Positions 1-64,000 of a DNA stretch of 64,000 nt are shown here, piece after piece; within the stretch, counting starts at the first letter, position 1, and each line of letters begins with the position of its first letter. The stretch is from Halobacteria archaeon HArc-gm2. GTDB lineage: Archaea > Halobacteriota > Halobacteria > Halobacteriales > Haloarculaceae. The notes under the pieces are model-generated. The model ran no database searches, had not been told where the DNA came from, and was given only the letters and a program-made list of their open reading frames with translations. The translations under genes were made by a program, and so were the position numbers. Location: contig JAOPKE010000009.1 of the NCBI GenBank assembly GCA_025517465.1, positions 1 to 64,000 of the forward strand. Reading direction: 5' to 3'.

Positions 1-54
1 GCATGGCTAAATCGGACTCCGATAGCAATGGCCTCCGGCAGGATCAACCGGAAT
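1..54 (-). rRNA. 16S rRNA gene, 5' end only
   Basis: Read on the minus strand, the sequence starts at 54 with ATTCCGGTTGATCCTGCCGG and continues with GAGGCCATTGCTATCGG. This is the conserved 5' end of archaeal 16S rRNA. The gene runs out of the window past position 1. The repeated promoters upstream and the leader hairpin support a full rRNA operon beyond the edge. Confidence 0.97.
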
Positions 55-86
55 GTTCCCTGCAGAGCAGGGAGGTTAGGCGGGAT

Positions 87-112
87 CACGTCCACTGTTA
101 CCCGTGGACGTG
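87..112 (-). ncRNA. pre-16S leader hairpin
   Basis: A perfect 9-bp inverted repeat (CACGTCCAC at 87-95 and GTGGACGTG at 104-112) encloses an 8-nt loop about 33 nt upstream of the mature 16S end. Archaeal 16S precursors are cut from long flanking helices, so this is probably part of the leader processing structure. The matching 3' strand is outside the window, so a bulge-helix-bulge site cannot be shown. Confidence 0.55.
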
Positions 113-242
113 GTCGCTATCGAAATGCGTCCGACGACACTCGTCGACCGAGTGTCACCGAACTACCAAGGCTAACATCAGATCCCATCTGTACGGCGGA
201 CCGCAGGGGTGGAATCCTCATTTCTTCGGACCTGAACGTTGT

Positions 243-268
243 TCCGAATCCCCCATAAGGGCTTCGGA
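243..268 (-). promoter_or_regulatory. degenerate rRNA promoter copy, proximal
   Basis: On the minus strand this reads TCCGAAGCCCTTATGGGGGA then TTCGGA. It keeps the CCCTTA and TCGGA landmarks of the two strong copies upstream, but the spacer between them is about 7 bp shorter. It may be a decayed promoter or a processing site rather than an active start. Confidence 0.35.
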
Positions 269-350
269 AGACGCCCGACGGATCTCGACTCGTCGGCTGG
301 TCCTGTCGGCCGCGGGCACGCCGCCCCGGCCGGACTTCGTTCGCGTCATA

Positions 351-383
351 TCCGAGTGCCCTATTACACTTAAGGGCACCGGA
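351..383 (-). promoter_or_regulatory. rRNA operon promoter copy 2
   Basis: The minus strand shows a TATA-like CCCTTAAGTG box followed about 20 bp later by CTCGGA, with GGGC flanks. The 33-bp unit recurs exactly 80 bp upstream at 431-463, with only a few changes. Tandem promoters of this CTTAAGT type precede rRNA operons in other haloarchaea. Confidence 0.8.
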
Positions 384-430
384 GTTCGTCTCGCCCCGAA
401 CCGCGGGACGAGAACGACCTTCGCGTCCAA

Positions 431-463
431 TCCGAGCGCCCTGTTACACTTAAGGGCGTCGGA
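431..463 (-). promoter_or_regulatory. rRNA operon promoter copy 3
   Basis: This is a near copy of the unit at 351-383: CCCTTAAGTGTAACAGGGCG on the minus strand, followed by CTCGGA. The 80-bp spacing between the two units indicates tandem duplication of a whole promoter module. Confidence 0.8.
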
Positions 464-546
464 TCGGTGCTCGCCTCGACCGTCGAGGCGGCATCGGTGT
501 GAAGCCCGGCAGGGCTCGGTTGCCCCGCGCCGCTTCGTACTCAATC

Positions 547-580
547 CGATGGGAGGTCTTTACTTAAGCGCGTCGAACGA
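547..580 (-). promoter_or_regulatory. rRNA operon promoter copy 4, distal
   Basis: The minus strand has TTCGACGCGCTTAAGTAAAG followed by CCATCGGATTGAG. It keeps the CGAC, CTTAAGT and TCGGATTG landmarks of the other copies but differs in the spacer. It is the farthest upstream promoter recognised. From 586 to about 820 nothing further is seen. Confidence 0.65.
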
Positions 581-821
581 ACTCGCCCACGGCAGCCGAT
601 TTCATGCGGTACGCGTACCCATGGTTCCGTTTCACAGATCAGGTCCTCCGGAGAACGCTCTGTGTGTGCAGAAGATATTGCGCGGCTGGAGGCCAGTCGG
701 TCATCCCGCGCGGTGTGCGTCTGGTCGGACTGAGTGATTCCGCGCACGTGTGGGTGCACGACGGAGTCGTATATGTCTCCCGGCACGCGTTCCGCTGGAA
801 CGCCGTGGCTCGACGGGTGGT

Positions 822-829
822 GAAAAATA
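822..829 (-). terminator. T-rich terminator after MC1 gene
   Basis: About 18 nt after the MC1 stop codon the minus strand carries CTATTTTTC. Archaeal intrinsic termination needs mainly a run of T, so this is a plausible end for the MC1 transcript, separating it from the rRNA promoters. Confidence 0.4.
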
Positions 830-846
830 GACGAAGCGCCGTCGGT

Positions 847-1158
847 CTAAATCTCGTCGAGGTGCTCGACGCCCTGCTTGGAGACGTTGCCCTTCGTGAT
901 GTCGCCGGGCATCCAGTCGGGTTTGTCGTCGGGTGCCTCTTCGACCCAGGCCCAGCCCTCGTAGATGTGTACCTTGCGGGTACCCTTCTCGCGAAGGCGA
1001 AGCTCCTGTTCGTCTGCGTCGTCTTCGCTGTCAGCGGGGTCGAGTCGACGGGCTGCCTTCAGCGCAGCCTGCCGTGGTGTCCCACCCGAGAAGACGCTCG
1101 TTTCGTCACCGTCCGAAGTTCGGAGCGCGAAATTGCGCTTGTCCTCGTTGCGTGCCAT
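847..1158 (-). CDS. MC1 family non-histone chromosomal protein
   Basis: The 103-residue product matches the archaeal MC1 family, a monomeric protein that binds and sharply bends DNA. Recognisable segments are PRQAALKAA at 28-36 and LREKGTRKVHIYEGW at 55-69, followed by a tryptophan-containing DWMPGDI stretch near 81-87. The acidic insert at about 40-52 is longer than in methanogen MC1 and typical of haloarchaea. The ATG at 1158 was chosen because family similarity starts there; an upstream in-frame extension to 1347 would cross the promoter. It is a single-gene unit between the rRNA operon and the divergent AbrB-like gene. Confidence 0.9.
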   Translation of the reverse strand: MARNEDKRNFALRTSDGDETSVFSGGTPRQAALKAARRLDPADSEDDADEQELRLREKGTRKVHIYEGWAWVEEAPDDKPDWMPGDITKGNVSKQGVEHLDEI

Positions 1159-1194
1159 GGTTTTACCGCTCCGTGTCAATTCATTACATGACCC

Positions 1195-1207
1195 CATATA
1201 AATATAC
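1195..1207 (-). promoter_or_regulatory. TATA box of the MC1 gene
   Basis: The minus strand reads GGGGTATATTTATATGGGG, a strong archaeal TATA element centred near 1201. It lies about 43 bp upstream of the ATG at 1158, giving a 5' leader of roughly 15-20 nt. Confidence 0.65.
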
Positions 1208-1242
1208 CCCCAGATACGGGCGCCCTCGTGGGGTACGTTTAT

Positions 1243-1256
1243 ATACCAGATGGTAT
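1243..1256. promoter_or_regulatory. palindromic operator candidate
   Basis: ATACCAGATGGTAT is a 6-bp perfect inverted repeat with a 2-bp centre. It overlaps a second TATA-like TTTATATACC and is followed by a partial repeat (ACCATATC at 1262-1269). It lies in the divergent region between MC1 and the AbrB-like gene. The binding protein is unknown. Confidence 0.45.
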
Positions 1257-1395
1257 CGGAGACCATATCACGGCCGATCTCACCCCTAGATTCCGGGTGT
1301 TCGACCGCGCGCGCGCACTCGTTTGCCGTGGTGACGGAACCGGGCACGGTAGACTTAAGTATATCCTACGGCGAAGCACGGAATAGGATAGCGCG

Positions 1396-1593
1396 ATGGT
1401 GCGAAAGAAGAAGCTCAGTCCGAGTGGCGCCAAAGACGAGGACGGCGAGTACCACAACGTCCACATCAACATTCACGAGGACGAACTCGCGGTCGCCGGT
1501 ATGGACATCGGCGACGAGGTGTTCGTCCGGGTACGAGACAACAAGATAATCATCCAGAAAGCCAACCCAGACGACGTCGAACACGAGTTTTGA
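1396..1593 (+). CDS. small AbrB/SpoVT-like protein
   Basis: The product has 65 residues. A basic start (MVRKKK) is followed by a segment at about 24-56 (INIHEDELAVAG, MDIGDEVFVRVRDNKIIIQK) with the strand-turn-strand pattern of AbrB-type swapped-hairpin DNA-binding domains, where D-x-GD-x-V is a hallmark. Such proteins act as small transition-state regulators or antitoxin-like DNA binders; its own target is not known. A TATA element (CTTAAGTATATCC, 1354-1366) lies about 35 bp upstream. pyrD follows 57 bp later on the same strand, so co-transcription is possible. Confidence 0.75.
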   Translation: MVRKKKLSPSGAKDEDGEYHNVHINIHEDELAVAGMDIGDEVFVRVRDNKIIIQKANPDDVEHEF

Positions 1594-1650
1594 CCCCACG
1601 ACCGACGAGCGAATCGCACCGCCGGGCAGACGGTTCCTACCTCTAGTCAC

Positions 1651-2703
1651 ATGACCCTGTACGACCTGGCGAAACCACTCCTGTTCTCGCTGCCGGCCGA
1701 AACCGCCCACCGCATAGTCCACCGATTACTCGACGCCGCGGACGGGACACCGATCACCGCGGCCATGGCCGACCGGTACGTCGTCGAGGACTCGCGCCTC
1801 ACCGTCGAGGTGTTCGGCCAGTCCTTCGACAACCCTGTCGGCGTCGCTGCTGGCTTCGACAAGAACGCCCAGATCCCGGGCGCCCTGGCTGCACTCGGCT
1901 TCGGCTTCGTCGAAGTAGGTGGCGTCACGGCGGTCCCCCAGGACGGCAATCCCCGACCACGGATGTTCCGTCTGCGCGAAGACGAGGCCATCGTCAACCG
2001 GATGGGGCTGAACAACCACGGCGCCGACGTCGTCGGTGACCGTCTCGCACGCACGGACGCGCCCGTGCCAGTAGGCGTCAACATCGCCAAGAGCGAACAC
2101 GTCGGCACCGACGACGCCCCCGCGGACTACTGCGAGACCTACGAGCAGGTCGCCGAGGGAGGCGACTTCCTCGTCGTCAACGTCTCCTGCCCGAACTCCC
2201 AGGGATTCGAGGAACTGCAGAACAAGGGCGCGATGCGCGCGGTGCTCTCGGAGCTCAAAGACGCGGGTGCGGGCCCGCTGCTCGTGAAACTGTCGCCGGA
2301 CCTCCCGGAACCCGCCGCCGAGGACGCCCTGGACCTCGTCACCGAACTCGACCTGGACGGCGTCGTCGCAGTGAACACGACCACCGAACGGCCGAGTTCG
2401 CTCCGCAGCGACAACCGGGTCGAAGAGGGCGGCCTCTCGGGCAAACCCATCGAGGACGAGGCCACGCGGATGGTCCGCTTCTGTGCGGAACGCGTCGACG
2501 TCCCGGTCGTGGGTGTCGGCGGCGTCTCGACCGCCGAGGGCGCCTATCGGAAGATCCGGGCCGGCGCCTCGGTGGTCGAACTGTACACGGGGCTCGTCTA
2601 TCAGGGCCCCTCCATCGCCCGGGAGATCAACGAGGGCCTGCTCGAACTCCTCGAACGAGACGGGTTCGACTCCGTCGAGGACGCGGTCGGCGTGGACCTG
2701 TGA
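1651..2703 (+). CDS. pyrD: dihydroorotate dehydrogenase (quinone), class 2
   Basis: The enzyme oxidises dihydroorotate to orotate in pyrimidine synthesis and passes electrons to quinone at the membrane. The 350-residue length and an N-terminal helical region (1-60, PLLFSLPAETAHRIVHRLL) are typical of class 2. Motifs in order: AGFDKN 67-72, GNPRPR 99-104, NRMGLNNHG 116-124, NVSCPN 177-182 with Ser179 as catalytic base, LVKLSPD 211-217, NTTTERP near 242-248, GGLSGKP 260-266, and a C-terminal GVGGVSTAEGA FMN-phosphate site. The ATG at 1651 directly precedes the conserved N-terminal helix. Confidence 0.97.
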   Translation: MTLYDLAKPLLFSLPAETAHRIVHRLLDAADGTPITAAMADRYVVEDSRLTVEVFGQSFDNPVGVAAGFDKNAQIPGALAALGFGFVEVGGVTAVPQDGNPRPRMFRLREDEAIVNRMGLNNHGADVVGDRLARTDAPVPVGVNIAKSEHVGTDDAPADYCETYEQVAEGGDFLVVNVSCPNSQGFEELQNKGAMRAVLSELKDAGAGPLLVKLSPDLPEPAAEDALDLVTELDLDGVVAVNTTTERPSSLRSDNRVEEGGLSGKPIEDEATRMVRFCAERVDVPVVGVGGVSTAEGAYRKIRAGASVVELYTGLVYQGPSIAREINEGLLELLERDGFDSVEDAVGVDL

Positions 2704-2772
2704 CCGGGAAGGGACCGCCGACAGCGCCCGTGGCGGGCCAACACTGATTGTTTCGGCCGACGCAGTCGTCGT

Positions 2773-3267
2773 ATGGAACCCGACGTCGAAGACAGTTCGA
2801 CCGGCGCCACAAGGAAGATTCACCTCGCCTCGTGGGACGACCGCTTCTGGGCCTGGCTCATCGACGTCATCCTCGTCGGCGTGGTGCTCTCGGCGTTCGG
2901 CGAGGTCGTCGGCGTCTTCTCCGTGCTCACCGGGAGCGTCGTCGTCTCGCCGTTCCTCGGCGTCAACGGCCTCGGCCTCTGGATTTACTGGACGGCCCTC
3001 GAAGGGTACCAGGGACAGTCCGCTGGCAAGATGGTGCTCGATATCGCCGTCACCGACGAGCGAGGTGAAGACATCGACTACCTGACGGCCGCGATCGAGA
3101 GCTTCGGGAAGGCGTTTCTCCTCCCGATCGACCTGCTGATCGGCTGGATCGCCATGGAAGACGAGTACGTCAGGCTGTTCAACGAACTCTCCGCGACCAT
3201 CGTCGTCAGGGTACCAGAGGACGACGAGATTCCAGCGGGCGTCGAGTACGTGCGTCCCGGCGAGTAG
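2773..3267 (+). CDS. RDD family membrane protein
   Basis: The 164-residue product starts its RDD domain with ASWDDRFWAWLIDVILVG (residues 18-35), which carries the arginine-aspartate signature and begins the first membrane segment. A second hydrophobic stretch with WIYWTALEGYQGQSAGKMVL follows, where the GKM motif is typical of the family, and a third lies near 115-135. RDD proteins are poorly characterised; some have been linked to cation/proton exchange. It stands alone downstream of pyrD, and the opposite-strand small gene ends 10 bp after it. Confidence 0.85.
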   Translation: MEPDVEDSSTGATRKIHLASWDDRFWAWLIDVILVGVVLSAFGEVVGVFSVLTGSVVVSPFLGVNGLGLWIYWTALEGYQGQSAGKMVLDIAVTDERGEDIDYLTAAIESFGKAFLLPIDLLIGWIAMEDEYVRLFNELSATIVVRVPEDDEIPAGVEYVRPGE

Positions 3268-3276
3268 CCAGTACGG

Positions 3277-3468
3277 TCAGACCAGCCGCGGGAACAGGAA
3301 CCCCGTCAGCGCGGACATCCCCAGGACGTAGACGACGGCCTGCAGCGGCCCGATCTGCAGGGCGATGTAGAGCCCACCGCCGGCGACGAGCAGGAAGATG
3401 CCGATGATGACGAACAGGACCCGCCGACCCTTCCGGGAGAACCGTTCCAGTGTCGATTCAGTGCTCAT
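3277..3468 (-). CDS. small two-helix membrane protein
   Basis: The 63-residue product has a short charged cytoplasmic start (ERFSRKGRR) and two predicted membrane segments: VLFVIIGIFLLVAGGGLYIAL (about 17-37) and AVVYVLGMSALTGFLF (about 44-59). The spacing suggests a hairpin with a short loop. I do not recognise a family with a known function. It converges on the RDD gene and has no close partner in the same direction. Confidence 0.7.
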   Translation of the reverse strand: MSTESTLERFSRKGRRVLFVIIGIFLLVAGGGLYIALQIGPLQAVVYVLGMSALTGFLFPRLV

Positions 3469-3581
3469 TGGTCCGTGGGTGACGGCCGGGCGCTATAGTT
3501 CTTGTCGAAGCCGCCGGTCGGGAAACAGGCGGCGAGAAGGGGCGAGCGGAATCGCTCGCCGCGGCGGGGTCAGAGCGCCCG

Positions 3582-6407
3582 TCAGTACGTCACCGAGAAC
3601 CACCCGGAGTCTGTCGCGGCGCCGTCCACCTCGTAGGTGAAGTAGTAGTCTATCACGTCACCGGCCGAGAAGTCGCCGACGACGTAGTCCGGCGTCGTCT
3701 CGAGCGCGTGCGTGTCGCCGCTCGGGTTGTTCATCCGGTAGTTGTACTGCGTCCCGCCGTCGACGGTGTAGTGGAGGTCCACCCAGTTCGAGTCGACGTT
3801 CGAGACATACTCGAAGCGCAGTTCGTCCGCGACGCCGTCGGCGCCGCTGATCCGGCTGACGGCGTACGAGAAGTCGTCCGTCGTGCCGCTATCGGCGTTT
3901 CCATCCCCGCCGCCGCCACCACCGTCGTCGCCATCGCTACCGTCGTCGCCATCGCTACCGTCGTCGCCATCGCTACCGCCCCCGGTGCCACCGTCGTCGC
4001 CCCCGGTTCCACCGTCACCGCTGCCACCGCCGCTCCCGTCACCGGTTCGGGTCGCGAACGAATTCGCGGGGACCGACAGGCTCGTGCCGTCGGAGAAGGT
4101 GACGGTCGTGGCGGTATCCGCGCCGTTGTAGGCGACGTAGGTCAGCTCGCCGCCGTCGTCGAAGACGTGGGCGAGCGGGTGGTCGGCCGTGACGTCACGG
4201 CGCGGGTTCCCGAGTTCGAGCAGGGTGTAGATCCAGTGGTACGTGTGGGCCTTCGTCTCGCCGAACTCGGGCGAGTAACTGCCGGCCTGGGCCTCGAACA
4301 TGGACGCCGCGTCGTCCGGGTCCGAGAACGCCCGGTAGTTCCAGACGATGTCGGCCCAGTAGTCGAAGTTCGTCCCATTCTCGGCGACCAGTTCGTCGTA
4401 GTTCCGCCCGACCGCGTCGGGGTGCCACCCCAGGTACAGCGAGTGGCCGTCGAAGGGGAGGTAGTTGATGCCGTGGATGGCCTCCGGGTCGCCGGAGAAC
4501 CACGTCGCGTGGGAGAGTTTGCTCCCCCAGACGATGCCGGCGGTGTCGTGGTCCCAGCCCTCGGGGTGGTTCTCGTCGTCGACGTCGAACCAGTACTCCA
4601 GCGCGGCAGTCACCTCCGTGGTATAGAGGGAGACGGCCCACTCCAGCAGGTCGTCGTCGCCAGTGAACGTCGCGTACTGGACCATCGCGCCGTAGGACTG
4701 GATGGCCTCCGAGGAGGACTCCTGGTTGTTGCCGTCGCCGAACTCCGCGGAGCCGGCGGCCCACGAGTGGCCGGCATAGGGACTGAAGTTCCGCAGGAAG
4801 GGGAACGACCCGGCCGGGTTGTTGGCCGGGTCCTGTGCGCCGGACGGGCGCTCCCAGTTCGCGTAGTCACGGATCAGCAGTTCGATCATCCCGCCCCAGT
4901 TGGCGTCGTCGGCCCACGAGGGGTCCTGCCGGGCGAGTTCGGCGGCGCCGCGGACGAAGTAGCCGTAGTGGAAGTGGTGGTCGTTCAGGTCGCCGGCGGA
5001 GCCGAACGAGTCGGGGTAGCCGATCAGCGTCCCCCAGTTGTCGTTGTAGTAGAACAGGTCCGCGGCCTCGCCGTCGTCGGCGGTGAGCCAGTTCTCCAGT
5101 TCGGCCCGCATCGTCCCGACCAGCCCGTCTCGTTTCGCAGTCTCCCCGATCTGGTCGGCGATGACCGCGGCGTTGGACAGCCGGCCGTAGTTCTTGCCCG
5201 TCCAGTAGGTACCCGACCCCTGGGAGTCGTCGATGGTCTCCGCGACGTCGCCGACGTAGCCCGCCAGTCGCGACCGGTCGTAGCCCCCCTCGTCGGGGAG
5301 CCCCGGCAGGACCCCCGGGAAGTCGTAGCTCGTCTCGAACGAGGACCCCGCGACAGTCTTCATCGTCCCGCGGGCGCACTCGTAGGTGTACGGCGCGAAC
5401 GAGGCGTCCGTGTACTTGTGCTGGTGTGGGTACAGCGCCGTGATAGTCCCCGAGTCGGCGCTCTCCGGTTTGTCGTCGGTGGTGAACGAGAAGGTCGTCG
5501 ACACCCGTCCGTTCGCCCGGTCGTAGGTCGGTTCCACCCGGGTGTCGGTGATGTGATTGTACGCGTAGCGCGCGAACTCGTCGAGCGTCGACCCGGCGCC
5601 GTCCGGCAGGATGGCAACCGTCAGGTAGCCCGACCCGTTCGTCCCCGCAAGGTCGTTCGTGAGCGTGGTACTCCCGACGCCGCCCCAGGTCGCTCCCGCG
5701 GGCGCGAACAGGCCGTAGTGGGTCCCGTCGACGCTGACGCCGAGGACGTTCCCCCGGTCGGCCCACACCGACGGCGCCGCCTCGAAGTCGAGTTCCGCGC
5801 CGCCGCCGGCATACTCGGCGTAGACGAACGGCGAGCCCTGGACCAGGGTGACGTCGAGCGTCGTTCCCGTCCCGTCGCCCCACCGGAGGTCGACCCCCCA
5901 GTCGCTCCAGCCGTCGACGCGCACGTCGGCGAACGTCCCGCCGGCGTGGCCGAGCGCGAAGTCCGCCGCGTAGCCGAGAACGGCGTCCGACGACGGGAAG
6001 GACCACTCCGACGGGTAACCGACTTCCAGCCCGGCGTCGGTCGGATTCCCGTAGCCCGGGTGCCAGAAGAGGTTCTCGCCGAATCCCGTCCAGGCCACCG
6101 AAGACCACCAGTCGTTGGTCTGGACCGGTCCCGAGACGTTTCCGGTGGTGTAGATCGCTCCCTGTGGTTCCGATTCCCCCGCCGGCAGGTCGGTCGCGTA
6201 GCTCCCGTTGCCGACCGGTGCCGCCTGGACGCTCCCGACGCTCGCCGTCGCGCCGAGGCCGGCCGCGCCGGCGGCCCCCAGCGCCTTCACGTAGTCGCGC
6301 CGGCCCAGGCGGAACCCCTCGGGCCCGTCGGCCCCGTCACGTTCGGTCGTCGACTGTCCCCCCTCGTCGCCGTCTCCCGACGGCGTTCGCGGTGAATGAT
6401 CCGACAT
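3582..6407 (-). CDS. secreted GH81 endo-1,3-beta-glucanase with C-terminal binding module
   Basis: The 941-residue protein should hydrolyse beta-1,3-glucans such as laminarin outside the cell. Residues 34-62 form a Tat signal (LGRRDYVKALGAAGAAGLG). The GH81 domain follows, with TNDWWSSVAW near 90-105 and EFGDGNNQESSSEAIQ at about 555-570, the region holding the catalytic acids in this family. A Gly/Asp/Ser linker (about 786-838) encoded by 18-bp repeats leads to a roughly 100-residue beta-rich module (FRFEY-like strands, final W-F-S-V-T-Y) that resembles carbohydrate-binding modules, possibly CBM56; that label is inference. The ATG at 6407 puts the twin arginine at 36-37; the 44-residue upstream extension is unlikely. 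It is divergent from the TrmB regulator. Confidence 0.93.
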   Translation of the reverse strand: MSDHSPRTPSGDGDEGGQSTTERDGADGPEGFRLGRRDYVKALGAAGAAGLGATASVGSVQAAPVGNGSYATDLPAGESEPQGAIYTTGNVSGPVQTNDWWSSVAWTGFGENLFWHPGYGNPTDAGLEVGYPSEWSFPSSDAVLGYAADFALGHAGGTFADVRVDGWSDWGVDLRWGDGTGTTLDVTLVQGSPFVYAEYAGGGAELDFEAAPSVWADRGNVLGVSVDGTHYGLFAPAGATWGGVGSTTLTNDLAGTNGSGYLTVAILPDGAGSTLDEFARYAYNHITDTRVEPTYDRANGRVSTTFSFTTDDKPESADSGTITALYPHQHKYTDASFAPYTYECARGTMKTVAGSSFETSYDFPGVLPGLPDEGGYDRSRLAGYVGDVAETIDDSQGSGTYWTGKNYGRLSNAAVIADQIGETAKRDGLVGTMRAELENWLTADDGEAADLFYYNDNWGTLIGYPDSFGSAGDLNDHHFHYGYFVRGAAELARQDPSWADDANWGGMIELLIRDYANWERPSGAQDPANNPAGSFPFLRNFSPYAGHSWAAGSAEFGDGNNQESSSEAIQSYGAMVQYATFTGDDDLLEWAVSLYTTEVTAALEYWFDVDDENHPEGWDHDTAGIVWGSKLSHATWFSGDPEAIHGINYLPFDGHSLYLGWHPDAVGRNYDELVAENGTNFDYWADIVWNYRAFSDPDDAASMFEAQAGSYSPEFGETKAHTYHWIYTLLELGNPRRDVTADHPLAHVFDDGGELTYVAYNGADTATTVTFSDGTSLSVPANSFATRTGDGSGGGSGDGGTGGDDGGTGGGSDGDDGSDGDDGSDGDDGGGGGGDGNADSGTTDDFSYAVSRISGADGVADELRFEYVSNVDSNWVDLHYTVDGGTQYNYRMNNPSGDTHALETTPDYVVGDFSAGDVIDYYFTYEVDGAATDSGWFSVTY

Positions 6408-6468
6408 GGTTGGTGTGGCGCCCCGACCGCCTCGTGGGCCGGAGGCGTCCGGAAGAGTAGACGCGTAG

Positions 6469-6501
6469 ATGACATATTTCCACTCACCACTCGGGTAGTG
6501 A
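6469..6501 (-). promoter_or_regulatory. glucanase promoter with palindromic operator candidate
   Basis: On the minus strand an 18-bp imperfect palindrome (TCACTACCCGAGTGGTGA, 6484-6501) sits immediately upstream of a TATA-like GGAAATATGTC. Fourteen of 18 positions are symmetric. A site covering the BRE region suits control by the divergent TrmB protein, either as repressor or activator. The known TrmB half-site TACT is partly matched. Confidence 0.5.
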
Positions 6502-6592
6502 ACGGGGGGAACCCGACGGCGCCCGCTCCAGTCGGGCATCCCGTCGCTCCGCTCGTTCCGTGAACCGGAAGTCGGGAATTAAGGCGTCGGCG

Positions 6593-6612
6593 GCCGTTCG
6601 TACTCGAACGGC
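6593..6612. promoter_or_regulatory. palindrome at the trmB-like gene start
   Basis: GCCGTTCG-TACT-CGAACGGC is a perfect 8-bp inverted repeat with a 4-bp centre, 27 bp upstream of the regulator's ATG and about 20 bp after a TATA-like GGAATTAAGG (6575-6584). It would overlap the transcription start, the expected position for autorepression. Confidence 0.5.
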
Positions 6613-6638
6613 TGCGGGGGACACCGGAACAGCGAACC

Positions 6639-7715
6639 ATGAACACGGAAGCCATACAGAGAGGGTTGCAGACGATCGGGTTCAACTCGTACCAGGCGCA
6701 GGCGTACGCGGCGCTGCTCGAGCACGGCGCGTTGCCCGCCATCGACGTCGCGAAACGTAGCGGCGTGCCCGGGTCACGCATCTACGACGTCCTGGCGGAC
6801 CTCGAACGGGAGGGGTACGTCGAGACGTTCGAGCGCGAGGACCGGCGCTACGCCCGCGCCGGGGAGCCCTCCGACGTCGTCGACGGGTTGCGAGACACGA
6901 GCGAACGACTCTCGGCGGCGGCCGAGGACATCGAGGACGGCTGGGAGCAGGCCACGCTGCGCGACCACCGAATCGCCCTCTTCGACCGGGTCGACGCCGT
7001 CCTCGATCAGGCCGAGTCCCTCGTCCGGGCGGCGGAGACGTCAGTCGACGTCGCCGCGACGCCGGCCCAGTACTACGGGTTGCAGGAAGCCATGCGCGAG
7101 GCCCGTGAGAACGGCGCCGTCGTCCGCGTCTCCGTCGAGGGGCTCGGCGACGACGCCGTCGGCTCCGAACAGCCCGCGACAGCGATCCGTCGCCGACAGA
7201 TCCCGGGTCCATTCGTCGCGCTGGTCGACCGCACCCACATCTGCTTCGCGCCGAACGAGCGAGCCCCCGCCTCCTACGGCATGGTCTTCAACGACGACAT
7301 CCTCGCGTTCGTCTTCCACTGGTACTTCCAGCTCTGCCTCTGGTCCGTCTGCGAGCCCGTCTACCGACGTGCCGAGGCCGAGTACACCTACGTCAGCATG
7401 GAGGAGTTCGTCCGCGACGTCTACCCCTTCTGGCGGGCCGGGAGCCTCGTCCCGGTCACCGTCGTCGGCGTCGATACCGATACCGGCGAGAAGCGGGAGG
7501 TGACCGGCGTCCTCGCCGACGTCGTCTACCCGGAGCACGACCTCGGTTCGGACGACCCGCCGACCTACGGCGAACTCGCCAGCCTCGTCACCCTCGTCGT
7601 CGAGAGCGACGACGGCCGCCACCTCGTCGGCGGCTGGGGCGCCGTCTACGAGGACGTCGAGGCCGAACAGATCGTCTTCCACAGTTCGGAGCTGGTGCTT
7701 CCTCCCTCGGCGTGA
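6639..7715 (+). CDS. TrmB family sugar-responsive transcriptional regulator
   Basis: The 358-residue protein has an N-terminal winged helix (about 1-75: GFNSYQAQAYAALLEHG, then SGVPGSRIYDVLADLEREGYV), a coiled-coil dimerisation segment (about 85-115) and a phospholipase-D-like and C-terminal sugar-binding region (about 120-358), the TrmB/TrmBL1 layout. TrmB proteins sense sugars and repress or activate sugar uptake and use genes. Its divergence from the GH81 glucanase, with palindromes at both start regions, suggests it controls that enzyme. The ligand may be laminari-oligosaccharides or glucose; this is inference. Confidence 0.88.
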   Translation: MNTEAIQRGLQTIGFNSYQAQAYAALLEHGALPAIDVAKRSGVPGSRIYDVLADLEREGYVETFEREDRRYARAGEPSDVVDGLRDTSERLSAAAEDIEDGWEQATLRDHRIALFDRVDAVLDQAESLVRAAETSVDVAATPAQYYGLQEAMREARENGAVVRVSVEGLGDDAVGSEQPATAIRRRQIPGPFVALVDRTHICFAPNERAPASYGMVFNDDILAFVFHWYFQLCLWSVCEPVYRRAEAEYTYVSMEEFVRDVYPFWRAGSLVPVTVVGVDTDTGEKREVTGVLADVVYPEHDLGSDDPPTYGELASLVTLVVESDDGRHLVGGWGAVYEDVEAEQIVFHSSELVLPPSA

Positions 7716-7864
7716 TCAGGGGTGTTCGGGGTGTGGGCCGTCGACCTCGGGCGAGCGACTTTGGTGTCCCCCTTGAACTTAGTCGGGGGTGATGGGAATC
7801 GTGTGTGTACTGAATGGTTGGTTCGCGAGAATTTTGCTGGAAGAATCAGTACCACCACCACCCA

Positions 7865-8520
7865 GAAAGCCCTCGGCGGGCTCCAGTCCCGGGGCTCGCT
7901 GCGCGCCTCACTCCGTTCGGTGCTTGCTTCGCCCGGGTTCCCGGACCCCGCCTCGCCCTTTCATTCTGCTCTGTAGGATCGCTTGAGTGGGTCTAAGGTG
8001 ACCGCGATCGACCTCCGAATGTTACCCAGCAGTTAGACGCCAGGAGCATTCACCCGTTTTCCACTCTGCTACGGGTGATCGGTGCATCATAGCTGGATAC
8101 TGTTGTTCGATCCCATCAATACTCGACCCCCGAGACCGGCCAACTAGCGATCCTACAGAGCATTTCATTCCTCCAGGTCAGCACCGAAGCCCTGCCCTCC
8201 CCCTGGTCGCGAGAGCCTCGCTTTCGCTCGGCTATTCGCTCCCGGCCCAGCGGTTGCTGAGCGGTGAGGATGCGTGATTCGCGCCGGACGGCGCGAATCC
8301 GGGGAGGTTTGGTGTCTTGCTGAACGGAGTGAGGCAAGGCTCGTCAGAGCAAAGCTCTGACGGTGGTTATAATCGCGAGCGCGTTTCATCGCGCGAGCGA
8401 GGCTGGACCTGGAGGAATGAAAGGGCGAGGCGAGGTCGCGTGGGCTGAGCGGGCCCTATCCGAGCGACGGAGGAGCGAGGATATCCCGCTCAGCGCGCGG
8501 CGAGCGCGCCGAGGGCTTTC
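7865..8520. repeat. structured intergenic element, copy 1 (interrupted by a MITE)
   Basis: Left arm 7865-7966 starts GAAAGCCCTCGGC and ends CCTCGCCCTTTCATTC. Right arm 8408-8520 starts CCTGGAGGAATGAAAGGGCG and ends GCCGAGGGCTTTC. Each arm folds on itself: in the right arm GCTGAGCGGG pairs with CCCGCTCAGC. The core (8171-8407) contains a hairpin GATTCGCGCC/GGCGCGAATC and the CCCTGCCCTCCCC motif, which places it in the same orientation as copies 3 and 5. A 196-bp MITE plus an 8-bp duplication splits the left arm end; without them the copy is 452 bp. It lies between convergent genes. Confidence 0.85.
7967..8162. mobile_element. 196-bp MITE with 17-bp inverted ends
   Basis: Perfect terminal inverted repeats TGCTCTGTAGGATCGCT (7967-7983) and its complement (8146-8162) enclose 162 bp with no coding frame. 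The flanks TTTCATTC at 7959-7966 and 8163-8170 are an 8-bp target-site duplication. Removing the element and one flank restores the conserved CCTTTCATTCCTCCAGG sequence seen in the other element copies. This is a non-autonomous DNA transposon; an 8-bp duplication fits an IS5-like (ISH1 type) or IS1595-like transposase, but none is encoded here. Confidence 0.92.
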
Positions 8521-8695
8521 GAGGTATTGTCGTCTCCAATTCCGTCTCTATCTCGAACCCAACCGATCGCTCACTACACTCCCTGTACTGAACGGCGATC
8601 ATACACAGAGCAGACACAGAGAAGCGAATGTCAACAGCGCCGCCGCGACGGACAAAACCAGTAGGTCCGGGATTAGGCAGTTACTAAGAACCGAC

Positions 8696-8762
8696 TTACT
8701 CCAGCGCGTCCAGGCGGAACTCGAAGGCCGCAACCGGCAGTTCCAGGTCGTGCTCAACCACC
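8696..8762 (-). pseudogene. displaced copy of the pheT 3' end
   Basis: On the minus strand this encodes V-V-E-H-D-L-E-L-P-V-A-A-F-E-F-R-L-D-A-L-E-stop, the same C-terminus as pheT, whose own stop is at 8859, 163 bp away. The two stretches differ at about seven of 67 positions, so the duplication is old. No start or body of the gene accompanies it. The 8763-8858 spacer holds only short GC-rich repeats. It looks like the original gene end left behind after an integration that supplied a replacement 3' end. Confidence 0.8.
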
Positions 8763-8858
8763 TTTTTCCGCGTCGGGCGTCCTCGCTCACTGCGTTCGCT
8801 GCGGGCGCCGCTCGCGCAAAAACGTGGGCGAAAAAGACGCTCGCTTCGCTCGCGCGGA

Positions 8859-10595
8859 TTACTCTAACGCGTCCAGCCGGAACTCGAAGGCCGCCACCGG
8901 CAGTTCCAGGTCGTGTTCCACCAGCACCTTCGGGTGGACTTCGCCGATGACGCCCGCAGACTCGCCGTCAAGCACCACTTCTGCAGCGCGGCCAGAGATG
9001 AACGTCGGGTGGTCGGTCGGCGGCGTCTCCAGGTCTTTGCCGAAGGCCTTGGCGAGCGTCTGGAGGCGGGCCTTGGCGTCCTCGTAGGAGGCGTCCGTGC
9101 GCGCGAGTGCGCCCGCGACCGTGCGGTGTTCGGCGACGCCGGTGTTTTCGGACTCGTCGATCTCCGCGGCGAGGCCGATCTCGGCCAGATCCTGGGGGTA
9201 GGCCCGGTGGGTGTTGTTCTCCAGGACCATCAGGACCGACGGGAGCGCCCAGGTCCGGAGCATGGTGTAATCCTCGCTGTAGGGCTGCTCGATGGTGACC
9301 GGGTCGCCGGCGCCGAGGACGTCGGTGCCGGGTTCAACTTCCATCCGCTCGTAGTTCTCTTCCTCGTTGATCATGTGGAAGTTGAGCAGGTCCTCGAAGC
9401 CGAGGCCGACGAGGGCGTCCCGGGCGGCGTCCTCCAGCCGGGAGCGCTCGTGGCGCCCGCCGACCGTCGAGACGTCGGGGTACTCGGGTTCGAGCGTGTT
9501 GAAGCCGTAGGCCCGACCGATGTCGTCGATGACGTCTAGCGGGTGGAGCACGTCGACGCGGTACGGCGGGACGTCGAACTCGTAGGAGACGGCGCCGTCG
9601 TCGTCCTCGTCACCGCGGGCGTCCAGTCCCGCGCGTTCTGCGCAGTCGACCACTTCCTCGGGGTCCATCTCGACGCCGAGGATCTGTTCGATGCGCTCGT
9701 GGGTGACGGTCTTGGTCTTCGTGGCGAGGTCGGGGCGGACGAATTGCTGGCCCGAGTACTCACCGGGCGCGTCGGCCGAGTACTCGACGCGGACCTCCTC
9801 GACCTGCCCGCCGCGGGCGTCGAGCGCGTAGCAGACGATGTTGAGCATGTGGTCGATTGTCCACTGGTCCGTCCCGGTCATCTCGATGAACAGGTCGCGA
9901 GAGCCCGTCGAGACCTCGGTCCGGCGGCCGTTGACCACCGGCGGGAACGAGAACAGGCCGATGGCGTCGTAGATGGCCGGCACGCGGTCGAGATCACTCA
10001 CGAGGTCGGCGTACTCCTTGCCGATGTGGTGGCCCTCGACGACGTCGCCGGGCGTCATCTCCTGGTCGCCCTCTAGCGGGACGAACGTGTCGCCCTCGGG
10101 GTCGATGCCAGTGTAGCGAACGGACTTCCCGCCGCCCTCGACTCCGGCCTCGCCCTTGAGCATCGTCAGGTCGTGGACGCCGATGGCGCCCTTGGCGCGC
10201 TGGCGGCCCATCGTCGCGTGGAGCTTCTCCTGGAGCTGGATGATGGAGTCCAGCGCCTCGTCGTCCATGTCCAGCCCGCGGACGACGGCGGCCGTGACGT
10301 AGGGTCGCTCCGGCGGCGTGTCCTCGACTTCGACGACCCACTCGGCGTGGTTCGTCCCGGGCGTGTACACCCCGCGGTCGTCGCCGTACTGGTAGCGCAG
10401 CGAGCGGGCGACGCCCTCCACGGAGAGCCGGTCGAGTCTGTCGGGGGCGAATTCGAGCTGGAACTCGTCGTCCTCGGTCCAGCCCTCGAACTCCAGACCG
10501 AGATTGAACAGGTCCGAGCGGAGTTCGTCGTCGTCCTTCTCGTCGTGACCCGTCAAGCGGCGGAGCTCGTCGGGGTCGACGTCGACGACGGGCAT
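8859..10595 (-). CDS. pheT: phenylalanine--tRNA ligase beta subunit
   Basis: The 578-residue protein is the tRNA- and editing-side subunit of the PheST tetramer that charges tRNA-Phe. It begins MPVVDVDPDELRRLTG as in other archaeal PheT; the B1, B3/B4 editing and B5 domains follow (for example RPYVTAAVVRGLDMD near 107-121 and EVDP-type FPPVVNGRRTEV near 215), and the C-terminal catalytic-like fold ends VAAFEFRLDALE. The ATG at 10595 overlaps the pheS stop by one base, indicating translational coupling. A diverged copy of its last 22 codons lies 163 bp downstream. Confidence 0.96.
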   Translation of the reverse strand: MPVVDVDPDELRRLTGHDEKDDDELRSDLFNLGLEFEGWTEDDEFQLEFAPDRLDRLSVEGVARSLRYQYGDDRGVYTPGTNHAEWVVEVEDTPPERPYVTAAVVRGLDMDDEALDSIIQLQEKLHATMGRQRAKGAIGVHDLTMLKGEAGVEGGGKSVRYTGIDPEGDTFVPLEGDQEMTPGDVVEGHHIGKEYADLVSDLDRVPAIYDAIGLFSFPPVVNGRRTEVSTGSRDLFIEMTGTDQWTIDHMLNIVCYALDARGGQVEEVRVEYSADAPGEYSGQQFVRPDLATKTKTVTHERIEQILGVEMDPEEVVDCAERAGLDARGDEDDDGAVSYEFDVPPYRVDVLHPLDVIDDIGRAYGFNTLEPEYPDVSTVGGRHERSRLEDAARDALVGLGFEDLLNFHMINEEENYERMEVEPGTDVLGAGDPVTIEQPYSEDYTMLRTWALPSVLMVLENNTHRAYPQDLAEIGLAAEIDESENTGVAEHRTVAGALARTDASYEDAKARLQTLAKAFGKDLETPPTDHPTFISGRAAEVVLDGESAGVIGEVHPKVLVEHDLELPVAAFEFRLDALE

Positions 10596-12106
10596 CAGTA
10601 CACCACCTCCGTCTCGCGGAGGAGTTCGAGGTCCGCCAGCGTCCCGTGGACGTCGCGGATGTCCTCGAAGCCGTACATGAGCATGAGCAGGCGCTCCAGC
10701 GAGAGCCCCCACGCCATCACGTCGGCGTCGACGCCCAGCGGTTCGAGCACCTCGGGCCGGAAGATGCCGCTGTTCCCGACCTCGACGATCTCGCCCGTCT
10801 CGGGGTGGGTGCCGAACAGCTCGAAGCTCGGCTCCGTGTAGGGGTTGTAGTGGGGCTTGAACTCCAGGTCGGTGATGCCGAACTGCTCGTAGAACTCGGT
10901 GAAGGTGCCCATCAGGTCCCTAACTGAGAGATCCTCGGCCAGGACCCACCCCTCGATCTGGAAGAACTCGAGCAGGTGCGTCGGGTCGAGCGTGTCGTTG
11001 CGGTACACCTTCTCGACGCTGAAGAACCGCTGCGGTGGCTCCAGGTCGCCGACCTGGTGACCCGACAGATAGCGCATCGAGAGCGAGGTCGTGTGCCCCC
11101 GGAGGTCGATGCCGCGGGCGACGTCCTCGTCCCACGGCGAGTGGTAGCCCTCGCCGTCCGGGCCGACGCCCTCCAGGTGGGCCGACTTCACTCGCTCGAC
11201 CAGGTCCTCGGGCAGGTGGTCGATCTCTTCGGGGTTCGAGAGGGCGAACTGGTCCCAGTGGGTGCGTGCCGGGTGGTCCTGGGGCATGAACAGACAGTCG
11301 TTGATCCAGAACTGCGCGTCGGCGTGGGGGCCCTCCATCTCCTGGAAGCCCATCCCGACGAGGACGTCCTTGACCCGGTTGGCGGTCTGGCGGAGGATGT
11401 GTTCCTTCCCGCCCTGGAGCTGCTCGGCGTCGGCTTCGACGTTGTACTCGCCGAACTCGACGGCTTCCCACTCGCCGCTGGTCAGCAGCGCCGGCGTCAC
11501 CTCGCCGACGGTCTCGGCGACCTCGACGCCGGCCATCAGTTCGGTCACGCCGTCGTCGGTCAGCCTGACCGACCGGACGGTGGTCTCGGTGCGCTCGACG
11601 AGCCCGCGCCGCTCCAGCTGGTCGAGGGCGTCCGCGTCGGCGTCGTCCGGACGGCCGTCCGCGACGGCTTCCAGCGCGAACATCTCGGGGTCCTCGCCGG
11701 GCGTCGCGTCGGGATCGGCGGTTATCTCGCCGCTGTCGATCACGCCGTAGCCCTTGCGAGCGTAGTTCGACAGCGCGATGTCGACTGCGCCACCCTCCAG
11801 CCCGGAGGCGCCGATGGCCTCGCCCATCGAGACCGGCCCCTCGTCGGCGCCGGCGTCGACGGCCGCAGTGTAGAGGTCCTGCTCGGGAAGGCTCTCGTCG
11901 ACGTACCGGTCGCCCTCCTCGGTGAGTTCGACTGACTCGACCGTCTCCTCGGAGACGGTGAGGAGCCCTTGGTCTTCGAGTTCGAAGGCGGCCCGCGTGG
12001 CCGTCTCCGGTTTGAGGTCGGCCTCGGCGGCCACCTCGTCGATGCGCCTGTCCTCGTCCGCGTCGGCGGCCCGGAGGACCGCCGCCTGTGCCTGTGGTAA
12101 CTTCAT
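10595..12106 (-). CDS. pheS: phenylalanine--tRNA ligase alpha subunit
   Basis: The 503-residue catalytic subunit activates phenylalanine and transfers it to tRNA-Phe. Archaeal-type N-terminal winged-helix modules (about 1-220, starting MKLPQAQAAVLRAADADED) bind the tRNA. The class II core follows, with FWINDCLFMPQDHPARTHWD around 267-287, motif 2-like FFSVEKVYRNDTLDPTHLLEF-type sequence near 365-385, and motif 3 GLSLERLLMLMYGFEDIR near 467-484. pheT overlaps its stop codon by one base. Confidence 0.96.
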   Translation of the reverse strand: MKLPQAQAAVLRAADADEDRRIDEVAAEADLKPETATRAAFELEDQGLLTVSEETVESVELTEEGDRYVDESLPEQDLYTAAVDAGADEGPVSMGEAIGASGLEGGAVDIALSNYARKGYGVIDSGEITADPDATPGEDPEMFALEAVADGRPDDADADALDQLERRGLVERTETTVRSVRLTDDGVTELMAGVEVAETVGEVTPALLTSGEWEAVEFGEYNVEADAEQLQGGKEHILRQTANRVKDVLVGMGFQEMEGPHADAQFWINDCLFMPQDHPARTHWDQFALSNPEEIDHLPEDLVERVKSAHLEGVGPDGEGYHSPWDEDVARGIDLRGHTTSLSMRYLSGHQVGDLEPPQRFFSVEKVYRNDTLDPTHLLEFFQIEGWVLAEDLSVRDLMGTFTEFYEQFGITDLEFKPHYNPYTEPSFELFGTHPETGEIVEVGNSGIFRPEVLEPLGVDADVMAWGLSLERLLMLMYGFEDIRDVHGTLADLELLRETEVVY

Positions 12107-12409
12107 GCGATAGTGGTCGTTGTCTGTTGTACCGGTGGTTCGTCAGTTAACGGTTCTTGTTGCTGCGCGTGTCGACGGAGTTCCGTCGAGTAGTAGCGCC
12201 CTCCCAGAGCGAGCGGTTTCGTCCGGGGTCGCGTTCCGGCGACCCCGAAGTCCACCACCCGTCAACGGGCGACGAAAAAGAAGCCGAACCCCGGGCGCTG
12301 CGGCGGCTGGCGCACGGATCGACCGAACGGGGGTTCGGATGCCATGTGCGAAACGTACGCACAGGGCGAAAAAAGCGTTGCGGAGCACGCCGAGGTGTTC
12401 GACGGCCTC

Positions 12410-12491
12410 ATAGTGGTGGTTGTAAGCCCGTACCCGCGTTCGACGCCATCGGCCACGTCGAACGCCGGTGAAAAGTTACAACCACCACTAT
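12410..12491 (-). terminator. long two-step hairpin after the DUF5305 gene
   Basis: A perfect 16-bp inverted repeat (ATAGTGGTGGTTGTAA at 12410-12425, its complement at 12476-12491) encloses a second perfect 10-bp stem (12436-12445 with 12456-12465). The outer stem includes the first base of the stop triplet of the upstream gene on the minus strand, so the structure directly follows its coding end. It may terminate the surface-protein operon or protect its 3' end. No target duplication flanks it, so a transposon is less likely. Confidence 0.55.
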
Positions 12492-14191
12492 CAGTCGTCC
12501 GACGGCGAGGGACCGGCGAGGGCCTCGTCGTCAAGCCAGCCATCGGCGTCCGCGCCGTCGTTCTCGTGATAGATGGCCGGGTGGTCGTCGACGGCCAGAC
12601 TCGGAACCGGCACCGTCTCGAGGGTGCCGTCGGCCGCCGCTGTCGACTGGGCCGACGCGGTCCCATCGGCGGACTGTGCAGACGGCGAATCGTCAGGAGA
12701 CGGGTCCGGCGCGTCTGTGCCCGGCGCGTCTGTGCCCGGCGCGTCTGTGCCCGGCGACGGATCTACCGACGCAGCAGTCACCCGGTCTGCCGGTATCAGG
12801 TCCGTCGGAGGACTATCGCCGTTCTCGGCGGCTATCGGTTCCGCGGACACCCCGTCGTCCGGATCGGGGTTCGCCGGAGCACCGCTTTCGGGTTCGTCCG
12901 GGGTCGCTCCAGTCCCCGACGAGGGGGGCTCGGTTCCGTTCGCCGATGGGGCCGTCGTCTCACCGTTCTCGCGACCGTCCGTCGTCACCTCGGCGCTGGT
13001 GAGGCCGCCGGACGAGGGCGACTCGTCCGAATACGAGAGGGGGTCGAGATCAGTTGTGCCGACGCCGCCGATCTGGGAGTCCGTCGGCCGGTAGACGTAC
13101 GTGACGGCGTCGCCGAGGACGACGAACTCGCCCCGGTCCCGGTCCTCGACGACGCGCGCGTCGGTGTCGATGGCCACGTCGACGAGCCCTTCGAGCGAGT
13201 CGACCGGGACGAGCGGGTCCGCTCGCGCCGACGCTGGCACGCGTGCGTGCGTGATCCAGTCGTCGAACCGCTCCCGGGTGGCCGCGGCAGCCAGACGCTC
13301 CCGGTCTGCCCGGCTCACCGCGAGCGCGTCGCGGCGCCGGGCGACGGCGATGGCAGCGAGTCCACCGACGCCGGCCACGAACAGCAGCGGCGCGCCGACT
13401 TCCCGGATCGGTCCGTAGGAGCGCTGGACGGCGACCTGCTCGGTCGTCCCGTCGGAGTCGGTGAGCACGTCCGGGTCCGGCTCCTCGACGTGGTAGACGC
13501 CGACGCCGGGTTCGATGGGAAGGTGGTAGCTGCGAGTCTCCTCGACTGACTGACCGTTGCGGGTGCCCGACACCGTGACGCGCGAGGTGACGTTGACCTC
13601 CGTCTGGCCCGGGCTCGCACCCAGCTGGCGTTCGATCCGGCGGGCGCGCTCGGAGAGGGCGGAGACGTCGACCGAGAACGGGACGGTGACCCGGTCGCCC
13701 GGCGCGACCGAGTCGACCTGCTCGCGGTTCAGTGGCCGCTCGACGCGCCAGTGCTCGGTCGTACCGTCCCCGTCGAACGACGACACGGAGCGAATTACGG
13801 CCACCGTCTCGACGGTCACCGTCAGCGACCCGCCGTCGCTGGCCGCGTACTCGTAGGCGAACCGGCCGTCGAGCGTCGGCGCGACCCGCTGGAAGTACAC
13901 CGACCGGTTCCGGAGGGCGGCCCCGCGCTCGAAGGCGTCGGTGCCGTTGACGACGGTCGCCCGGTGGGAGAACTCGCCGGACGACTCCCAGTCCGACACT
14001 TCGCGGGTCTCCGTCGTCGTCCCGGGCGCGACGTGGGTCCCGTACGTGACGTAGCCCCCCAGGAGCGCGACGAGAACGAGCGCGGCCACCACGAGCGCGA
14101 GGTTGTCGTCGACGAGTATCCTGAGCTGCCGGAGTCGGCGCTCCGTGGCGTCCAGGCGCGGCGCCGTCGCATCGTCGTACGACCCCGTCAT
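12491..14191 (-). CDS. DUF5305 family membrane-anchored protein
   Basis: The 566-residue protein belongs to a haloarchaeal family typically coded beside S26B signal peptidases. A short cytoplasmic start is followed by a first membrane helix (about 31-50), an external beta-rich domain (about 55-265), a second helix (267-284) and a cytoplasmic region. The last 160 residues are Ser/Pro/Asp-rich and include PGTDA repeated three times, encoded by 15-bp tandem repeats near 12710-12760. Its ATG overlaps the signal peptidase stop by 4 bases. The role is unknown; assisting maturation or assembly of the DUF1102 proteins is an inference from the operon. Confidence 0.82.
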   Translation of the reverse strand: MTGSYDDATAPRLDATERRLRQLRILVDDNLALVVAALVLVALLGGYVTYGTHVAPGTTTETREVSDWESSGEFSHRATVVNGTDAFERGAALRNRSVYFQRVAPTLDGRFAYEYAASDGGSLTVTVETVAVIRSVSSFDGDGTTEHWRVERPLNREQVDSVAPGDRVTVPFSVDVSALSERARRIERQLGASPGQTEVNVTSRVTVSGTRNGQSVEETRSYHLPIEPGVGVYHVEEPDPDVLTDSDGTTEQVAVQRSYGPIREVGAPLLFVAGVGGLAAIAVARRRDALAVSRADRERLAAAATRERFDDWITHARVPASARADPLVPVDSLEGLVDVAIDTDARVVEDRDRGEFVVLGDAVTYVYRPTDSQIGGVGTTDLDPLSYSDESPSSGGLTSAEVTTDGRENGETTAPSANGTEPPSSGTGATPDEPESGAPANPDPDDGVSAEPIAAENGDSPPTDLIPADRVTAASVDPSPGTDAPGTDAPGTDAPDPSPDDSPSAQSADGTASAQSTAAADGTLETVPVPSLAVDDHPAIYHENDGADADGWLDDEALAGPSPSDD

Positions 14192-15333
14192 CGTTCGAAC
14201 CCCAGCAACGTGCCTCGCGCCGGGTCACGGCCGCGCGAGCGCGACCGAACTCGCCCGGTGCCGAGCAGCCGCCTGTTCAGCAGGTAGAACGGCCCGGCCA
14301 GTAGCGCGTCCACCGCGAGTATCGGGAGCCAGGGATGGATCCCGTAGAGCGCGTCGATGAGCGGCCGGGGGAGTACCGCGAGGTACCGGTGTTCGACGAC
14401 GTAGTGCCGGTAGTAGCCCGTCTCCGACGGCGCGGTGAGGGTCACCGAGACGCTCCGGGACTCGCGCGCGGGGACGGCCACCGACGTCGGTTCGACGCTC
14501 GCCCGGTCGCTCCGCGAGTCGAAGTACGCGACGACGGGGACGAACCCGCCGTTGCCGACCGGGTAGTCGACAGACTCGCTGGTCCCCTGTTCGATGACGC
14601 GCGGGCCCGGCGAGTCGGACTCGGAGCTGACGACGCCGAACTGCTGGGGCCCGGCGGGGACGACCATCGCGGCCGTCGCGGCGACGACGACGAGCGCGGT
14701 GAAGGCGGCGGCGTAGAGCCGCGGATCCGTCGGCGTCTCGCGCGTCCGGGTGCGCTCGCGCTCGCCACCGTCGTCCCGCCAGGCGCTCACGAGGTAGTAG
14801 CCGACCGTCGTCCCGGAGAGGAGGTAGGCCAGGCCCTGGGGCCCGAGCACCGCGCGCGTGCCGAGGAGTCCGGCGACGTGGCGCTGTCCGGTGTCCAGTA
14901 TCGAGCGCGCCCCGGTGACTGCCGTGCCGAGTCCCGGCAGGACGAGCACGTCGCCGCCCGGTCGCCAGGCGACCGCGACGACCTGTTCGGCCTTCACCGG
15001 CGGCTCGTCGCCGTCCTGATCGGTGAAGGGGTTCGCGTCACCCCTCGTCACGTAGCCCCGGTCGGTCTCCTCGACGACGCGGTGGGTCGTGAGCCCGCCG
15101 CCGTGCAACTGTTCGGCGCGGAACACCACCACGTCGCCCGTCTCGACTGGCCCGGCGGCGGCCGCCGGGATGGCGACGAACCCGTCACCGGGTTCCAGCG
15201 TCGGCTCCATGCTCCCGGTCGTGACGTAACTCAGTAGTATCGGCTGACCGAGCGCCTGCCCGGCGACCATCGCGCCGAGCAGGACGACGGCAGCGACCTC
15301 TACGGCGACCCCGAACCCCCGTTCACCACCCAT
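14188..15333 (-). CDS. S26B (SipW/Sec11-like) signal peptidase I
   Basis: This 381-residue membrane protease should remove signal peptides from the DUF1102 proteins coded just upstream. An N-terminal helix (about 8-28) leads to LLSYVTTGSMEPTLEPGD with catalytic Ser41. LTTHRV places His84 as the general base, as in archaeal and ER enzymes that use Ser-His rather than Ser-Lys. RGDANPFTDQD at 98-107 is the box E equivalent. The C-terminal half adds further membrane helices (about 170-185, 207-225, 340-360) around a beta-rich external domain, longer than a minimal peptidase. A TATA-like element at 15356-15365 would give a nearly leaderless start. Confidence 0.92.
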   Translation of the reverse strand: MGGERGFGVAVEVAAVVLLGAMVAGQALGQPILLSYVTTGSMEPTLEPGDGFVAIPAAAAGPVETGDVVVFRAEQLHGGGLTTHRVVEETDRGYVTRGDANPFTDQDGDEPPVKAEQVVAVAWRPGGDVLVLPGLGTAVTGARSILDTGQRHVAGLLGTRAVLGPQGLAYLLSGTTVGYYLVSAWRDDGGERERTRTRETPTDPRLYAAAFTALVVVAATAAMVVPAGPQQFGVVSSESDSPGPRVIEQGTSESVDYPVGNGGFVPVVAYFDSRSDRASVEPTSVAVPARESRSVSVTLTAPSETGYYRHYVVEHRYLAVLPRPLIDALYGIHPWLPILAVDALLAGPFYLLNRRLLGTGRVRSRSRGRDPARGTLLGFER

Positions 15334-15420
15334 ACAGCGCCCTTGCGTTCAAGATGCTAAATAAGTAGTGGTGAAATAAAGGAGAGAGATCACGACGGAC
15401 CGGACCGGCGGCCAGCCAGG

Positions 15421-15555
15421 TCAGTCCGACTGAAGCGCCGAAATCTCCGCCTCGAGTTCCGCCAGCTTCTCCGCGGGAATCTCCGACTTGTCGTCGTGGT
15501 CGTACTCGTCCGATGCCTCGAAGTAGTCGTCGACCGTGGGTGAATCGGAACTCAT
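15421..15555 (-). CDS. 44-residue acidic small protein
   Basis: The frame encodes 44 residues starting MSSDSPTVDDYFEASDEYDH and ending in a predicted amphipathic helix (IPAEKLAELEAEISALQSD). It starts 2 bp after the stop of the second DUF1102 gene and precedes the signal peptidase. Its tight spacing and compact acidic composition support translation. It has no signal sequence, so it should be cytoplasmic. A linker or chaperone-like role for fibre assembly is possible but unproven. Confidence 0.65.
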   Translation of the reverse strand: MSSDSPTVDDYFEASDEYDHDDKSEIPAEKLAELEAEISALQSD

Positions 15556-15557
15556 GG

Positions 15558-16103
15558 TCAGGCCTCCTCCGCGGTGATCCGCATCTCGTCTTGCAGGCTC
15601 ACGTCCGGTTCGCCGTCGGACTCCAGCGACAGCGCGACCACGTGGTAGTCCTGGGACTGCCCCGGACTGAGCGTGATCGAGAACGCCGCCGGGACGATGA
15701 GGACCAGCAGCAGCGACGTCGGGAACGGGGCCCCGTCCGTCTCGATGAACGCCAGCGGCGTCACCTCCAGGTCGATGTCCTGGGTGCCCTGGTTCTCGAC
15801 AGTGAAGACGTTCGCGAACGTCGTCAGCGCGTTCGCGTTGACGCCCTCGCCGCCGGCGATTCCGTTGCCGATATTCGAGTTGCTGCCCGAGAAGTCGAGC
15901 GCGAGGGCGTCGCTACTCGTCGTGTCGGCGTACTGTCCATTGGGCCCACTGTGGGGCTTGATGCCCAGGTACGCGCTCGCGTCGCCCGCGACGTCGATGG
16001 TTACGTCACGACTCGCACCGACCGAACTGAACGCGCCGGTCCCGACCGCTGCGCCACCACCGGCGAGCGCGCCGAGACTCAGCACGAATTTGCGTCGTTC
16101 CAT
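15558..16103 (-). CDS. DUF1102 secreted protein B (TasA/AbpA-like candidate)
   Basis: The 181-residue protein starts MERRKFVLSLGALAGGGAAVG, a signal sequence with twin arginines, then SSVGASRDVTIDVAGDASAYLGI, the start of the DUF1102 beta-sandwich. It resembles its neighbour 16118-16690 in the signal region, in GGEGVN-NALT and in FTVENQGTQ. Pairs of such proteins coded with a dedicated signal peptidase recall bacterial TasA/CalY-SipW and archaeal bundling pili, which polymerise into extracellular fibres. Fibre formation is an inference. Confidence 0.85.
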   Translation of the reverse strand: MERRKFVLSLGALAGGGAAVGTGAFSSVGASRDVTIDVAGDASAYLGIKPHSGPNGQYADTTSSDALALDFSGSNSNIGNGIAGGEGVNANALTTFANVFTVENQGTQDIDLEVTPLAFIETDGAPFPTSLLLVLIVPAAFSITLSPGQSQDYHVVALSLESDGEPDVSLQDEMRITAEEA

Positions 16104-16117
16104 CTCTGTTCACCCCG

Positions 16118-16690
16118 TCAGGCCACCGCCTCGACGACGACGGTGTCGAGTAGTTCGTCGCCGTCGCCGACGCCTTCACCGCGCGTGTCGATCTGGAGGC
16201 TGACGTAGACGCTCTCGCCGGGACTCAGCGTCACGTCGTTGCCGGAGCCGTCGATCCGGGCCGTCGATCCGTTGCTCTCGTCGTACGGATCGCTCGCGCC
16301 CTGGGCGTCGTTGGCGAAGAAGCAGACCAGACCGCTGTTGTCACCGGACTTGGCGATGGAGACGTCGACCGACTGGGTCCCCTGGTTCTCGACAACGAAC
16401 AGGTCGTCGATGCGCGTGAGCGCGTCCGGGTTCACGCCTTCACCGCCGGCCGCGGTGCTGTTGCTCGGATCGAGGGTGATGCCCAGCGTGCCGGAACTCC
16501 CGTCGTCGGTGACGTACGGAGCGTTCGGCCCGCCGGCCCCCTCGAGCCGGAGGTACGCGGAGGCGTCCGACGCGACTTCCACGTCGACGTCCCGACTGGC
16601 CGTCACGCTCGTGAACGCGCCAGTCCCCATTGCAGCCGCCGAGCCGGCGGCGAGCGATCCCACACCTATCATGAATTTGCGTCGTTGCAT
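16118..16690 (-). CDS. DUF1102 secreted protein A (TasA/AbpA-like candidate)
   Basis: The 190-residue protein starts MQRRKFMIGVGSLAAGSAAA and continues TGAFTSVTASRDVDVEVASDASAYLRL, closely matching its operon partner. The middle holds GGEGVNPDALTRI and FVVENQGTQSVDV, and the end carries LSPGESVYVSLQIDTRG, a beta-sandwich pattern. It is the first gene of a five-gene minus-strand unit (16690 to 12491) with 14 bp to the next gene. Two paralogues could be a major and a minor subunit. Distinct SipW-type signal peptides would explain the private signal peptidase. Confidence 0.85.
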   Translation of the reverse strand: MQRRKFMIGVGSLAAGSAAAMGTGAFTSVTASRDVDVEVASDASAYLRLEGAGGPNAPYVTDDGSSGTLGITLDPSNSTAAGGEGVNPDALTRIDDLFVVENQGTQSVDVSIAKSGDNSGLVCFFANDAQGASDPYDESNGSTARIDGSGNDVTLSPGESVYVSLQIDTRGEGVGDGDELLDTVVVEAVA

Positions 16691-17090
16691 TGGTACTCAC
16701 ACCTGATTTCGACCACACCCCCCTGACCCGTACTGACGCGGGCCGTCCGCGATTCGTTTCGCGGGTGAGTGTGCACTTTCGTCGACGACCCCACACCCCA
16801 TTGTATCGAGCCGCCGGAACGAAGCGGCCCGATCGTATCGGTCGGTCTGAACCGGCGCGCCAGGGCATATCACCCGGCCTGAAGCGGCCGAAGGACGTGC
16901 CAGAACGGACCGCAGGGGGAGTCGTACCAGCGAACTGGTGGCTCTCCGTCCAGTCTTTCACCATCGCAGACCAGTTCCAGCGTCCGACCCGGCCCGACGG
17001 CTGTCAGCAGCCGCGGCGAGCGGCGTTTTTCGTACTAACCCCCCAACTTATATTTACAGGATCTATACTGTAATTTGGTGAGGGGTGGTC
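16691..17090. promoter_or_regulatory. 400-bp divergent intergenic region
   Basis: This lies between the divergent DUF1102 operon and the winged-helix gene. It is lower in coding character than its flanks. A perfect inverted repeat TTACAG-N8-CTGTAA (17054-17073) sits 18 bp before the winged-helix ATG and downstream of a TATA-like AACTTATATTT. This is the best operator candidate. Elsewhere only short imperfect repeats are visible. Confidence 0.5.
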
Positions 17091-17681
17091 ATGAGTAAAT
17101 CAGTACAGCCATCGGGTTCGATAGGGATCGAGAGCGGGTCTGAGGGCGTCTCGCACGACCAGGGGTTCGACCTGCTGAGTAACCATCGCAGACGATACGT
17201 CCTCTACTATCTCCACGAGCGCGACCAGCGCGCGGAGCTGGGGGAACTCGCCGAGATCGTCGCCGCGTGGGAGAACGAGGTGAGCCTCAGCGAGGTTTCC
17301 TCGGCCGATCGGAAACGGGTGTACACCTCGCTCCAGCAGGTTCACCTGCCGCGCATGGACGACCTGGGGGTCGTCGAGTTCGACGACCGCGAGGGAACGG
17401 TCCGGCTGGGGCCCGCGTCGGACGACCTCGACGTGTACATGGAGGTCGTCACCGGCGCTGACGTCCCGTGGAGCCAGTTCTACCTCGGGCTGAGCGTCCT
17501 CAACGTCGCACTACTGGCGGCCGCGGGTGCGGACCTCGTCCCCCTGACGGCGTTCCCGGACATCGCCTGGGGCGCGTTCGCGACGACGACGGTCCTCGTC
17601 GCCTCGGTCGTCCACACGTACTACAACCGCACCGAGATGCGGCTGGGGTCGACCGAGCGGCCCGCCGAGCTAGACGGATGA
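17091..17681 (+). CDS. winged-helix (DUF7344-like) regulator with C-terminal membrane helices
   Basis: The 196-residue protein has an N-terminal winged helix (about 20-110): FDLLSNHRRRYVLYYLHER, a recognition region around VSSADRKRVYTSLQQVHLPRM, and a wing DLGVVEFDDREGTVRLG. Two membrane helices follow (about 137-157 and 163-182). This is the haloarchaeal DUF7344-type layout also seen in the soluble protein at 59693. It is probably a membrane-tethered DNA-binding regulator of the divergent DUF1102 operon. The ATG at 17091 was chosen over the GTG two codons upstream. Its stop overlaps the next ATG. Confidence 0.8.
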   Translation: MSKSVQPSGSIGIESGSEGVSHDQGFDLLSNHRRRYVLYYLHERDQRAELGELAEIVAAWENEVSLSEVSSADRKRVYTSLQQVHLPRMDDLGVVEFDDREGTVRLGPASDDLDVYMEVVTGADVPWSQFYLGLSVLNVALLAAAGADLVPLTAFPDIAWGAFATTTVLVASVVHTYYNRTEMRLGSTERPAELDG

Positions 17682-18232
17682 CCCGACGCCGACCGGTCGC
17701 GGTGCTCGCGCTCGCCGTCTCGCTGGTCCTGGTGACGAGCAGCGGCGGGTTCACGACCGCGGCGAGCGAGCGAACCGTCCAGATCGCCTCCGGTGCCGAC
17801 GACAGCGCCCTGCTGACGGTGGAGTCGGCGGCGCCGGAGCTGCCGAACGGCAACCACCGGGACGTCACCCTGCTGACGATCACCAACCGGTTCCCGGCGG
17901 CCATCGTGGACGTCGACGCGTCGGTGCGTTCGGCGGGGCACCCGTCACCGCCCCGGCTCACCGGCCACGGCGTCCAGCCGCCGCCGACGCCGGTCGGTAT
18001 CGGGGAGTCCGTCGCCGTCACGGCCAGCGTGACCTGCGGGGCCAATCCGCCCGGAAGCGACCGGTTCACGATCCGTCTCGCAGCGACGACTGCGGGCGGG
18101 AGCAGCGTCGAACTGGAGCGAAACGTCACCGTCGTCTGCACGGGCGAGCCCAACCGCGGCGAGAGCGGACGGGACCGGTCGAAACCGGACGGCGCTACCC
18201 GGTCGACATCGAATCCAGGCAACGCCGATTAG
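17678..18232 (+). CDS. secreted beta-sandwich protein
   Basis: The 184-residue protein starts MTRRRPVAVLALAVSLVLVTS, a signal peptide with cleavage likely near residue 26-30. The body (about 35-155) is beta-rich with alternating hydrophobic residues (VTLLTITNRFPAAIVDVDASV and VAVTASVTC) and two cysteines (in TASVTCGANPP and TVVCTG) that could form a disulfide. The C-terminus is low complexity. No family with known function is recognised. It overlaps the regulator by 4 bases and sits opposite the DUF1102 operon, so it is probably part of the same surface system. Confidence 0.7.
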   Translation: MTRRRPVAVLALAVSLVLVTSSGGFTTAASERTVQIASGADDSALLTVESAAPELPNGNHRDVTLLTITNRFPAAIVDVDASVRSAGHPSPPRLTGHGVQPPPTPVGIGESVAVTASVTCGANPPGSDRFTIRLAATTAGGSSVELERNVTVVCTGEPNRGESGRDRSKPDGATRSTSNPGNAD

Positions 18233-18272
18233 TAAGCGACTGTCGGCAGCGGAAGTCGGAACCGTCGCGAGG

Positions 18273-19880
18273 TCACTGCCGTTTGCGGTCGGAGTCGAGG
18301 TCGATGTCCAGTTCGTCGATCTTCGCCTCCCACTCGTCGCGCTTCTCCTGGTGGTCCTCGAGGAACTGCTCCATCAGTTCGGCCGCCTGCTCCTTGCACC
18401 CGCCACAGAGGCGCTCGCCGCCGACGCACTCGTCGTACACCTCCTTGGCGAACTCGTCGTCGTCGCCCGCCAGCAGGTAGGCGTACAGTTCGTACACCGG
18501 ACACTCGTCTGCCTTCCCGCCCTTCTCGCGCTGTTCCTCGGCCGTCGCCCGGCCGCCCGTCGTCGCGGACTTGACCTTGTCGTAGCCGTCCGCGGGGTCG
18601 TCGAGCAGGCTGATGTGGGAGGCCGGAATCGAGGAGGACATCTTCCCGCCGGTCAATCCGGTCATGAACCGGTGGTAGATGGACGACGGCGGCAGGAAGC
18701 CGTAGCCGCCGTGGTCGAGTTCGACCTCGCGAGCCAGTTCCTCGGCCGCCTCGCGGGAAAGTTCGAAGGAGTCGACGTGCTCGTCGTAGACGCGCTTCTC
18801 CCCCTCGACGGCGTCGATGAGCGCCTCGAACGCGTCGTCGGTCGCGTTCCGGTCGAGGAACCGCGTCCGCGGACGGAGCGGCTCCTTGCCCGCGTTCTCG
18901 AGTTTCTCGACGAGTGAGTCGACGGTTGCGGGGTCGCGGCCCGCCGTCTCGTACTGACCGCGGGCGTCCCGGAGCGCCTCGGCGGCGTCCTCGCAACGCA
19001 GGGGGTCAGCGCCGTCGCCTGCGTCGGTGGGTTCGTCCGTGAGGTCCGCGTACAGGTCGTCGAGTATCTCCCGTTCCTCGTCTTCCAGCCCGAAGCCGGC
19101 GTAGGCGCGCGTGACGCCGAAGTAGCGCATCCGCGAAGCGAGATCCCTGGCCAGGCGCATGTGGGGGTCCTGGTCCGGGCCGACGGGGATGACTGTCGGC
19201 TTCGGTTCCTCGAGCTGGGGGTAGAGGATGTCGGCCATCTGCGTGACGACGCTCTGCATGTGGGAGATATCGGTCTCGCCGTCGAAGTCGTAGATGGCGC
19301 CCATCTCGGAGAAGTTCGCCTCGGCGCCGAGTTCGAAGGCCAGGTCCTGGACCTCGCGGTTGTCGGACTGGCGGTACAGCTCGCCCTCGTCGGGGTCGAA
19401 CCCGAGCGCGAGCAGGCTCAGCAGGTAGTTGCGCGAGTGCTCGTCGATCTCGTCCCAGCTGAGGCCGCGGGCGCTGTGGGCCTCCAGATCGGCGATCAGC
19501 GCGTAGGCGTCCCCGCCCTGTTGCTGGTGCCAGATGATCTCGTCGAACACCAGCTTGTGGCCGATGTGGGGGTCGCCGGTGGGCATGAACCCCGAGAGGG
19601 CGGCGAACTCCTCGCCCTCGCGCATCGCCGTCGCGACCGGTCGGTAGTCGCGGTGGCCGAAGATGACGCCGCGGCGCATCAGGTAGTGCGGGTTCGGTAC
19701 CTCCTCGAGGATCTCGTCGAACTCCTCGATGCCGAACTCGGCAAACAGCTTCCGGTAGTCCGACACCGTCGAGGAGCCCCACGGGTCCAGGGCGACGTCG
19801 TCGGCCCCCGCCGCCTCCGTCCCACCGTCAGCAACTGGTTTATGACCGGAACCGTCCCGGTCGGAGTCGTCACGTGTCAT
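18273..19880 (-). CDS. trpS: tryptophan--tRNA ligase
   Basis: The 535-residue class I synthetase charges tRNA-Trp. The nucleotide-binding HIGH element is at 105-108 in SGFMPTGDPHIGHK, and KMSSS lies near 412 in LTGGKMSSSIPAS. A haloarchaeal insertion (about 265-330, acidic, with DALRDARGQYE) separates the halves of the Rossmann fold. Residues 430-515 hold CPVYELYAYLL and CGGCK, as in archaeal/eukaryal TrpRS. The ATG at 19880 is preferred over the TTG one codon upstream. endA lies 54 bp upstream on the same strand. Confidence 0.95.
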   Translation of the reverse strand: MTRDDSDRDGSGHKPVADGGTEAAGADDVALDPWGSSTVSDYRKLFAEFGIEEFDEILEEVPNPHYLMRRGVIFGHRDYRPVATAMREGEEFAALSGFMPTGDPHIGHKLVFDEIIWHQQQGGDAYALIADLEAHSARGLSWDEIDEHSRNYLLSLLALGFDPDEGELYRQSDNREVQDLAFELGAEANFSEMGAIYDFDGETDISHMQSVVTQMADILYPQLEEPKPTVIPVGPDQDPHMRLARDLASRMRYFGVTRAYAGFGLEDEEREILDDLYADLTDEPTDAGDGADPLRCEDAAEALRDARGQYETAGRDPATVDSLVEKLENAGKEPLRPRTRFLDRNATDDAFEALIDAVEGEKRVYDEHVDSFELSREAAEELAREVELDHGGYGFLPPSSIYHRFMTGLTGGKMSSSIPASHISLLDDPADGYDKVKSATTGGRATAEEQREKGGKADECPVYELYAYLLAGDDDEFAKEVYDECVGGERLCGGCKEQAAELMEQFLEDHQEKRDEWEAKIDELDIDLDSDRKRQ

Positions 19881-19934
19881 CAATTAGGCGATATTCGAAC
19901 CGACACGCGCAAAAAGCGTTCGTTTTGCCACCCG

Positions 19935-20966
19935 CTACGGCGTCAGGCGTTCGACGTCGACCCACGAGACGCCCTCGTCGTCGACCAGCGCGAACACCAT
20001 CGTCTTGCGGACGCCGTGGGCCAGGCGGACGTCCAGCGCCAGGTCGCGCGGTTCGAAGACGTGGTCGGCCGGGAGCACGCGGACGAGCAGTTCGGAGTGA
20101 CCCAGGTCGTCGACGGACTCGACGTCGGCGTAGGTCCGGAAGTCGGCGCCGAACTTGAAGCCGGTCTTGGGAACCATTCCCTCCTCGCGCAGGCGTTCGT
20201 ACACGCGCAGGCGACGGTCGAACCGGTCGCCCTCGACCTCCCGGCCGCGCTCGCGGACCGCGTCGGCGCCGCCGTCGACCGAGAGGACGCCCTCGTGGGC
20301 GAGCGACGCTGCCTCGACCAGGGAGAGCTGGACCGCGCCGTCGCCCCCGTCCTGGTCGTCCAGCCGCTGGCCGTAGAAGCCGCGTTCGTACAGTTCGGCC
20401 GGCGGATCCCAGCACAGCACCCGGTCGGCGAGCAGACTCCCCTGGACCGGTGGAATCTCGCTCGCGCTCGTCCCCGAGACTTCAGGCCGGCCGGTTTCGA
20501 GGTAGGTTATCTCGCTCTCCTCGTCGACGACGGCGAGGACGCAGTCGCCGAGCGACTCCGCGGCGACCGACTCGCGCTCGCTGACGACGCAGACGTGGTA
20601 GGCCACCTCGTCGTCCCACGGCCCCTTGCCGCGAGGGTACACCTCGAAGTCGACGGAGCGGTCGTCCACGTCGGCCTCGCGGTTCCCTTCGGTCGGCGCC
20701 GGTCGCGAGAGGTAGAATCCCCGGTCCCGCAGGTCCTTGTAGACGAAGAAGGCCACCTCGGAGACGGCGGCGGAGGCGAGGAACTCCCCGACGTCCATCC
20801 CGTCGACGTCGTCGAGGTCGCCCCGGTACAGCAGGTGGGCCGCCTCGACGGGAGCGAGTTCCAGGGCGCCGCCGTCGACCGGCCGGCCGTAGCCGCGGGC
20901 GTCGTAGAACCGTTCCCGGGCCTGCTTGCCGGCCCGGACCACGTCCCCCGCGAGCGTCGCGTTCAT
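19935..20966 (-). CDS. endA: tRNA-splicing endonuclease
   Basis: The 343-residue enzyme removes introns from pre-tRNAs and pre-rRNAs at bulge-helix-bulge sites. It contains two fused repeats of the endonuclease fold, the arrangement found in euryarchaeal two-repeat homodimers; only the C-terminal repeat is catalytic. The catalytic triad region is VPKTGFKFGADFRTY (Tyr), GHSELLVRV (His) and LAHGVRKTMV (Lys), at about 265-325. The ATG at 20966 removes a nine-residue extension. Adjacency to trpS is meaningful because haloarchaeal tRNA-Trp is known to carry an intron. Confidence 0.93.
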   Translation of the reverse strand: MNATLAGDVVRAGKQARERFYDARGYGRPVDGGALELAPVEAAHLLYRGDLDDVDGMDVGEFLASAAVSEVAFFVYKDLRDRGFYLSRPAPTEGNREADVDDRSVDFEVYPRGKGPWDDEVAYHVCVVSERESVAAESLGDCVLAVVDEESEITYLETGRPEVSGTSASEIPPVQGSLLADRVLCWDPPAELYERGFYGQRLDDQDGGDGAVQLSLVEAASLAHEGVLSVDGGADAVRERGREVEGDRFDRRLRVYERLREEGMVPKTGFKFGADFRTYADVESVDDLGHSELLVRVLPADHVFEPRDLALDVRLAHGVRKTMVFALVDDEGVSWVDVERLTP

Positions 20967-21004
20967 ACCTCGACCCTGCCACCGCGGGACCAAAGCCCCT
21001 GTGT

Positions 21005-21745
21005 TTAGGCGTCGGCCGCGGAGACCGTCTCGCCCTCGCAGGTCGCGTCAAGACAGCGCCGCCCGCTGGCCGTCTCGAACACGGGGAGCCCACAGTCGCA
21101 CGTTCCGACGACGACGCCGGCGGGGAGCGAGAAGCCGGTGTCGCAGTCGGGGTAGTGCTCACAGCCGACCAGCAGGCCGCCCGTCCGGAGGACCCGGAGG
21201 TCGCCGTCACAGGCCGGGCAGTCCCACTCCCGGTCGAAGGCCGCCTTGACCCGCTCGTCGAGGGACTCGCAGTCCCGGTCGAGACACACCTCGAAAGCGC
21301 GCCCGCGCTCGGCCCGCAGCGTCGGGAGGCCACAGTCGTCGCAGCGACTGCCGGTGACGGTGGCGTCCGAGGGAAGCCCGTACCGGGAATCGCAGCCGGA
21401 ACAGGTGACGCCGCCGCTCGACCGGACGAGCGTGCCGGTACAGTCGGGGCAGTCGCCGACCGGGACGCCCGCGCTGGAGGCGGGATAGCGCGCGCTCCCG
21501 TGTTCCTCGTGCGTGACGACCCGGAGCAGTTCGTCGCCGTCACGGGCGGTGACGGCGCCGTCCTCGATGGCGACGCTGTCGGCCCGTGTGAGCCACGCCA
21601 CGGGCTGGTACCCGTCGACGTCGTGGACCAGGACGGTGTTGTCGGGTTTGACCACCACGAGTACGTCGCCGCGTTGCTCGCGTTCGCGGGGTCCCTCGAA
21701 GACGGTCGTACAGTCGCCGGCCATCACACGGATTCCGTCGTGCAT
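21005..21745 (-). CDS. NucS N-terminal domain protein with zinc ribbons
   Basis: The 246-residue protein begins with a stretch like the DNA-binding N-terminal domain of NucS/DUF91 (VMAGDCTTVFEGPREREQRG, then DVLVVVKPDNTVLVHDVDGYQPVAWL, about 7-60). The second half has several Cys4 zinc ribbons: CPDCTGTLV, CDDCGLPTL, CPACDGDLRV with CEHYPDC (topoisomerase I C4 type), and a final CDCGLPVFE. The NucS nuclease domain is absent, so it probably binds rather than cuts DNA. The stop of this gene lies 39 bp from the endA start. Confidence 0.8.
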   Translation of the reverse strand: MHDGIRVMAGDCTTVFEGPREREQRGDVLVVVKPDNTVLVHDVDGYQPVAWLTRADSVAIEDGAVTARDGDELLRVVTHEEHGSARYPASSAGVPVGDCPDCTGTLVRSSGGVTCSGCDSRYGLPSDATVTGSRCDDCGLPTLRAERGRAFEVCLDRDCESLDERVKAAFDREWDCPACDGDLRVLRTGGLLVGCEHYPDCDTGFSLPAGVVVGTCDCGLPVFETASGRRCLDATCEGETVSAADA

Positions 21746-21944
21746 GGCCCGGGCTGGTCCCGTGTTCGTACTTGAAGGTTCGGAGGGATGGGGTTCGAAA
21801 ACGGCGTGGAGAGGCGGAGCGTGGAGGGCCGGGCCGTGGAGGGACGACCCGGAGGAGGGCGGGGACGTCAGGGGTCGGACCGTGGAGAGGTGGTCCGCGG
21901 TGGCCGGGGAGCCACCAGGTTCCGGACTGCCAGTTCGACCGCGT

Positions 21945-22193
21945 TCAGGCCTGGTCGCGATTGTAATCGCGACCGAGGAACAGCGCGGCCGCGTTGAGCG
22001 CGAGGGCGCCCAGGAGGAGGAAGAGCTCCTGTCCGTCGAGTCCACCGTACATCAGCGCGGGGTAGACGAGCGGGATGAGGACGGCGGCCCAGAAGGCGAC
22101 CGTCTCGATGGGGCGCAGGGCGATCGTTCGGAGGGTCTGTACGTCGACGGTGGAGGCGGATCGGTCGAAGCCGAATGGGGACGCGATGGACAT
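21945..22193 (-). CDS. small two-helix membrane protein
   Basis: The 82-residue product starts MSIASPFGFDRSASTVDVQ and has two hydrophobic segments, ETVAFWAAVLIPLVYPALMY (about 29-48) and ELFLLLGALALNAAALFLG (about 55-73). No functional family is recognised. The minus-strand TATA-like TATTATATGG near 22233-22242 lies about 45 bp upstream of this ATG. An upstream in-frame extension was rejected because it crosses that promoter. From 22260 to 22590 no gene or clear structure is seen. Confidence 0.65.
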   Translation of the reverse strand: MSIASPFGFDRSASTVDVQTLRTIALRPIETVAFWAAVLIPLVYPALMYGGLDGQELFLLLGALALNAAALFLGRDYNRDQA

Positions 22194-22591
22194 TGGTGCT
22201 CTCTCCTCACTCACTCCTTGGCACGAATACCCCATATAATAGGTCGACCATTGGCGATAATTCGCTTCGTTTCGGGGAACTATACACCCGATACTCACCT
22301 TTTACCCGCGATCGTTCGAGTTTTTTCACAGCCCCAGAACAGAGTAGACAGTTTATAGGCCATCCTAACGTTGTATCTCTGATGTGGCGTTGGGGAGCGG
22401 TCAGAAGTTGTTCGTGGTGGCTAATTGTCGCGACGGTGGTGCTCGAGTGGTGTCTGAACCCACGGTCGGTGTCGAACCAGTTTCCTGTCCGCTCGTGTGC
22501 GCGAGTCGGTACGTAAACTCCTCGCAGAGAATCGGCCGCAAATCGGGCTGAATTACCGCCCCAGTTATCGGAAGGAAGAATCCGCCGCAAG

Positions 22592-22602
22592 CGGTTAAAT
22601 AG
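22592..22602 (+). promoter_or_regulatory. TATA box of the chemotaxis transducer gene
   Basis: GGTTAAATAGC is centred about 26 bp before the ATG at 22623, so transcription should start at or next to the initiation codon. This supports ATG 22623 over the TTG at 22608. Confidence 0.6.
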
Positions 22603-22622
22603 CGGTATTGACGACGACGTGT

Positions 22623-25600
22623 ATGAATCTGCAGGTCAAGTTGATCGTTCTGTTGTTGACGATATCGCTGGTACCGCTGTCCGGCGTCGGACTGCTCTCT
22701 GCGAACAGCATGGGACAGCTCAACCAGGACGCACAGGCCCAGAGCGGCGACTACCTGCGCGGCGAGATGACGGACCAGCTGAACAACAGCGTCGAGGCGC
22801 GCCAGGAAGGGATCCAGAACCAGATCAACCAGCGCGAGGTCGACGTCAGGTCGCTGTCGGAGTCCTCGACGATGGAGAACTACCTCGCCGCCCAGAACGG
22901 AGAGATGGCACTGGTCCAGGAGACGAGTCAGGCCCAGCTGGGACACATATCGCTGCAGATGAACACCGGCATCGACAGTGCCACGCAGATGGTCCTGGAG
23001 AAGGAGTACGACGGGCGTTCGTGGAATCAGCTGTCGCCGTCCGAGCAACGACAGGTCGAGCGGGACGTCGAGGCGATGATCGGCGGCACTTCGGGCACGG
23101 GAGTCCACTCCAGCGGGACCATGGCCGACGCGTTCCAGCCGGGCTACGTCGGTGAGACTGGGTACGCCTACATCACCGATCTGGAGTCGAACATCGTCGT
23201 CCACCACAGTCTCGACGAGGGACACAACCTCAAGGAGGACAGCGGCGGGACGCTGGTCGTCTTCGAGGACATCAAGAGCCACGTCCAGTCCGACGAGGCG
23301 GTCCGGAACGGCGAGGACTGGGGCATCGCCGAGTACGAGTGGGAGGACACGACCCAGGAGGGGAACCCGGAGATGACGAAGTTCATCGCCTACACCTACT
23401 ACGAGCCCTTCGACTGGATCGTCGCCCCGAGCGTCTACTACCACGAACTCCAGCAGACCGCCGTCGACGACGCCGAGAGCGAGATGGAGAACTCCTTCGA
23501 GCGGTACCTCCAGACGCGGACGGTGACCGTCGGCGACAACGAACGCACCGCCTACGAGGAGATTACGTTCGTCGACGCCGAAGGGTCGGAGATCCTCCAC
23601 GCGGAACGGTCCGGCGGCGACGTCACCACGGGGGCCGACGGCTCGCGGACCTACGCCGACCAGGACTGGTTCGTGATGGCGAAAAACGGTGACCGGGGAG
23701 AGAGCCACTTCGGCGAGATTCGCACGGAGAACGGCCACGAACAGATGCACGTCGCGACGCCGGTGTACCACAACGGCACCTTCGAGGGCGTCGTAGCCGC
23801 CGAGTTCAACTACTCGATCGTCACCGAGACCACGAACCGGGTGACGGTCGGCGAGACCGGCTACCTCTACGTCCTCGACGGCGAGGGCCGGATGGTCAGT
23901 CATCCCGAGCGAGCGATGGTCGAACAGCGAACGAACGTCGCGGAGGGCGAGTACGGCGCCGAACTCGGCGAGATCGCCCAGAGCCGGATGCTGGAAGGCG
24001 AGTCGGGGATGGCGACGTACACGAAGCAGGTCGAGGGCGAGGAGAACGCGACGCAGTACGTCGGATTCGCACCGCTGGACCTGGGGATGAAGCAGTTCAC
24101 GCTCGTGGCGACCGTCCCCGAAGAGGACGTGAACGAACCGATTGCGGCGCTGGGGGCGGTGCTCCAGGGCACGACCGACTCGGCGCGGAACTTCATCCTG
24201 GGGCTGTTCGCCGTCTCGGCGCTCGTGGTCGGTGTGACCGGCTACGCCGCGGCCAGGTACATCTCGCGGCCTATCGAGCAGATCCGTGACCGCGCGACGG
24301 CGATGTCCCGCGGCGAGTTCGACCAGACGGCGGCGATCGACGCGCCCGACGACGAGATCGGCGAGATGGTCGACGCCTTCGAGGCCATGCAGACGAACCT
24401 CAATCGACAGGTCGACCAGATCGAGGCCGTGAGCGAGTCCCTGAGCGAGGGGACGCTGGACGACGACATCGAGACGGACCTGCCCGGGAAGTTCGGGGAG
24501 ATCATGGAGGGGCTCGAAGCCGGCATGAGCCAGCTCGGCGCGAGCTTCGAGGAGATCAGCCGCGCCAGTAGCAACGTCAGTGCGGGGACCCTCGACCAGG
24601 ATCTGCGCACGGACCTGCCGGGCGACTACGGCGAGGTGATGCGCGAACTCGACGGCGGCCTCCAGCAGCTCTCGGACAGCTTCGACCAGCTCCGGCGCGT
24701 GAGTACGGACATGCGGGACGGCCGGCTGGACCAGGACCTCGACACCGACCTCCCCGGCGCGTACGGCGAGGTCATGGCGAACATCGACGAGGGACTGGAC
24801 GCCGTCGACGAGAGCATCGCCCGCGTGCAGGACATCGCCCGGGAAGTGAACAGCGCGAGCAACGAGGTCGCCGCCAGCGCGACCGAGATCGAGGCCGCCA
24901 GCCAGGAGGTCGCCCAGTCCGTCCAGGAGATCTCCAACGGCTCCGACCAGCAGTCCGAGAACCTCCAGGAGGTCGCAAGCGAGATGAACGACATGTCGGC
25001 GACCATCGAGGAGATCGCCTCCTCCTCCGTCGACGTCGCCAACACTGCACAGGAGGCGGCGGCCCGCGCAGAGCGAGGGAGCGACCAGGCCGCCGAGGCC
25101 TCGGCGGAGATCAAGGAGATCGAGGACGAGGCCGACGAGGCGGTCGACCAGGTCGCGGACCTGCAGGCCGAGATGGACGAGATCAGCGAGATCGTCGGGA
25201 TGATCACCGACATCGCCGAGCAGACCAACATGCTCGCGCTCAACGCCTCAATCGAGGCCGCGCGCGCGGGCGAGGCCGGCGAAGGGTTCGCCGTCGTCGC
25301 CGACGAGATCAAGTCCCTGGCGAAGGAGGCCGGGGAGGCGACGGAGGAGGTCGAGACCCTCATCACCGAGATCCAGTCCTCGACCGGCGAGACCGTCGAC
25401 GACATCCAGGGCATGCGCGACCGCGTCCAGAGCGGGGCCGCGACCATCGAGGAGTCCATCGACATGTTCGACGAGGTCGCCGAGGCCGTCGACGAGGCCG
25501 AGGGCGGCGTCCAGGAGATCAGCGACGCCACCGACGACCAGGCCGCCACTACCGAGGAGGTCGTGGCGATGGTCGACGAGGTCAGCACCGTCAGCGAGGA

Positions 25601-25832
25601 GACGGCCGCCGAGGCCAGCAACGTCTCGGCCGCCTCCGAGGAACAGACGAGTTCGCTCACCGGCGTCACGGAGAACGTCCAGTCGGTCGCGGGCCTCGCC
25701 GACGACCTCGAGGAACTGGTCGACGAGTTCGAGGTCAGCGGCGACGGCGCGGACGCGACTGGATCAGCGTCGACTGACGTCGACGGACCCGACCCGACCA
25801 CAGTGGACGACCCGACGGCGGCGGACGACTGA
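22623..25832 (+). CDS. methyl-accepting chemotaxis transducer (dCache, poly-HAMP)
   Basis: The 1,069-residue transducer has a first membrane helix at about 5-27, a large extracellular double-Cache sensor (about 30-520; repeated [28 protein letters not shown] motifs mark the two Cache lobes), a second helix (about 523-545), then HAMP modules in tandem. After the first HAMP, three similar units follow, each with a T-D-L-P-G-x-[FY]-G-E-[IV]-M core. The methylated four-helix region and the conserved signalling tip ([18 protein letters not shown], near 865-885) bind CheA/CheW. It is an Htr-type receptor; the ligand is unknown. Confidence 0.95.
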
Positions 25833-25932
25833 ACCGTCGCTACGGCCGGTTCGACGACGCTCTTTTTCTGCGGTGATGGCTGCTTCGGCGAGTGTCTGGT
25901 CTCGGTCGCCCCCGGATCGTCGATTTGGCCGG

Positions 25933-26364
25933 TCAGTCCGACCGCGGCGACCGGTCCGACGGGACGAACGCCAGTTCGTCACCGGTCCGGTAGTGCGCGG
26001 CGACCAGTAGCGCCGCGTATCCGCCGAACCCGGTGAACCCGGCGCCGAACACGAGCCCCATCAGTGCGACTCGCATCCCGAGTTCGATCTCGGTGAGCAA
26101 GCCGACTGGTGTGATGGCGAACGCTGGGAGCGAACCGGCGAGCACGAGCTGTCTGAACTCTCTGGCGTCCGGAGTCCCTTCGTCCTCGCCGGGCCACCTC
26201 GCCCGAGGAATCCCCCACAGGCTGACGGCCGTCCCGAGGCCGAGAAAGAGCCCGACGGGAAGGGTGAGCATCGGCCCCGCCCCGAGGGGCCACTGCACTG
26301 CCACGGCCGCGATGAGGCCGACGATAGAACCTGCGACGAGCGACGAACGACGAGAGGGTGGCAC
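25933..26364 (-). CDS. four-helix membrane protein of unknown function
   Basis: The 143-residue product has hydrophobic segments at about 8-28 (VAGSIVGLIAAVAVQWPLG), 31-50 (MLTLPVGLFLGLGTAVSLWG), 73-95 (LVLAGSLPAFAITPVGLLTEI) and 97-125 (RVALMGLVFGAGFTGFGGYAALLVAAHY). The charged loop between the second and third is short. No family is recognised. It ends 100 bp after the transducer stop in convergent orientation, and the helicase gene lies 64 bp upstream on the same strand. Confidence 0.7.
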   Translation of the reverse strand: MPPSRRSSLVAGSIVGLIAAVAVQWPLGAGPMLTLPVGLFLGLGTAVSLWGIPRARWPGEDEGTPDAREFRQLVLAGSLPAFAITPVGLLTEIELGMRVALMGLVFGAGFTGFGGYAALLVAAHYRTGDELAFVPSDRSPRSD

Positions 26365-26428
26365 GGGCGACGCTACACGTGAATGGGTCGTGAAAATTTC
26401 GAATGAGTTTCCCTCGGTAAAATCCCGG

Positions 26429-28807
26429 TTACTCCACGCGGACGGTCCGGTGTTCTTCGACCAGCGGGAGCGGCAGTTCGGGGAAGCACACCTCGACGCA
26501 GAGGTCGAGTTCGTCGGCGTCGGCGCCGAAGACTGCGACGGGGACGGTGGCCTCGCCGAGGTAGGACGGCTTGGCCGTCATTTCGTGGCCGTTGATAGTG
26601 ACGCGGATGCCCGCGCGGGCGCTGCCCGCGACGGATTTGACCGTCACCTCGTGGAGTTCCCGTTCGCCTTTGGCGATGGAATCGGGCAGGTCGCCCCACT
26701 CGACGACGACAGCGGGGAGTTCGCGGGCGTTCGTGACGATTCGGTCGGCGACGCCCTCGCCCAGGCCCGCCGAGACGAGGCCGGAGACGCCGGCGTCGAC
26801 GACGTCGGCGGGGGTCCGGTACCCCTCGGCGGCGAGCGTGCTGGCGCGACCGGGCCCGACGCCGTTGATGGCGGTCAGGCCCACCGCGCTCTCGCTGATG
26901 CCGTTCTCGACGCGGGCCTCGACGCGGCGGGCGAGGTTCGCCGCCTTCGGGCCGGCGAAGCGGTCGAGGAAGGAGCGGAACGCCGCGAGCATGCGTAGCG
27001 CGTTCTGCTTGATCACCCAGGCGTCGCTCTTGAGTTCGGTGGGCGTGGTGCCCGACATCGAGGAGTGGAGGATGGCGAGCACCTTGCGCGGGCCCGGGTC
27101 CAGGTCGTCGGCGCGGGAGCCGAGCACCGCGGCGACGGCGTCCTCCTCGTCGGACCGGGCGCTGACGCTATCGAACTCGGCGGCGGCGGCCACCGCCCGG
27201 AGCACGTCGTCTTCCACCAGGTCGACGCCGTCGTCGGCCCGCTCGGCCGTGTCGGCGAAGCCGCGGGCGGTCTCCAGGCGGAGGTAGAACTTCGAGGCGA
27301 GGCGTCCGAGGGCGGTGCCCTCCACCGAGAGGTCGTCCATCTCGACGAAGCCGTCGTCGACGAGCGAGCGCAGCGTCTCGCTGACGCGCTCGCGCAGGTC
27401 GCTCCCGGCGACGTACTCGTGGGGCGCGCTCTGGGCGCGCTGGTAGTAGAACGTGGTCTCGAGCCAGTCCATCACGTCCTCGACGTCCTGCAGGGTGCCC
27501 AGTGCGATCTCGGCGTTGAGATGGGAGTCCATGTCCTCGGCGAGGCGGGACTCGATGTCCTTCCCGTCCCGGAGGAGGTCGCGGTACTTGTCCGCGTCCG
27601 AGCGGTCGCAGACGATCCAGGCGTACCCCATGTCGTCGTAGCCCGGCCGGCCGGCCCGGCCGAGCATCTGGAGGACGTCGAGGGGGCTCATGTCCACCTC
27701 GCCCTCCAGGGGGTCGTGGAGTTTGGTGTCGCGGATGACGACGCAGCGGGCGGGGAGGTTCACGCCCCAGGCGAGCGTCGACGTCGAGAAGAGGAGCTGG
27801 ATCTTCCCCTCTTTGAACCACTGCTCGACGCGGTTCTTGTCCTCACGAGAGAGCCCGGCGTGATGAAAGCCCACCCCGTCGAGCACGGACTGGCGCAGCG
27901 TGTCGTTGTTCAAATCGCTGGCGTCGGTATGGAAATCGTACTCGCCGCGGGCGCCCATCGGGACGTCCCGCTCGACGATCTCGTCGCGGGCCTTCTTCGC
28001 CGCCTGGACGGTGTCCTGGCGTGAGGAGACGAAGACGAGGGCCTGGCCCTCCTCGCGGATGTGGGGTTCGGCCAGGTCGAGCGCGCGGTAGAGGCGGCGG
28101 TACTTGTCGGCGAAGGCGTTCTCGCCGTGGGAGTAGGTCTTGACGTCGGCGTTAAGCGGCACCGGCCGGTAGTCGTCGCCGAACTCGAAGGTGGTCTCGG
28201 GCGTGGCGTCGAGCCACGCGGCCACGTCGTCGACGTTGCGCATCGTCGCCGAGAGGGCGACCACGCGCGGGTCACAGAGGCGACGCATCCGAGAGATAGT
28301 CACCTCGAGGACCGACCCTCTGCGGTCGGAGTCGAGCAGGTGGACCTCGTCGATGATACAGCAGTCGACGTCGGTGATGAAGCCGTAGCGCCGGGAGTCG
28401 TGCTTGCGGGTCGCGGAGTCGGCCTTCTCGGGCGTCATCACGAGGACGTCGGCCCGTTCGGCGCGTCGGGGGTTGAGGTCGCGTTCGCCGGTGACGACGT
28501 AGACGGAGTAGCCCAGTTCCTCGAAGCGCTCCCACTCGCTCTCCTTCTCGTTGGTGAGCGCGCGCAGCGGGGCGAGGAACAGGGCGGTACCGTCCTGCTC
28601 CAGCGTCTCGCAGATCGCGATCTCGGCCAGTGCGGTCTTGCCGCTGGCGGTCGGCGCGCTCACCACCACGTTCTCCGCGGAGTCGGTGAACGCGGGGAGC
28701 GCCTCCGTCTGCATCTCGTTGAAGCGGTCGAAGGGAAATGCGTCGGCGTACTCTGGGAGGACGTCCGCCACCGCGACGGTCGTCTCCGTGTCGGCGCGAC
28801 CAGCCAC
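26429..28807 (-). CDS. Ski2/Hel308-like ATP-dependent helicase with Sec63 region
   Basis: The 792-residue superfamily 2 helicase has Walker A APTASGKT (51-58), DEVH box (153-156), LSATMRN near 183 and QMLGRAGRPGYD near 378-390. A winged helix and ratchet (Sec63-like) region follows, then a helix-hairpin-helix at about 637-690 (LTAINGVGPGRASTLAAEGY). The C-terminus (about 700-792) forms a beta-rich domain (VTVKSVAGSARAGIRVTI), which canonical Hel308 lacks. It therefore looks closer to the Brr2/Ski2-like branch. It should unwind nucleic acid; whether its substrate is DNA or RNA is undetermined. Confidence 0.88.
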   Translation of the reverse strand: MAGRADTETTVAVADVLPEYADAFPFDRFNEMQTEALPAFTDSAENVVVSAPTASGKTALAEIAICETLEQDGTALFLAPLRALTNEKESEWERFEELGYSVYVVTGERDLNPRRAERADVLVMTPEKADSATRKHDSRRYGFITDVDCCIIDEVHLLDSDRRGSVLEVTISRMRRLCDPRVVALSATMRNVDDVAAWLDATPETTFEFGDDYRPVPLNADVKTYSHGENAFADKYRRLYRALDLAEPHIREEGQALVFVSSRQDTVQAAKKARDEIVERDVPMGARGEYDFHTDASDLNNDTLRQSVLDGVGFHHAGLSREDKNRVEQWFKEGKIQLLFSTSTLAWGVNLPARCVVIRDTKLHDPLEGEVDMSPLDVLQMLGRAGRPGYDDMGYAWIVCDRSDADKYRDLLRDGKDIESRLAEDMDSHLNAEIALGTLQDVEDVMDWLETTFYYQRAQSAPHEYVAGSDLRERVSETLRSLVDDGFVEMDDLSVEGTALGRLASKFYLRLETARGFADTAERADDGVDLVEDDVLRAVAAAAEFDSVSARSDEEDAVAAVLGSRADDLDPGPRKVLAILHSSMSGTTPTELKSDAWVIKQNALRMLAAFRSFLDRFAGPKAANLARRVEARVENGISESAVGLTAINGVGPGRASTLAAEGYRTPADVVDAGVSGLVSAGLGEGVADRIVTNARELPAVVVEWGDLPDSIAKGERELHEVTVKSVAGSARAGIRVTINGHEMTAKPSYLGEATVPVAVFGADADELDLCVEVCFPELPLPLVEEHRTVRVE

Positions 28808-28909
28808 GTCAGACCGAGAGACCCGGTCGGTGAAAGGCGTTACTATGCCGGGGTGAAAGTGAACGGCCGGGCAGCGGAGTGGGGAGGGAGCGCGCCCCGC
28901 GACCCGGCG

Positions 28910-30307
28910 TTAATCCGCCGCGGCGGCTCCCTCGCCCGCGGCGCGTTCGAGCATCCCGCGCCGGGTCGAGTAGGCAAAGTAGCCCGTCAGCCACAGCGCC
29001 GCGGCGACGTTGGAGATGGTCACGGCCCAGAAGACGACGCGGACGTCGGCGGACAGCAAGTAGACCCCGCCGGCGGCGATGGGGACGCGGACCGCCCAGT
29101 ACTGCACCAGCGTCGAAACCATGCTGACCGTCGTGTTGCCGGCGCCGTTGAAGCCGGCCTCGACGGCGTACATCGCCCCCAGCGCCCAGTAGCCGTAGGC
29201 GAGTATCTGGAGGTACGCGACGGCGAGCGCCAGGTCCGTCCCCGCGAGGTCGGGGACGAAGACGCGCGCTATCTCGGCGGGGAAGAACCACTGGCCGGCC
29301 CCGACGACGAGGAGCGCGGCGGCGGCGAAGCCGACGCCGAGCCAGGTGGCCCGGCGCGCCCGGAACGGCCGGTCGGCGCCGAGGTTCTGCCCGACGACGC
29401 TGGTCGCCGCCTGTGCGAGTCCCTGTGCCGGGACGAACGCGACGGTCGCCACGCGGGAGCCGATGTGGTACGCCGCCAGACCGGCGGCCCCGCCCGCGGC
29501 GGAGACGACGGCGACGACGACCAGACGGGCGACCTGCCGACCGGCGTTCTGGCCGGCGATGGGCGCGCCAACCTCCAGAATCGCGCGTGCGGCCGACAGA
29601 TCCGGACGGAGTGCCCCAGGCGTCAGCCGAAGGCCGTTCCGGCCCCGGACCGCCAGCGCGACGGCGAAGACGGCGCCGACACCGTAGCCGATCCCCGTCG
29701 CCAGCGCCGCGCCGAACAGTTCCAGGCGCGGGAACGGACCCACGCCGAGGATGAGCAGCGGGTCCAGCACGACGTTGACGGCGATGGCGACGAGGTTGAC
29801 GTACAGCGCGGCCCTGGTGTCGCCCCAGCCGGTGAAGCCGCCCTCGACGGTGTCGCTCACGGCGATGGTGAACAGCGCGAACGCGTAGGCGGTCAGGTAG
29901 CTCGTCGCGCCGGCCGCGACGGCCGGGTCGCCCGTCAGCAGGCCGACGACGTCGTTGGCGCCGAACATGACGACGGCGGCGATGGCGACGGCAAGGACGA
30001 GCGCGACCGTGGCCCCCGTGAACGGAACCCTGCGCGCGGCGGCCAGGTCGTCGGCGCCGACGCGCTGGGACGTGACGACCTGCGTCCCGGTGAATACCAT
30101 CACGAACGGCACCAGCAACAGGCCCACGACGACGGCGGCGAGCCCGACCGCGGCCACGGCCGTCCCGCCGAGGCGACCGACCCAGAACAGGTCGACGACC
30201 TCCATCGCCACGAGCGCGAAGTTCTGCACCACGAGCGGGCCGGCCAGCACCAGGAGGACCCGTCGGAGCGACCCGCCGACGATCTCCTCGCGCGAGACGT
30301 CGAACAT
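28910..30307 (-). CDS. MATE family efflux transporter
   Basis: The 465-residue protein has about 12 membrane helices in two halves. It begins MFDVSREEIVGGSLRRVLLVLAGPLVVQNF, with EVVDLFWVGRLGGTAVAAVG, the typical MATE first-half signature, and GQNAGRQVARLVVVAVV and VVGQNLGADRPFRA starting the second half. MATE exporters expel cationic drugs or metabolites using Na+ or H+ gradients. The ATG at 30307 lies about 33 bp after an AAATATTTAAC TATA element on the minus strand. It stands alone between the helicase and a divergent region. Confidence 0.92.
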   Translation of the reverse strand: MFDVSREEIVGGSLRRVLLVLAGPLVVQNFALVAMEVVDLFWVGRLGGTAVAAVGLAAVVVGLLLVPFVMVFTGTQVVTSQRVGADDLAAARRVPFTGATVALVLAVAIAAVVMFGANDVVGLLTGDPAVAAGATSYLTAYAFALFTIAVSDTVEGGFTGWGDTRAALYVNLVAIAVNVVLDPLLILGVGPFPRLELFGAALATGIGYGVGAVFAVALAVRGRNGLRLTPGALRPDLSAARAILEVGAPIAGQNAGRQVARLVVVAVVSAAGGAAGLAAYHIGSRVATVAFVPAQGLAQAATSVVGQNLGADRPFRARRATWLGVGFAAAALLVVGAGQWFFPAEIARVFVPDLAGTDLALAVAYLQILAYGYWALGAMYAVEAGFNGAGNTTVSMVSTLVQYWAVRVPIAAGGVYLLSADVRVVFWAVTISNVAAALWLTGYFAYSTRRGMLERAAGEGAAAAD

Positions 30308-30334
30308 CGGTACTACTTGCGACTCTGCCGCGTG

Positions 30335-30347
30335 TTAAATATTTGTA
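30335..30347 (-). promoter_or_regulatory. TATA box of the MATE gene
   Basis: The minus strand reads CAAATATTTAACACG, with the box centre about 33 bp upstream of the ATG at 30307. A short or absent leader is expected. The AT-rich core could also serve the plus strand. Confidence 0.55.
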
Positions 30348-30392
30348 TCGGCACCTGTCGAATAATCGAAGTCCGCCGAGCGAGGGGACGAC

Positions 30393-30512
30393 GTGGCGCT
30401 CGTCGCGTTCCGGGGCGACACGAACGTCATCCTCACCAACGCGGCGCTCGCGGTGGCACACACGTTCTACCGCTACGACGACACGACCCAGAGCGAGTGG
30501 GCGAGGAGCTGA
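30393..30512 (+). pseudogene. 39-codon frame, gene remnant or small protein
   Basis: From GTG 30393 the frame reads MALVAFRGDTNVILTNAALA then VAHTFYRYDDTTQSEWARS and a stop. Composition and codon pattern look protein-like, and the frame remains open upstream into ERGDD, so it may be the tail of a decayed gene. No family is recognised and no ribosome-binding site is visible. It is the only coding signal in the 313-bp gap 30308-30620. Confidence 0.35.
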
Positions 30513-30620
30513 CGGCCGATCGAGAGCGGCGGCAACGTCTTCCCGGAGTAAACGACTCCGGGGTCTGGCCGGGTGGGGTCGGCCTGACGTTTATTGTCAC
30601 GCGCGTCCGCACACGTCCAC

Positions 30621-30950
30621 GTGACCAACGACTGGGACCCGGAGACGCTGTTCGACGTCCTCGGGAGCGAAGAGGTCCGGCAGATCCTCGCGCTCGCCGA
30701 CCGCGAGCCGACGTCGGCGGGCGAACTCGCCGATCGGCTCGACGTCTCACAGCCGACGGTCTACCGCCGTCTCGACGCCTGCGAAGCGTACGACCTCGTC
30801 GAGCGGGGGACGACGATCGACGACGAGGGGAACCACTACCAGGTGTACGAGACGAACCTGGAGCGGCTCTGCTACGTGGTCGACGACGGCGGCTTCGACG
30901 TCCACGTCGAACTCCGTCAGGACGTCGTCGACGGTGACGACGGCGGCTGA
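30621..30950 (+). CDS. small winged-helix (ArsR-like) regulator
   Basis: The 109-residue protein starts MTNDWDPETLFDVLGSEEVR and holds a winged helix: SAGELADRLDVSQPTVYRRL (about 35-54) is the recognition segment, followed by a wing LVERGTTIDDEGNHYQVYE and a short C-terminal strand (FDVHVEL). The start is the GTG at 30621 because a TATA-like TTTATTG (30589-30595) lies about 28 bp upstream, giving a leaderless transcript. A paralogue is coded at 36655. The regulated gene is unknown. Confidence 0.8.
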   Translation: MTNDWDPETLFDVLGSEEVRQILALADREPTSAGELADRLDVSQPTVYRRLDACEAYDLVERGTTIDDEGNHYQVYETNLERLCYVVDDGGFDVHVELRQDVVDGDDGG

Positions 30951-31097
30951 CCAGCGGGACCGGGAGCTTCACGGCGTGAAAACGCGGCCCTCGTCCCGCT
31001 CGCGAGCAGATACGGACGGAACGCCCGTCAGGCGGCGTGGCGGGAACCCGTCCCCGCGCGCTTCCCGTGCGAGGAGCGCGCCCGACTTTGCGGACTG

Positions 31098-31116
31098 AAG
31101 CCGCGCGCGGCTTTTT
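31098..31116 (+). terminator. GC-hairpin and T-run
   Basis: AAGCCGCGCGCGGCTT (31098-31113) is a perfect palindrome followed directly by TTTA. It could terminate the winged-helix transcript. The same GGCTTTTTAGG also resembles a weak TATA element for the zinc protein that begins at 31149. Confidence 0.45.
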
Positions 31117-31148
31117 AGGACCTCAGTCGACTATTTCCGGCGGATACG

Positions 31149-31319
31149 ATGTCCGTGATACAGACCGTCAAATCGGCCGTCGGCCTCGAATCCGACCAGT
31201 CGAACTACGAGTGCGTCGAGTGCGGAACCACCTTCGAGAAGGGCATGGATCCGGACTCATACTGGTTCAAATGTCCCGAGTGTGAGACCCGGGAACCGCT
31301 CGGCGGCGACCACGAGTGA
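31149..31319 (+). CDS. 56-residue zinc-ribbon small protein
   Basis: The short frame begins MSVIQTVKSAVGLESDQSNY and carries two CxxC pairs: YECVECGTTFEKG at about 20-32 and WFKCPECETRE at about 39-49. The spacing fits a single rubredoxin-like zinc ribbon. Haloarchaea code many such small zinc proteins, some with roles in motility or stress. No partner gene is obvious. Confidence 0.8.
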   Translation: MSVIQTVKSAVGLESDQSNYECVECGTTFEKGMDPDSYWFKCPECETREPLGGDHE

Positions 31320-31478
31320 CGCGGCGACCCGAGGCAGGTCGCCCCTCGATAAGCCGATCGTATCGGGACAGGGACGCTCGTCCGTCACTGTGTGGCGAGT
31401 TCGTGGCGCGTGGTCGTCGCAACAGCCCGACGTCGTAACACCGCTATAACGAAACGCGTCGGGCGTGTAGATCCACCG

Positions 31479-32642
31479 ATGGATCGGCGTACCTTCCTCG
31501 GCACGATGGGGCTGGCAGGAGTCGGCGTCTTCGCCCGGGCCGGCGACGGCGGGTACGACACGATCAGGGTTCCCCAGGACCGGCCGACGGTCCAGGCCGG
31601 CGTCGACGCGGCCGCGCCGGGGGACCTGGTGCTGGTGGCGCTGGGCACCTACGACGAGACCGTCGCCGTGACGACACCCCGGATAACGTTGCGGGGGCGC
31701 GACCGCAACGGGGTGGTCCTCGACGGCGGATTCCAGCGCCAGAACGGCGTCGAGATCGAGGCCGACCGCGTCGCCGTCGAGAACCTCACCGTCAGGCGCT
31801 ACCGGCGCAACGCCGTCTACTGGTCCGGCGTCGTCGGCTTCCGCGGTAGTTACCTCACCGCCTACAACGACGGCTACTACGGCATCTACGCCTACGACTC
31901 CCGCGACGGCCGCTTCGAGTACAGCTACGCCTCCGGCCATCCCGACGCCGGCTTCTACCTCGGGCGCCACCACCCCTACGAGGCCGTCGTCTCGGACGTC
32001 GTCGCCGAGCACAACGGCATGGGCTACTCCGGGACGAGCACCGGCGCCGACCTGACGATTCGTGACTCCGTCTTCCGGTTCAACATGACCGGCATCGCCC
32101 CGAACACGCTCGACCGGACCGACCCGCCCCAGCGCGCCAGCCGCATCGTCGACAACGTCGTCTACGGCAACGACAACCGCGACGCCCCCAGCGTCGCCCA
32201 CACCTTCCCCACCTTCGGCACCGGTATCGCCCTCTGGGGCGCCTCGGACAACCTTGTCGCGGACAACCTGGTCGACAACCACACGAACTACGGCATCGTC
32301 GCCCACCACAACGTCGTCCCGCCGTCGGGGAACACCGTCCGCGGCAACGTCGTCCTCGACTCGGGCCGGGCCGACCTGGCGCTCGGCACGCCTGCGGGTG
32401 CGGGGAACGAGTTTTCAGGGAATCAGTTCGACGACAGCAGGCCGCCCGGGATTCAGCGGGACGCGAGCGAGGGTTCCGAGCGGGTGAGCGAGGTGCTAAA
32501 CGCCCAGCAGCGCGACGTCGACGACGGCGAGTTCCCCGGTGGCGACTATCGGGAGCAACCTGAGCCCGGCCCCCAGCCCACGATGCGCGACCCCCAGGCC
32601 GACCCGATTCCCGCGAGCAAAGGCGCTTCCTGGGGTTCGTAG
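31479..32642 (+). CDS. secreted right-handed beta-helix protein (pectate-lyase/NosD-like)
   Basis: The 387-residue protein begins MDRRTFLGTMGLAGVGVFAR, a Tat-like signal. The body shows repeated coils with N-x-V and asparagine ladders (for example VAVENLTVRRYRRNAVYW, SYLTAYNDGYYGIYAYDS and DNLVADNLVDNHTNYGIVA), typical of parallel beta-helix proteins such as NosD or polysaccharide lyases. Catalytic residues cannot be assigned. The C-terminal 60 residues are charged and low complexity. Element copy 2 begins 43 bp after the stop. Confidence 0.82.
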   Translation: MDRRTFLGTMGLAGVGVFARAGDGGYDTIRVPQDRPTVQAGVDAAAPGDLVLVALGTYDETVAVTTPRITLRGRDRNGVVLDGGFQRQNGVEIEADRVAVENLTVRRYRRNAVYWSGVVGFRGSYLTAYNDGYYGIYAYDSRDGRFEYSYASGHPDAGFYLGRHHPYEAVVSDVVAEHNGMGYSGTSTGADLTIRDSVFRFNMTGIAPNTLDRTDPPQRASRIVDNVVYGNDNRDAPSVAHTFPTFGTGIALWGASDNLVADNLVDNHTNYGIVAHHNVVPPSGNTVRGNVVLDSGRADLALGTPAGAGNEFSGNQFDDSRPPGIQRDASEGSERVSEVLNAQQRDVDDGEFPGGDYREQPEPGPQPTMRDPQADPIPASKGASWGS

Positions 32643-32684
32643 AGACGGAGTCCGTCGTGATACAACAGTGGAAAACAGGACGTC

Positions 32685-33162
32685 GAAAGCCCTCGGCGCG
32701 CTCCCTGGAGTCGATACCTGGGCCAACAACACGCCGAAAGCCCTCGGCGCGCTCGCCTCGCGCGGCTCGCTGCGCTCCTCGCTTCGCTCCGGTGCTTGCG
32801 TCGCCGTGCTTCGGCCAGCGCACCTCGCCCTTTCAGTCCACCAGGTCCCGTATCGCTCGCGCCACAGAGGCGCTCGCGATTGAACCGCCACCCCTCCCCG
32901 AACCCGCCGCGTCCGCGGCGGGTCACGCTTCCTTCCGCAACCGCCCGGCCGGGAGCGCGTTTCATCGCGCGACCAGGGGAAGGGCAGGGCTGCGGTGCGG
33001 TCCCTGGAGGAATGAAAGGGCGAGGTCCGGTCGACGAAGTCCGAACCCGTAAGCACGCGAGGAACGAGCGCGCGCAGCGGGTTCGCACGAGTCGAGCGGG
33101 TCGAGGGCTTTCCTTTGTTTGCGGTATCGTCAGTGTCTCCGAAGAGCGGGCCGAGGGCTTTC
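32685..33162. repeat. structured intergenic element, copy 2
   Basis: Outer and inner GAAAGCCCTCGGC motifs at 32685 and 32736 are matched by GAGGGCTTTC ends at 33112 and 33162. Right-arm stems are CGAACCCG/CGGGTTCG and CCG-TCGAC/GTCGA-CGG. The core includes CCCGCCGC-GTCC-GCGGCGGG and GCGCG-TTTCAT-CGCGC hairpins and GGGGAAGGGCAGGGCTGC, which shows that it lies in the opposite orientation to copies 1, 3 and 5. It is 478 bp long and fills the gap between the beta-helix gene and lipA. Confidence 0.87.
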
Positions 33163-33264
33163 GAGTTGGTAGCGGTAACTCCACACCACAATCCACCCCA
33201 TCAACAAACCCATTCAGATCAGAGGACCGCATCCTTTTCATCGCCCGGATCAAACCAAGATCCA

Positions 33265-34191
33265 ATGAGTCAGACGCGCAAGCCCGACTGGCTGAAGATG
33301 CGGCCGCCGTCGGGCGAGCGGTTCACGGAGATCAAGCAGTCGCTCCGTGACCGGGACCTCCACACGGTGTGCGAGGAGGCCAACTGCCCCAACATGGGCG
33401 AGTGCTGGAGCGGGCGCGACGGGCCGGGGACGGCCACGTTCATGCTGATGGGCGACCGGTGCTCGCGGGGGTGTAACTTCTGCGACGTCGAGACGGGCGG
33501 GATGGAGCCCCTCGATCCAGACGAACCCGAGAACGTCGCCGACGCCGTCGCCGACATCGGCCTGGACTACGTCGTCCTCACGTCGGTCGACCGGGACGAC
33601 CTGGCCGACCAGGGCGCGGGCCACTTCGCCGACACCATCCGGGCGATCAAGGAGCGCGACCCGTCAATCCTCGTCGAGTGTCTCGTCCCGGACTTCCAGG
33701 GCGAGGAGCGACTCGTCCGGGAGATTCTGGACGCCGAACCCGACGTGTTCGCACACAACGTCGAGACCGTCGAGCGCCTCCAGTGGCCGGTCCGGGACCG
33801 GCGGGCGGGCTACGAGCAGTCACTGTCGGTACTCCGGCAGGCCGAGCGGGAATCGGACGTCTTCACCAAGACCAGTCTGATGCTCGGCGTCGGCGAGTAC
33901 GCCCACGAGGTGTACCAGACCATGTCTGACCTCCGGGAGGTGGGCGTCGACGTAGTCACTTTCGGCCAGTACCTCCAGCCCTCGCGCTCGCACCTCGACG
34001 TGACCGAGTACGTCCACCCCGACGCCTTCGACACCTGGCAACGGGTGGCCGAGGAGGAGTTCGACTTCGCCTACTGCGCCTCTGGCCCGATGGTCCGGTC
34101 GTCGTACAAAGCTGGGGAACTGTTCGTGGAAGCGGTGGTGCGCGACGGTGAAGGTGTCGATCAGGCGCGCGAGCGTGCGCGAAGTGTATGA
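33265..34191 (+). CDS. lipA: lipoyl synthase
   Basis: This radical-SAM enzyme inserts two sulfurs into protein-bound octanoyl groups to make lipoate, needed by the E2 subunit coded at 40432. The auxiliary cluster uses C36, C41 and C47 (CEEANCPNMGEC); the SAM cluster uses C66, C70 and C73 (CSRGCNFC). The 308-residue length is normal. The last 14 codons (GEGVDQARERARSV) differ from those of a displaced second 3' end at 34988-35173, while the preceding 140 bases are identical. The ATG at 33265 matches the family N-terminus; the element end lies 102 bp upstream. Confidence 0.95.
   Translation: MSQTRKPDWLKMRPPSGERFTEIKQSLRDRDLHTVCEEANCPNMGECWSGRDGPGTATFMLMGDRCSRGCNFCDVETGGMEPLDPDEPENVADAVADIGLDYVVLTSVDRDDLADQGAGHFADTIRAIKERDPSILVECLVPDFQGEERLVREILDAEPDVFAHNVETVERLQWPVRDRRAGYEQSLSVLRQAERESDVFTKTSLMLGVGEYAHEVYQTMSDLREVGVDVVTFGQYLQPSRSHLDVTEYVHPDAFDTWQRVAEEEFDFAYCASGPMVRSSYKAGELFVEAVVRDGEGVDQARERARSV
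34009..34148 (+). repeat. 140-bp direct repeat, left copy (inside lipA)
   Basis: These 140 bases, starting TACGTCCACCCCGACGCC and ending GTGCGCGACGG, are identical to 34988-35127. They cover 46 codons of the lipA C-terminus and bound an 839-bp insert. Perfect identity, including synonymous positions, implies a recent event or gene conversion. Confidence 0.95.
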
Positions 34192-34334
34192 GGTTCCATT
34201 CTGTCGTTTAGCCGACCGAGAATCACGATAGGGTCCGGATCAGCGTTCAGACGAGTGCCCCACAGGATTATGTAGCCGGGGAAGAAGTAGCAGCGTACAT
34301 TGGTTGGGCTGTTAGAAGAACCCCTCTAGATAAT

Positions 34335-34919
34335 ATGCCCCTACACCCCCCCAAAAGCAACGCACCTGACGACGCGATCTGGTGGCGGTTCAAAAACCAG
34401 TCACGCGTCACTCACCTCTTGGTCGCTCTCGGGGGATTCGCCGTTTGGTTCGGCGTTTACGCGTACTGGCTGGACGGTGTCGCGGGAGATCTCCACTTCG
34501 CCGCCGCGGAAAGTCCAGCAGCGATCGTCGCCCGTCAAGAAGCGATTCGAGTCGCCTCCGTCGCCTGCTGGGTCTGGTTCAGCCTCGCCTTCATGGTCGG
34601 CAAAGGGGGCCCCTTCCTGAATACGATAATCTACCCAGTGTTGGCACTCGTATTCGGTCCGTTGGTGACTTCATTGGCGGTATCCGGAAGTGTACCGGAC
34701 ACTCTGTATTCGTCCACCAAGTCAGCGATACATCCGATATTCGTCGTCGACGCGATCTCGCTCCTCGTTCTCGGAATGTTTGTTTGCCTCGTCCTCGTCG
34801 GGGGCTTTCTCGTAGTCATCCACTTCGTCACTGGAACGGGAGAAGCGTGGGCAGAGAAGCACATGCCCGAGGCGTATCACGAGATCGAACTCGAAAATCC
34901 CGAGAAGTGGGAGGACTAG
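34335..34919 (+). CDS. membrane protein carried on the lipA-flanking insert
   Basis: The 194-residue product has four predicted membrane segments: VTHLLVALGGFAVWFGVYAY (about 25-44), SVACWVWFSLAFMVG (about 74-89), TIIYPVLALVFGPLVTSLAV (about 97-116) and ISLLVLGMFVCLVLVGGFLV (about 140-160), then a charged tail ending NPEKWED. I recognise no family. Base composition is visibly less GC-rich than neighbouring genes, and it is the only gene between the two 140-bp repeats, so it was probably acquired with the insert. Confidence 0.75.
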   Translation: MPLHPPKSNAPDDAIWWRFKNQSRVTHLLVALGGFAVWFGVYAYWLDGVAGDLHFAAAESPAAIVARQEAIRVASVACWVWFSLAFMVGKGGPFLNTIIYPVLALVFGPLVTSLAVSGSVPDTLYSSTKSAIHPIFVVDAISLLVLGMFVCLVLVGGFLVVIHFVTGTGEAWAEKHMPEAYHEIELENPEKWED

Positions 34920-34922
34920 GTA

Positions 34923-34962
34923 GAGCCGGCGCTCTATCGAACTAGAGAAGCCGAACCGGCTC
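34923..34962 (+). terminator. two-step hairpin after the insert gene
   Basis: GAGCCGG (34923-34929) pairs with CCGGCTC (34956-34962), and inside it CTCTA pairs with TAGAG. The structure starts 4 bp after the stop of the insert gene. No T-run follows, so it may stabilise the 3' end rather than terminate. Confidence 0.4.
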
Positions 34963-34987
34963 GTTAGGAGCGCTGATCGGCGGCGAA

Positions 34988-35173
34988 TACGTCCACCCCG
35001 ACGCCTTCGACACCTGGCAACGGGTGGCCGAGGAGGAGTTCGACTTCGCCTACTGCGCCTCTGGCCCGATGGTCCGGTCGTCGTACAAAGCTGGGGAACT
35101 GTTCGTGGAAGCGGTGGTGCGCGACGGCGAGGACCCGGAAGTCGCTCGCGAGCGGGCGCGGACGGCCGACTGA
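34988..35173 (+). pseudogene. displaced lipA 3' end
   Basis: The frame encodes 61 codons beginning [20 protein letters not shown] and ending [15 protein letters not shown]-stop. It matches the lipA C-terminus, identical over the first 140 bases and diverged over the last 46. It lacks the rest of the gene and any start. The GC-rich tail with typical haloarchaeal codon choice suggests this was the original chromosomal lipA end, pushed aside when the insert brought a replacement. Confidence 0.88.
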
Positions 35174-35290
35174 GGACCCCGGCGGGAGTCGACGCCGAAC
35201 GCGATCAGCTATTTAATCGTTTTGTCGGTCTGCAACCCGGAGCGGGTCGGCTCCTCCCTTTAAGCCACCCGCCACGTAATCGCTGCGTAG

Positions 35291-36550
35291 ATGCCAGAAT
35301 CGTTCGAGAACGCGTCGCGACGCGGGTTCCTCCGGCGAAGCGGTGCGGCCATCGCTACCGGGCTCTCGACCCTGAGTGCCGGCTGTTCCGGCTTGCCGCC
35401 GCTGGGCGCGCAGGTTCGATACGGCGCCGTGGACGCCCCCGTCCCGGACGCGCCGACCTACCGCGACTGGCTCCCCGCGCCGTCGGTCCTTCCCGAGGAA
35501 AACGGCGACGCCGACGGCGTCGAGCCGTGGGTCCACGTCCCGCCGTCGGCCGACGCTCCGGCGTGGGCCAGAACCAGCATCGGCCGGTCCCTCGTCGCGT
35601 TCCGGACCGACTACGTCGGCGTCCACGTCGACGACGTCGACGTCGCGCTCACGTTCGGCGACGCGACGGTGCTCCGCGGGCCCGTCGACGAAGCGACCGT
35701 CCGCGACGTCGTCGCCGACACGCCCTACGAACCGGTGGGCACCGACGGCGAGTACGACGTCTACGCGCGTCCCGACACGGAGCGGGTCGTCGCCGTGAGC
35801 ACGGAGGCCGCGGTGTTCGGCAACGGCCCCGCCGCTCGCGAGACTGTCCGGGCGGTCGTCGACGCGGGCCGCGGCGACGTCCCGCGGTACCACGAGCGCG
35901 ACGCGGATCTGGCCGCGCTCGTCGACGGCACCGGCATGCGCCGGTGGGCGTGGCTCTGGCCGGGCGGCGTCGGTGCCAGTTCCGGCGACGACGACCTCCG
36001 GACGGACACCGTCGGGTGGGCGAGTTCGTTCGACCACGACGCGGACGGCGCGTACTACGTCCAGACGTGGGTCTTCCCGCCGGAGTACGACCTGACGGCG
36101 GGCGCGGTGAAGGAGTCGCTCGATTCGAGGCGCCGGGCAGGGCGGCCGAGTGCGACCGAGGTCAGCGCCGTCGACGTCACGGTCGACGGTCGGGTCGCCA
36201 CCGTCGAGATGTACCTCTCCCGGGACGTGGTCGAACGGGTCCTGACGGACCGCGACCTCGTGACCCCCCACGTCACCTGGCGGGCGTCGTTCGACGCCGA
36301 CGCCGACAGGCTGACCGTCCACCACGCGGCGGGCGACCCGGTCCGGACCGACCGGCTGTGGGTCGAAGGGACCGGGCACCAGACTGACGAACCGGTCGCG
36401 GTAACCGCGGACGTCGGCGCCCGCCTGGAACCGGGCGAATCGATCACGGTCTCCACCGCCGACGCCGAACCGGACGCCCTCGTCCGGCTCGTCTACCGGA
36501 AACCGAACGGACACGCCTCGACCACGCTGTTCGTCTACGACCTGCCATGA
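35291..36550 (+). CDS. Tat-exported lipoprotein of unknown function
   Basis: The 419-residue protein has a twin-arginine signal (ASRRGFLRRSGAAIATGL) and lipobox LSAGC, with Cys33 as the likely lipidation site. The mature part contains two similar alpha-beta halves (about 75-200 and 210-340) and a C-terminal beta domain ending VRLVYRKPNG-STTLFVYDLP. No known family is recognised. The stop overlaps a possible ATG of the next regulator frame. It is likely a cell-surface protein. Confidence 0.75.
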   Translation: MPESFENASRRGFLRRSGAAIATGLSTLSAGCSGLPPLGAQVRYGAVDAPVPDAPTYRDWLPAPSVLPEENGDADGVEPWVHVPPSADAPAWARTSIGRSLVAFRTDYVGVHVDDVDVALTFGDATVLRGPVDEATVRDVVADTPYEPVGTDGEYDVYARPDTERVVAVSTEAAVFGNGPAARETVRAVVDAGRGDVPRYHERDADLAALVDGTGMRRWAWLWPGGVGASSGDDDLRTDTVGWASSFDHDADGAYYVQTWVFPPEYDLTAGAVKESLDSRRRAGRPSATEVSAVDVTVDGRVATVEMYLSRDVVERVLTDRDLVTPHVTWRASFDADADRLTVHHAAGDPVRTDRLWVEGTGHQTDEPVAVTADVGARLEPGESITVSTADAEPDALVRLVYRKPNGHASTTLFVYDLP

Positions 36551-36654
36551 GCACAGCACCACGCGCCGCCACGCCTCACCGGTCCGTCCGTCTGGCGGCC
36601 ACGGAACCGTTCCGTTCGCCGTCCGCCCACCGCTCCGACCCCATACCGACACTT

Positions 36655-37026
36655 ATGCCACCAGCAAGCGACCCGCCGGGCGTGCCCGACGACCCGACGC
36701 TCGCGGCCGTCGTCGAACTCCTCGACGACGAGCACGTCCGGCAGATCCTCACGGCCACGAGCGTCGACGCGCTGAGCGCGAAGGAACTGAGCGAGCGCTG
36801 CGACGTCTCGCAGGCGACCGTCTACCGGCGCGTCGAGCGTCTGACCGACGCCGGCCTCGTCGACGAGCGGACCCGCCCGCGGGCCGACGGCCACCACGAC
36901 ACCGTCTACGTCGCCGTCCTCGACGAGGTGTCGATCCGGCTCCGGGACGGCGAACTTCAGTTCGACCTCGACAGGCGCGGCGACGACGTCGCCGACCGGC
37001 TGACCAGGCTGTGGGAGGGGTTCTGA
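36655..37026 (+). CDS. small winged-helix (ArsR-like) regulator
   Basis: The 123-residue protein carries LLDDEHVRQILTATSVDALS, AKELSERCDVSQATVYRRVE and a wing LVDERTRPRADGHHDTVYV, then a C-terminal strand pair. It is a paralogue of the protein at 30621 (shared EHVRQIL-like, VSQxTVYRR and final L-F-D elements). The ATG at 36655 fits the length of that paralogue; the alternative ATG at 36547 would overlap the lipoprotein stop by 4 bases and add 36 residues. The membrane protein that follows begins 2 bp after its stop. Confidence 0.8.
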   Translation: MPPASDPPGVPDDPTLAAVVELLDDEHVRQILTATSVDALSAKELSERCDVSQATVYRRVERLTDAGLVDERTRPRADGHHDTVYVAVLDEVSIRLRDGELQFDLDRRGDDVADRLTRLWEGF

Positions 37027-37027
37027 G

Positions 37028-37387
37028 ATGGCGCCCTTCGACGCGTTCACGACGGTCGAACTCGCGACGACGGCCGCCGCCGCGGCCACTGCCCTGGTCG
37101 GTCTCTACATCGGCTACCAGGCCTACCGTGGGCTCCGCCGCCACGATAGCGCCCCGATGCGCTACCTCTCCATCGGGATGGTGCTGCTGTTCGGCGTCAC
37201 CTACGCGACGGCCTTCGCGGGCAACGCGCTGTTGCAGGTCGGGGCGTTCCCCCTCGTCTACCAGGGATATTTCCGGCTGGTGGTGCGATTGATCCAGCTC
37301 TCTGGGCTGCTCTGTATCGCGTACTCGCTTTATCTCACGCGGGCGGACGCGCGACCCGCTGACCGTACCGTAGAGGCAGACGACTGA
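37028..37387 (+). CDS. DUF7521-like membrane protein
   Basis: The 119-residue protein has three or four membrane segments: [20 protein letters not shown] (about 11-30), [20 protein letters not shown] (about 44-63) and [20 protein letters not shown] (about 83-103). Small haloarchaeal proteins of this kind are often coded directly after an ArsR-like winged-helix protein, as here, with a 1-bp gap, and the pair may act as a membrane-linked sensor and regulator. That role is inference. Confidence 0.75.
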
Positions 37388-37595
37388 GCGCGAGCGGGAC
37401 TGCTCGGGTGCCAGTGCAGTCCACGAGGCCGACGAGCGCGACTGTTCGTTCGTCAACTCTCGACGCGAAAATACGTCCACTTTTGATCGAATCTGCGCAG
37501 GGATTCGGGAGTATAGCACCTGTACCCGCGAAAACCCTAAACGTCGCGGGAGACAATACCACACCCATGTCACACCATGCCAGGTGTTCTTCGCC

Positions 37596-38705
37596 GTGAG
37601 TATCCTCCAGCGCGACCCGACCGACCAGGTACAGGTCCTCGCCGAGGACGGGTCGGTCCGCGAGGGCGCGTCCGTCCCCGACCTCTCCGACGACGAGTTC
37701 GTGGCGATGTATCGCGAACTCAAGCTGGCGCGGCACTTCGACCAGCGGGCGGTGAGCCTCCAGCGCCAGGGTCGAATGGGCACCTATCCGCCGATGGCCG
37801 GCCAGGAGGGCGCCCAGGTCGGGAGTGCGATGGCGCTCGAAAAGGAGGACTGGCTCTTTCCGAGCTATCGCGAACACGCCGCCCTCCACGTCCACGGCTG
37901 GCCGCTGGACCAGGTCCTGCTGTACTGGATGGGCAACGAGGCCGGCAACGACCCGCCCCAGGGCGTCGCCGCGTTCACGCTCTCGGTCCCGATAGCGACC
38001 CAGATCCCCCACGCGACGGGGTGGGCCTGGGCCGCCAAATTGCAGGGGGACGACGCGGTGGTCGCGGCGTACTTCGGCGACGGCGCCACCTCGGAGGGCG
38101 ACTTCCACGAGGGGCTGAACTTCGCGGGCGTCTTCGACGTCCCCGCCGTCTTCCTCTGTAACAACAACCAGTGGGCCATCTCGGTGCCCCGGGAACGCCA
38201 GACCGCGAGCGCGACGCTGGCCCAGAAGGCCGCGGCCTACGGCTTCGAGGGCGTCCAGGTCGACGGGATGGACCCGCTCGCCGTCTATCAGGTGACGAAG
38301 GAGGCCGTCGACAAAGCCCGCGACCCCGACGAGGGCGAGCGCCGACCCACCCTGATCGAGGCCGTCCAGTACCGCTTCGGCGCCCACACCACCGCCGACG
38401 ACCCGAGCGTCTACCGCGACGAGGACGAGGTCGAGGAGTGGCGGCGAAAAGACCCCATCCCGCGCCTGGAGGGGTTCCTGCGCGACCGCGGGCTGATCGA
38501 CGACGACGATGTCGCGGCCATCGAGGAGTCGGTCGCCGACGAGGTAGCCGACGCCATCGACGCCGCGGAGTCCCACGCCCGCCCCACGCCCGAGGAGATG
38601 TTCGCCGCTGTCTACGCGGAGATGCCCCAGCGTCTGGCCGAACAGCTGGACTACCTCCAGGGGTTGCGCGAGCGCCACGGCGACGAGACGCTTCTGGAGG
38701 GGTAA
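37596..38705 (+). CDS. pdhA: 2-oxoacid (pyruvate-type) dehydrogenase E1 alpha subunit
   Basis: This thiamine-diphosphate subunit decarboxylates a 2-oxoacid and passes the acyl group to lipoyl-E2. The TPP-binding motif [18 protein letters not shown], with NNNQWAIS, is at about 160-195. The 369-residue length and [15 protein letters not shown] are typical of the PDH/BCKDH family. The GTG at 37596 ([15 protein letters not shown]) is chosen for family fit; a GTG four codons upstream is possible. The in-vivo substrate of haloarchaeal complexes is uncertain. pdhB begins one base after its stop. Confidence 0.9.
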
Positions 38706-38706
38706 C

Positions 38707-39705
38707 ATGAGCACGCAACAGTCCGCCACCCAGAACCTGACGCTCGTCCAGGCCGTGCGCGACGGCCTCTACGGCGAACTCGAACGCGACGACGACGTCG
38801 TCGTCATCGGCGAGGACGTCGGCGAGAACGGCGGCGTCTTCCGGGCGACCCAGGGCCTCTACGACGAGTTCGGCCCCGACCGGGTGATCGACACCCCCCT
38901 CGCGGAGTCGGGCATCGTCGGCGCCGCCGTCGGCATGGCCGCCTACGGCCTGAAGCCCGTCCCGGAGATACAGTTCTCCGGCTTCGCCTACCCCGCGTTT
39001 GACCAGATCGTGAGCCACGCCGCTCGACTGCGCTCGCGGAGCAGAGGCCGGTTCTCCTGTTCGATGACGCTCCGGATGCCCTACGGCGGCGGCATCCGCG
39101 CCCCCGAACACCACTCCGAATCGAAGGAGGCCTTCTACGCCCACGAACCCGGGCTGAAGGTCGTGATACCCTCGACGCCCAGCGACGCGAAGGGCCTGCT
39201 CGCCGCGTCGATACGGGATCCGGACCCGGTGATCTTCATGGAGCCAAAACTCATCTACCGGGCCTTCCGCGACACAGTCCCCGACGATGACTTCACCGTC
39301 CCGCTCGGCGAGGCGAACGTCCGCCGCGAGGGGTCGGACGTCTCGGTGTTCACCTGGGGCGCGATGTGCCGACCGACCATCGAGGCCGCCGAAGACCTCG
39401 CCGAGGACGGCATCGACTGCGAGGTCGTCGACCTCCGGACGCTCAAGCCGATGGACACGGAGACGATCGTGGAGTCGTTCCGGAAGACCGGCCGCGCCGT
39501 CGTCGTCCACGAGGCGCCCAAGACGGGTGGATTAGCTGGTGAGATTATCGCGACCATCCAGGAGGAGGCGCTGCTCTACCAGGAGGCGCCCATCGGTCGA
39601 GTCACCGGCTTCGACACGCCGTTCCCGCTGTACGCGCTGGAGGACTTCTATTTACCAGAGCCCGCCCGCATCGCCGACGGGATCCTGGACGCCGTGGAGT
39701 TTTGA
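38707..39705 (+). CDS. pdhB: 2-oxoacid dehydrogenase E1 beta subunit
   Basis: The 332-residue partner of E1 alpha forms the active site of the heterotetramer. It begins MSTQQSATQNLTLVQAVRDG; VVVIGEDVGENGGVFRATQG (about 32-51), DTPLAESGIVGAAVGMA and QFSGFAYPAFDQIVSHAAR are family signatures. The C-terminal domain contains VVDLRTLKPMDTETI and ends LPEPARIADGILDAVEF. It is coupled to pdhA. The E2 gene lies 726 bp downstream, beyond element copy 3. Confidence 0.93.
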   Translation: MSTQQSATQNLTLVQAVRDGLYGELERDDDVVVIGEDVGENGGVFRATQGLYDEFGPDRVIDTPLAESGIVGAAVGMAAYGLKPVPEIQFSGFAYPAFDQIVSHAARLRSRSRGRFSCSMTLRMPYGGGIRAPEHHSESKEAFYAHEPGLKVVIPSTPSDAKGLLAASIRDPDPVIFMEPKLIYRAFRDTVPDDDFTVPLGEANVRREGSDVSVFTWGAMCRPTIEAAEDLAEDGIDCEVVDLRTLKPMDTETIVESFRKTGRAVVVHEAPKTGGLAGEIIATIQEEALLYQEAPIGRVTGFDTPFPLYALEDFYLPEPARIADGILDAVEF

Positions 39706-39776
39706 GTCGGTTGTTTCGAGTCGTCGGTTTTGCGGAAAGGGGTGTTCGATTGCGGGAATTGGAACGAAAACACTCT

Positions 39777-40283
39777 GAAAGCCCTCGGCCAACTTTTCGG
39801 AGCTGCTGTCGATACCGCAAACAAGGGAAAGCCCTCGGTGCGCTCACCTCGCGCGGCTCGCTACGCTCCTCACTTCGCTCCGGTGCTTGCGTCGCCGTGC
39901 TTCGGCCAGCGCACCTCGCCCTTTCAATCCTCCAGGTCAGCACAGCCCCGCAACCCTGCCCTCCCCCTGGTCGCGCAGCCCTCACGTTCGTTCGGGCACG
40001 CGCTCCCGGCCAGACGGTTGCTGAGCGGTCAGGACGCGTGTCGCGCCGCCAGGCGCGACCGGGGAGGAGTGGTGGAGTCATCCGCGAGCGCGTGCCGGAG
40101 GCCGCGCGAGCAACGCGGTGCCTGGTGGACTGAAAGGGCGAGGCGTGGTCGACGAAGCACGGACCCGCAAGCACTGGAACGGAGTGAAGCGCGCAGCGTG
40201 GTCCGCGCGAGTCGAACGCGCCGAGGGCTTTCGGGATGTTGTTGGCCCAGGCATCGACTCCGGAGAGCGGGCCGAGGGCTTTC
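39777..40283. repeat. structured intergenic element, copy 3
   Basis: Outer and inner GAAAGCCCTCGG motifs start at 39777 and 39827, and GAGGGCTTTC ends lie at 40232 and 40283. The arms contain AAGCAC-tip-GCGCAGC and the stem CGGACC/GGTCCG. The core has a TCGCGCC-GCCA-GGCGCGA hairpin and lies in the same orientation as copies 1 and 5. It is 507 bp long and separates pdhB from pdhC, which are normally tightly linked. Confidence 0.87.
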
Positions 40284-40431
40284 GACGTTTTTGTGGCATC
40301 GTCGCCGACACCTAGAGAGTCGTTTCCATCAGCACTCGCCCACCAGCCACTAACAGCATTTCCCACCAATCAGAATCACCCCGCAGCCGTAGCTAGCAGT
40401 TTTTATCCGGCGGGGCACCGAGGTTCACGGC

Positions 40432-42279
40432 ATGTTCGAGTTCAAGCTGCCGGACCTCGGCGAGGGCGTCGCCGAGGGAGAGATTCTGGCCTGGCACGTC
40501 ACGCCGGGCGACGCCGTGGCCGAGGACGACGTACTCGCGGAGGTGGAGACCGACAAGGCCGCCGTCGACGTCCCCTCCCCGGTCGACGGGGTCGTCGAGG
40601 AACTGCGCTACGACGAGGGCGACGTCGTCGAGGTCGGCGAGGTAATCGTCACCATCGGCGAGGACGGCGACGCCGAAGCGACCGACGGCGAGGCAGCCGA
40701 CGCCCAGGCCACCGAAGCCGACGAGAGCGAGACCACCGAATCGACGGCGAGCGGCGAGAGCGGTGGGGAGACGGCCACCGCCGAGACCGAGGTGACCGGC
40801 GACGCGGTCCAGAGCGCGAAGGGCGGGCGCGTGTTCGCACCGCCGAACGTCCGCCGACTCGCCCGGGAACTCGGCGTCGATATCACCACCGTCGCCGGCA
40901 GCGGGCCGAGCGGGCGCGTCTCGGAAGTTGACGTCCGCGCGGCCGCAGAAGCGGGCGAGCAGGAAGCGCCCGACGAACAAGAGGACGAGGCTGACGAGAG
41001 TGAGGACGACGGGACACAGCTCAAGTCCGCCGTCAGTCGCGTCGGCGAGGACGATGGCGGCGAGACCGACGAAGACGCGGAGGAGGACAGCCAGCTCAAG
41101 TCGGCCGTACGCAGAGTTGGCAGTGACGAGTCCGACGACGCGGACGCCGAGGCTGCCGGTGGCGACCAGACCGAAGATCCGGCCGTCAGGTCCGCCGTGA
41201 AGAAGGTCGGCGCCAGCGACGGCGACGCCGCACGGGACCAGACCCTCGCGACGCCGGCGACCCGCAAGGTGGCCCGGGAACTCGGCGTCGACGTCGATTC
41301 GGTTCCCACGGACGAGACGCGCGACGGCGAGGCGTACGTCACCGAGGAGGCGGTACGGTCCTACGCCGAGCGCCGCCACGCTGCCCTGGCCGGCCGTCCG
41401 GCGGAAGGAGCGGAGACGCCGGACGAGACCGCCGGCGACGCGAGCGTGAGCGACGCGGCGCGCGAGCAGCGACGGCAGGCGGTCGACGGGGAGAGTGCGA
41501 CGCAGAGCCAGACGGAACGCGCGCCGGAAACGCCGCCGCAGCCGACCGACGAGCCGGCGGAGAAGGTCGTCGACGCCCCCCGACCCACCCGCCGGGAGCC
41601 CTACCGCGGCGTCCGCCGAACAATCGGCGAGCAGATGCAGCGCTCGCGCCGCGAGATTCCCCACGCGACCCACCACGACATGGCCGAGGTGAGCGCACTG
41701 GTCGAGGCCCGCGAGCGACTCAAGCCGCTGGCGGAGGAACGCGGCGTGAAGCTGACCTACCTCCCGTTCGTGCTGAAGTCCGTCGCCGCGGCGCTTCGGG
41801 AGCACCCGATCCTCAACACCGAACTCGACGAGGAGGCCGAGGAGATCGTGTACAAGGAGTACTACGATATCGGTGTCGCGACGGCGACGGACGCGGGCCT
41901 GATGGTCCCCGTCGTCCGCGACGTCGACGACAAGCGCATCCTGGAGGTCGCCGCGGAGGTGAACGACCTCGTCGAGCGGGCCCGCGACCGCTCCATCGAG
42001 CGCGCGGAGATGCAGGACGGCACCTTCACCGTCACCAACTTCGGCGCCATCGGCGGCGAGTTCGCCGACCCCATCATCAACGCACCCCAGACTGCCATTC
42101 TCGGCATCGGCGCGCTGAAAGAGCGAGCAGTGGCAGAAGACGGCGAGGTCGTCGCGAAACAGACCCTCCCGCTCTCGCTGGCCATCGACCACCGCGTCGT
42201 CGACGGCGCCGACGCCGCGCGGTTCGTCAACACCGTCAAGGAGTACCTCTCGGACCCGACGCTGCTGTTGCTGGAGTGA
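40432..42279 (+). CDS. pdhC: dihydrolipoamide acyltransferase (E2), two subunit-binding domains
   Basis: The 615-residue E2 core transfers the acyl group to CoA. It has one lipoyl domain with Lys42 (VETDKAAVDV), an acidic linker, a subunit-binding domain at about 131-170 (FAPPNVRRLARELGVDI), a second at about 274-310 (ATPATRKVARELGVDV), a Ser/Glu-rich linker, and the catalytic domain from about 385, with HRVVDG near 587. Between the two binding domains a motif repeats three times: QLKSAVSRVG, QLKSAVRRVG and VRSAVKKVG. Typical E2 chains have one binding domain, so the second and the repeat are unusual. Confidence 0.94.
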   Translation: MFEFKLPDLGEGVAEGEILAWHVTPGDAVAEDDVLAEVETDKAAVDVPSPVDGVVEELRYDEGDVVEVGEVIVTIGEDGDAEATDGEAADAQATEADESETTESTASGESGGETATAETEVTGDAVQSAKGGRVFAPPNVRRLARELGVDITTVAGSGPSGRVSEVDVRAAAEAGEQEAPDEQEDEADESEDDGTQLKSAVSRVGEDDGGETDEDAEEDSQLKSAVRRVGSDESDDADAEAAGGDQTEDPAVRSAVKKVGASDGDAARDQTLATPATRKVARELGVDVDSVPTDETRDGEAYVTEEAVRSYAERRHAALAGRPAEGAETPDETAGDASVSDAAREQRRQAVDGESATQSQTERAPETPPQPTDEPAEKVVDAPRPTRREPYRGVRRTIGEQMQRSRREIPHATHHDMAEVSALVEARERLKPLAEERGVKLTYLPFVLKSVAAALREHPILNTELDEEAEEIVYKEYYDIGVATATDAGLMVPVVRDVDDKRILEVAAEVNDLVERARDRSIERAEMQDGTFTVTNFGAIGGEFADPIINAPQTAILGIGALKERAVAEDGEVVAKQTLPLSLAIDHRVVDGADAARFVNTVKEYLSDPTLLLLE

Positions 42280-42345
42280 GTCGGCGAGGCGGGCCAGAAG
42301 CACGCCCCGATATCGTTTTACCTCCGCGAGAACCACGCCAACAAC

Positions 42346-44895
42346 GTGCGTAGTAAATCATTGAACGGCGTCTGGGCGTTCCGCCGGGTCGGCGACGACC
42401 GGTGGCTCGACGGCGCGGTCCCCGGCGGCGTCTACACCGACCTGCGCGACGCGGGCGAGATCCCCGACCCGTTCTACGGGGACAACGAACTCGACGTCCA
42501 GTGGGTCGGCGAGTCCGACTGGGAGTACCGCCGGACGGTCGACGTCGGGGCGGACCTCCTCGACCACGAACGCGTCCTGCTGCGCTGTGACGGCCTGGAC
42601 ACGGTGGCGACGGTCCTCGTCAACGGCGAGGAGGTGGGGAGCTCGGTCAACATGCACGTCGGCCACGCGTTCGACGTCGCCGACGCGCTCGTCGCTGGCG
42701 AGAACGAGGTGGTCGTCCGCTTCCGCTCGCCCGTCGAGTACGGCGTCGAGCAGGCTGAGGAATATCCCTACGAGGTGCCCTGCACGCGCTACCCCGTCGA
42801 CCAGCCCGGGCGGCCGTTCGTCCGGAAGGCGCAGTGCCACTTCGGCTGGGACTGGGGCCCCTGCCTGCCGACGATGGGCATCTACCGCGACGTCGCGCTC
42901 GAAGCGTACTCCAGCCCGCGGATCCAGTACGTCAAGACCGAGCAGGACCACGGCGGCGATGGCGATGGCATCGACCTGACCGTTCGCGTGGGAATCGACG
43001 CGCCCCGCGCCGGCGAGTACGAGCTCGCTGCGACCCTCCCGAACGCCGACGCCGCAGCCGAGGTGACCGCGCCGGTCTCCCTGGCAGCCGGCCAACAGGA
43101 ACTCGAACTCACCGTCCCCGTCGCGGCGTACGACCTGTGGTGGCCCAGCGGCCTGGGCGACCAGCCGCTGTACGACCTCGAAGTCGAGATTACCGACGAG
43201 GATTGCGGGGACAGTCACACCCACACCGACCGGATCGGCTTTCGCGAGATCGAACTCGTCGTCGAACCCGACGCGGCGGGGACCGCCTTCTATTTCGAGG
43301 TCAACGGCGAACCGGTGTTCGCGAAGGGGGCAAACACGGTCCCGGTGTCGCCCTTCTACGGCGACGTCACCGCGGAGCGCTACGAGCACCTGGTCCGCAG
43401 CGCAGCCGACGCGAACATGAACATGCTCCGGGTCTGGGGCGGCGGGTACTACGAGGACGAGGCGTTCTACGACCTGTGTGACGAGTACGGGCTCCTCGTC
43501 TGGCAGGACTTCATGTTCTCGTGTTCGCTCCACCCCGCCGACGAGGACTTCCTCGACAGCGTCGAAGCCGAGGTCCGCCACCAGGTCCGGCGCCTGGCGA
43601 ACCACCCCTCCATCGCCCTGTGGTGCGGGAACAACGAGAACGAGGTGGCCCTGTACGAGTGGTTCGCCGACCACGAGCACCACGCCGACCACGTCGCAGA
43701 TTACGAGAAACTGTACGAGGGAACGGTCGGCCCGACCTGCCGCGAGGAGGACCCCTCGCGGACGTACTGGCCCGGGTCGCCCTCCAGCGGTCCGGGAACC
43801 GACGACCCGGACGTCTTCGGGTCTGGCGACGTCCACTACTGGGACGTCTGGCACGCCGGCGAACCCTTCGAGAAGTACCTCGCCACAGAGCCCCGGTTCG
43901 TCTCCGAGTTCGGCTACCAGTCGTTCCCGTCGACGGACGCGCTGCGGACCGTCATCGAGGAGGAAGATTTCAACCCGACCTCGCCGATGATGGAGCACCA
44001 CCAGCGCAACCCCGGGGGGAACCGACGGATCCTCACACAGATGGCGGAGACGTTTCGCATGCCCTTCGACTTCGCGGACTTCGTCTACCTCTCCCAGGTC
44101 CAGCAGGGACTGGCGATGCAGACTGCCATCGAGCACTGGCGCCGGCGCAAGCCCGAGACCATGGGCACGCTGTACTGGCAACTCAACGTCCTCTGGCCCG
44201 TCGCCTCCTGGGCCTCCATCGAGTACGACGGCAAGTGGAAGGCCCAGCAGTACATGGCCCGCCGGCAGTACGCGCCCGTGCTGGTCTCCTTCGACCCGGG
44301 ATTCGAGGGCGCCAGCGGTGCGGAGAACGCCCAGGCCGAGGACCCCGACGCGACGGAGTGGGGCGACGTCCAGTCCCAGACGCTGTGGATCACCAGCGAC
44401 GTGCCCGAACCGCTGGACGGACAGGTCGACCTGGCAGTCGTCCACCTCACGGACGGCCGACTCGTCCACGAGGAGGCGGTCGAACTCGACCTCGGTCCGA
44501 ACGCCAGCGAGGAACTGACGACCGTCGACTGCGACGACCTCCCCGACTGCGTGGACGTCAACGAGGTTATGGTGCGCGCAACCTACAGCGGGCCGGAGGA
44601 GTCCTACCCCGCCACCGCCTTCTTCGAGGACTACAAGGCCCTCGACCTGCCCGAGCCCGAGCTATCGGTCGAAATCGACGGCGCCGACGTCACCGTCGCC
44701 AGCGACCGGGCCGCGCTGTTCGTCGAACTCGACGTCGGCACGCTCTCGGGCGCCTTCTCGGACGACTTCTTCCACCTCGCACCGGGCGAGGAGCGGACGG
44801 TGACGTTCGACTCCTACGACGGAAAGCGCGAGGCCGTGGTCGAAGCTGCGATCGAGGACGCCCTCGATATTCGGCACCTCCGCGCGACGTACTAG
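42346..44895 (+). CDS. GH2 family beta-mannosidase
   Basis: The 849-residue glycosidase should release mannose from beta-mannosides. The sugar-binding N-domain starts SLNGVWAFRRVGDD, followed by the immunoglobulin-like domain and the TIM barrel. The acid/base Glu431 lies in LWCGNNENEVA and the nucleophile Glu521 in SEFGYQSF. KAQCHFGWDWGPCLPT near 162-177 is a beta-mannosidase hallmark. No signal peptide is seen, so it is cytoplasmic. The GTG at 42346 is the only start fitting the domain, 66 bp after pdhC. Confidence 0.93.
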   Translation: MRSKSLNGVWAFRRVGDDRWLDGAVPGGVYTDLRDAGEIPDPFYGDNELDVQWVGESDWEYRRTVDVGADLLDHERVLLRCDGLDTVATVLVNGEEVGSSVNMHVGHAFDVADALVAGENEVVVRFRSPVEYGVEQAEEYPYEVPCTRYPVDQPGRPFVRKAQCHFGWDWGPCLPTMGIYRDVALEAYSSPRIQYVKTEQDHGGDGDGIDLTVRVGIDAPRAGEYELAATLPNADAAAEVTAPVSLAAGQQELELTVPVAAYDLWWPSGLGDQPLYDLEVEITDEDCGDSHTHTDRIGFREIELVVEPDAAGTAFYFEVNGEPVFAKGANTVPVSPFYGDVTAERYEHLVRSAADANMNMLRVWGGGYYEDEAFYDLCDEYGLLVWQDFMFSCSLHPADEDFLDSVEAEVRHQVRRLANHPSIALWCGNNENEVALYEWFADHEHHADHVADYEKLYEGTVGPTCREEDPSRTYWPGSPSSGPGTDDPDVFGSGDVHYWDVWHAGEPFEKYLATEPRFVSEFGYQSFPSTDALRTVIEEEDFNPTSPMMEHHQRNPGGNRRILTQMAETFRMPFDFADFVYLSQVQQGLAMQTAIEHWRRRKPETMGTLYWQLNVLWPVASWASIEYDGKWKAQQYMARRQYAPVLVSFDPGFEGASGAENAQAEDPDATEWGDVQSQTLWITSDVPEPLDGQVDLAVVHLTDGRLVHEEAVELDLGPNASEELTTVDCDDLPDCVDVNEVMVRATYSGPEESYPATAFFEDYKALDLPEPELSVEIDGADVTVASDRAALFVELDVGTLSGAFSDDFFHLAPGEERTVTFDSYDGKREAVVEAAIEDALDIRHLRATY

Positions 44896-44999
44896 ATCGG
44901 CGGCAGGGTTCGAACCGCCCGCGACGACACCGACCACTTCGTTCATTCCGACCCCCCGGATCCCCAAGATTTTCAGTCGGGTTATCCGACGGTCCGTAC

Positions 45000-45764
45000 G
45001 TGACAGAGCCCTCCACTGCCATCCTCGCGGATGGCCTCACGAAGCGGTACGGTTCGACGACGGCCGTCGACGACCTCGACCTGGCCGTCGAGTCGGGCGT
45101 CGTCTACGGCTTCCTCGGGCCGAACGGCGCCGGGAAGACCACGACGATGCGCATGCTCACCGGCCTCGTCGAACCGACCGACGGCGCGGCCAGCGTCGGC
45201 GGCACGCCCTGCACGAACCGCCGGGATCTCGTCGACAGGGTCGGCCTGCTCCCGGAGGAACCGCCGCTGTACGACGAGCTGACCGGGCGCGAACAGTTGC
45301 AGTTCGCCGCCGACCTCCGGAACGTCCGCTGGGAGACCGTCTCCGACCGAGCGCTGGAGATGTGCGAGGCGCTGGACCTTGCCGCGGACCTGGACCGCCG
45401 GGTAGAGGGGTACTCGAAGGGAATGGCCCAGAAGACGGCGTTCGTCCAGGCCGTCCAGCACGACCCCGCCGTCGTCTTCCTCGACGAACCGACCTCCGGG
45501 CTGGACCCGCGGGCGGCCAGGACGCTCCGCTCGCAGATCCTCGACATCGCGGCGAGCGACGCGACGGTGTTCCTCTCGACCCACGTTCTCCCCGTCGTCG
45601 AGGAGATCGCCGACGAGGTGGGCGTACTCCACGACGGCCACCTCGTCGCCGAGGGCGCCCCCGACGAACTCACCGCCGCCGCACAGGGCGGTGCCAGCGA
45701 CGCCGACCTGGAGGACGCCTTCCTCGAACTGACGAACGAACCGGACGCGGCGCTGGGCCGATGA
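45000..45764 (+). CDS. ABC transporter ATP-binding protein
   Basis: The 254-residue ATPase has Walker A GPNGAGKTTT (40-49), signature YSKGMAQK (near 137-144), Walker B VVFLDEPTSGLD (near 157-168) and the switch His in STHVLPVVEE. Absence of a binding protein gene and the large permease downstream point to an exporter of the DrrA/CcmA type. The GTG at 45000 precedes the conserved start. Its stop overlaps the permease ATG by 4 bases. Confidence 0.93.
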   Translation: MTEPSTAILADGLTKRYGSTTAVDDLDLAVESGVVYGFLGPNGAGKTTTMRMLTGLVEPTDGAASVGGTPCTNRRDLVDRVGLLPEEPPLYDELTGREQLQFAADLRNVRWETVSDRALEMCEALDLAADLDRRVEGYSKGMAQKTAFVQAVQHDPAVVFLDEPTSGLDPRAARTLRSQILDIAASDATVFLSTHVLPVVEEIADEVGVLHDGHLVAEGAPDELTAAAQGGASDADLEDAFLELTNEPDAALGR

Positions 45765-47473
45765 GCGACGGCCCGGCCGCCGGACGGGGATCGGGCGGAC
45801 GGTCGACGCGCGGACGGTCGACGGGCGGTCGGCCGACCGACGGTCGCCCGGGCTCGCGGCCCGCGACGTGGCGGTCGCGGATCCGGAACGACGTCCGCGA
45901 CGCCCGCGTGCTCGCCCGGACCGAACTGCGCTGTCGGGTGCGAGACGTCCGCGGGAGTGCGCGGAAACTCCTCTCGGTCGCCTTCATGGCCTTCGCGTTC
46001 GGCGTCTTCTTCCCCCTCGTGCTGTGGGGCGTGGCGACCGGGTTCGGACGGGCGCTGGCGAGCGGAAGCCCGCCGCTCGGAACCGCGGGCGTCGCCTTCG
46101 GCGGTATCGCCGTCCTCGGCCTGTACGTCGGTGGTGCCAGCGGGTTCAACCAGGAGGCCGCCGGAGCCGTCGGCCCGCTCGTCAGGACCTCGATCTCGCC
46201 GACGGCGATGTCGCTGGGACGCCTCGGCAGCGAGTCGATCCAGGCGACGGCGGTCGGCGTACCCACGGCGGTCGCGTTACTCCTCGAAGTGGCGGTCGGT
46301 GCGAGGGGACCGGTGGCGCCCGCCCTGCTCGCCGTCGCGTCGCTGCCGGTGTTCCTCGCCGCGCTCGCCGTCGGTCGCCTCCTCGGCGACGCGATCCGAC
46401 ACGCGAGCGAGGTCCTCCGGGTGTCGCTGTGGACGAAGGTACTGGTCTTCCTCGCCGTCACGGTCGTCGGGTACGTCGGCAGCTACCGGTTCGTCTACGC
46501 CGGGCTGGACGAGACCGGTGGACTCGCAGGGGCCCTCCCACCGGCGTTCCTCCCCGGAGCGCCGCTCCAGGCCTACGCCGGCGTGGCCTTCGCCCCGCTC
46601 GGTGCGGACCCGCGACCGCTCGGGGGTCTCGTCGCCGTTCTCCTGCTCGCCGCCGTCCCGCTCGGCTTCGCCGCCGCGGTGCGGTGGGAGACCCACTTGC
46701 TCCTGCGTGAGTCGCCGGGCGACGAGGAGCAGACCAGCGGGAGCCGCGGCGTGCCGTGGCCGTTCACCGCAACCCCCTCGGCGAGGGTAGCCTGGCGGTA
46801 CCTGCTGCGCACCCGTCGGGACCCACGGATGCTCGCCCACCTCGGCCCGTTGCTGTTCGGGATGCTCGGCATGGGCGCGAGCGTCTTCCGGAACCCCGGG
46901 TCGCTGCTCACCGTCGGTCCGCCGGCGGCCACCGTCGCCGGCGCGACGGTGGCCGGCGCCGCGTACTGCATGAACCCGCTGGGCGACGACCGCGACCAGT
47001 TGCCGCTGCTGCTCACTAGCACCCGGTCAGTCGCGGTGTTGCTCCGTGGCCGAGTGCTGGCCGGCCTGGTCCTCGGACTCCTCCTCGCCGTCGGGGTGGG
47101 AACGCCGCTGAGTATCGCCTCGACGTCGGTTGTCTCGACGCTCGCCCTCGCCGGCTTCGCCGTCGTCCTCTCGCTGGCCGGCGCCGGGACGGCGCTCGGA
47201 ATCGGCGCCGTCCTCCCGCGGTTCGAGCGCCGCGAGTACATGAGCGTCGAACGGGCCCACCCCTCGACGATCGCCCTGATCTGCTACCTGTTCGGCGGGC
47301 TGTTCGTCGGCGGAATCGGCGTCTTCATGGTCGCCTGGAGCGTCGACGCGCACTCGCTCCTCCTGCCTGCCATCGCCTGGACGGTCTACCTTGCCGTCCT
47401 CGCACTCTTCGGTGGCGGCGGCTACGTCGCCGCCGTCCGGAAGTTCGACCGGTTGACGCTGGACGAGACGTAG
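45761..47473 (+). CDS. ABC transporter permease, ABC-2-like exporter
   Basis: The 570-residue protein has a long disordered, Arg/Gly-rich N-terminus (RSTRGRSTGGRPTDGRPGSR) and about 12 predicted membrane helices in two sets: about 70-290 and 385-560. Soluble segments carry PSARVAWRYLLRTRRDP and a basic coupling region. It is translationally coupled to the ATPase. The two halves resemble fused ABC-2 permease units. The substrate cannot be inferred. Confidence 0.85.
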   Translation: MSDGPAAGRGSGGRSTRGRSTGGRPTDGRPGSRPATWRSRIRNDVRDARVLARTELRCRVRDVRGSARKLLSVAFMAFAFGVFFPLVLWGVATGFGRALASGSPPLGTAGVAFGGIAVLGLYVGGASGFNQEAAGAVGPLVRTSISPTAMSLGRLGSESIQATAVGVPTAVALLLEVAVGARGPVAPALLAVASLPVFLAALAVGRLLGDAIRHASEVLRVSLWTKVLVFLAVTVVGYVGSYRFVYAGLDETGGLAGALPPAFLPGAPLQAYAGVAFAPLGADPRPLGGLVAVLLLAAVPLGFAAAVRWETHLLLRESPGDEEQTSGSRGVPWPFTATPSARVAWRYLLRTRRDPRMLAHLGPLLFGMLGMGASVFRNPGSLLTVGPPAATVAGATVAGAAYCMNPLGDDRDQLPLLLTSTRSVAVLLRGRVLAGLVLGLLLAVGVGTPLSIASTSVVSTLALAGFAVVLSLAGAGTALGIGAVLPRFERREYMSVERAHPSTIALICYLFGGLFVGGIGVFMVAWSVDAHSLLLPAIAWTVYLAVLALFGGGGYVAAVRKFDRLTLDET

Positions 47474-47685
47474 GCGGAACGCGAGGTGGGACGGGGTCGA
47501 ATCAGTCTCGCATCACACTCCGACGGTCCCCGTTCGAGCGCCGGGCGCCAGTACGACCCCACGGACGACGTACGGATCACCGAGACGACTGCAACGACGG
47601 ACGACCCGTCGAGGACCCGCTGACCGAGCGAATCCGAGACCCACAAAACCTTTCAGATCGGTTCTCACACGTTGGATCGACACAG

Positions 47686-48495
47686 ATGGTCCCCCACACG
47701 CGACGACGCTTCCTCCACGTAGCGGCCGCTGCGGCGGGCGGGTTCGCCGGCTGCAGCCAGTTCGCCGAGGACTCGGCCCAGTCCACGCGGACGGCGACCG
47801 AAGGCGCCAGACCGGACCCGTCGGCGAGCAACACGGCGACGGACCCGCCGACGCTGCTGGTCCGCGCCGACACGGCGTGGCCGCCCGTTCGCCTCGACGA
47901 CCCCGACCGGGAGAGTCCCGAGACGCCCGAGCGCGACCACATCTCGGGTCGGATCACGAACGAAGTGATCGGTAGTCAGTCGCGGGCCGATCAGCTCACC
48001 GTGACCGACGGCGTCACCGCGGGCGGGGTCGGCGAACGCGAAGAGACCGACGTGAACGGAAACGGCGGGGCCGACGCCGCCGAGGCGGTGTCGGCGTTCG
48101 TCGCGGAGACCGACTTCGACAGCGAGACGATCTACCTCCAGAGCACGCGCGTCCGCGAGTGCTTCCGGTTGCAACTCTGCCACGTGTCCTGGCAGTCCGA
48201 CTCCGTCGACACCGACTACACCCAGCAGCTCCGCCCGTACGACGAGCGCTGCGAGGCCGACACACACGTCTACGAGTCGCGGCTCATCCGACTCCCGGTC
48301 GCCCTCGACGAGGAGTCGGTCAACTCGTACAGCACTGGCATCGGCGGCAGCGGCCGCTGTGACCCCAACGGACGGGCTCGCGCCGAGGTGTCGAGCGGCG
48401 ACGGCGAAATCACCGAGACTGCGCCAGCGACCACGGGAACCGCTACGGCGACCACCGAGACACCTCACCAGACCACCAGCGGGGGTGACCAGTAA
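47686..48495 (+). CDS. Tat lipoprotein of unknown function, first of a pair
   Basis: The 269-residue protein starts with a Tat-like signal (TRRRFLHVAAAAAGGFAGC) and a lipobox ending at Cys23, followed by a Ser/Thr/Ala-rich tether. The core (about 55-235) is beta-rich with four cysteines (in VRECFRLQLC, DERCEAD and GRCDPNG), suggesting disulfides. The Thr-rich tail (TTGTATATTETPHQTTSGG) may be glycosylated. Its stop overlaps the ATG of the next lipoprotein, so the two are likely a unit. Confidence 0.72.
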   Translation: MVPHTRRRFLHVAAAAAGGFAGCSQFAEDSAQSTRTATEGARPDPSASNTATDPPTLLVRADTAWPPVRLDDPDRESPETPERDHISGRITNEVIGSQSRADQLTVTDGVTAGGVGEREETDVNGNGGADAAEAVSAFVAETDFDSETIYLQSTRVRECFRLQLCHVSWQSDSVDTDYTQQLRPYDERCEADTHVYESRLIRLPVALDEESVNSYSTGIGGSGRCDPNGRARAEVSSGDGEITETAPATTGTATATTETPHQTTSGGDQ

Positions 48496-49781
48496 TGGGA
48501 GACGGATCCCCCACGCGGCGCGGCTTCCTGGCCGCCGCCGGAACGACGCTGCTGGCGGGCTGCGGGAGTCTGGATCAGCTGGACGGGGGCGACCCGGAGA
48601 CCGTCTACGCACACGAACTCCCCCAGGCCGCCGAGGACGGCGAGGCGGAACCGATACTGGTCGAGGACGTTCCCGCCGATATCGAACGAACCGCGCTGGA
48701 CGACAGACGCGGGCGCGTGACCGAACTGCTCGATACGCTCCCGATGGCGTTCGGCCCGGCGGACGTCCCGAACGGCCACGTCCGGGAGCGACTCGTCGGC
48801 GCGTCCGAGGACGCGACGAAGTACGTCGACGACGCCCGGACGGCGAAGACCCGGCTCTCGGCGCTCCAGTCGCTCCGGGAGGCTCGTTGTGAAGCGCGCT
48901 ACGCCGCCGCCGGCTGGGCGTTCGTCGCGGACGACCTGACAGCGGAGGAGGTGCAGGCCGACCACGAGGCAGCCGTCGACGAGGCCGAATCGCTGGAATC
49001 AGAGCACGAGTACGCCGGAACGGACCCGGTCGACGCCGCGCTCGTTCACGCCCGCATCGAGCGGAACCTCCGGCTCGTGCTAGACGACGAGCCCCCGTCG
49101 ATTTACGCGCGGAAAAGTCCGCTACTGACCGTCGCCGAGTGGGGCGAGCACGCGGAGTCGGCGCGGGCTCGCGTCGACGACAGTGAGTACCTCTACGATC
49201 GGTTCACGTCGTCGCTGCCCGACGACGCCGGAACGGTCGAGGAGACGCTCGACGCAGCGGCGGAATCGGTCGCCGCCGACCTCCGGGAGCGTCGCGACGA
49301 ACTGCCTCCCGAGCCGACCGAGGACGACTACGACCTCGTCGACCGACTGCGGTACCGCCTGCGAGACGAGGCCGAGGAGAGCCCGGAGCGCGTCACCGAG
49401 GCGCAGGGCCCGGCCAGCGCCGTGCTGGCCGCGACCGAGGGACTCGTCGAGGTTGGGGCGTTCGGCCGGTTCCAGGAGCGGGTCGACGACGGCGAGACGT
49501 TCGGCGCCGAGGAGACGGCGGACGTGCACGAGGGCCGCAACGAGGCGCTCGACGCCATCCGGACGGCGCTGTCGGAGAGCCCGCGACCGGCGCTCGCTCG
49601 CCCGGTCCTCGCGGACGCGGCGATGACCGTCGCCTGGGCCGACGAGTCGCTCGGCCGGTTCAGCGGCGAGGTGGGTCTCAGGCGCCTCGACGACCCGATG
49701 CAGAAGTACACCACTGCGACGCTGCGGGCCAGGAGCGTCCCGGACGCCGTCGAGCAGGTCGTCGACGCGCTGGGCGGGTAG
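48495..49781 (+). CDS. Tat lipoprotein of unknown function, second of a pair
   Basis: The 428-residue protein begins MGDGSPTRRGFLAAAGTTLL with lipobox AGC, Cys23 being lipidated. The mature chain is largely helical and acidic, with long amphipathic heptad-like stretches (about 95-190 and 225-400), giving a helical-bundle profile like periplasmic or surface adaptor proteins. No family is recognised. Its ATG overlaps the previous stop by one base. No transporter is coded adjacent, so its role is open. Confidence 0.72.
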   Translation: MGDGSPTRRGFLAAAGTTLLAGCGSLDQLDGGDPETVYAHELPQAAEDGEAEPILVEDVPADIERTALDDRRGRVTELLDTLPMAFGPADVPNGHVRERLVGASEDATKYVDDARTAKTRLSALQSLREARCEARYAAAGWAFVADDLTAEEVQADHEAAVDEAESLESEHEYAGTDPVDAALVHARIERNLRLVLDDEPPSIYARKSPLLTVAEWGEHAESARARVDDSEYLYDRFTSSLPDDAGTVEETLDAAAESVAADLRERRDELPPEPTEDDYDLVDRLRYRLRDEAEESPERVTEAQGPASAVLAATEGLVEVGAFGRFQERVDDGETFGAEETADVHEGRNEALDAIRTALSESPRPALARPVLADAAMTVAWADESLGRFSGEVGLRRLDDPMQKYTTATLRARSVPDAVEQVVDALGG

Positions 49782-49820
49782 CCGGAGTCACAGACTGTTG
49801 TGGAGGCGTTTCGTACGGAG

Positions 49821-49852
49821 ATTTATGTAGGCGTAGTACCATCGTATTACCA
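49821..49852 (+). promoter_or_regulatory. RHH gene promoter with direct repeats
   Basis: A TATA-like ATTTATGTAG (49821-49830) lies about 26 bp before the ATG at 49852, so the gene should be leaderless. The 8-bp repeats TAGTACCA (49834-49841) and TATTACCA (49845-49852) are 11 bp apart, one helical turn, and overlap the start. This layout fits autorepression by a ribbon-helix-helix protein. Confidence 0.5.
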
Positions 49853-50151
49853 TGGAGTACGCGAGCGTGAGCGTCAAGTTCCCGGTCGAACTCGACGCCG
49901 AGATCGAGCGATTTCTCGACGAAACGGGACTCTACACCAACAAGAGCGAGTTCATCAAGGAGGCCTGTCGGTCGCATCTACAGGAGCTCAACGACGACAC
50001 GGCGATCACCGCCCTTCGACTGGAACAGCTACTCGCCCGGGCCGAACAGAACCGTCAATCCGATGCCGAGATCGAATCCGAACTCGCGGCACTCGGCGAG
50101 AAGGTCGATCCGGACGACCTCGAACTGGCGGTCGAAGAGGCTGGTCAGTAA
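49852..50151 (+). CDS. ribbon-helix-helix (CopG-like) DNA-binding protein
   Basis: The 99-residue protein has an N-terminal ribbon strand (EYASVSVKFPVELDAEIERF), then two helices (LYTNKSEFIKEACRSHLQEL), the RHH fold, and an acidic helical C-terminus (about 55-99). Such proteins are small repressors or antitoxins. No toxin gene follows, and lpdA begins 83 bp downstream, so it may act as a local regulator. Its own promoter carries repeat sites. Confidence 0.8.
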   Translation: MEYASVSVKFPVELDAEIERFLDETGLYTNKSEFIKEACRSHLQELNDDTAITALRLEQLLARAEQNRQSDAEIESELAALGEKVDPDDLELAVEEAGQ

Positions 50152-50234
50152 CGGTCGAGAGACGGTACCTCGATTGATTGCCATCCTCGATACCACCCAC
50201 TTTTCACGTCGCCGGCCGACCCCAACAGTAGAAA

Positions 50235-51665
<1,431 letters not shown>

Positions 51666-51692
51666 GTTCTCTCGATACCTTCGACCAACCGG

Positions 51693-52145
51693 TCAACACC
51701 ATCGTTCGACGACGGGCGCCAGTTCCGACGGCAGCGAGAGGTCGCTCACCTCGTCGGCTGGCACCCACCGCGCGTCGACGATCGGTTCGACGTCCGGATT
51801 CTCGTCCGTCGTGAGGTCGCCTCTCGGAGCGGTACAGCGGAACACCGTCGCGACGTGGGCGCCTACCGAGGACTCGAAGGCGAAGGCGTCGACCGGGTCG
51901 CCGACGGTCACGTCCAGGCCGGTCTCCTCGTGGACTTCCCGGGCCGCCGCCTCGCGTGGCGATTCACCCGCTTCGACGCCGCCACCTGGCAGGATCCACA
52001 GCCGTTCTCCCGCCATCTCGACGGCGACGAAGAGGTACTCGTCGTCGCGCTCGACCAGCGCCCGGGCGGCTGGACGCGGAAACGGCCACGAGAGGACCCC
52101 CTCCAGCACTCGCTGGCTCGCGGCGGACAGGACGTTCGTGAGCAT
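51693..52145 (-). CDS. Nudix hydrolase
   Basis: The 150-residue protein has a complete Nudix box, GGGVEAGESPREAAAREVHE followed by ETGLDV (about 55-80), with the G-x5-E-x7-REVxEETG pattern that binds metal and hydrolyses nucleoside-diphosphate-linked compounds. It starts MLTNVLSAASQRVLEGVLSW. The substrate cannot be predicted. The ATG at 52145 is the first that fits the fold. It ends 28 bp from the lpdA stop in convergent orientation. Confidence 0.88.
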   Translation of the reverse strand: MLTNVLSAASQRVLEGVLSWPFPRPAARALVERDDEYLFVAVEMAGERLWILPGGGVEAGESPREAAAREVHEETGLDVTVGDPVDAFAFESSVGAHVATVFRCTAPRGDLTTDENPDVEPIVDARWVPADEVSDLSLPSELAPVVERWC

Positions 52146-52212
52146 GACGGAACGGCGCAGTGGAGACGAAAAGACGTTTCGCCGTCCCGTCGCCGCCGTC
52201 AGCCAGATCGGG

Positions 52213-53202
52213 TCACGCCGCGTCGACGACACAGCGGAAGCCGATGTTCCCGGTCGACGCGTCGGGCGCGTTCTTCGACCGCGCTGCCAGTCGGTAGCGG
52301 TTGCACCACGACTCGTGACAGAGATAGGACCCACCCCGCATCACGCGCTCGTCGCCGTCTGGCGGTCCCGTGGGATTGTCCGGGTCGTAGGCGTCGCTGG
52401 CGTGGTAATCGGGGCTGAACCAGTCGGCACACCACTCCCAGACGTTGCCGCAGACGTTCGAGAGGCCGAAGTCGTTCGGCTCGAAGGCGTCGACCGGTGC
52501 GGTGCCGAGATAGCCGTCTGCGCCCGTGTTCTGCTCGGGAAAGTCCCCCTGCCAGACGTTGCAGCGGTGCTCGTCGTCTGGGACGAGTTCGTCGCCCCAG
52601 GGATACCGCCGGTCGTCGTGCCCGCCGCGGGCGGCGTACTCCCACTCGGCCTCGGTGGGGAGGCGCTTGCCTGCCCAGTCGGCGTACGCCCGCGCGTCGC
52701 GCCAGGAGACGTGCGTCACGGGGTGTTTCAGCAGATCGTCCTCGACGACGTGGGAGTCTGGGCCCGTCGGCCGGAACCAGTTCGCGCCCGCGACGACGCA
52801 CCACCACTCGGTGCCGGGGACCCGCTGGCGGACGGCGCTCTCCTCGTCGACGAACTCGTGGAAGACGAACGACCAGCCGTACCGCTCGGCGTCGGTGGTG
52901 TAGTCCGTCTCTTTGACGAACTGGAGGAACTGGGCGTTGGTGACGGCGAATTTGTCGATGTAGAATGGATCCACGGTGACTGAGCGCTCGGGCCCCTCTC
53001 CGTCCTCCGGGTAGCCCACGTCGTCGTCGGTGCCCATGCTGAACGTGCCGCCGTCGAGTCGGACCATCCCGCTCGTCCGGTCGTCGCCTTCGGTGGCGGA
53101 TGGTGTTCTGTGGGATTCGTGAATGGTGGACGCATCCGCGTCGGTCGAGGCGCCGACCGATCCGTTGGACGGCGCACAGCAGGCCCGCTCGTCCTCTGCC
53201 AT
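52213..53202 (-). CDS. formylglycine-generating enzyme (SUMF1/FGE type)
   Basis: The 329-residue enzyme should oxidise a cysteine in CxPxR motifs to formylglycine, activating sulfatases. The FGE-sulfatase domain spans about 45-329: MVRLDGGTFSMGTDDD, VTHVSWRDARAYADWAGKRL, PTEAEWEYAARGG, GNVWEWCADW. RGGSYLCHESWCNRYR holds Cys295 and Cys300, the copper-binding pair of genuine FGEs, and ARSKNAPDASTGNIGFRC closely follows the human pattern. The sulfatase gene upstream on the same strand has CAPSR. Confidence 0.93.
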   Translation of the reverse strand: MAEDERACCAPSNGSVGASTDADASTIHESHRTPSATEGDDRTSGMVRLDGGTFSMGTDDDVGYPEDGEGPERSVTVDPFYIDKFAVTNAQFLQFVKETDYTTDAERYGWSFVFHEFVDEESAVRQRVPGTEWWCVVAGANWFRPTGPDSHVVEDDLLKHPVTHVSWRDARAYADWAGKRLPTEAEWEYAARGGHDDRRYPWGDELVPDDEHRCNVWQGDFPEQNTGADGYLGTAPVDAFEPNDFGLSNVCGNVWEWCADWFSPDYHASDAYDPDNPTGPPDGDERVMRGGSYLCHESWCNRYRLAARSKNAPDASTGNIGFRCVVDAA

Positions 53203-53329
53203 ACTTGATGATTGGTTGCTTGGAGAGTAAGTGCTTGGGGAGAGGACGGATTCGGTAAAGATGACGGATCTAATACTTCGAGATCTCTCGCTTCAACGCA
53301 GAGAATCGGCAGAGACAATACGAACAAAG

Positions 53330-53821
53330 GAAAGCCCTCGGCCCGCTGAACTCGCGCGGACCACACTGCGCTCCTCGTTGCACTGCGGTGCTTGTGGGTC
53401 CGTGCTTCGTTCACCGAGCCTCGCCCTTTCATCCACCAGGACCAGCCTTGCTCGCGCACGGAGGCGCTCGCGATTAACTCCGCCAACCCTCCCCGGATTC
53501 GCGGCGTCCGCCGCGAATCACGCATCCTGGCCGCTCGGCAACCGCCCGGCGGTCGGCCGGGAGCGCGTTTCATCGCGCGACCAGGGGAAGGGCAGGGCTG
53601 ACGGCGGTCGGCCGGGAGCGCGTTTCATCGCGCGACCAGGGGAAGGGCAGGGCTGCTGTGCCTGGAGGAATGAAAGGGCGAGGCGGGCTCCGGGAACCCG
53701 GGCGCAGTAAGCACCGCAACGGAGTGAGGAGCGCAGCAAGCCCCGGGACCGGAGCGCGCCGAGGGCTTTCTGGGTGTTTGCCGTATCGTCGTCGGCTCTC
53801 GATAGCGGGCCAGGGACTTTC
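53330..53821. repeat. structured intergenic element, copy 4
   Basis: The left arm starts at 53330 (GAAAGCCCTCGG), the right inner end is at 53770 and a worn outer end (GGGACTTTC) at 53821. Stems TGAAC/GTTCA, CGGACCACA/TGTGGGTCCG and GCTCCGG/CCGGAGC are seen in the arms, and GATTCGCGGCG-TC-CGCCGCGAATC in the core. Orientation matches copy 2. A 55-bp part of the core is tandemly duplicated (53547-53601 and 53602-53656, one difference). It lies between the sulfatase and FGE genes. Confidence 0.87.
53547..53656. repeat. 55-bp tandem duplication inside element copy 4
   Basis: Two adjacent units starting CGGCGGTCGGCCGGGAGCGC and containing GCGCG-TTTCAT-CGCGC and GGGGAAGGGCAGGGCT differ only at the last base (A or C). 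Each unit carries one complete small hairpin, so the duplication is recent and adds a module without breaking the arms. Confidence 0.93.
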
Positions 53822-53855
53822 TGTGTCCCATTTCCGCCTCCTGGGACAGTTCGAA

Positions 53856-55547
53856 CTACTCCGAAACGCGCACCGTCACCTCGTTCACATCGCTCTCGGC
53901 GTAGCCGTACCGAATTGCCTTCGCACGAATCGTCGTCTCGCCCTCGGAGAGACGAATCGGCCCGGTGTACAGGTCCCACTGGACCTCGCTCCCCTCACCG
54001 TCGTCCACGACGTATCCAACAGAAGCCCCCTGCGTCGCGCAGTACAGCGAGAGGGTCGCGGGCCCGTCCAGTTCCACCTCACCGTCGACCACCTCGCGTT
54101 CCCGGTTCCCGGGCGCGTTCGGGACGAACCGGGGCGTCGCGGTCGTGGGCTGGTCGTCTCCCTCGTATCGCTGGTGGACCATCTGCGACTCGGCGACGTC
54201 CCCCACGTCGTCCACGCGCTCGCGCCACTCGTCCAGTGCGTCCCGCAATCGCTCCAGCACGTCGGCGTGGGCAGGATTACCAACCAGATTCTCGGTTTCG
54301 TGAGGATCGTTCGCCAGGTCGTACAGCTCTTCGGCGGGCCGATTGTCCGCGAACCATGCCTGTGCACCATCCAGCTCTCCCTCGGCGTCCCGTTCCAGTA
54401 ACTCTTGCATCACCGGGTGGCGATTCCGGTAGGGGATCCACTGTCGGTACGGCCGGCCGGGGCTGTAGTGGCGGACGTACCGGTACCGTTCGCCGCGGAC
54501 CGATCGGATCATGTCGTAGGACTCGTCGTAGCGGTCCCGGGTCGAGACGACGAACTGGCGCCGCTCCTCATTCGCAGCACCCAGAAACGGCCGGCCGTCG
54601 CAGTACTGGGGGACGTCGAGCCCACACGCCGACAGCATCGTCGGGCCGAGGTCGACCAGGCTCACCAGGCGGTCGTCGACGTCGCCGTCGTCCACCTCGC
54701 CGGGCCAGCGGACGACCAGGGGGACGTTCGTCCCCGAGTCGTAGGGCCAGCGCTTGGCCCGCGGCAGGCCCTCGCCATGGTCGCTCCAGAGGACGACGAT
54801 GGTGTTCTCGGCGTGGCCGTCGGCGTCCAGGCGGTCGAGAATCTCGCCGATCCACTCGTCGGAGCGGGCGACGTTGTCGTACTGGCGAGCGAGGGCGGTC
54901 CTGGTCGTCTCGGTGTCAGGGAGATACGGCGGCACGTCGACCGCGTCGGGATCCGTCTCGGGGTCCTCGACCGCGCCGCCGAACTGGTCGTCGGTGCCGG
55001 GTTCGGTGGGGTCCCACTGGCCGCTCTCGTGGGTGACGCCGTTCGTGAAGACGGCGAAGAACGGCTGGTCGGGGTCGCGGACCTCGTCCCACCAGCCCGG
55101 ACCCGACCCGGGGCCGTCGGTCCGCGAACGCGACTGCGTGGCGCCGCGCTGTCGGTCCCACATCGTGAACGGTGCGCCGAACTGGTAGTCGGTCTTCGCG
55201 TCGAGGGTGCAGTAGTACCCCGCGCGCCGGAAGTACTCGGTAATCCCGGTGACGTAGTGGGGCGGGACGGCGTCGTACGGCGTCGGCAGCTCCGGCGCGG
55301 CGTCGTTCGTGTGGGTCGTCCGCATGTGGTGGGTGCCGATGGCGTTCTGGTGGCAGCCCGTGAAGACGGCGGAGCGACTCGGCGCACACACCGGCGCCGT
55401 CGAGAAGGCGTTCGGGTAGCGTCGTCCCTCGGCGGCGAGTCCGTCGACGTTCGGTGTCCGGGCGAGGTCGTCGCCGAAACAACCCAGACGGGGAGAGGTG
55501 TCCTCCATCGCGAGCCAGACGACGCTGGGGCTATCCGGGTCTGTCAT
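53856..55547 (-). CDS. type I sulfatase (formylglycine-dependent)
   Basis: The 563-residue alkaline-phosphatase-fold enzyme hydrolyses sulfate esters. The activation motif CAPSR (Cys54-Arg58, followed by SAVFTG) is the FGE target. Metal ligands include Asp16 (MEDTSPRLG), and VVLWSDHGEGLPRAKR near 256 is the second metal site. KTDYQFGAPF near 110 is typical. The C-terminal 100 residues form an extra beta domain (VELDGPATLSLYC, EVTVRVSE). No signal peptide is present. The ATG at 55547 removes nine residues. FGE is coded downstream, past element copy 4. Confidence 0.93.
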   Translation of the reverse strand: MTDPDSPSVVWLAMEDTSPRLGCFGDDLARTPNVDGLAAEGRRYPNAFSTAPVCAPSRSAVFTGCHQNAIGTHHMRTTHTNDAAPELPTPYDAVPPHYVTGITEYFRRAGYYCTLDAKTDYQFGAPFTMWDRQRGATQSRSRTDGPGSGPGWWDEVRDPDQPFFAVFTNGVTHESGQWDPTEPGTDDQFGGAVEDPETDPDAVDVPPYLPDTETTRTALARQYDNVARSDEWIGEILDRLDADGHAENTIVVLWSDHGEGLPRAKRWPYDSGTNVPLVVRWPGEVDDGDVDDRLVSLVDLGPTMLSACGLDVPQYCDGRPFLGAANEERRQFVVSTRDRYDESYDMIRSVRGERYRYVRHYSPGRPYRQWIPYRNRHPVMQELLERDAEGELDGAQAWFADNRPAEELYDLANDPHETENLVGNPAHADVLERLRDALDEWRERVDDVGDVAESQMVHQRYEGDDQPTTATPRFVPNAPGNREREVVDGEVELDGPATLSLYCATQGASVGYVVDDGEGSEVQWDLYTGPIRLSEGETTIRAKAIRYGYAESDVNEVTVRVSE

Positions 55548-55848
55548 GTCGTAACAATCGAGCGACCGTTCCAAAAGCGTTGGCCGGTCGCCGTCAACCG
55601 ACGGCCACTCGGGAGTTGGTCCTCCGATACCTTCGCGGCCGCGTCGCTTGGCAGCGACCTGTCGGACGAGTTATTTCCAGTCGGCCATCGATAGGTACGA
55701 CTTACGTACCAGTTGCGTTCGAATACAGCTAGATAGCTGCGTGTCAGCGGCCGTTTTCGAACGTGATGCGGCGATTCTCTCCGATTGTTGGGTCCGGCGG
55801 GAAAAGCATATGTAGCGGGTCACGAAACGGCCGGCAGACTCACCGGAC
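55548..55848. other. AT-richer gap upstream of the sulfatase with palindromes
   Basis: No gene is seen. Two small palindromes stand out: GGTACG-N5-CGTACC (55694-55710) and CAGCTA-GA-TAGCTG (55726-55739). They lie about 150-190 bp upstream of the sulfatase start and could be regulatory sites or the flank of the TnpB element. Confidence 0.4.
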
Positions 55849-55849
55849 T

Positions 55850-55990
55850 TGACATCCATCACCTGCCTGAAGGCAGGGGAATCCCTGACACGGGGGGCCC
55901 GGCCTGCTGAACCGACCGGCGCAGTTTCAGCCCCACTCCGCGAGCGTCGTCTGTGCGGGTCTCGCACTCGGCTCGCGGCGGGCTGTGGCA
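55850..55990 (-). ncRNA. candidate guide (omega/reRNA) from the tnpB 3' end
   Basis: In characterised TnpB systems the guide RNA overlaps the tnpB 3' coding end and runs to the right end, where the guide begins just outside the element. Here about 75 nt follow the stop before the right-end hairpin. A GC-rich stretch (GCCGGGCCCCCCGTG) and the CCTGCC/GGCAGG hairpin could form its scaffold. The guide would start from the sequence below 55850. This is inference from family knowledge. Confidence 0.4.
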
Positions 55991-57165
55991 CTGTCAACGG
56001 TGCTCCCATCCCGTGGCGAGTCATCGCGCTCCGATTTCCAGGGAACGCTCTCTCCCCACGGGTCGACGCGACCGGCGATGTTCGCGGCCGCGTTGATATC
56101 CGCTTGATACTCCGAGACCCAACACGCCGCGTTCGTGCACGTGAACGCCGCTTGCGATTCACGACTGCCGATATGTCCGCACGCGTGGCACGTCTGGCTC
56201 GTGTAGCGCGGATTCACGAACTCGACTGCGATACCCGCTTCGAGAGCCTTGTCCTCGATGCGGTCGGTGAGCCGGGCGAACGCCCACGCGTGCAAGCGCC
56301 GGTTCATGTACGTGCCGTAATCGAGGTTCTCACGGATGTGAGACAAGTCCTCGAGGACGATCACCGGGTCCTCGAAGGAGGCGGCGTACTCGACGGCTTC
56401 CCGAGACGCCTTCTCGACGATATCCGTCAGCGCGTTCTGGTAGTAGTCGAAGCGTTCGTCAATACGCCACTCGGCGGCGTCGCGTTCTTGCAGGCGCTTC
56501 AGCGTGGTGTGCATCTCTTTACGGAGTGCTCGCGCACGACCGCCATCGTAGATGTACGGTTGAGTCGGAGTGCCGTCCTGACAGGCACAGCCTGTCAGCA
56601 GCTTGGACTCGCCTATATCGAACCCGATCCGAGTCGGGTCGTCTGTCGGTTCCGGGTCGACGACGTCGTACTCGACGGTGACGTGCAGCACCCAGGTCGT
56701 CCGGTGCTGCTGGAGTCGAAACTCGCCGACTGTCACGTCGTCGGTGAACAGGTCGAACCAGAGCGATTCCTGCTCCGGGTTGATCCGAAGCGGAATCCAG
56801 AACGCATTGCCACGTCCAGCCTGGGGAACGCGCCAGCAGAACTCGTGCGTTCGCTCGCTGGAGTGGTCGATTCGGAAACCCCGGTTCGTGAAGCGGACCG
56901 GGTGATCGTCCCCAATCTCCGCCGCATCGTACGTTCGGGAGAGTTGTGGGACGTAGCTCTTGAGCGCGTCCTTGGCGTAGGACGTGAGCGTGTACGGCGT
57001 GACAACGTCGTTGACCGCCGACTGCGTATCCGCACCACTCTCGAAGGCGTCCTCGAGAGTACGGCGGTAGGTCGCCACAGTCCGTTCGAGACGCCGCTCT
57101 TTGTGCGCCGTTGGCGGCGCAAGCGTGGCCTCGAGCGTTTTCGTGGCGGTAGTTTCGGCGACCAT
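55927..57165 (-). CDS. tnpB: TnpB RNA-guided nuclease-like protein
   Basis: The 412-residue protein has the split RuvC nuclease intact: Asp183 (GFDIGESKLL), Glu272 (IVLEDLSHIR) and Asp356 (EYQADINAAANIAG). A zinc finger (Cys326, Cys329, Cys343, Cys348) lies between the last two. TnpB enzymes cut DNA guided by an RNA from their own element and favour element retention. The ATG at 57165 starts MVAETTATKTLEATL; an eight-residue upstream extension is less likely. All catalytic residues are present, so activity is plausible. Confidence 0.92.
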   Translation of the reverse strand: MVAETTATKTLEATLAPPTAHKERRLERTVATYRRTLEDAFESGADTQSAVNDVVTPYTLTSYAKDALKSYVPQLSRTYDAAEIGDDHPVRFTNRGFRIDHSSERTHEFCWRVPQAGRGNAFWIPLRINPEQESLWFDLFTDDVTVGEFRLQQHRTTWVLHVTVEYDVVDPEPTDDPTRIGFDIGESKLLTGCACQDGTPTQPYIYDGGRARALRKEMHTTLKRLQERDAAEWRIDERFDYYQNALTDIVEKASREAVEYAASFEDPVIVLEDLSHIRENLDYGTYMNRRLHAWAFARLTDRIEDKALEAGIAVEFVNPRYTSQTCHACGHIGSRESQAAFTCTNAACWVSEYQADINAAANIAGRVDPWGESVPWKSERDDSPRDGSTVDSATARREPSARPAQTTLAEWG

Positions 57166-57428
57166 CCAACACCAGAATGTACGGTCCAAAGGCGTAAAAA
57201 TAACATGATGCTATCAAACATATATTCGAGAGATTCGAATCGAAGTCGACGACGGACAGTACGATCGACGAAAGGATGTGAAAGACGCGCACGGTTTGAC
57301 CTGGCGTGGTCTCTTGGTCAGCGGAGCGAAGGGGTTGGATTCCAGCGGACCGTTACACGAGGAGTGAGCGATCATGCGACGCGCTTCCTCCACGCCCTCA
57401 AGGACGTGGTATCTGCGCTGTGGTCTCT

Positions 57429-57992
57429 ATGAGCACGGAGCAGTCACCGGACGACGTCCGCAGTTCGACCATCGTGAGTCGGTCGCCCGGCCTGGCCTAC
57501 GAGCGGATGCGCGAGGGGCGACGGACGCACTTCGCCCAGCCGCTGGCCGACAAACTCCGCGTCGAGGGGGCGCTCCTCGTCGCGATGGCGGCCGCGCTCG
57601 CCCTGGCACTCGGTGTCAGTGGCGGCGCAGCTGGAACCGCCTCGACTCGACTTCTCACCCTGGGCACCGCTGGCGGCGCGCTGGTCGCGGCGGGGGCGAC
57701 GGTACACGCCGCGGTCGGAACGTGCCGCCTCCAGTGTGAACCGCTGACCGAGCGCCAGGCGCTGGCCCTGGTCACGGTCGAGGACGCCGCCTCGTACCTC
57801 GGCATCGCCACTGGTGGCCTGGTCGTCGCGGCGACGGTCGCGGCCGCGCTCGTCGGGCTGGTCACCGGGTGGTCGCCGGCGACTTCGACGTCGTCGGTCA
57901 CCGGGGCTGTCGCGGCCGGCGCGATGGTCGCCGCGATGGTGGTGCTCGCGACGGGGCGGTTCTTCGAAGGACGATTTCCTCGGCGTGGGTAG
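57429..57992 (+). CDS. membrane protein of unknown function
   Basis: The 187-residue protein has a hydrophilic start (MSTEQSPDDVRSSTIVSRSP) and about four membrane segments: ALLVAMAAALALALGVSG (about 48-66), LTLGTAGGALVAAGATVHAA (about 75-95), LGIATGGLVVAATVAAALVG (about 123-143) and VTGAVAAGAMVAAMVVLATG (about 155-175). Two cysteines lie in the CRLQCEPLTERQ loop. No family is recognised. The ATG at 57429 precedes the conserved-looking hydrophilic segment. A repeat-hairpin tract begins immediately after its stop. Confidence 0.7.
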   Translation: MSTEQSPDDVRSSTIVSRSPGLAYERMREGRRTHFAQPLADKLRVEGALLVAMAAALALALGVSGGAAGTASTRLLTLGTAGGALVAAGATVHAAVGTCRLQCEPLTERQALALVTVEDAASYLGIATGGLVVAATVAAALVGLVTGWSPATSTSSVTGAVAAGAMVAAMVVLATGRFFEGRFPRRG

Positions 57993-58176
57993 GGAGCGGC
58001 GTCCGAAGGACGGCGCTCCGGAAGCCGAGCGGGAGCGGAGCGGTCACGGAGTGACCGCGCTTGCTCGAACGGAGAGTGAAACGACCCGTGAGAGCGGAGC
58101 GACACGCGAGGAAAGGGAGCGGTGCCCGGAGGGCAGCGCTCCGGTATTACGAACGGGGAGTGGAACGACCCGTGAG
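57993..58176 (+). repeat. two-unit tandem hairpin repeat
   Basis: Two hairpins share a GGAGCG/CGCTCC stem with different inner stems: GTCC-GAAG-GGAC (57993-58019) and GCCC-GGAG-GGGC-like (58116-58142). Each is followed by a nearly identical 26-bp tail, GAACGGAGAGTGAAACGACC at 58067 and GAACGGGGAGTGGAACGACC at 58151, both ending CGTGAG. A further hairpin, GCGGTCAC-GGA-GTGACCGC, lies at 58040-58058. The tract fills most of the gap before pheA. Confidence 0.8.
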
Positions 58177-58237
58177 TAGGAAGAGTACACACTGTCAGAC
58201 CGCGATTCTTTTCACGGCCACCGCAGTATCGGGAGGC

Positions 58238-59056
58238 ATGACGACGCTCACGCTGGGGCCCGCAGGGACCTACTCCCACCGGGCCGCCCAGGCCGTGGCC
58301 GACGGGGACGACATCGAGTTCCTCGAGTCGGTCACCGCCATCGTCGAGGCGGTCGCCGACGGCGACGCCGACCGCGGGGTCGTTGCCGTGGAGAACAGCA
58401 TCGAGGGGTCGGTGACGGAGTCACTCGACGCCTTCGCCGAGTACGACGTCGCGGTGGTCCAGGAGATCATCACCCCCATCCGCCACGCGCTGCTGGCCCA
58501 GGACGAGGAGTTCGATACCGTCGCCAGCCACGCCCAGGCGCTGGCCCAGTGCCGGGGCTTCCTCGAGGAGCACTACCCCGACGCCAACCTCGAGGCGGTG
58601 GCCTCGACGGCTCGCGGCGTCCAGCGCGCACGCGAGGACGCCTCCTTCGCCGCCATCGGCCACCCGGCCAACGCGGCCGACGCCGAGGACCTCCAGGTGC
58701 TGGCCGAGGACATCCAGGACCAGTCCTCCAACGCGACCCGGTTCCTCGTCGTCGCGCCCGCCGAGGAACGCTCCGACGCGGGGTCGAAGTCCTCCTTCAT
58801 CGTCTACCCGGACGTCGACTACCCCGGCCTGCTGCTGGAACTGCTGGAACCGTTCGCCGACCGGGACGTCAACTTCACCCGCGTCGAGTCCCGCCCCAGC
58901 GGCGAGCGCCTGGGCGACTACGTCTTCCACATGGACGTCGCCGCCGGCCTCTACGAGGAGCGCACCCAGGCGGCGCTGGCCGACGTCGAGGACATCGCCG
59001 AGAAGGGCTGGGTCCGACGGCTCGGCTCGTACGACTCCGAGACGGTGCTGTACTGA
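58238..59056 (+). CDS. pheA: prephenate dehydratase
   Basis: The 272-residue enzyme converts prephenate to phenylpyruvate in phenylalanine synthesis. It begins MTTLTLGPAGTYSHRAAQAV and has VENSIEGSVTESLDAF (about 49-64), SHAQALAQCRGFL and NATRFLVVAP (the T-R-F catalytic motif near 166-170). The C-terminal ACT domain (about 185-272) contains FTRVESRPSGERLGDYVFHMD (ESRP), which binds phenylalanine for feedback control. The ATG at 58238 follows a GGGAGGC ribosome-binding sequence. Confidence 0.95.
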   Translation: MTTLTLGPAGTYSHRAAQAVADGDDIEFLESVTAIVEAVADGDADRGVVAVENSIEGSVTESLDAFAEYDVAVVQEIITPIRHALLAQDEEFDTVASHAQALAQCRGFLEEHYPDANLEAVASTARGVQRAREDASFAAIGHPANAADAEDLQVLAEDIQDQSSNATRFLVVAPAEERSDAGSKSSFIVYPDVDYPGLLLELLEPFADRDVNFTRVESRPSGERLGDYVFHMDVAAGLYEERTQAALADVEDIAEKGWVRRLGSYDSETVLY

Positions 59057-59165
59057 GCCGTCCGGAGCGAACCGTCCGGAGCGATCCGCTCCAGCCCGGG
59101 ACGGTTCGACCAGTTCTGACACCCGAATTATAAGAGAGGCGGCGTCCAACCCCCGGCGTAGAACG

Positions 59166-59564
59166 ATGGCAAAGGATCCACTCGACGAGATAGAGCGCGT
59201 GTTCGGTCTGCTGAGCCAGCAGTTCGGGACGGAACTGGCCGGCGTCCCGACGGACCTTATCGACGAGGGCGACGCCTACGTCGTCCGCGCCGACCTGCCC
59301 GGCTACCGACCCGACGACGTCGACGTCTCGCTGCCGGACGCACGGACGCTCCGGATCACCGCGAGCCGAACGGGAGACCAGGCGGAGGGCCGGTACGTCC
59401 GGCGCGAGCGCCGCCAGCACACCGCCGACCGGACCGTCTCGCTCCCCGAGCCCGTCGTGGGGGCGGACGCGAGAGCGAACTACGACGCGGGCGTGTTGAC
59501 CGTCCGACTCGCCAAGCCCCGTGACGACGGCGACGACGACGAGACCGACATCCCGGTGAACTGA
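59166..59564 (+). CDS. Hsp20/alpha-crystallin small heat-shock protein
   Basis: The 132-residue protein begins MAKDPLDEIERVFGLLSQQF and carries the alpha-crystallin domain: VPTDLIDEGDAYVVRADLPG (about 27-46), VDVSLPDARTLRITASR, and ANYDAGVLTVRLAKP near 107-121 with the A-x-x-x-G-V-L motif. The C-terminal IPV (residues 129-131) is the I-x-V motif that bridges subunits. These ATP-independent chaperones hold unfolded proteins. A TATA-like ATTATAAGAG lies about 40 bp upstream. Confidence 0.93.
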   Translation: MAKDPLDEIERVFGLLSQQFGTELAGVPTDLIDEGDAYVVRADLPGYRPDDVDVSLPDARTLRITASRTGDQAEGRYVRRERRQHTADRTVSLPEPVVGADARANYDAGVLTVRLAKPRDDGDDDETDIPVN

Positions 59565-59692
59565 TCAGCGGGGGAACGGGACGGTTATGTACCGCATACT
59601 CGCGGTGCCGTCCGTGCTTCGGCCGGACCGCAGTCGGCCCTAGGCAGGCTAGGTACCATATTCTTATTCTGTGAACAATTAAAGAGATAGTA

Positions 59693-60052
59693 ATGACGCC
59701 TCCGGCCAACGACAGCGGGCTCGCGGACGGTCCGTTCCGCTCGAAACAGTTCACGCCCGCGGAGTTAGACGAACTCTTCGACGTGCTGGCCGACGCCCGG
59801 CGGCGCTGTACGCTGCAATCGCTGAGCGACGCGGGCGGAACGGCGTCGTTCGACGAACTCGTCGGCGACGTCGCACGCCAGACCGTGGCCCGACCGATCG
59901 GTCGGGAGCAGCGCCGCGAGATCGCGACGACGCTGTACCACGTCCACCTCCCCAAACTGGCGTCGGCCGGCCTCGTCGCCGACTTCGACCCGGACGGCGA
60001 GGTCGCACTCGCCGAGCAGGTAGACGACGTCCCCCACTCGCTATTCGAGTGA
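59693..60052 (+). CDS. winged-helix DUF7344-like regulator
   Basis: The 119-residue soluble protein has a winged helix at about 25-110: LDELFDVLADARRRCTLQSL, then REQRREIATTLYHVHLPKLA and a wing GLVADFDPDGEVALAEQV. It corresponds to the DNA-binding half of the protein at 17091 (shared YHVHLPKL/QQVHLPRM). Nothing in the sequence shows its target. The 128-bp upstream gap has AT-rich patches (ATTCTTATT, CAATTAAAG) that could be TATA elements. Confidence 0.8.
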   Translation: MTPPANDSGLADGPFRSKQFTPAELDELFDVLADARRRCTLQSLSDAGGTASFDELVGDVARQTVARPIGREQRREIATTLYHVHLPKLASAGLVADFDPDGEVALAEQVDDVPHSLFE

Positions 60053-60105
60053 TCGCCTGTCGCGGTATGGTAGCCCTTTTAGTCGCGGCTGGGTAACTGG
60101 GCGAC

Positions 60106-63051
60106 ATGGATTACGAGCCCCAGGAACTCGAATCGAAGTGGCGCGAGCGGTGGGCCGACTCGGGGCAATACGCTGCCGATCCGGACCCAGATAGCGAGGA
60201 CGACCCGACGTTCATCACCGTCCCCTATCCCTACCCCAGCGGCGGGATGCACATCGGCCACGCCCGCACCTACACCGTTCCCGACGTGTACGCCCGCTAC
60301 CGGCGACTGCAGGGCGACAACGTCCTCTTCCCCATCGCCTGGCACGTCACCGGCACGCCGATCATCGGCGCCGTCGAACGGCTGAAGAAAGGCGAGGAGA
60401 GTCAGCTCTCGGTCCTGCGGGACACCTACGACGTCCCCGAGGACGAACTCGAAGACCTGGAGACGCCGATGGGGTTCGCTCGCTACTTCGTCGAGAACCA
60501 CTACAAGGCGGGGATGAAGCAACTGGGCCTCTCTATCGACTGGCGCCGGGAGTTCACCACGAACGACGAGCGCTACTCGAAGTTCGTCACCTGGCAGTAC
60601 GAGACGCTCCGCGAGCGCGGGCTGATGGACCGCGGGCTCCACCCCGTCAAGTACTGCACCAACGAGCAACAGCCGGTCACGACCCACGACCTGCTCGAAG
60701 GCGAGGAGGCGGAGTTCCAGGAGTACACGCTGATCCGCTTCGAGACCGAGATCGGGGGCGAGGACGGCGAGGAACACGACGTGATAGCACCGATGGCGAC
60801 GCTGCGACCCGAGACGGTCCAGGGCGTGACGAACGCGTACGTCAACCCGGAAGCGACGTACGTCCGGGCCACCGTCGACGGCGAGGAGTGGCTGATTTCG
60901 GAGGCGGCGGCCGAGAAGTTCCGCCTGCAGGAACGGGACGTCGAGGTCCACGAGTCGTTCCCCGGCAGCGAAGTGGTGGGGTCCGAGGTGACCAATCCGA
61001 TCACCGGCGACGAGGTGCTGGTGCTGCCCGCGGGTTTCGTCGACGCCGACAACGCGACGGGCGTCGTCATGTCCGTCCCGGCCCACTCGCCCGACGACTA
61101 CGTCGCGCTGCAGGAAGCCAAAGCCGACGACGAGCGCATGCGCGAGTACGGCGTCGACCCCGCGGAGGTGGAGTCCATCGAACCGGTCCCCATCCTCACC
61201 ATCGAGGGGTACGGCGAGATTCCGGCGAAAGATGCCGTCGAGTCGGCGGGCATCGACTCCTCGGACGACCCCGGACTCCACGACGTGACGAACGACCTCT
61301 ACCAGGACGAGTTCCACTCGGGGAAACTCAACGACGAGTACGGCGAGTTCGCCGGGATGGTCGTCGAGGACGTCCGTGAGGAGTACCGCGAGCACCACCG
61401 GGACTCGGGCGCCTTCGATACGATGCAGGAGTTCTCGGAGGAGGTGATCTGTCGCTGCGGCGGCGACGTCGAGGTGGCCAAACAGGACACCTGGTTCCTG
61501 CGCTACGACGACGCGGAGTGGAAGCAGAAGGCCCACGACGCCGTCGCCCAGCTCGACGCCATCCCGGAGAACACCCGCGAGCAGTACGACCACACCATCG
61601 ACTGGCTCAACGAGTGGCCTGCCATCCGGAACTACGGGCTGGGCACCCGGCTCCCGTGGGACGAGGACTTCGTCATCGAGCCCCTCTCGGACTCGACCAT
61701 CTACATGGCGTACTACACCATCGCCCACCGGCTGCAGGAGATTCCGCCGGACCACCTGGACCGGGAGTTCTTCGACGCCCTGTTCTACGGTCCCGACGCC
61801 GTGGACGAGCCCGACCAGCGCGCGCTGGACCTGCGCGAGGAGTGGGACTACTGGTACCCCGTCTCCGTCCGGTGTTCCGCCAACGACCTCATCAGCAACC
61901 ACCTGACGTTCTTCCTCTTCCACCACGCAGAGCTGTTCGACCCGGACAACTGGCCGGAGGGCATCACCGTCATGGGGATGGGCCTGCTGGAAGGCGAGAA
62001 GATGTCCTCCTCGAAGGGCCACGTCGTCCTGCCCGGCGAGGCCATCGAGCGCTTCGGCGCGGACACCGTCCGCTTTTTCCTGCTGAACTCGTCCGAGCCG
62101 TGGCAGGACTACGACTGGCGGGCCGACCGCGTCGGCGACACGCGCGACCAGTTAGACCGGTTCTGGAACCGGGCCCAGGAGGTCATCGACTACGGCGTCG
62201 AGGACGTCGTCGACGTCACCGTCGACCTGGAGATGGAGGAGACGGAGGTGAGTTCGACGGCGGACGGCGAGATCCCCGACCTGCCCCACATCGACCGCTG
62301 GCTCCTCTCGAAACTCCAGGAGACCGTCCGGACCTGCACCGACGCGATGGAGCGCTTCGAGACCCGGACCGCCAGCCAGACCGCCTTCTACGGATTCGAG
62401 GAGCACCTCAAGTGGTACCGACGGCGTGCCGACCTCGACCGACCGGGCGCGAAGTGGACGCTGCGCCAGGTGCTCGACGCCCGCCTGCGCCTGCTCTCCC
62501 CGTTCATCCCGTTCCTGACCAACGAGCTGTACGAGCAGCTGAACGACGAGCCCGTCGAGGAGGCCGCGTGGCCCGAACCTGACCCCGCCTTCGAGTCCGC
62601 GACGACGGAAGTCCACGAGCGCCTCGTCGAGACCGTCACCGACGACGTCCACGACATCGTCGACGTCACCGACACCGACCCCGACGTCGTCCGCCTCTAC
62701 GTCGCCGCCGACTGGAAGCGGACCGTCTTCGACGAGGTCCGGGAGACCGGCCCCGACGTCGGCGCGGTGATGGGCAAAGTGATGCAGAACGAAGAGCTGC
62801 GTGAGAAGGGTAACGACGTCAACGACCTCGTTCAGGACCTGGTCGAACTGGTCCGCGAGCGCGACGACGAGACGCTGGACGCCCTGGCGGACGTGGACGA
62901 ACAGTCCGTGTACGCGGACGCCCGCCGCTTCCTCGAAACCGAGTTCGACGCCGACGTCGCGGTGTACGCGGAGGACGACGAGGACATAGCGGACCCCGCC
63001 GGCAAGGCCAGCAACGCGATTCCGTTCCGCCCCGCGGTGCATCTGGAGTAA
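60106..63051 (+). CDS. leuS: leucine--tRNA ligase
   Basis: The 981-residue class I synthetase charges tRNA-Leu. It begins MDYEPQELESKWRERWADSG. HIGH is at 49-52 (PYPSGGMHIGHARTY) and KMSSS at 632-636. The CP1 editing domain (about 180-400) has MATLRPETVQGVTNAYVNP and the Asp in VMSVPAHSPDDYVALQ. The C-terminal anticodon-binding and archaeal extension (about 720-981) is complete. A TATA-like CCCTTTTAGTC lies about 30 bp upstream, suggesting a leaderless mRNA. Confidence 0.96.
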   Translation: MDYEPQELESKWRERWADSGQYAADPDPDSEDDPTFITVPYPYPSGGMHIGHARTYTVPDVYARYRRLQGDNVLFPIAWHVTGTPIIGAVERLKKGEESQLSVLRDTYDVPEDELEDLETPMGFARYFVENHYKAGMKQLGLSIDWRREFTTNDERYSKFVTWQYETLRERGLMDRGLHPVKYCTNEQQPVTTHDLLEGEEAEFQEYTLIRFETEIGGEDGEEHDVIAPMATLRPETVQGVTNAYVNPEATYVRATVDGEEWLISEAAAEKFRLQERDVEVHESFPGSEVVGSEVTNPITGDEVLVLPAGFVDADNATGVVMSVPAHSPDDYVALQEAKADDERMREYGVDPAEVESIEPVPILTIEGYGEIPAKDAVESAGIDSSDDPGLHDVTNDLYQDEFHSGKLNDEYGEFAGMVVEDVREEYREHHRDSGAFDTMQEFSEEVICRCGGDVEVAKQDTWFLRYDDAEWKQKAHDAVAQLDAIPENTREQYDHTIDWLNEWPAIRNYGLGTRLPWDEDFVIEPLSDSTIYMAYYTIAHRLQEIPPDHLDREFFDALFYGPDAVDEPDQRALDLREEWDYWYPVSVRCSANDLISNHLTFFLFHHAELFDPDNWPEGITVMGMGLLEGEKMSSSKGHVVLPGEAIERFGADTVRFFLLNSSEPWQDYDWRADRVGDTRDQLDRFWNRAQEVIDYGVEDVVDVTVDLEMEETEVSSTADGEIPDLPHIDRWLLSKLQETVRTCTDAMERFETRTASQTAFYGFEEHLKWYRRRADLDRPGAKWTLRQVLDARLRLLSPFIPFLTNELYEQLNDEPVEEAAWPEPDPAFESATTEVHERLVETVTDDVHDIVDVTDTDPDVVRLYVAADWKRTVFDEVRETGPDVGAVMGKVMQNEELREKGNDVNDLVQDLVELVRERDDETLDALADVDEQSVYADARRFLETEFDADVAVYAEDDEDIADPAGKASNAIPFRPAVHLE

Positions 63052-63187
63052 TCGGTTTTGGGTGAGATCTTCTTTCTCGGTGTGGGGTCTTCTCACTCGG
63101 TAGGAGTGGACGCTTGGTCTGAGTGTGTGCTGAGTGGGTGGTTCTCGGTCGAGTTGGCGCTGGGAGAAACGACACCGCAAACACCCA

Positions 63188-63613
63188 GAAAGCCCTCGGC
63201 GGGGTCGGGTCGCGGGGACCACCCTGCGCTCCTCGCTGCGCTGTCGTTCGAAAGACGCTGCGCGTCTTTCGTGATGACGAGAGAGCTTCGCTCTCTCGAA
63301 CCACGGTGCTTGGGGGTCCCGGCTTCCCCGACCCCGCCTCGCCCTTTCAGTCCACCAGGACAACACAGCAGCCCTGCGCTCCCGGCCGACCGCCGCGCGG
63401 TTGCGGATCGGTCAGGAAGCGTGATTCGCGGCGGACGCCGCGAATTCGGGGAGGGGTGGCGGAGTCGATCGCAAGCGCCCCTGTGGCGCGAGCGATGCAG
63501 TTCCTGGAGGAATGAAAGGGCGAGGCAGGCTGAACGAAGCACGGACCCGCAAGCACCGAATGGAGTGAGGCGCGCAGCGTGGTCCGCGCGAGTTCAGCCT
63601 GCCGAGGGCTTTC
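63188..63613. repeat. structured intergenic element, copy 5
   Basis: The arms start GAAAGCCCTCGGC at 63188 and end GCCGAGGGCTTTC at 63613. The left arm has the longest perfect stem (GGCGGGGTCGGG/CCCGACCCCGCC) and the right arm GCAGGCTGAAC/GTTCAGCCTGC, different sequences in the same place. The left-arm tip is enlarged by two hairpins, GAAAGACGC-TGC-GCGTCTTTC (63250-63270) and GAGAGAGC-TTC-GCTCTCTC. The core hairpin is GATTCGCGGCG/CGCCGCGAAT. Orientation matches copies 1 and 3; length is 426 bp. The rest of 63052-63786 shows no gene. Confidence 0.87.
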
Positions 63614-63786
63614 GACGTGTCGTCGTTTCCTGTCCGGTCGATAATTCTAACGCCACCAAACGATATCACATCACCCATAATCCAACAACCGCTAACCCCG
63701 GAAAGACTACGCGAACGAGAGCACATCGTCACGAGAAGAGCGAATGGAGACGTTTTATCAGCCTCGCGGGCGTAATTCGAGCCAAT

Positions 63787-63972
63787 ATGGCTACCAACGA
63801 GGCTGACGACGAAGGGTTCATCCGGTCCGTGACGCCGCTGACGGGGAGCAGTTCCAACCAGCAGATGGACGCCATCGGCTGGCTGGTGTTCCTCGGGATG
63901 CTCATCGTCCTGCTGCCACTGCTGCCCGTGTTCGTCGCCGTCTGGCTCATCTCGAAGGCGACCGGTCGCTGA
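63787..63972 (+). CDS. small single-helix membrane protein
   Basis: The 61-residue product has a charged and Ser-rich N-terminus (MATNEADDEGFIRSVTPLTG) and one long hydrophobic region (IGWLVFLGMLIVLLPLLPVF then VAVWLISKATGR, about 30-57), enough for one or two helices. No functional family is recognised. A TATA-like GTTTTATCAG lies about 30 bp upstream, at 63752-63761, so the mRNA is probably leaderless. Nothing follows to the window end. Confidence 0.7.
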   Translation: MATNEADDEGFIRSVTPLTGSSSNQQMDAIGWLVFLGMLIVLLPLLPVFVAVWLISKATGR

Positions 63973-64000
63973 GCCGTTCTCCTGCCGTCCTCATCGCCGC

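Follow-up and report, generated by a model that had tools for sequence, protein, structure and literature searches.

The window that we analysed, a 64,000-nt stretch of Halobacteria archaeon HArc-gm2 DNA, lies on contig C18 of a genome (G000) of 4.25 Mb in 18 contigs. It contains pheT, with pheS upstream of it, and past the pheT stop lie a short structured element and a second copy of the end of the gene. The features of the locus are as follows.

8859-10598, minus strand: full-length pheT, phenylalanyl-tRNA synthetase beta chain (Pfam tRNA_synthFbeta and B5; relatives in 29/30 genomes)
8859-8923, minus strand: 3' end of pheT, first (functional) copy of the repeated tail, from the repeat alignment
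8836-8858, minus strand: spacer past the pheT stop, with the GC-rich palindrome H2, GCGCGAGCGAAGCGAGCG, from reading of the sequence
8756-8835, minus strand: structured element, TTTTTCGCCCACGTTTTT - hairpin H3 - AAAAAGGTGG, covariance-model match with E 4.2e-15 (E-values are rough)
8818-8835, minus strand: 18-mer core of the element
8757-8767, minus strand: right end of the element, AAAAAGGTGGT
8696-8757, minus strand: second copy of the pheT tail, EHDLELPVAAFEFRLDALE stop, directly past GGTGG

The direct repeat (8696-8760 and 8859-8923) is 65 nt long and 59 of its 65 positions are identical (91%). As the preliminary description of this DNA had stated, the two copies start 163 nt apart and share strand and frame. 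The strand is minus, each copy closes with an in-frame TAA, and the differences between them number 6, not about 7 as given there. The copy proper consists of the last 19 codons and the stop (8696-8755) and sets in 2 nt past GGTGG, and all four of the changes among its 19 aligned codons are synonymous. A 17-nt piece of the repeat, searched with up to 2 mismatches, occurred at these two sites only, with 0.04 matches expected by chance. The 98 nt that separate the tails read, on the pheT strand, H2, TTTTTCGCCCACGTTTTT, hairpin H3 and AAAAAGGTGG; they are non-coding and hold one copy of the element. Folded as a single RNA, the pheT element of the window did no better than shuffled sequences (z -0.5).

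When the pheT ends of relatives were lined up, the element followed by the genome's own pheT tail was also found in G005 and in G007, the latter from another genus, while pheT of G004 has the element without a tail copy and that of the close relative G006 has neither. Nine of 80 further haloarchaeal pheT loci, among them those of Haloarcula salina, Haloarcula rara, Haladaptatus sp., Halosimplex salinum and Halorhabdus salina, carry the element and a copy of their own tail, the join lying at one of two points within the tail. The pheT copies were nearest to their own gene, and not to another copy, in 6 of the 7 genomes compared, with one tie.

Other repeats were noticed in the window. At 12412-12495, upstream of pheS, an inverted repeat (ATAGTGGTGGTTGTAA / TTACAACCACCACTAT) is possibly another small repeat element, and at 7967-8162 there is a MITE-like insertion with 17-nt perfect terminal inverted repeats (TGCTCTGTAGGATCGCT) and an 8-bp target duplication (TTTCATTC). 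Inverted GGAATGAAAGGGCGAG arms, separated by about 190-480 nt, occur as five pairs that make up a second repeat family (7952-8429, 32824-33024, 39915-40142, 53420-53682 and 63338-63524; 0.03 chance matches expected).

A hairpin element widespread in the Halobacteriales

The same module was found at the same position beside many genes, with a core that is exact across genera. In each of ten close relatives the 18-mer, allowing at most one mismatch, was present at 5-26 places, and a backward-read control had none. With a covariance model (threshold E≤1e-4, E-values being rough), at least one copy was detected in 127 of 146 Halobacteriales genomes and in 48 of 56 genera, with up to 33 copies per genome; one genome was sampled per species, related loci are not independent of each other, and the first set of copies had been discovered by pattern. 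An alignment of 47 copies revealed a near-invariant core, GAGYGGT...ACCCGA and AAAAAGGTGG, and an apical stem that covaries. Among 103 matches from the wider genomes this stem showed 54 double changes, compared with 18 in shuffles. Of terminal inverted repeats, we saw only an imperfect CCCACGTTTTT/AAAAAGGTGG pairing at the base of the hairpin. Across the short loci the inserts measure about 70-130 nt. Variant elements with an extra hairpin, within the core or between two T5 tracts, were seen at L039, L073, L268 and L298.

None of the Rfam covariance models matched the element at E≤1, and the literature accessible to us held no description of a hairpin combined with a duplicated gene tail; most subscription papers lie outside that literature and the novelty is provisional. 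The element, present in most Halobacteriales genomes examined and associated with core genes whose 3' ends are duplicated, is apparently undescribed.

The 3' end of the upstream gene is repeated 0-12 nt past GGTGG in 81 of about 208 element copies. The tail copies derive from the upstream gene, stand on the right side of the element and have repeat lengths from 24 to more than 200 nt. L133 was the only clear case of a repeat that resembles a gene start instead of a gene tail. For Halomicrobium and close relatives, 54 of 119 copies had such a direct repeat, in a set where the 99th percentile of mispaired controls lay near the cut-off; the onset was at most 9 nt from GGTGG with few exceptions, and 4 nt was commonest. 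An independent set of 96 copies at 85 loci from other genera and families gave a tail copy in 33/96 at a score of at least 20. At the same score, the controls gave 0/96 when the downstream stretch was displaced by 400 nt and 4/299 for mispaired flanks. Gene families hit in at least two genera account for 46 of the 81 cases, and the families named include ileS-like, nuoI, argF, TIGR00300 ornithine cyclodeaminase, sufS, gyrA-like and pheT; HMG-CoA synthase and hisE tail copies recur inside one genus only. The name of the gyrA-like gene, like that of any gene lacking a family match, is our reading of the sequence. The arrangement, widespread in haloarchaea and with pheT as one instance, is gene - stop - (H2) - T5CGCCCACGT5 - H3 - A5GGTGG - (about 4 nt) - copy of the gene's own tail.

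The preliminary description had proposed a scan for tail fragments within 2 kb downstream of their genes. We performed it on 864 kb (569 genes), a fifth of the own genome, and five genes had a tail repeat in that range, compared with 0-2 matches in controls made from gene starts, gene middles and reversed tails. The element is present in all 3 close repeats (pheT and two others), and the remaining two genes are lipA and cofG. The integrating class that had been suspected at the 3' ends of housekeeping genes was borne out as an inserted class with a common core motif, but no integrase goes with it, the pheT insert being 98 nt of non-coding DNA.

The element also occurs on its own. In 76 of the 127 copies without a tail copy, the right end lies at most 25 nt (most commonly about 4) from the stop of a convergent gene, and there was no duplication on either side of these 76 copies. 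The right end, CCACCTTTTT, stands behind the convergent stops mostly at 0-10 nt, and the left end is TTTTTC. At L046, L059, L062, L122, L143, L147 and L152 the right end (reversed CCACCTTTTT) follows the 3' end of tRNA genes at a distance of a few nt. Because convergent stops and reversed tRNA 3' ends adjoin the right end, the place of the element is between gene ends, and its T5C tracts face the genes on both strands. Judged from this sequence pattern, the hairpin module looks like a putative bidirectional transcription terminator. In Haloferax volcanii, T5C is a proven terminator with 95% termination (PMC7237163). The element resembles these archaeal T-tract terminators in having T5C right behind genes, here on both strands, but its conserved 18-mer, hairpin and A5GGTGG end far exceed a T-tract. 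It also resembles the REP/BIME intergenic palindromes (e.g. PMC3733652), which are dispersed, extragenic and proposed terminators. REPs differ from it in being 20-40 nt long. We know of no coupling of REPs to gene-tail copies.

Filled and empty sites, and the evolution of the tails

Comparisons of related genomes gave sites with and without the insertion. At L108, the gyrA-like gene of G002 is followed by the element and a 74-nt copy, and in G001 and G003 a single tail leads into the same downstream DNA. L097 is filled in G003 (156-nt duplication) and empty in G001 and G002, and L085 is filled in G001 (79-nt duplication) and empty in G002. At all three loci the downstream DNA of the empty site lines up with the second copy; the newcomer is therefore the element plus one tail-length of DNA. 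L051 is filled in G002, where the first copy changes over to an allele like that of G001, and G001 and G003, which have no element there, have different gene ends. At the tail-copy loci the gene stays open, having its own stop ahead of the insert, as would be the case if the resident gene, joined by homology, runs in frame into the newcomer tail. Tandem arrays of [element + tail] were found at L072, L098, L198, L221, L357, L363, L374 and L395.

The second 3'-end duplication claimed for the window, in lipA, proved real: 147 nt are repeated with 99% identity (34005-34151 / 34984-35130). Its features are as follows.

34005-34191, plus strand: lipA 3' end, first copy, with the 147-nt repeat and then the tail ...GEGVDQARERARSV stop
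34335-34919, plus strand: 194-aa membrane-protein-like ORF between the lipA tails
34984-35173, plus strand: lipA 3' end, displaced copy, with the same 147 nt and then a different tail and stop

G006 has one lipA tail, collinear with the second copy of the window, and G004 also has a displaced tail just past its lipA stop. The 194-aa ORF, read by eye, gave no sign of an integrase. At L433 (G000:C12, about 205082, minus strand), in a gene whose name, cofG, is our reading of the sequence, a diverged tail is found 785 nt downstream, beyond an intervening reverse-strand gene; the DNA after the displaced tail resembles a second version of a cofG-like gene (a displaced module). The hairpin element is absent from the lipA loci of G000 and G004 and from the cofG locus, so tail displacement also occurs without the element. 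The preliminary description took the pheT repeat for an older case of the lipA type. It is not simply that, since lipA has no element, contains the 194-aa ORF and has two different tails past the repeat; the logic common to both is displacement of the resident tail.

Divergence also cannot serve to date the repeats, since gene conversion takes place between gene and copy. G000 and G006 share an orthologous insertion with elements that are 99% identical; here the copy agrees at four synonymous sites with the gene of the genome in which it lies, and one junction base remains copy-specific. Gene tail and copy thus evolve in concert, by gene conversion. In the 64 loci with the stop of both copies in register, the changed codons were 141 synonymous and 83 nonsynonymous (random point changes would give 25% synonymous), and the second copies had one internal stop in 1156 codons. 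The copies were therefore recently coding or converted and did not decay neutrally. Allelic replacement is visible as a second process at ileS (L344, L350), lipA and L051. The tail pairs of ileS and lipA consist of coding versions that have diverged, and at L350 the first 59 nt of the tails are identical despite the divergence. We rejected a general reading of the copies as identical in their 5' and diverged in their 3' parts, for the mismatches fell to either side at 19 and 19 loci.

Proposed origin of the second tails

The explanation that we consider best for the observed module, tail copy, recurrence, exact empty sites and concerted evolution, with a probability of roughly 0.5, is a one-sided, homology-facilitated insertion of a gene tail plus module that displaces the resident tail. 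The incoming DNA would consist of the gene tail and the module with its fixed right end, GGTGG(TNGC), possibly from the same or a related species. It would enter by a single homologous crossover within the tail of the resident gene, and the right end of the module would be joined illegitimately, at a point between a few tens and about 200 nt before the resident stop. Joined inside the resident tail in this way, it would push that tail downstream. The similarity would afterwards be maintained by gene conversion between the two tails and by exchange of alleles with relatives. The fixed right end, 4 nt past the base of the hairpin, may reflect cleavage there, which is a conjecture. At L108, L097, L085 and lipA, the displaced resident sequence is collinear with the empty site, and this side of the insert is joined without homology.

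The same one-sided logic has been proposed for T6SS and Rhs arrays (PMC5361080). One homologous and one illegitimate end, and a resident 3' end displaced downstream, are what the element loci share with homology-facilitated illegitimate recombination, as in those arrays (PMC5361080) and in E. coli conjugation (PMC3240628). In the Rhs/T6SS arrays the cargo is new effector and immunity genes, whereas here it is usually a conserved hairpin of about 70-130 nt with a fixed right end, beside housekeeping genes in most Halobacteriales. We would therefore say, by analogy, that the insertion works like this recombination, not that it is the same.

Several observations do not fit a one-sided insertion well. 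The constant right boundary is left unexplained, and ordinary one-sided recombination should also trap random donor DNA. No donor molecule was identified, GGTGG-like sequence was not enriched as microhomology in the gene before the join, and the mismatches are not biased to one side of the repeat. The copies at L096, L100, L208, L241 and L085 are identical or nearly so over 44-79 nt, like plain target duplications.

These last copies lead to the strongest competitor, a non-autonomous mobile element that makes long, variable target-site duplications (about 40-230 nt) with a variable 5' and a fixed 3' end, perhaps by staggered cuts or in a retro-type manner. We judge it possible but rather unlikely. 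Insertion and duplication are exact in the filled and empty pairs L108, L097 and L085, many copies are identical, and a fixed right (3') end with a variable left (5') end would suit retro-type insertion. Retro-transposition (TPRT) was nevertheless rejected, since an RVT_1 search found no reverse transcriptase in any of 30 genomes, G000 included, with positive controls. Nor did the genomes hold a near-identical source copy; none exceeded about 96% identity except orthologous loci and tandem units. The 76 copies adjoining convergent genes without duplication, and the diverged coding alleles at ileS, lipA and cofG, also speak against a mobile element. In diversity-generating retroelements, too, the 3' end of a gene is accompanied by a similar repeat and a hairpin downstream, but here there are no reverse transcriptase and no adenine-directed substitutions. 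The loci do not match a MITE or other classical transposon derivative in that the short, fixed target duplication of 2-10 bp is missing. The MITEs, PATEs and SMRs of Haloquadratum are also short, non-coding, dispersed and palindromic haloarchaeal elements (PMC3119063), but their target duplications are short or absent, and neither a fixed post-stop site nor duplicated gene tails are described for any of them (PMC3119063).

Tandem duplication, in which a gene that already had the module copied its own tail by unequal recombination or by template switching at the hairpin and the second module was then lost, appears less probable still. It is consistent with the tandem arrays (e.g. L357 and L395) and with a partial second module after the second copy at L039, L083 and L043. 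Most loci, on the other hand, have no second module. At the empty sites the module is missing and the sequence lines up exactly with the second copy; therefore, the module itself arrived.

It is very improbable that an integrase-bearing element of the genomic-island type at gene 3' ends has decayed to att sites. Gene tails flanking an insert are the classic att picture and lipA does carry an ORF, but the short loci have no integrase gene in their short inserts, the core motif is a hairpin and not repeated gene sequence, and the repeat length varies too widely. Campbell integration of a circle of tail and element was also tried; it fails for diverged tails such as those of L350 and is possible at single loci. 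Chance similarity or local slippage, which the preliminary description had named as a way for its idea to fail and which has nothing beyond GC-rich sequence in its favour, is refuted by the repeat alignment, the 17-mer expectation, the flank controls and the excess of tail fragments over the scan controls.

Returning to the displacement of resident tails, we tentatively suggest, as an idea that is more doubtful than the insertion itself, an enzyme-free mobile or recombination module of a kind new to prokaryotes: a hairpin whose right end is defined might take along the tail of a housekeeping gene, settle behind the same gene in other cells, displace the old tail and retain it, through gene conversion, as a homology arm, and so spread gene by gene across an archaeal order.

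Both the displacement and the mobile-element readings are testable in Haloferax. If the loci are due to a mobile element, its target duplications would exceed those of the archaeal elements known to us. If the displacement model is true, the loci would preserve, in readable form, how lineages have recombined one-sidedly at housekeeping genes, would explain orphan tail fragments that annotation pipelines overlook, and would mean that gene conversion acts on tracts of about 60-100 nt.
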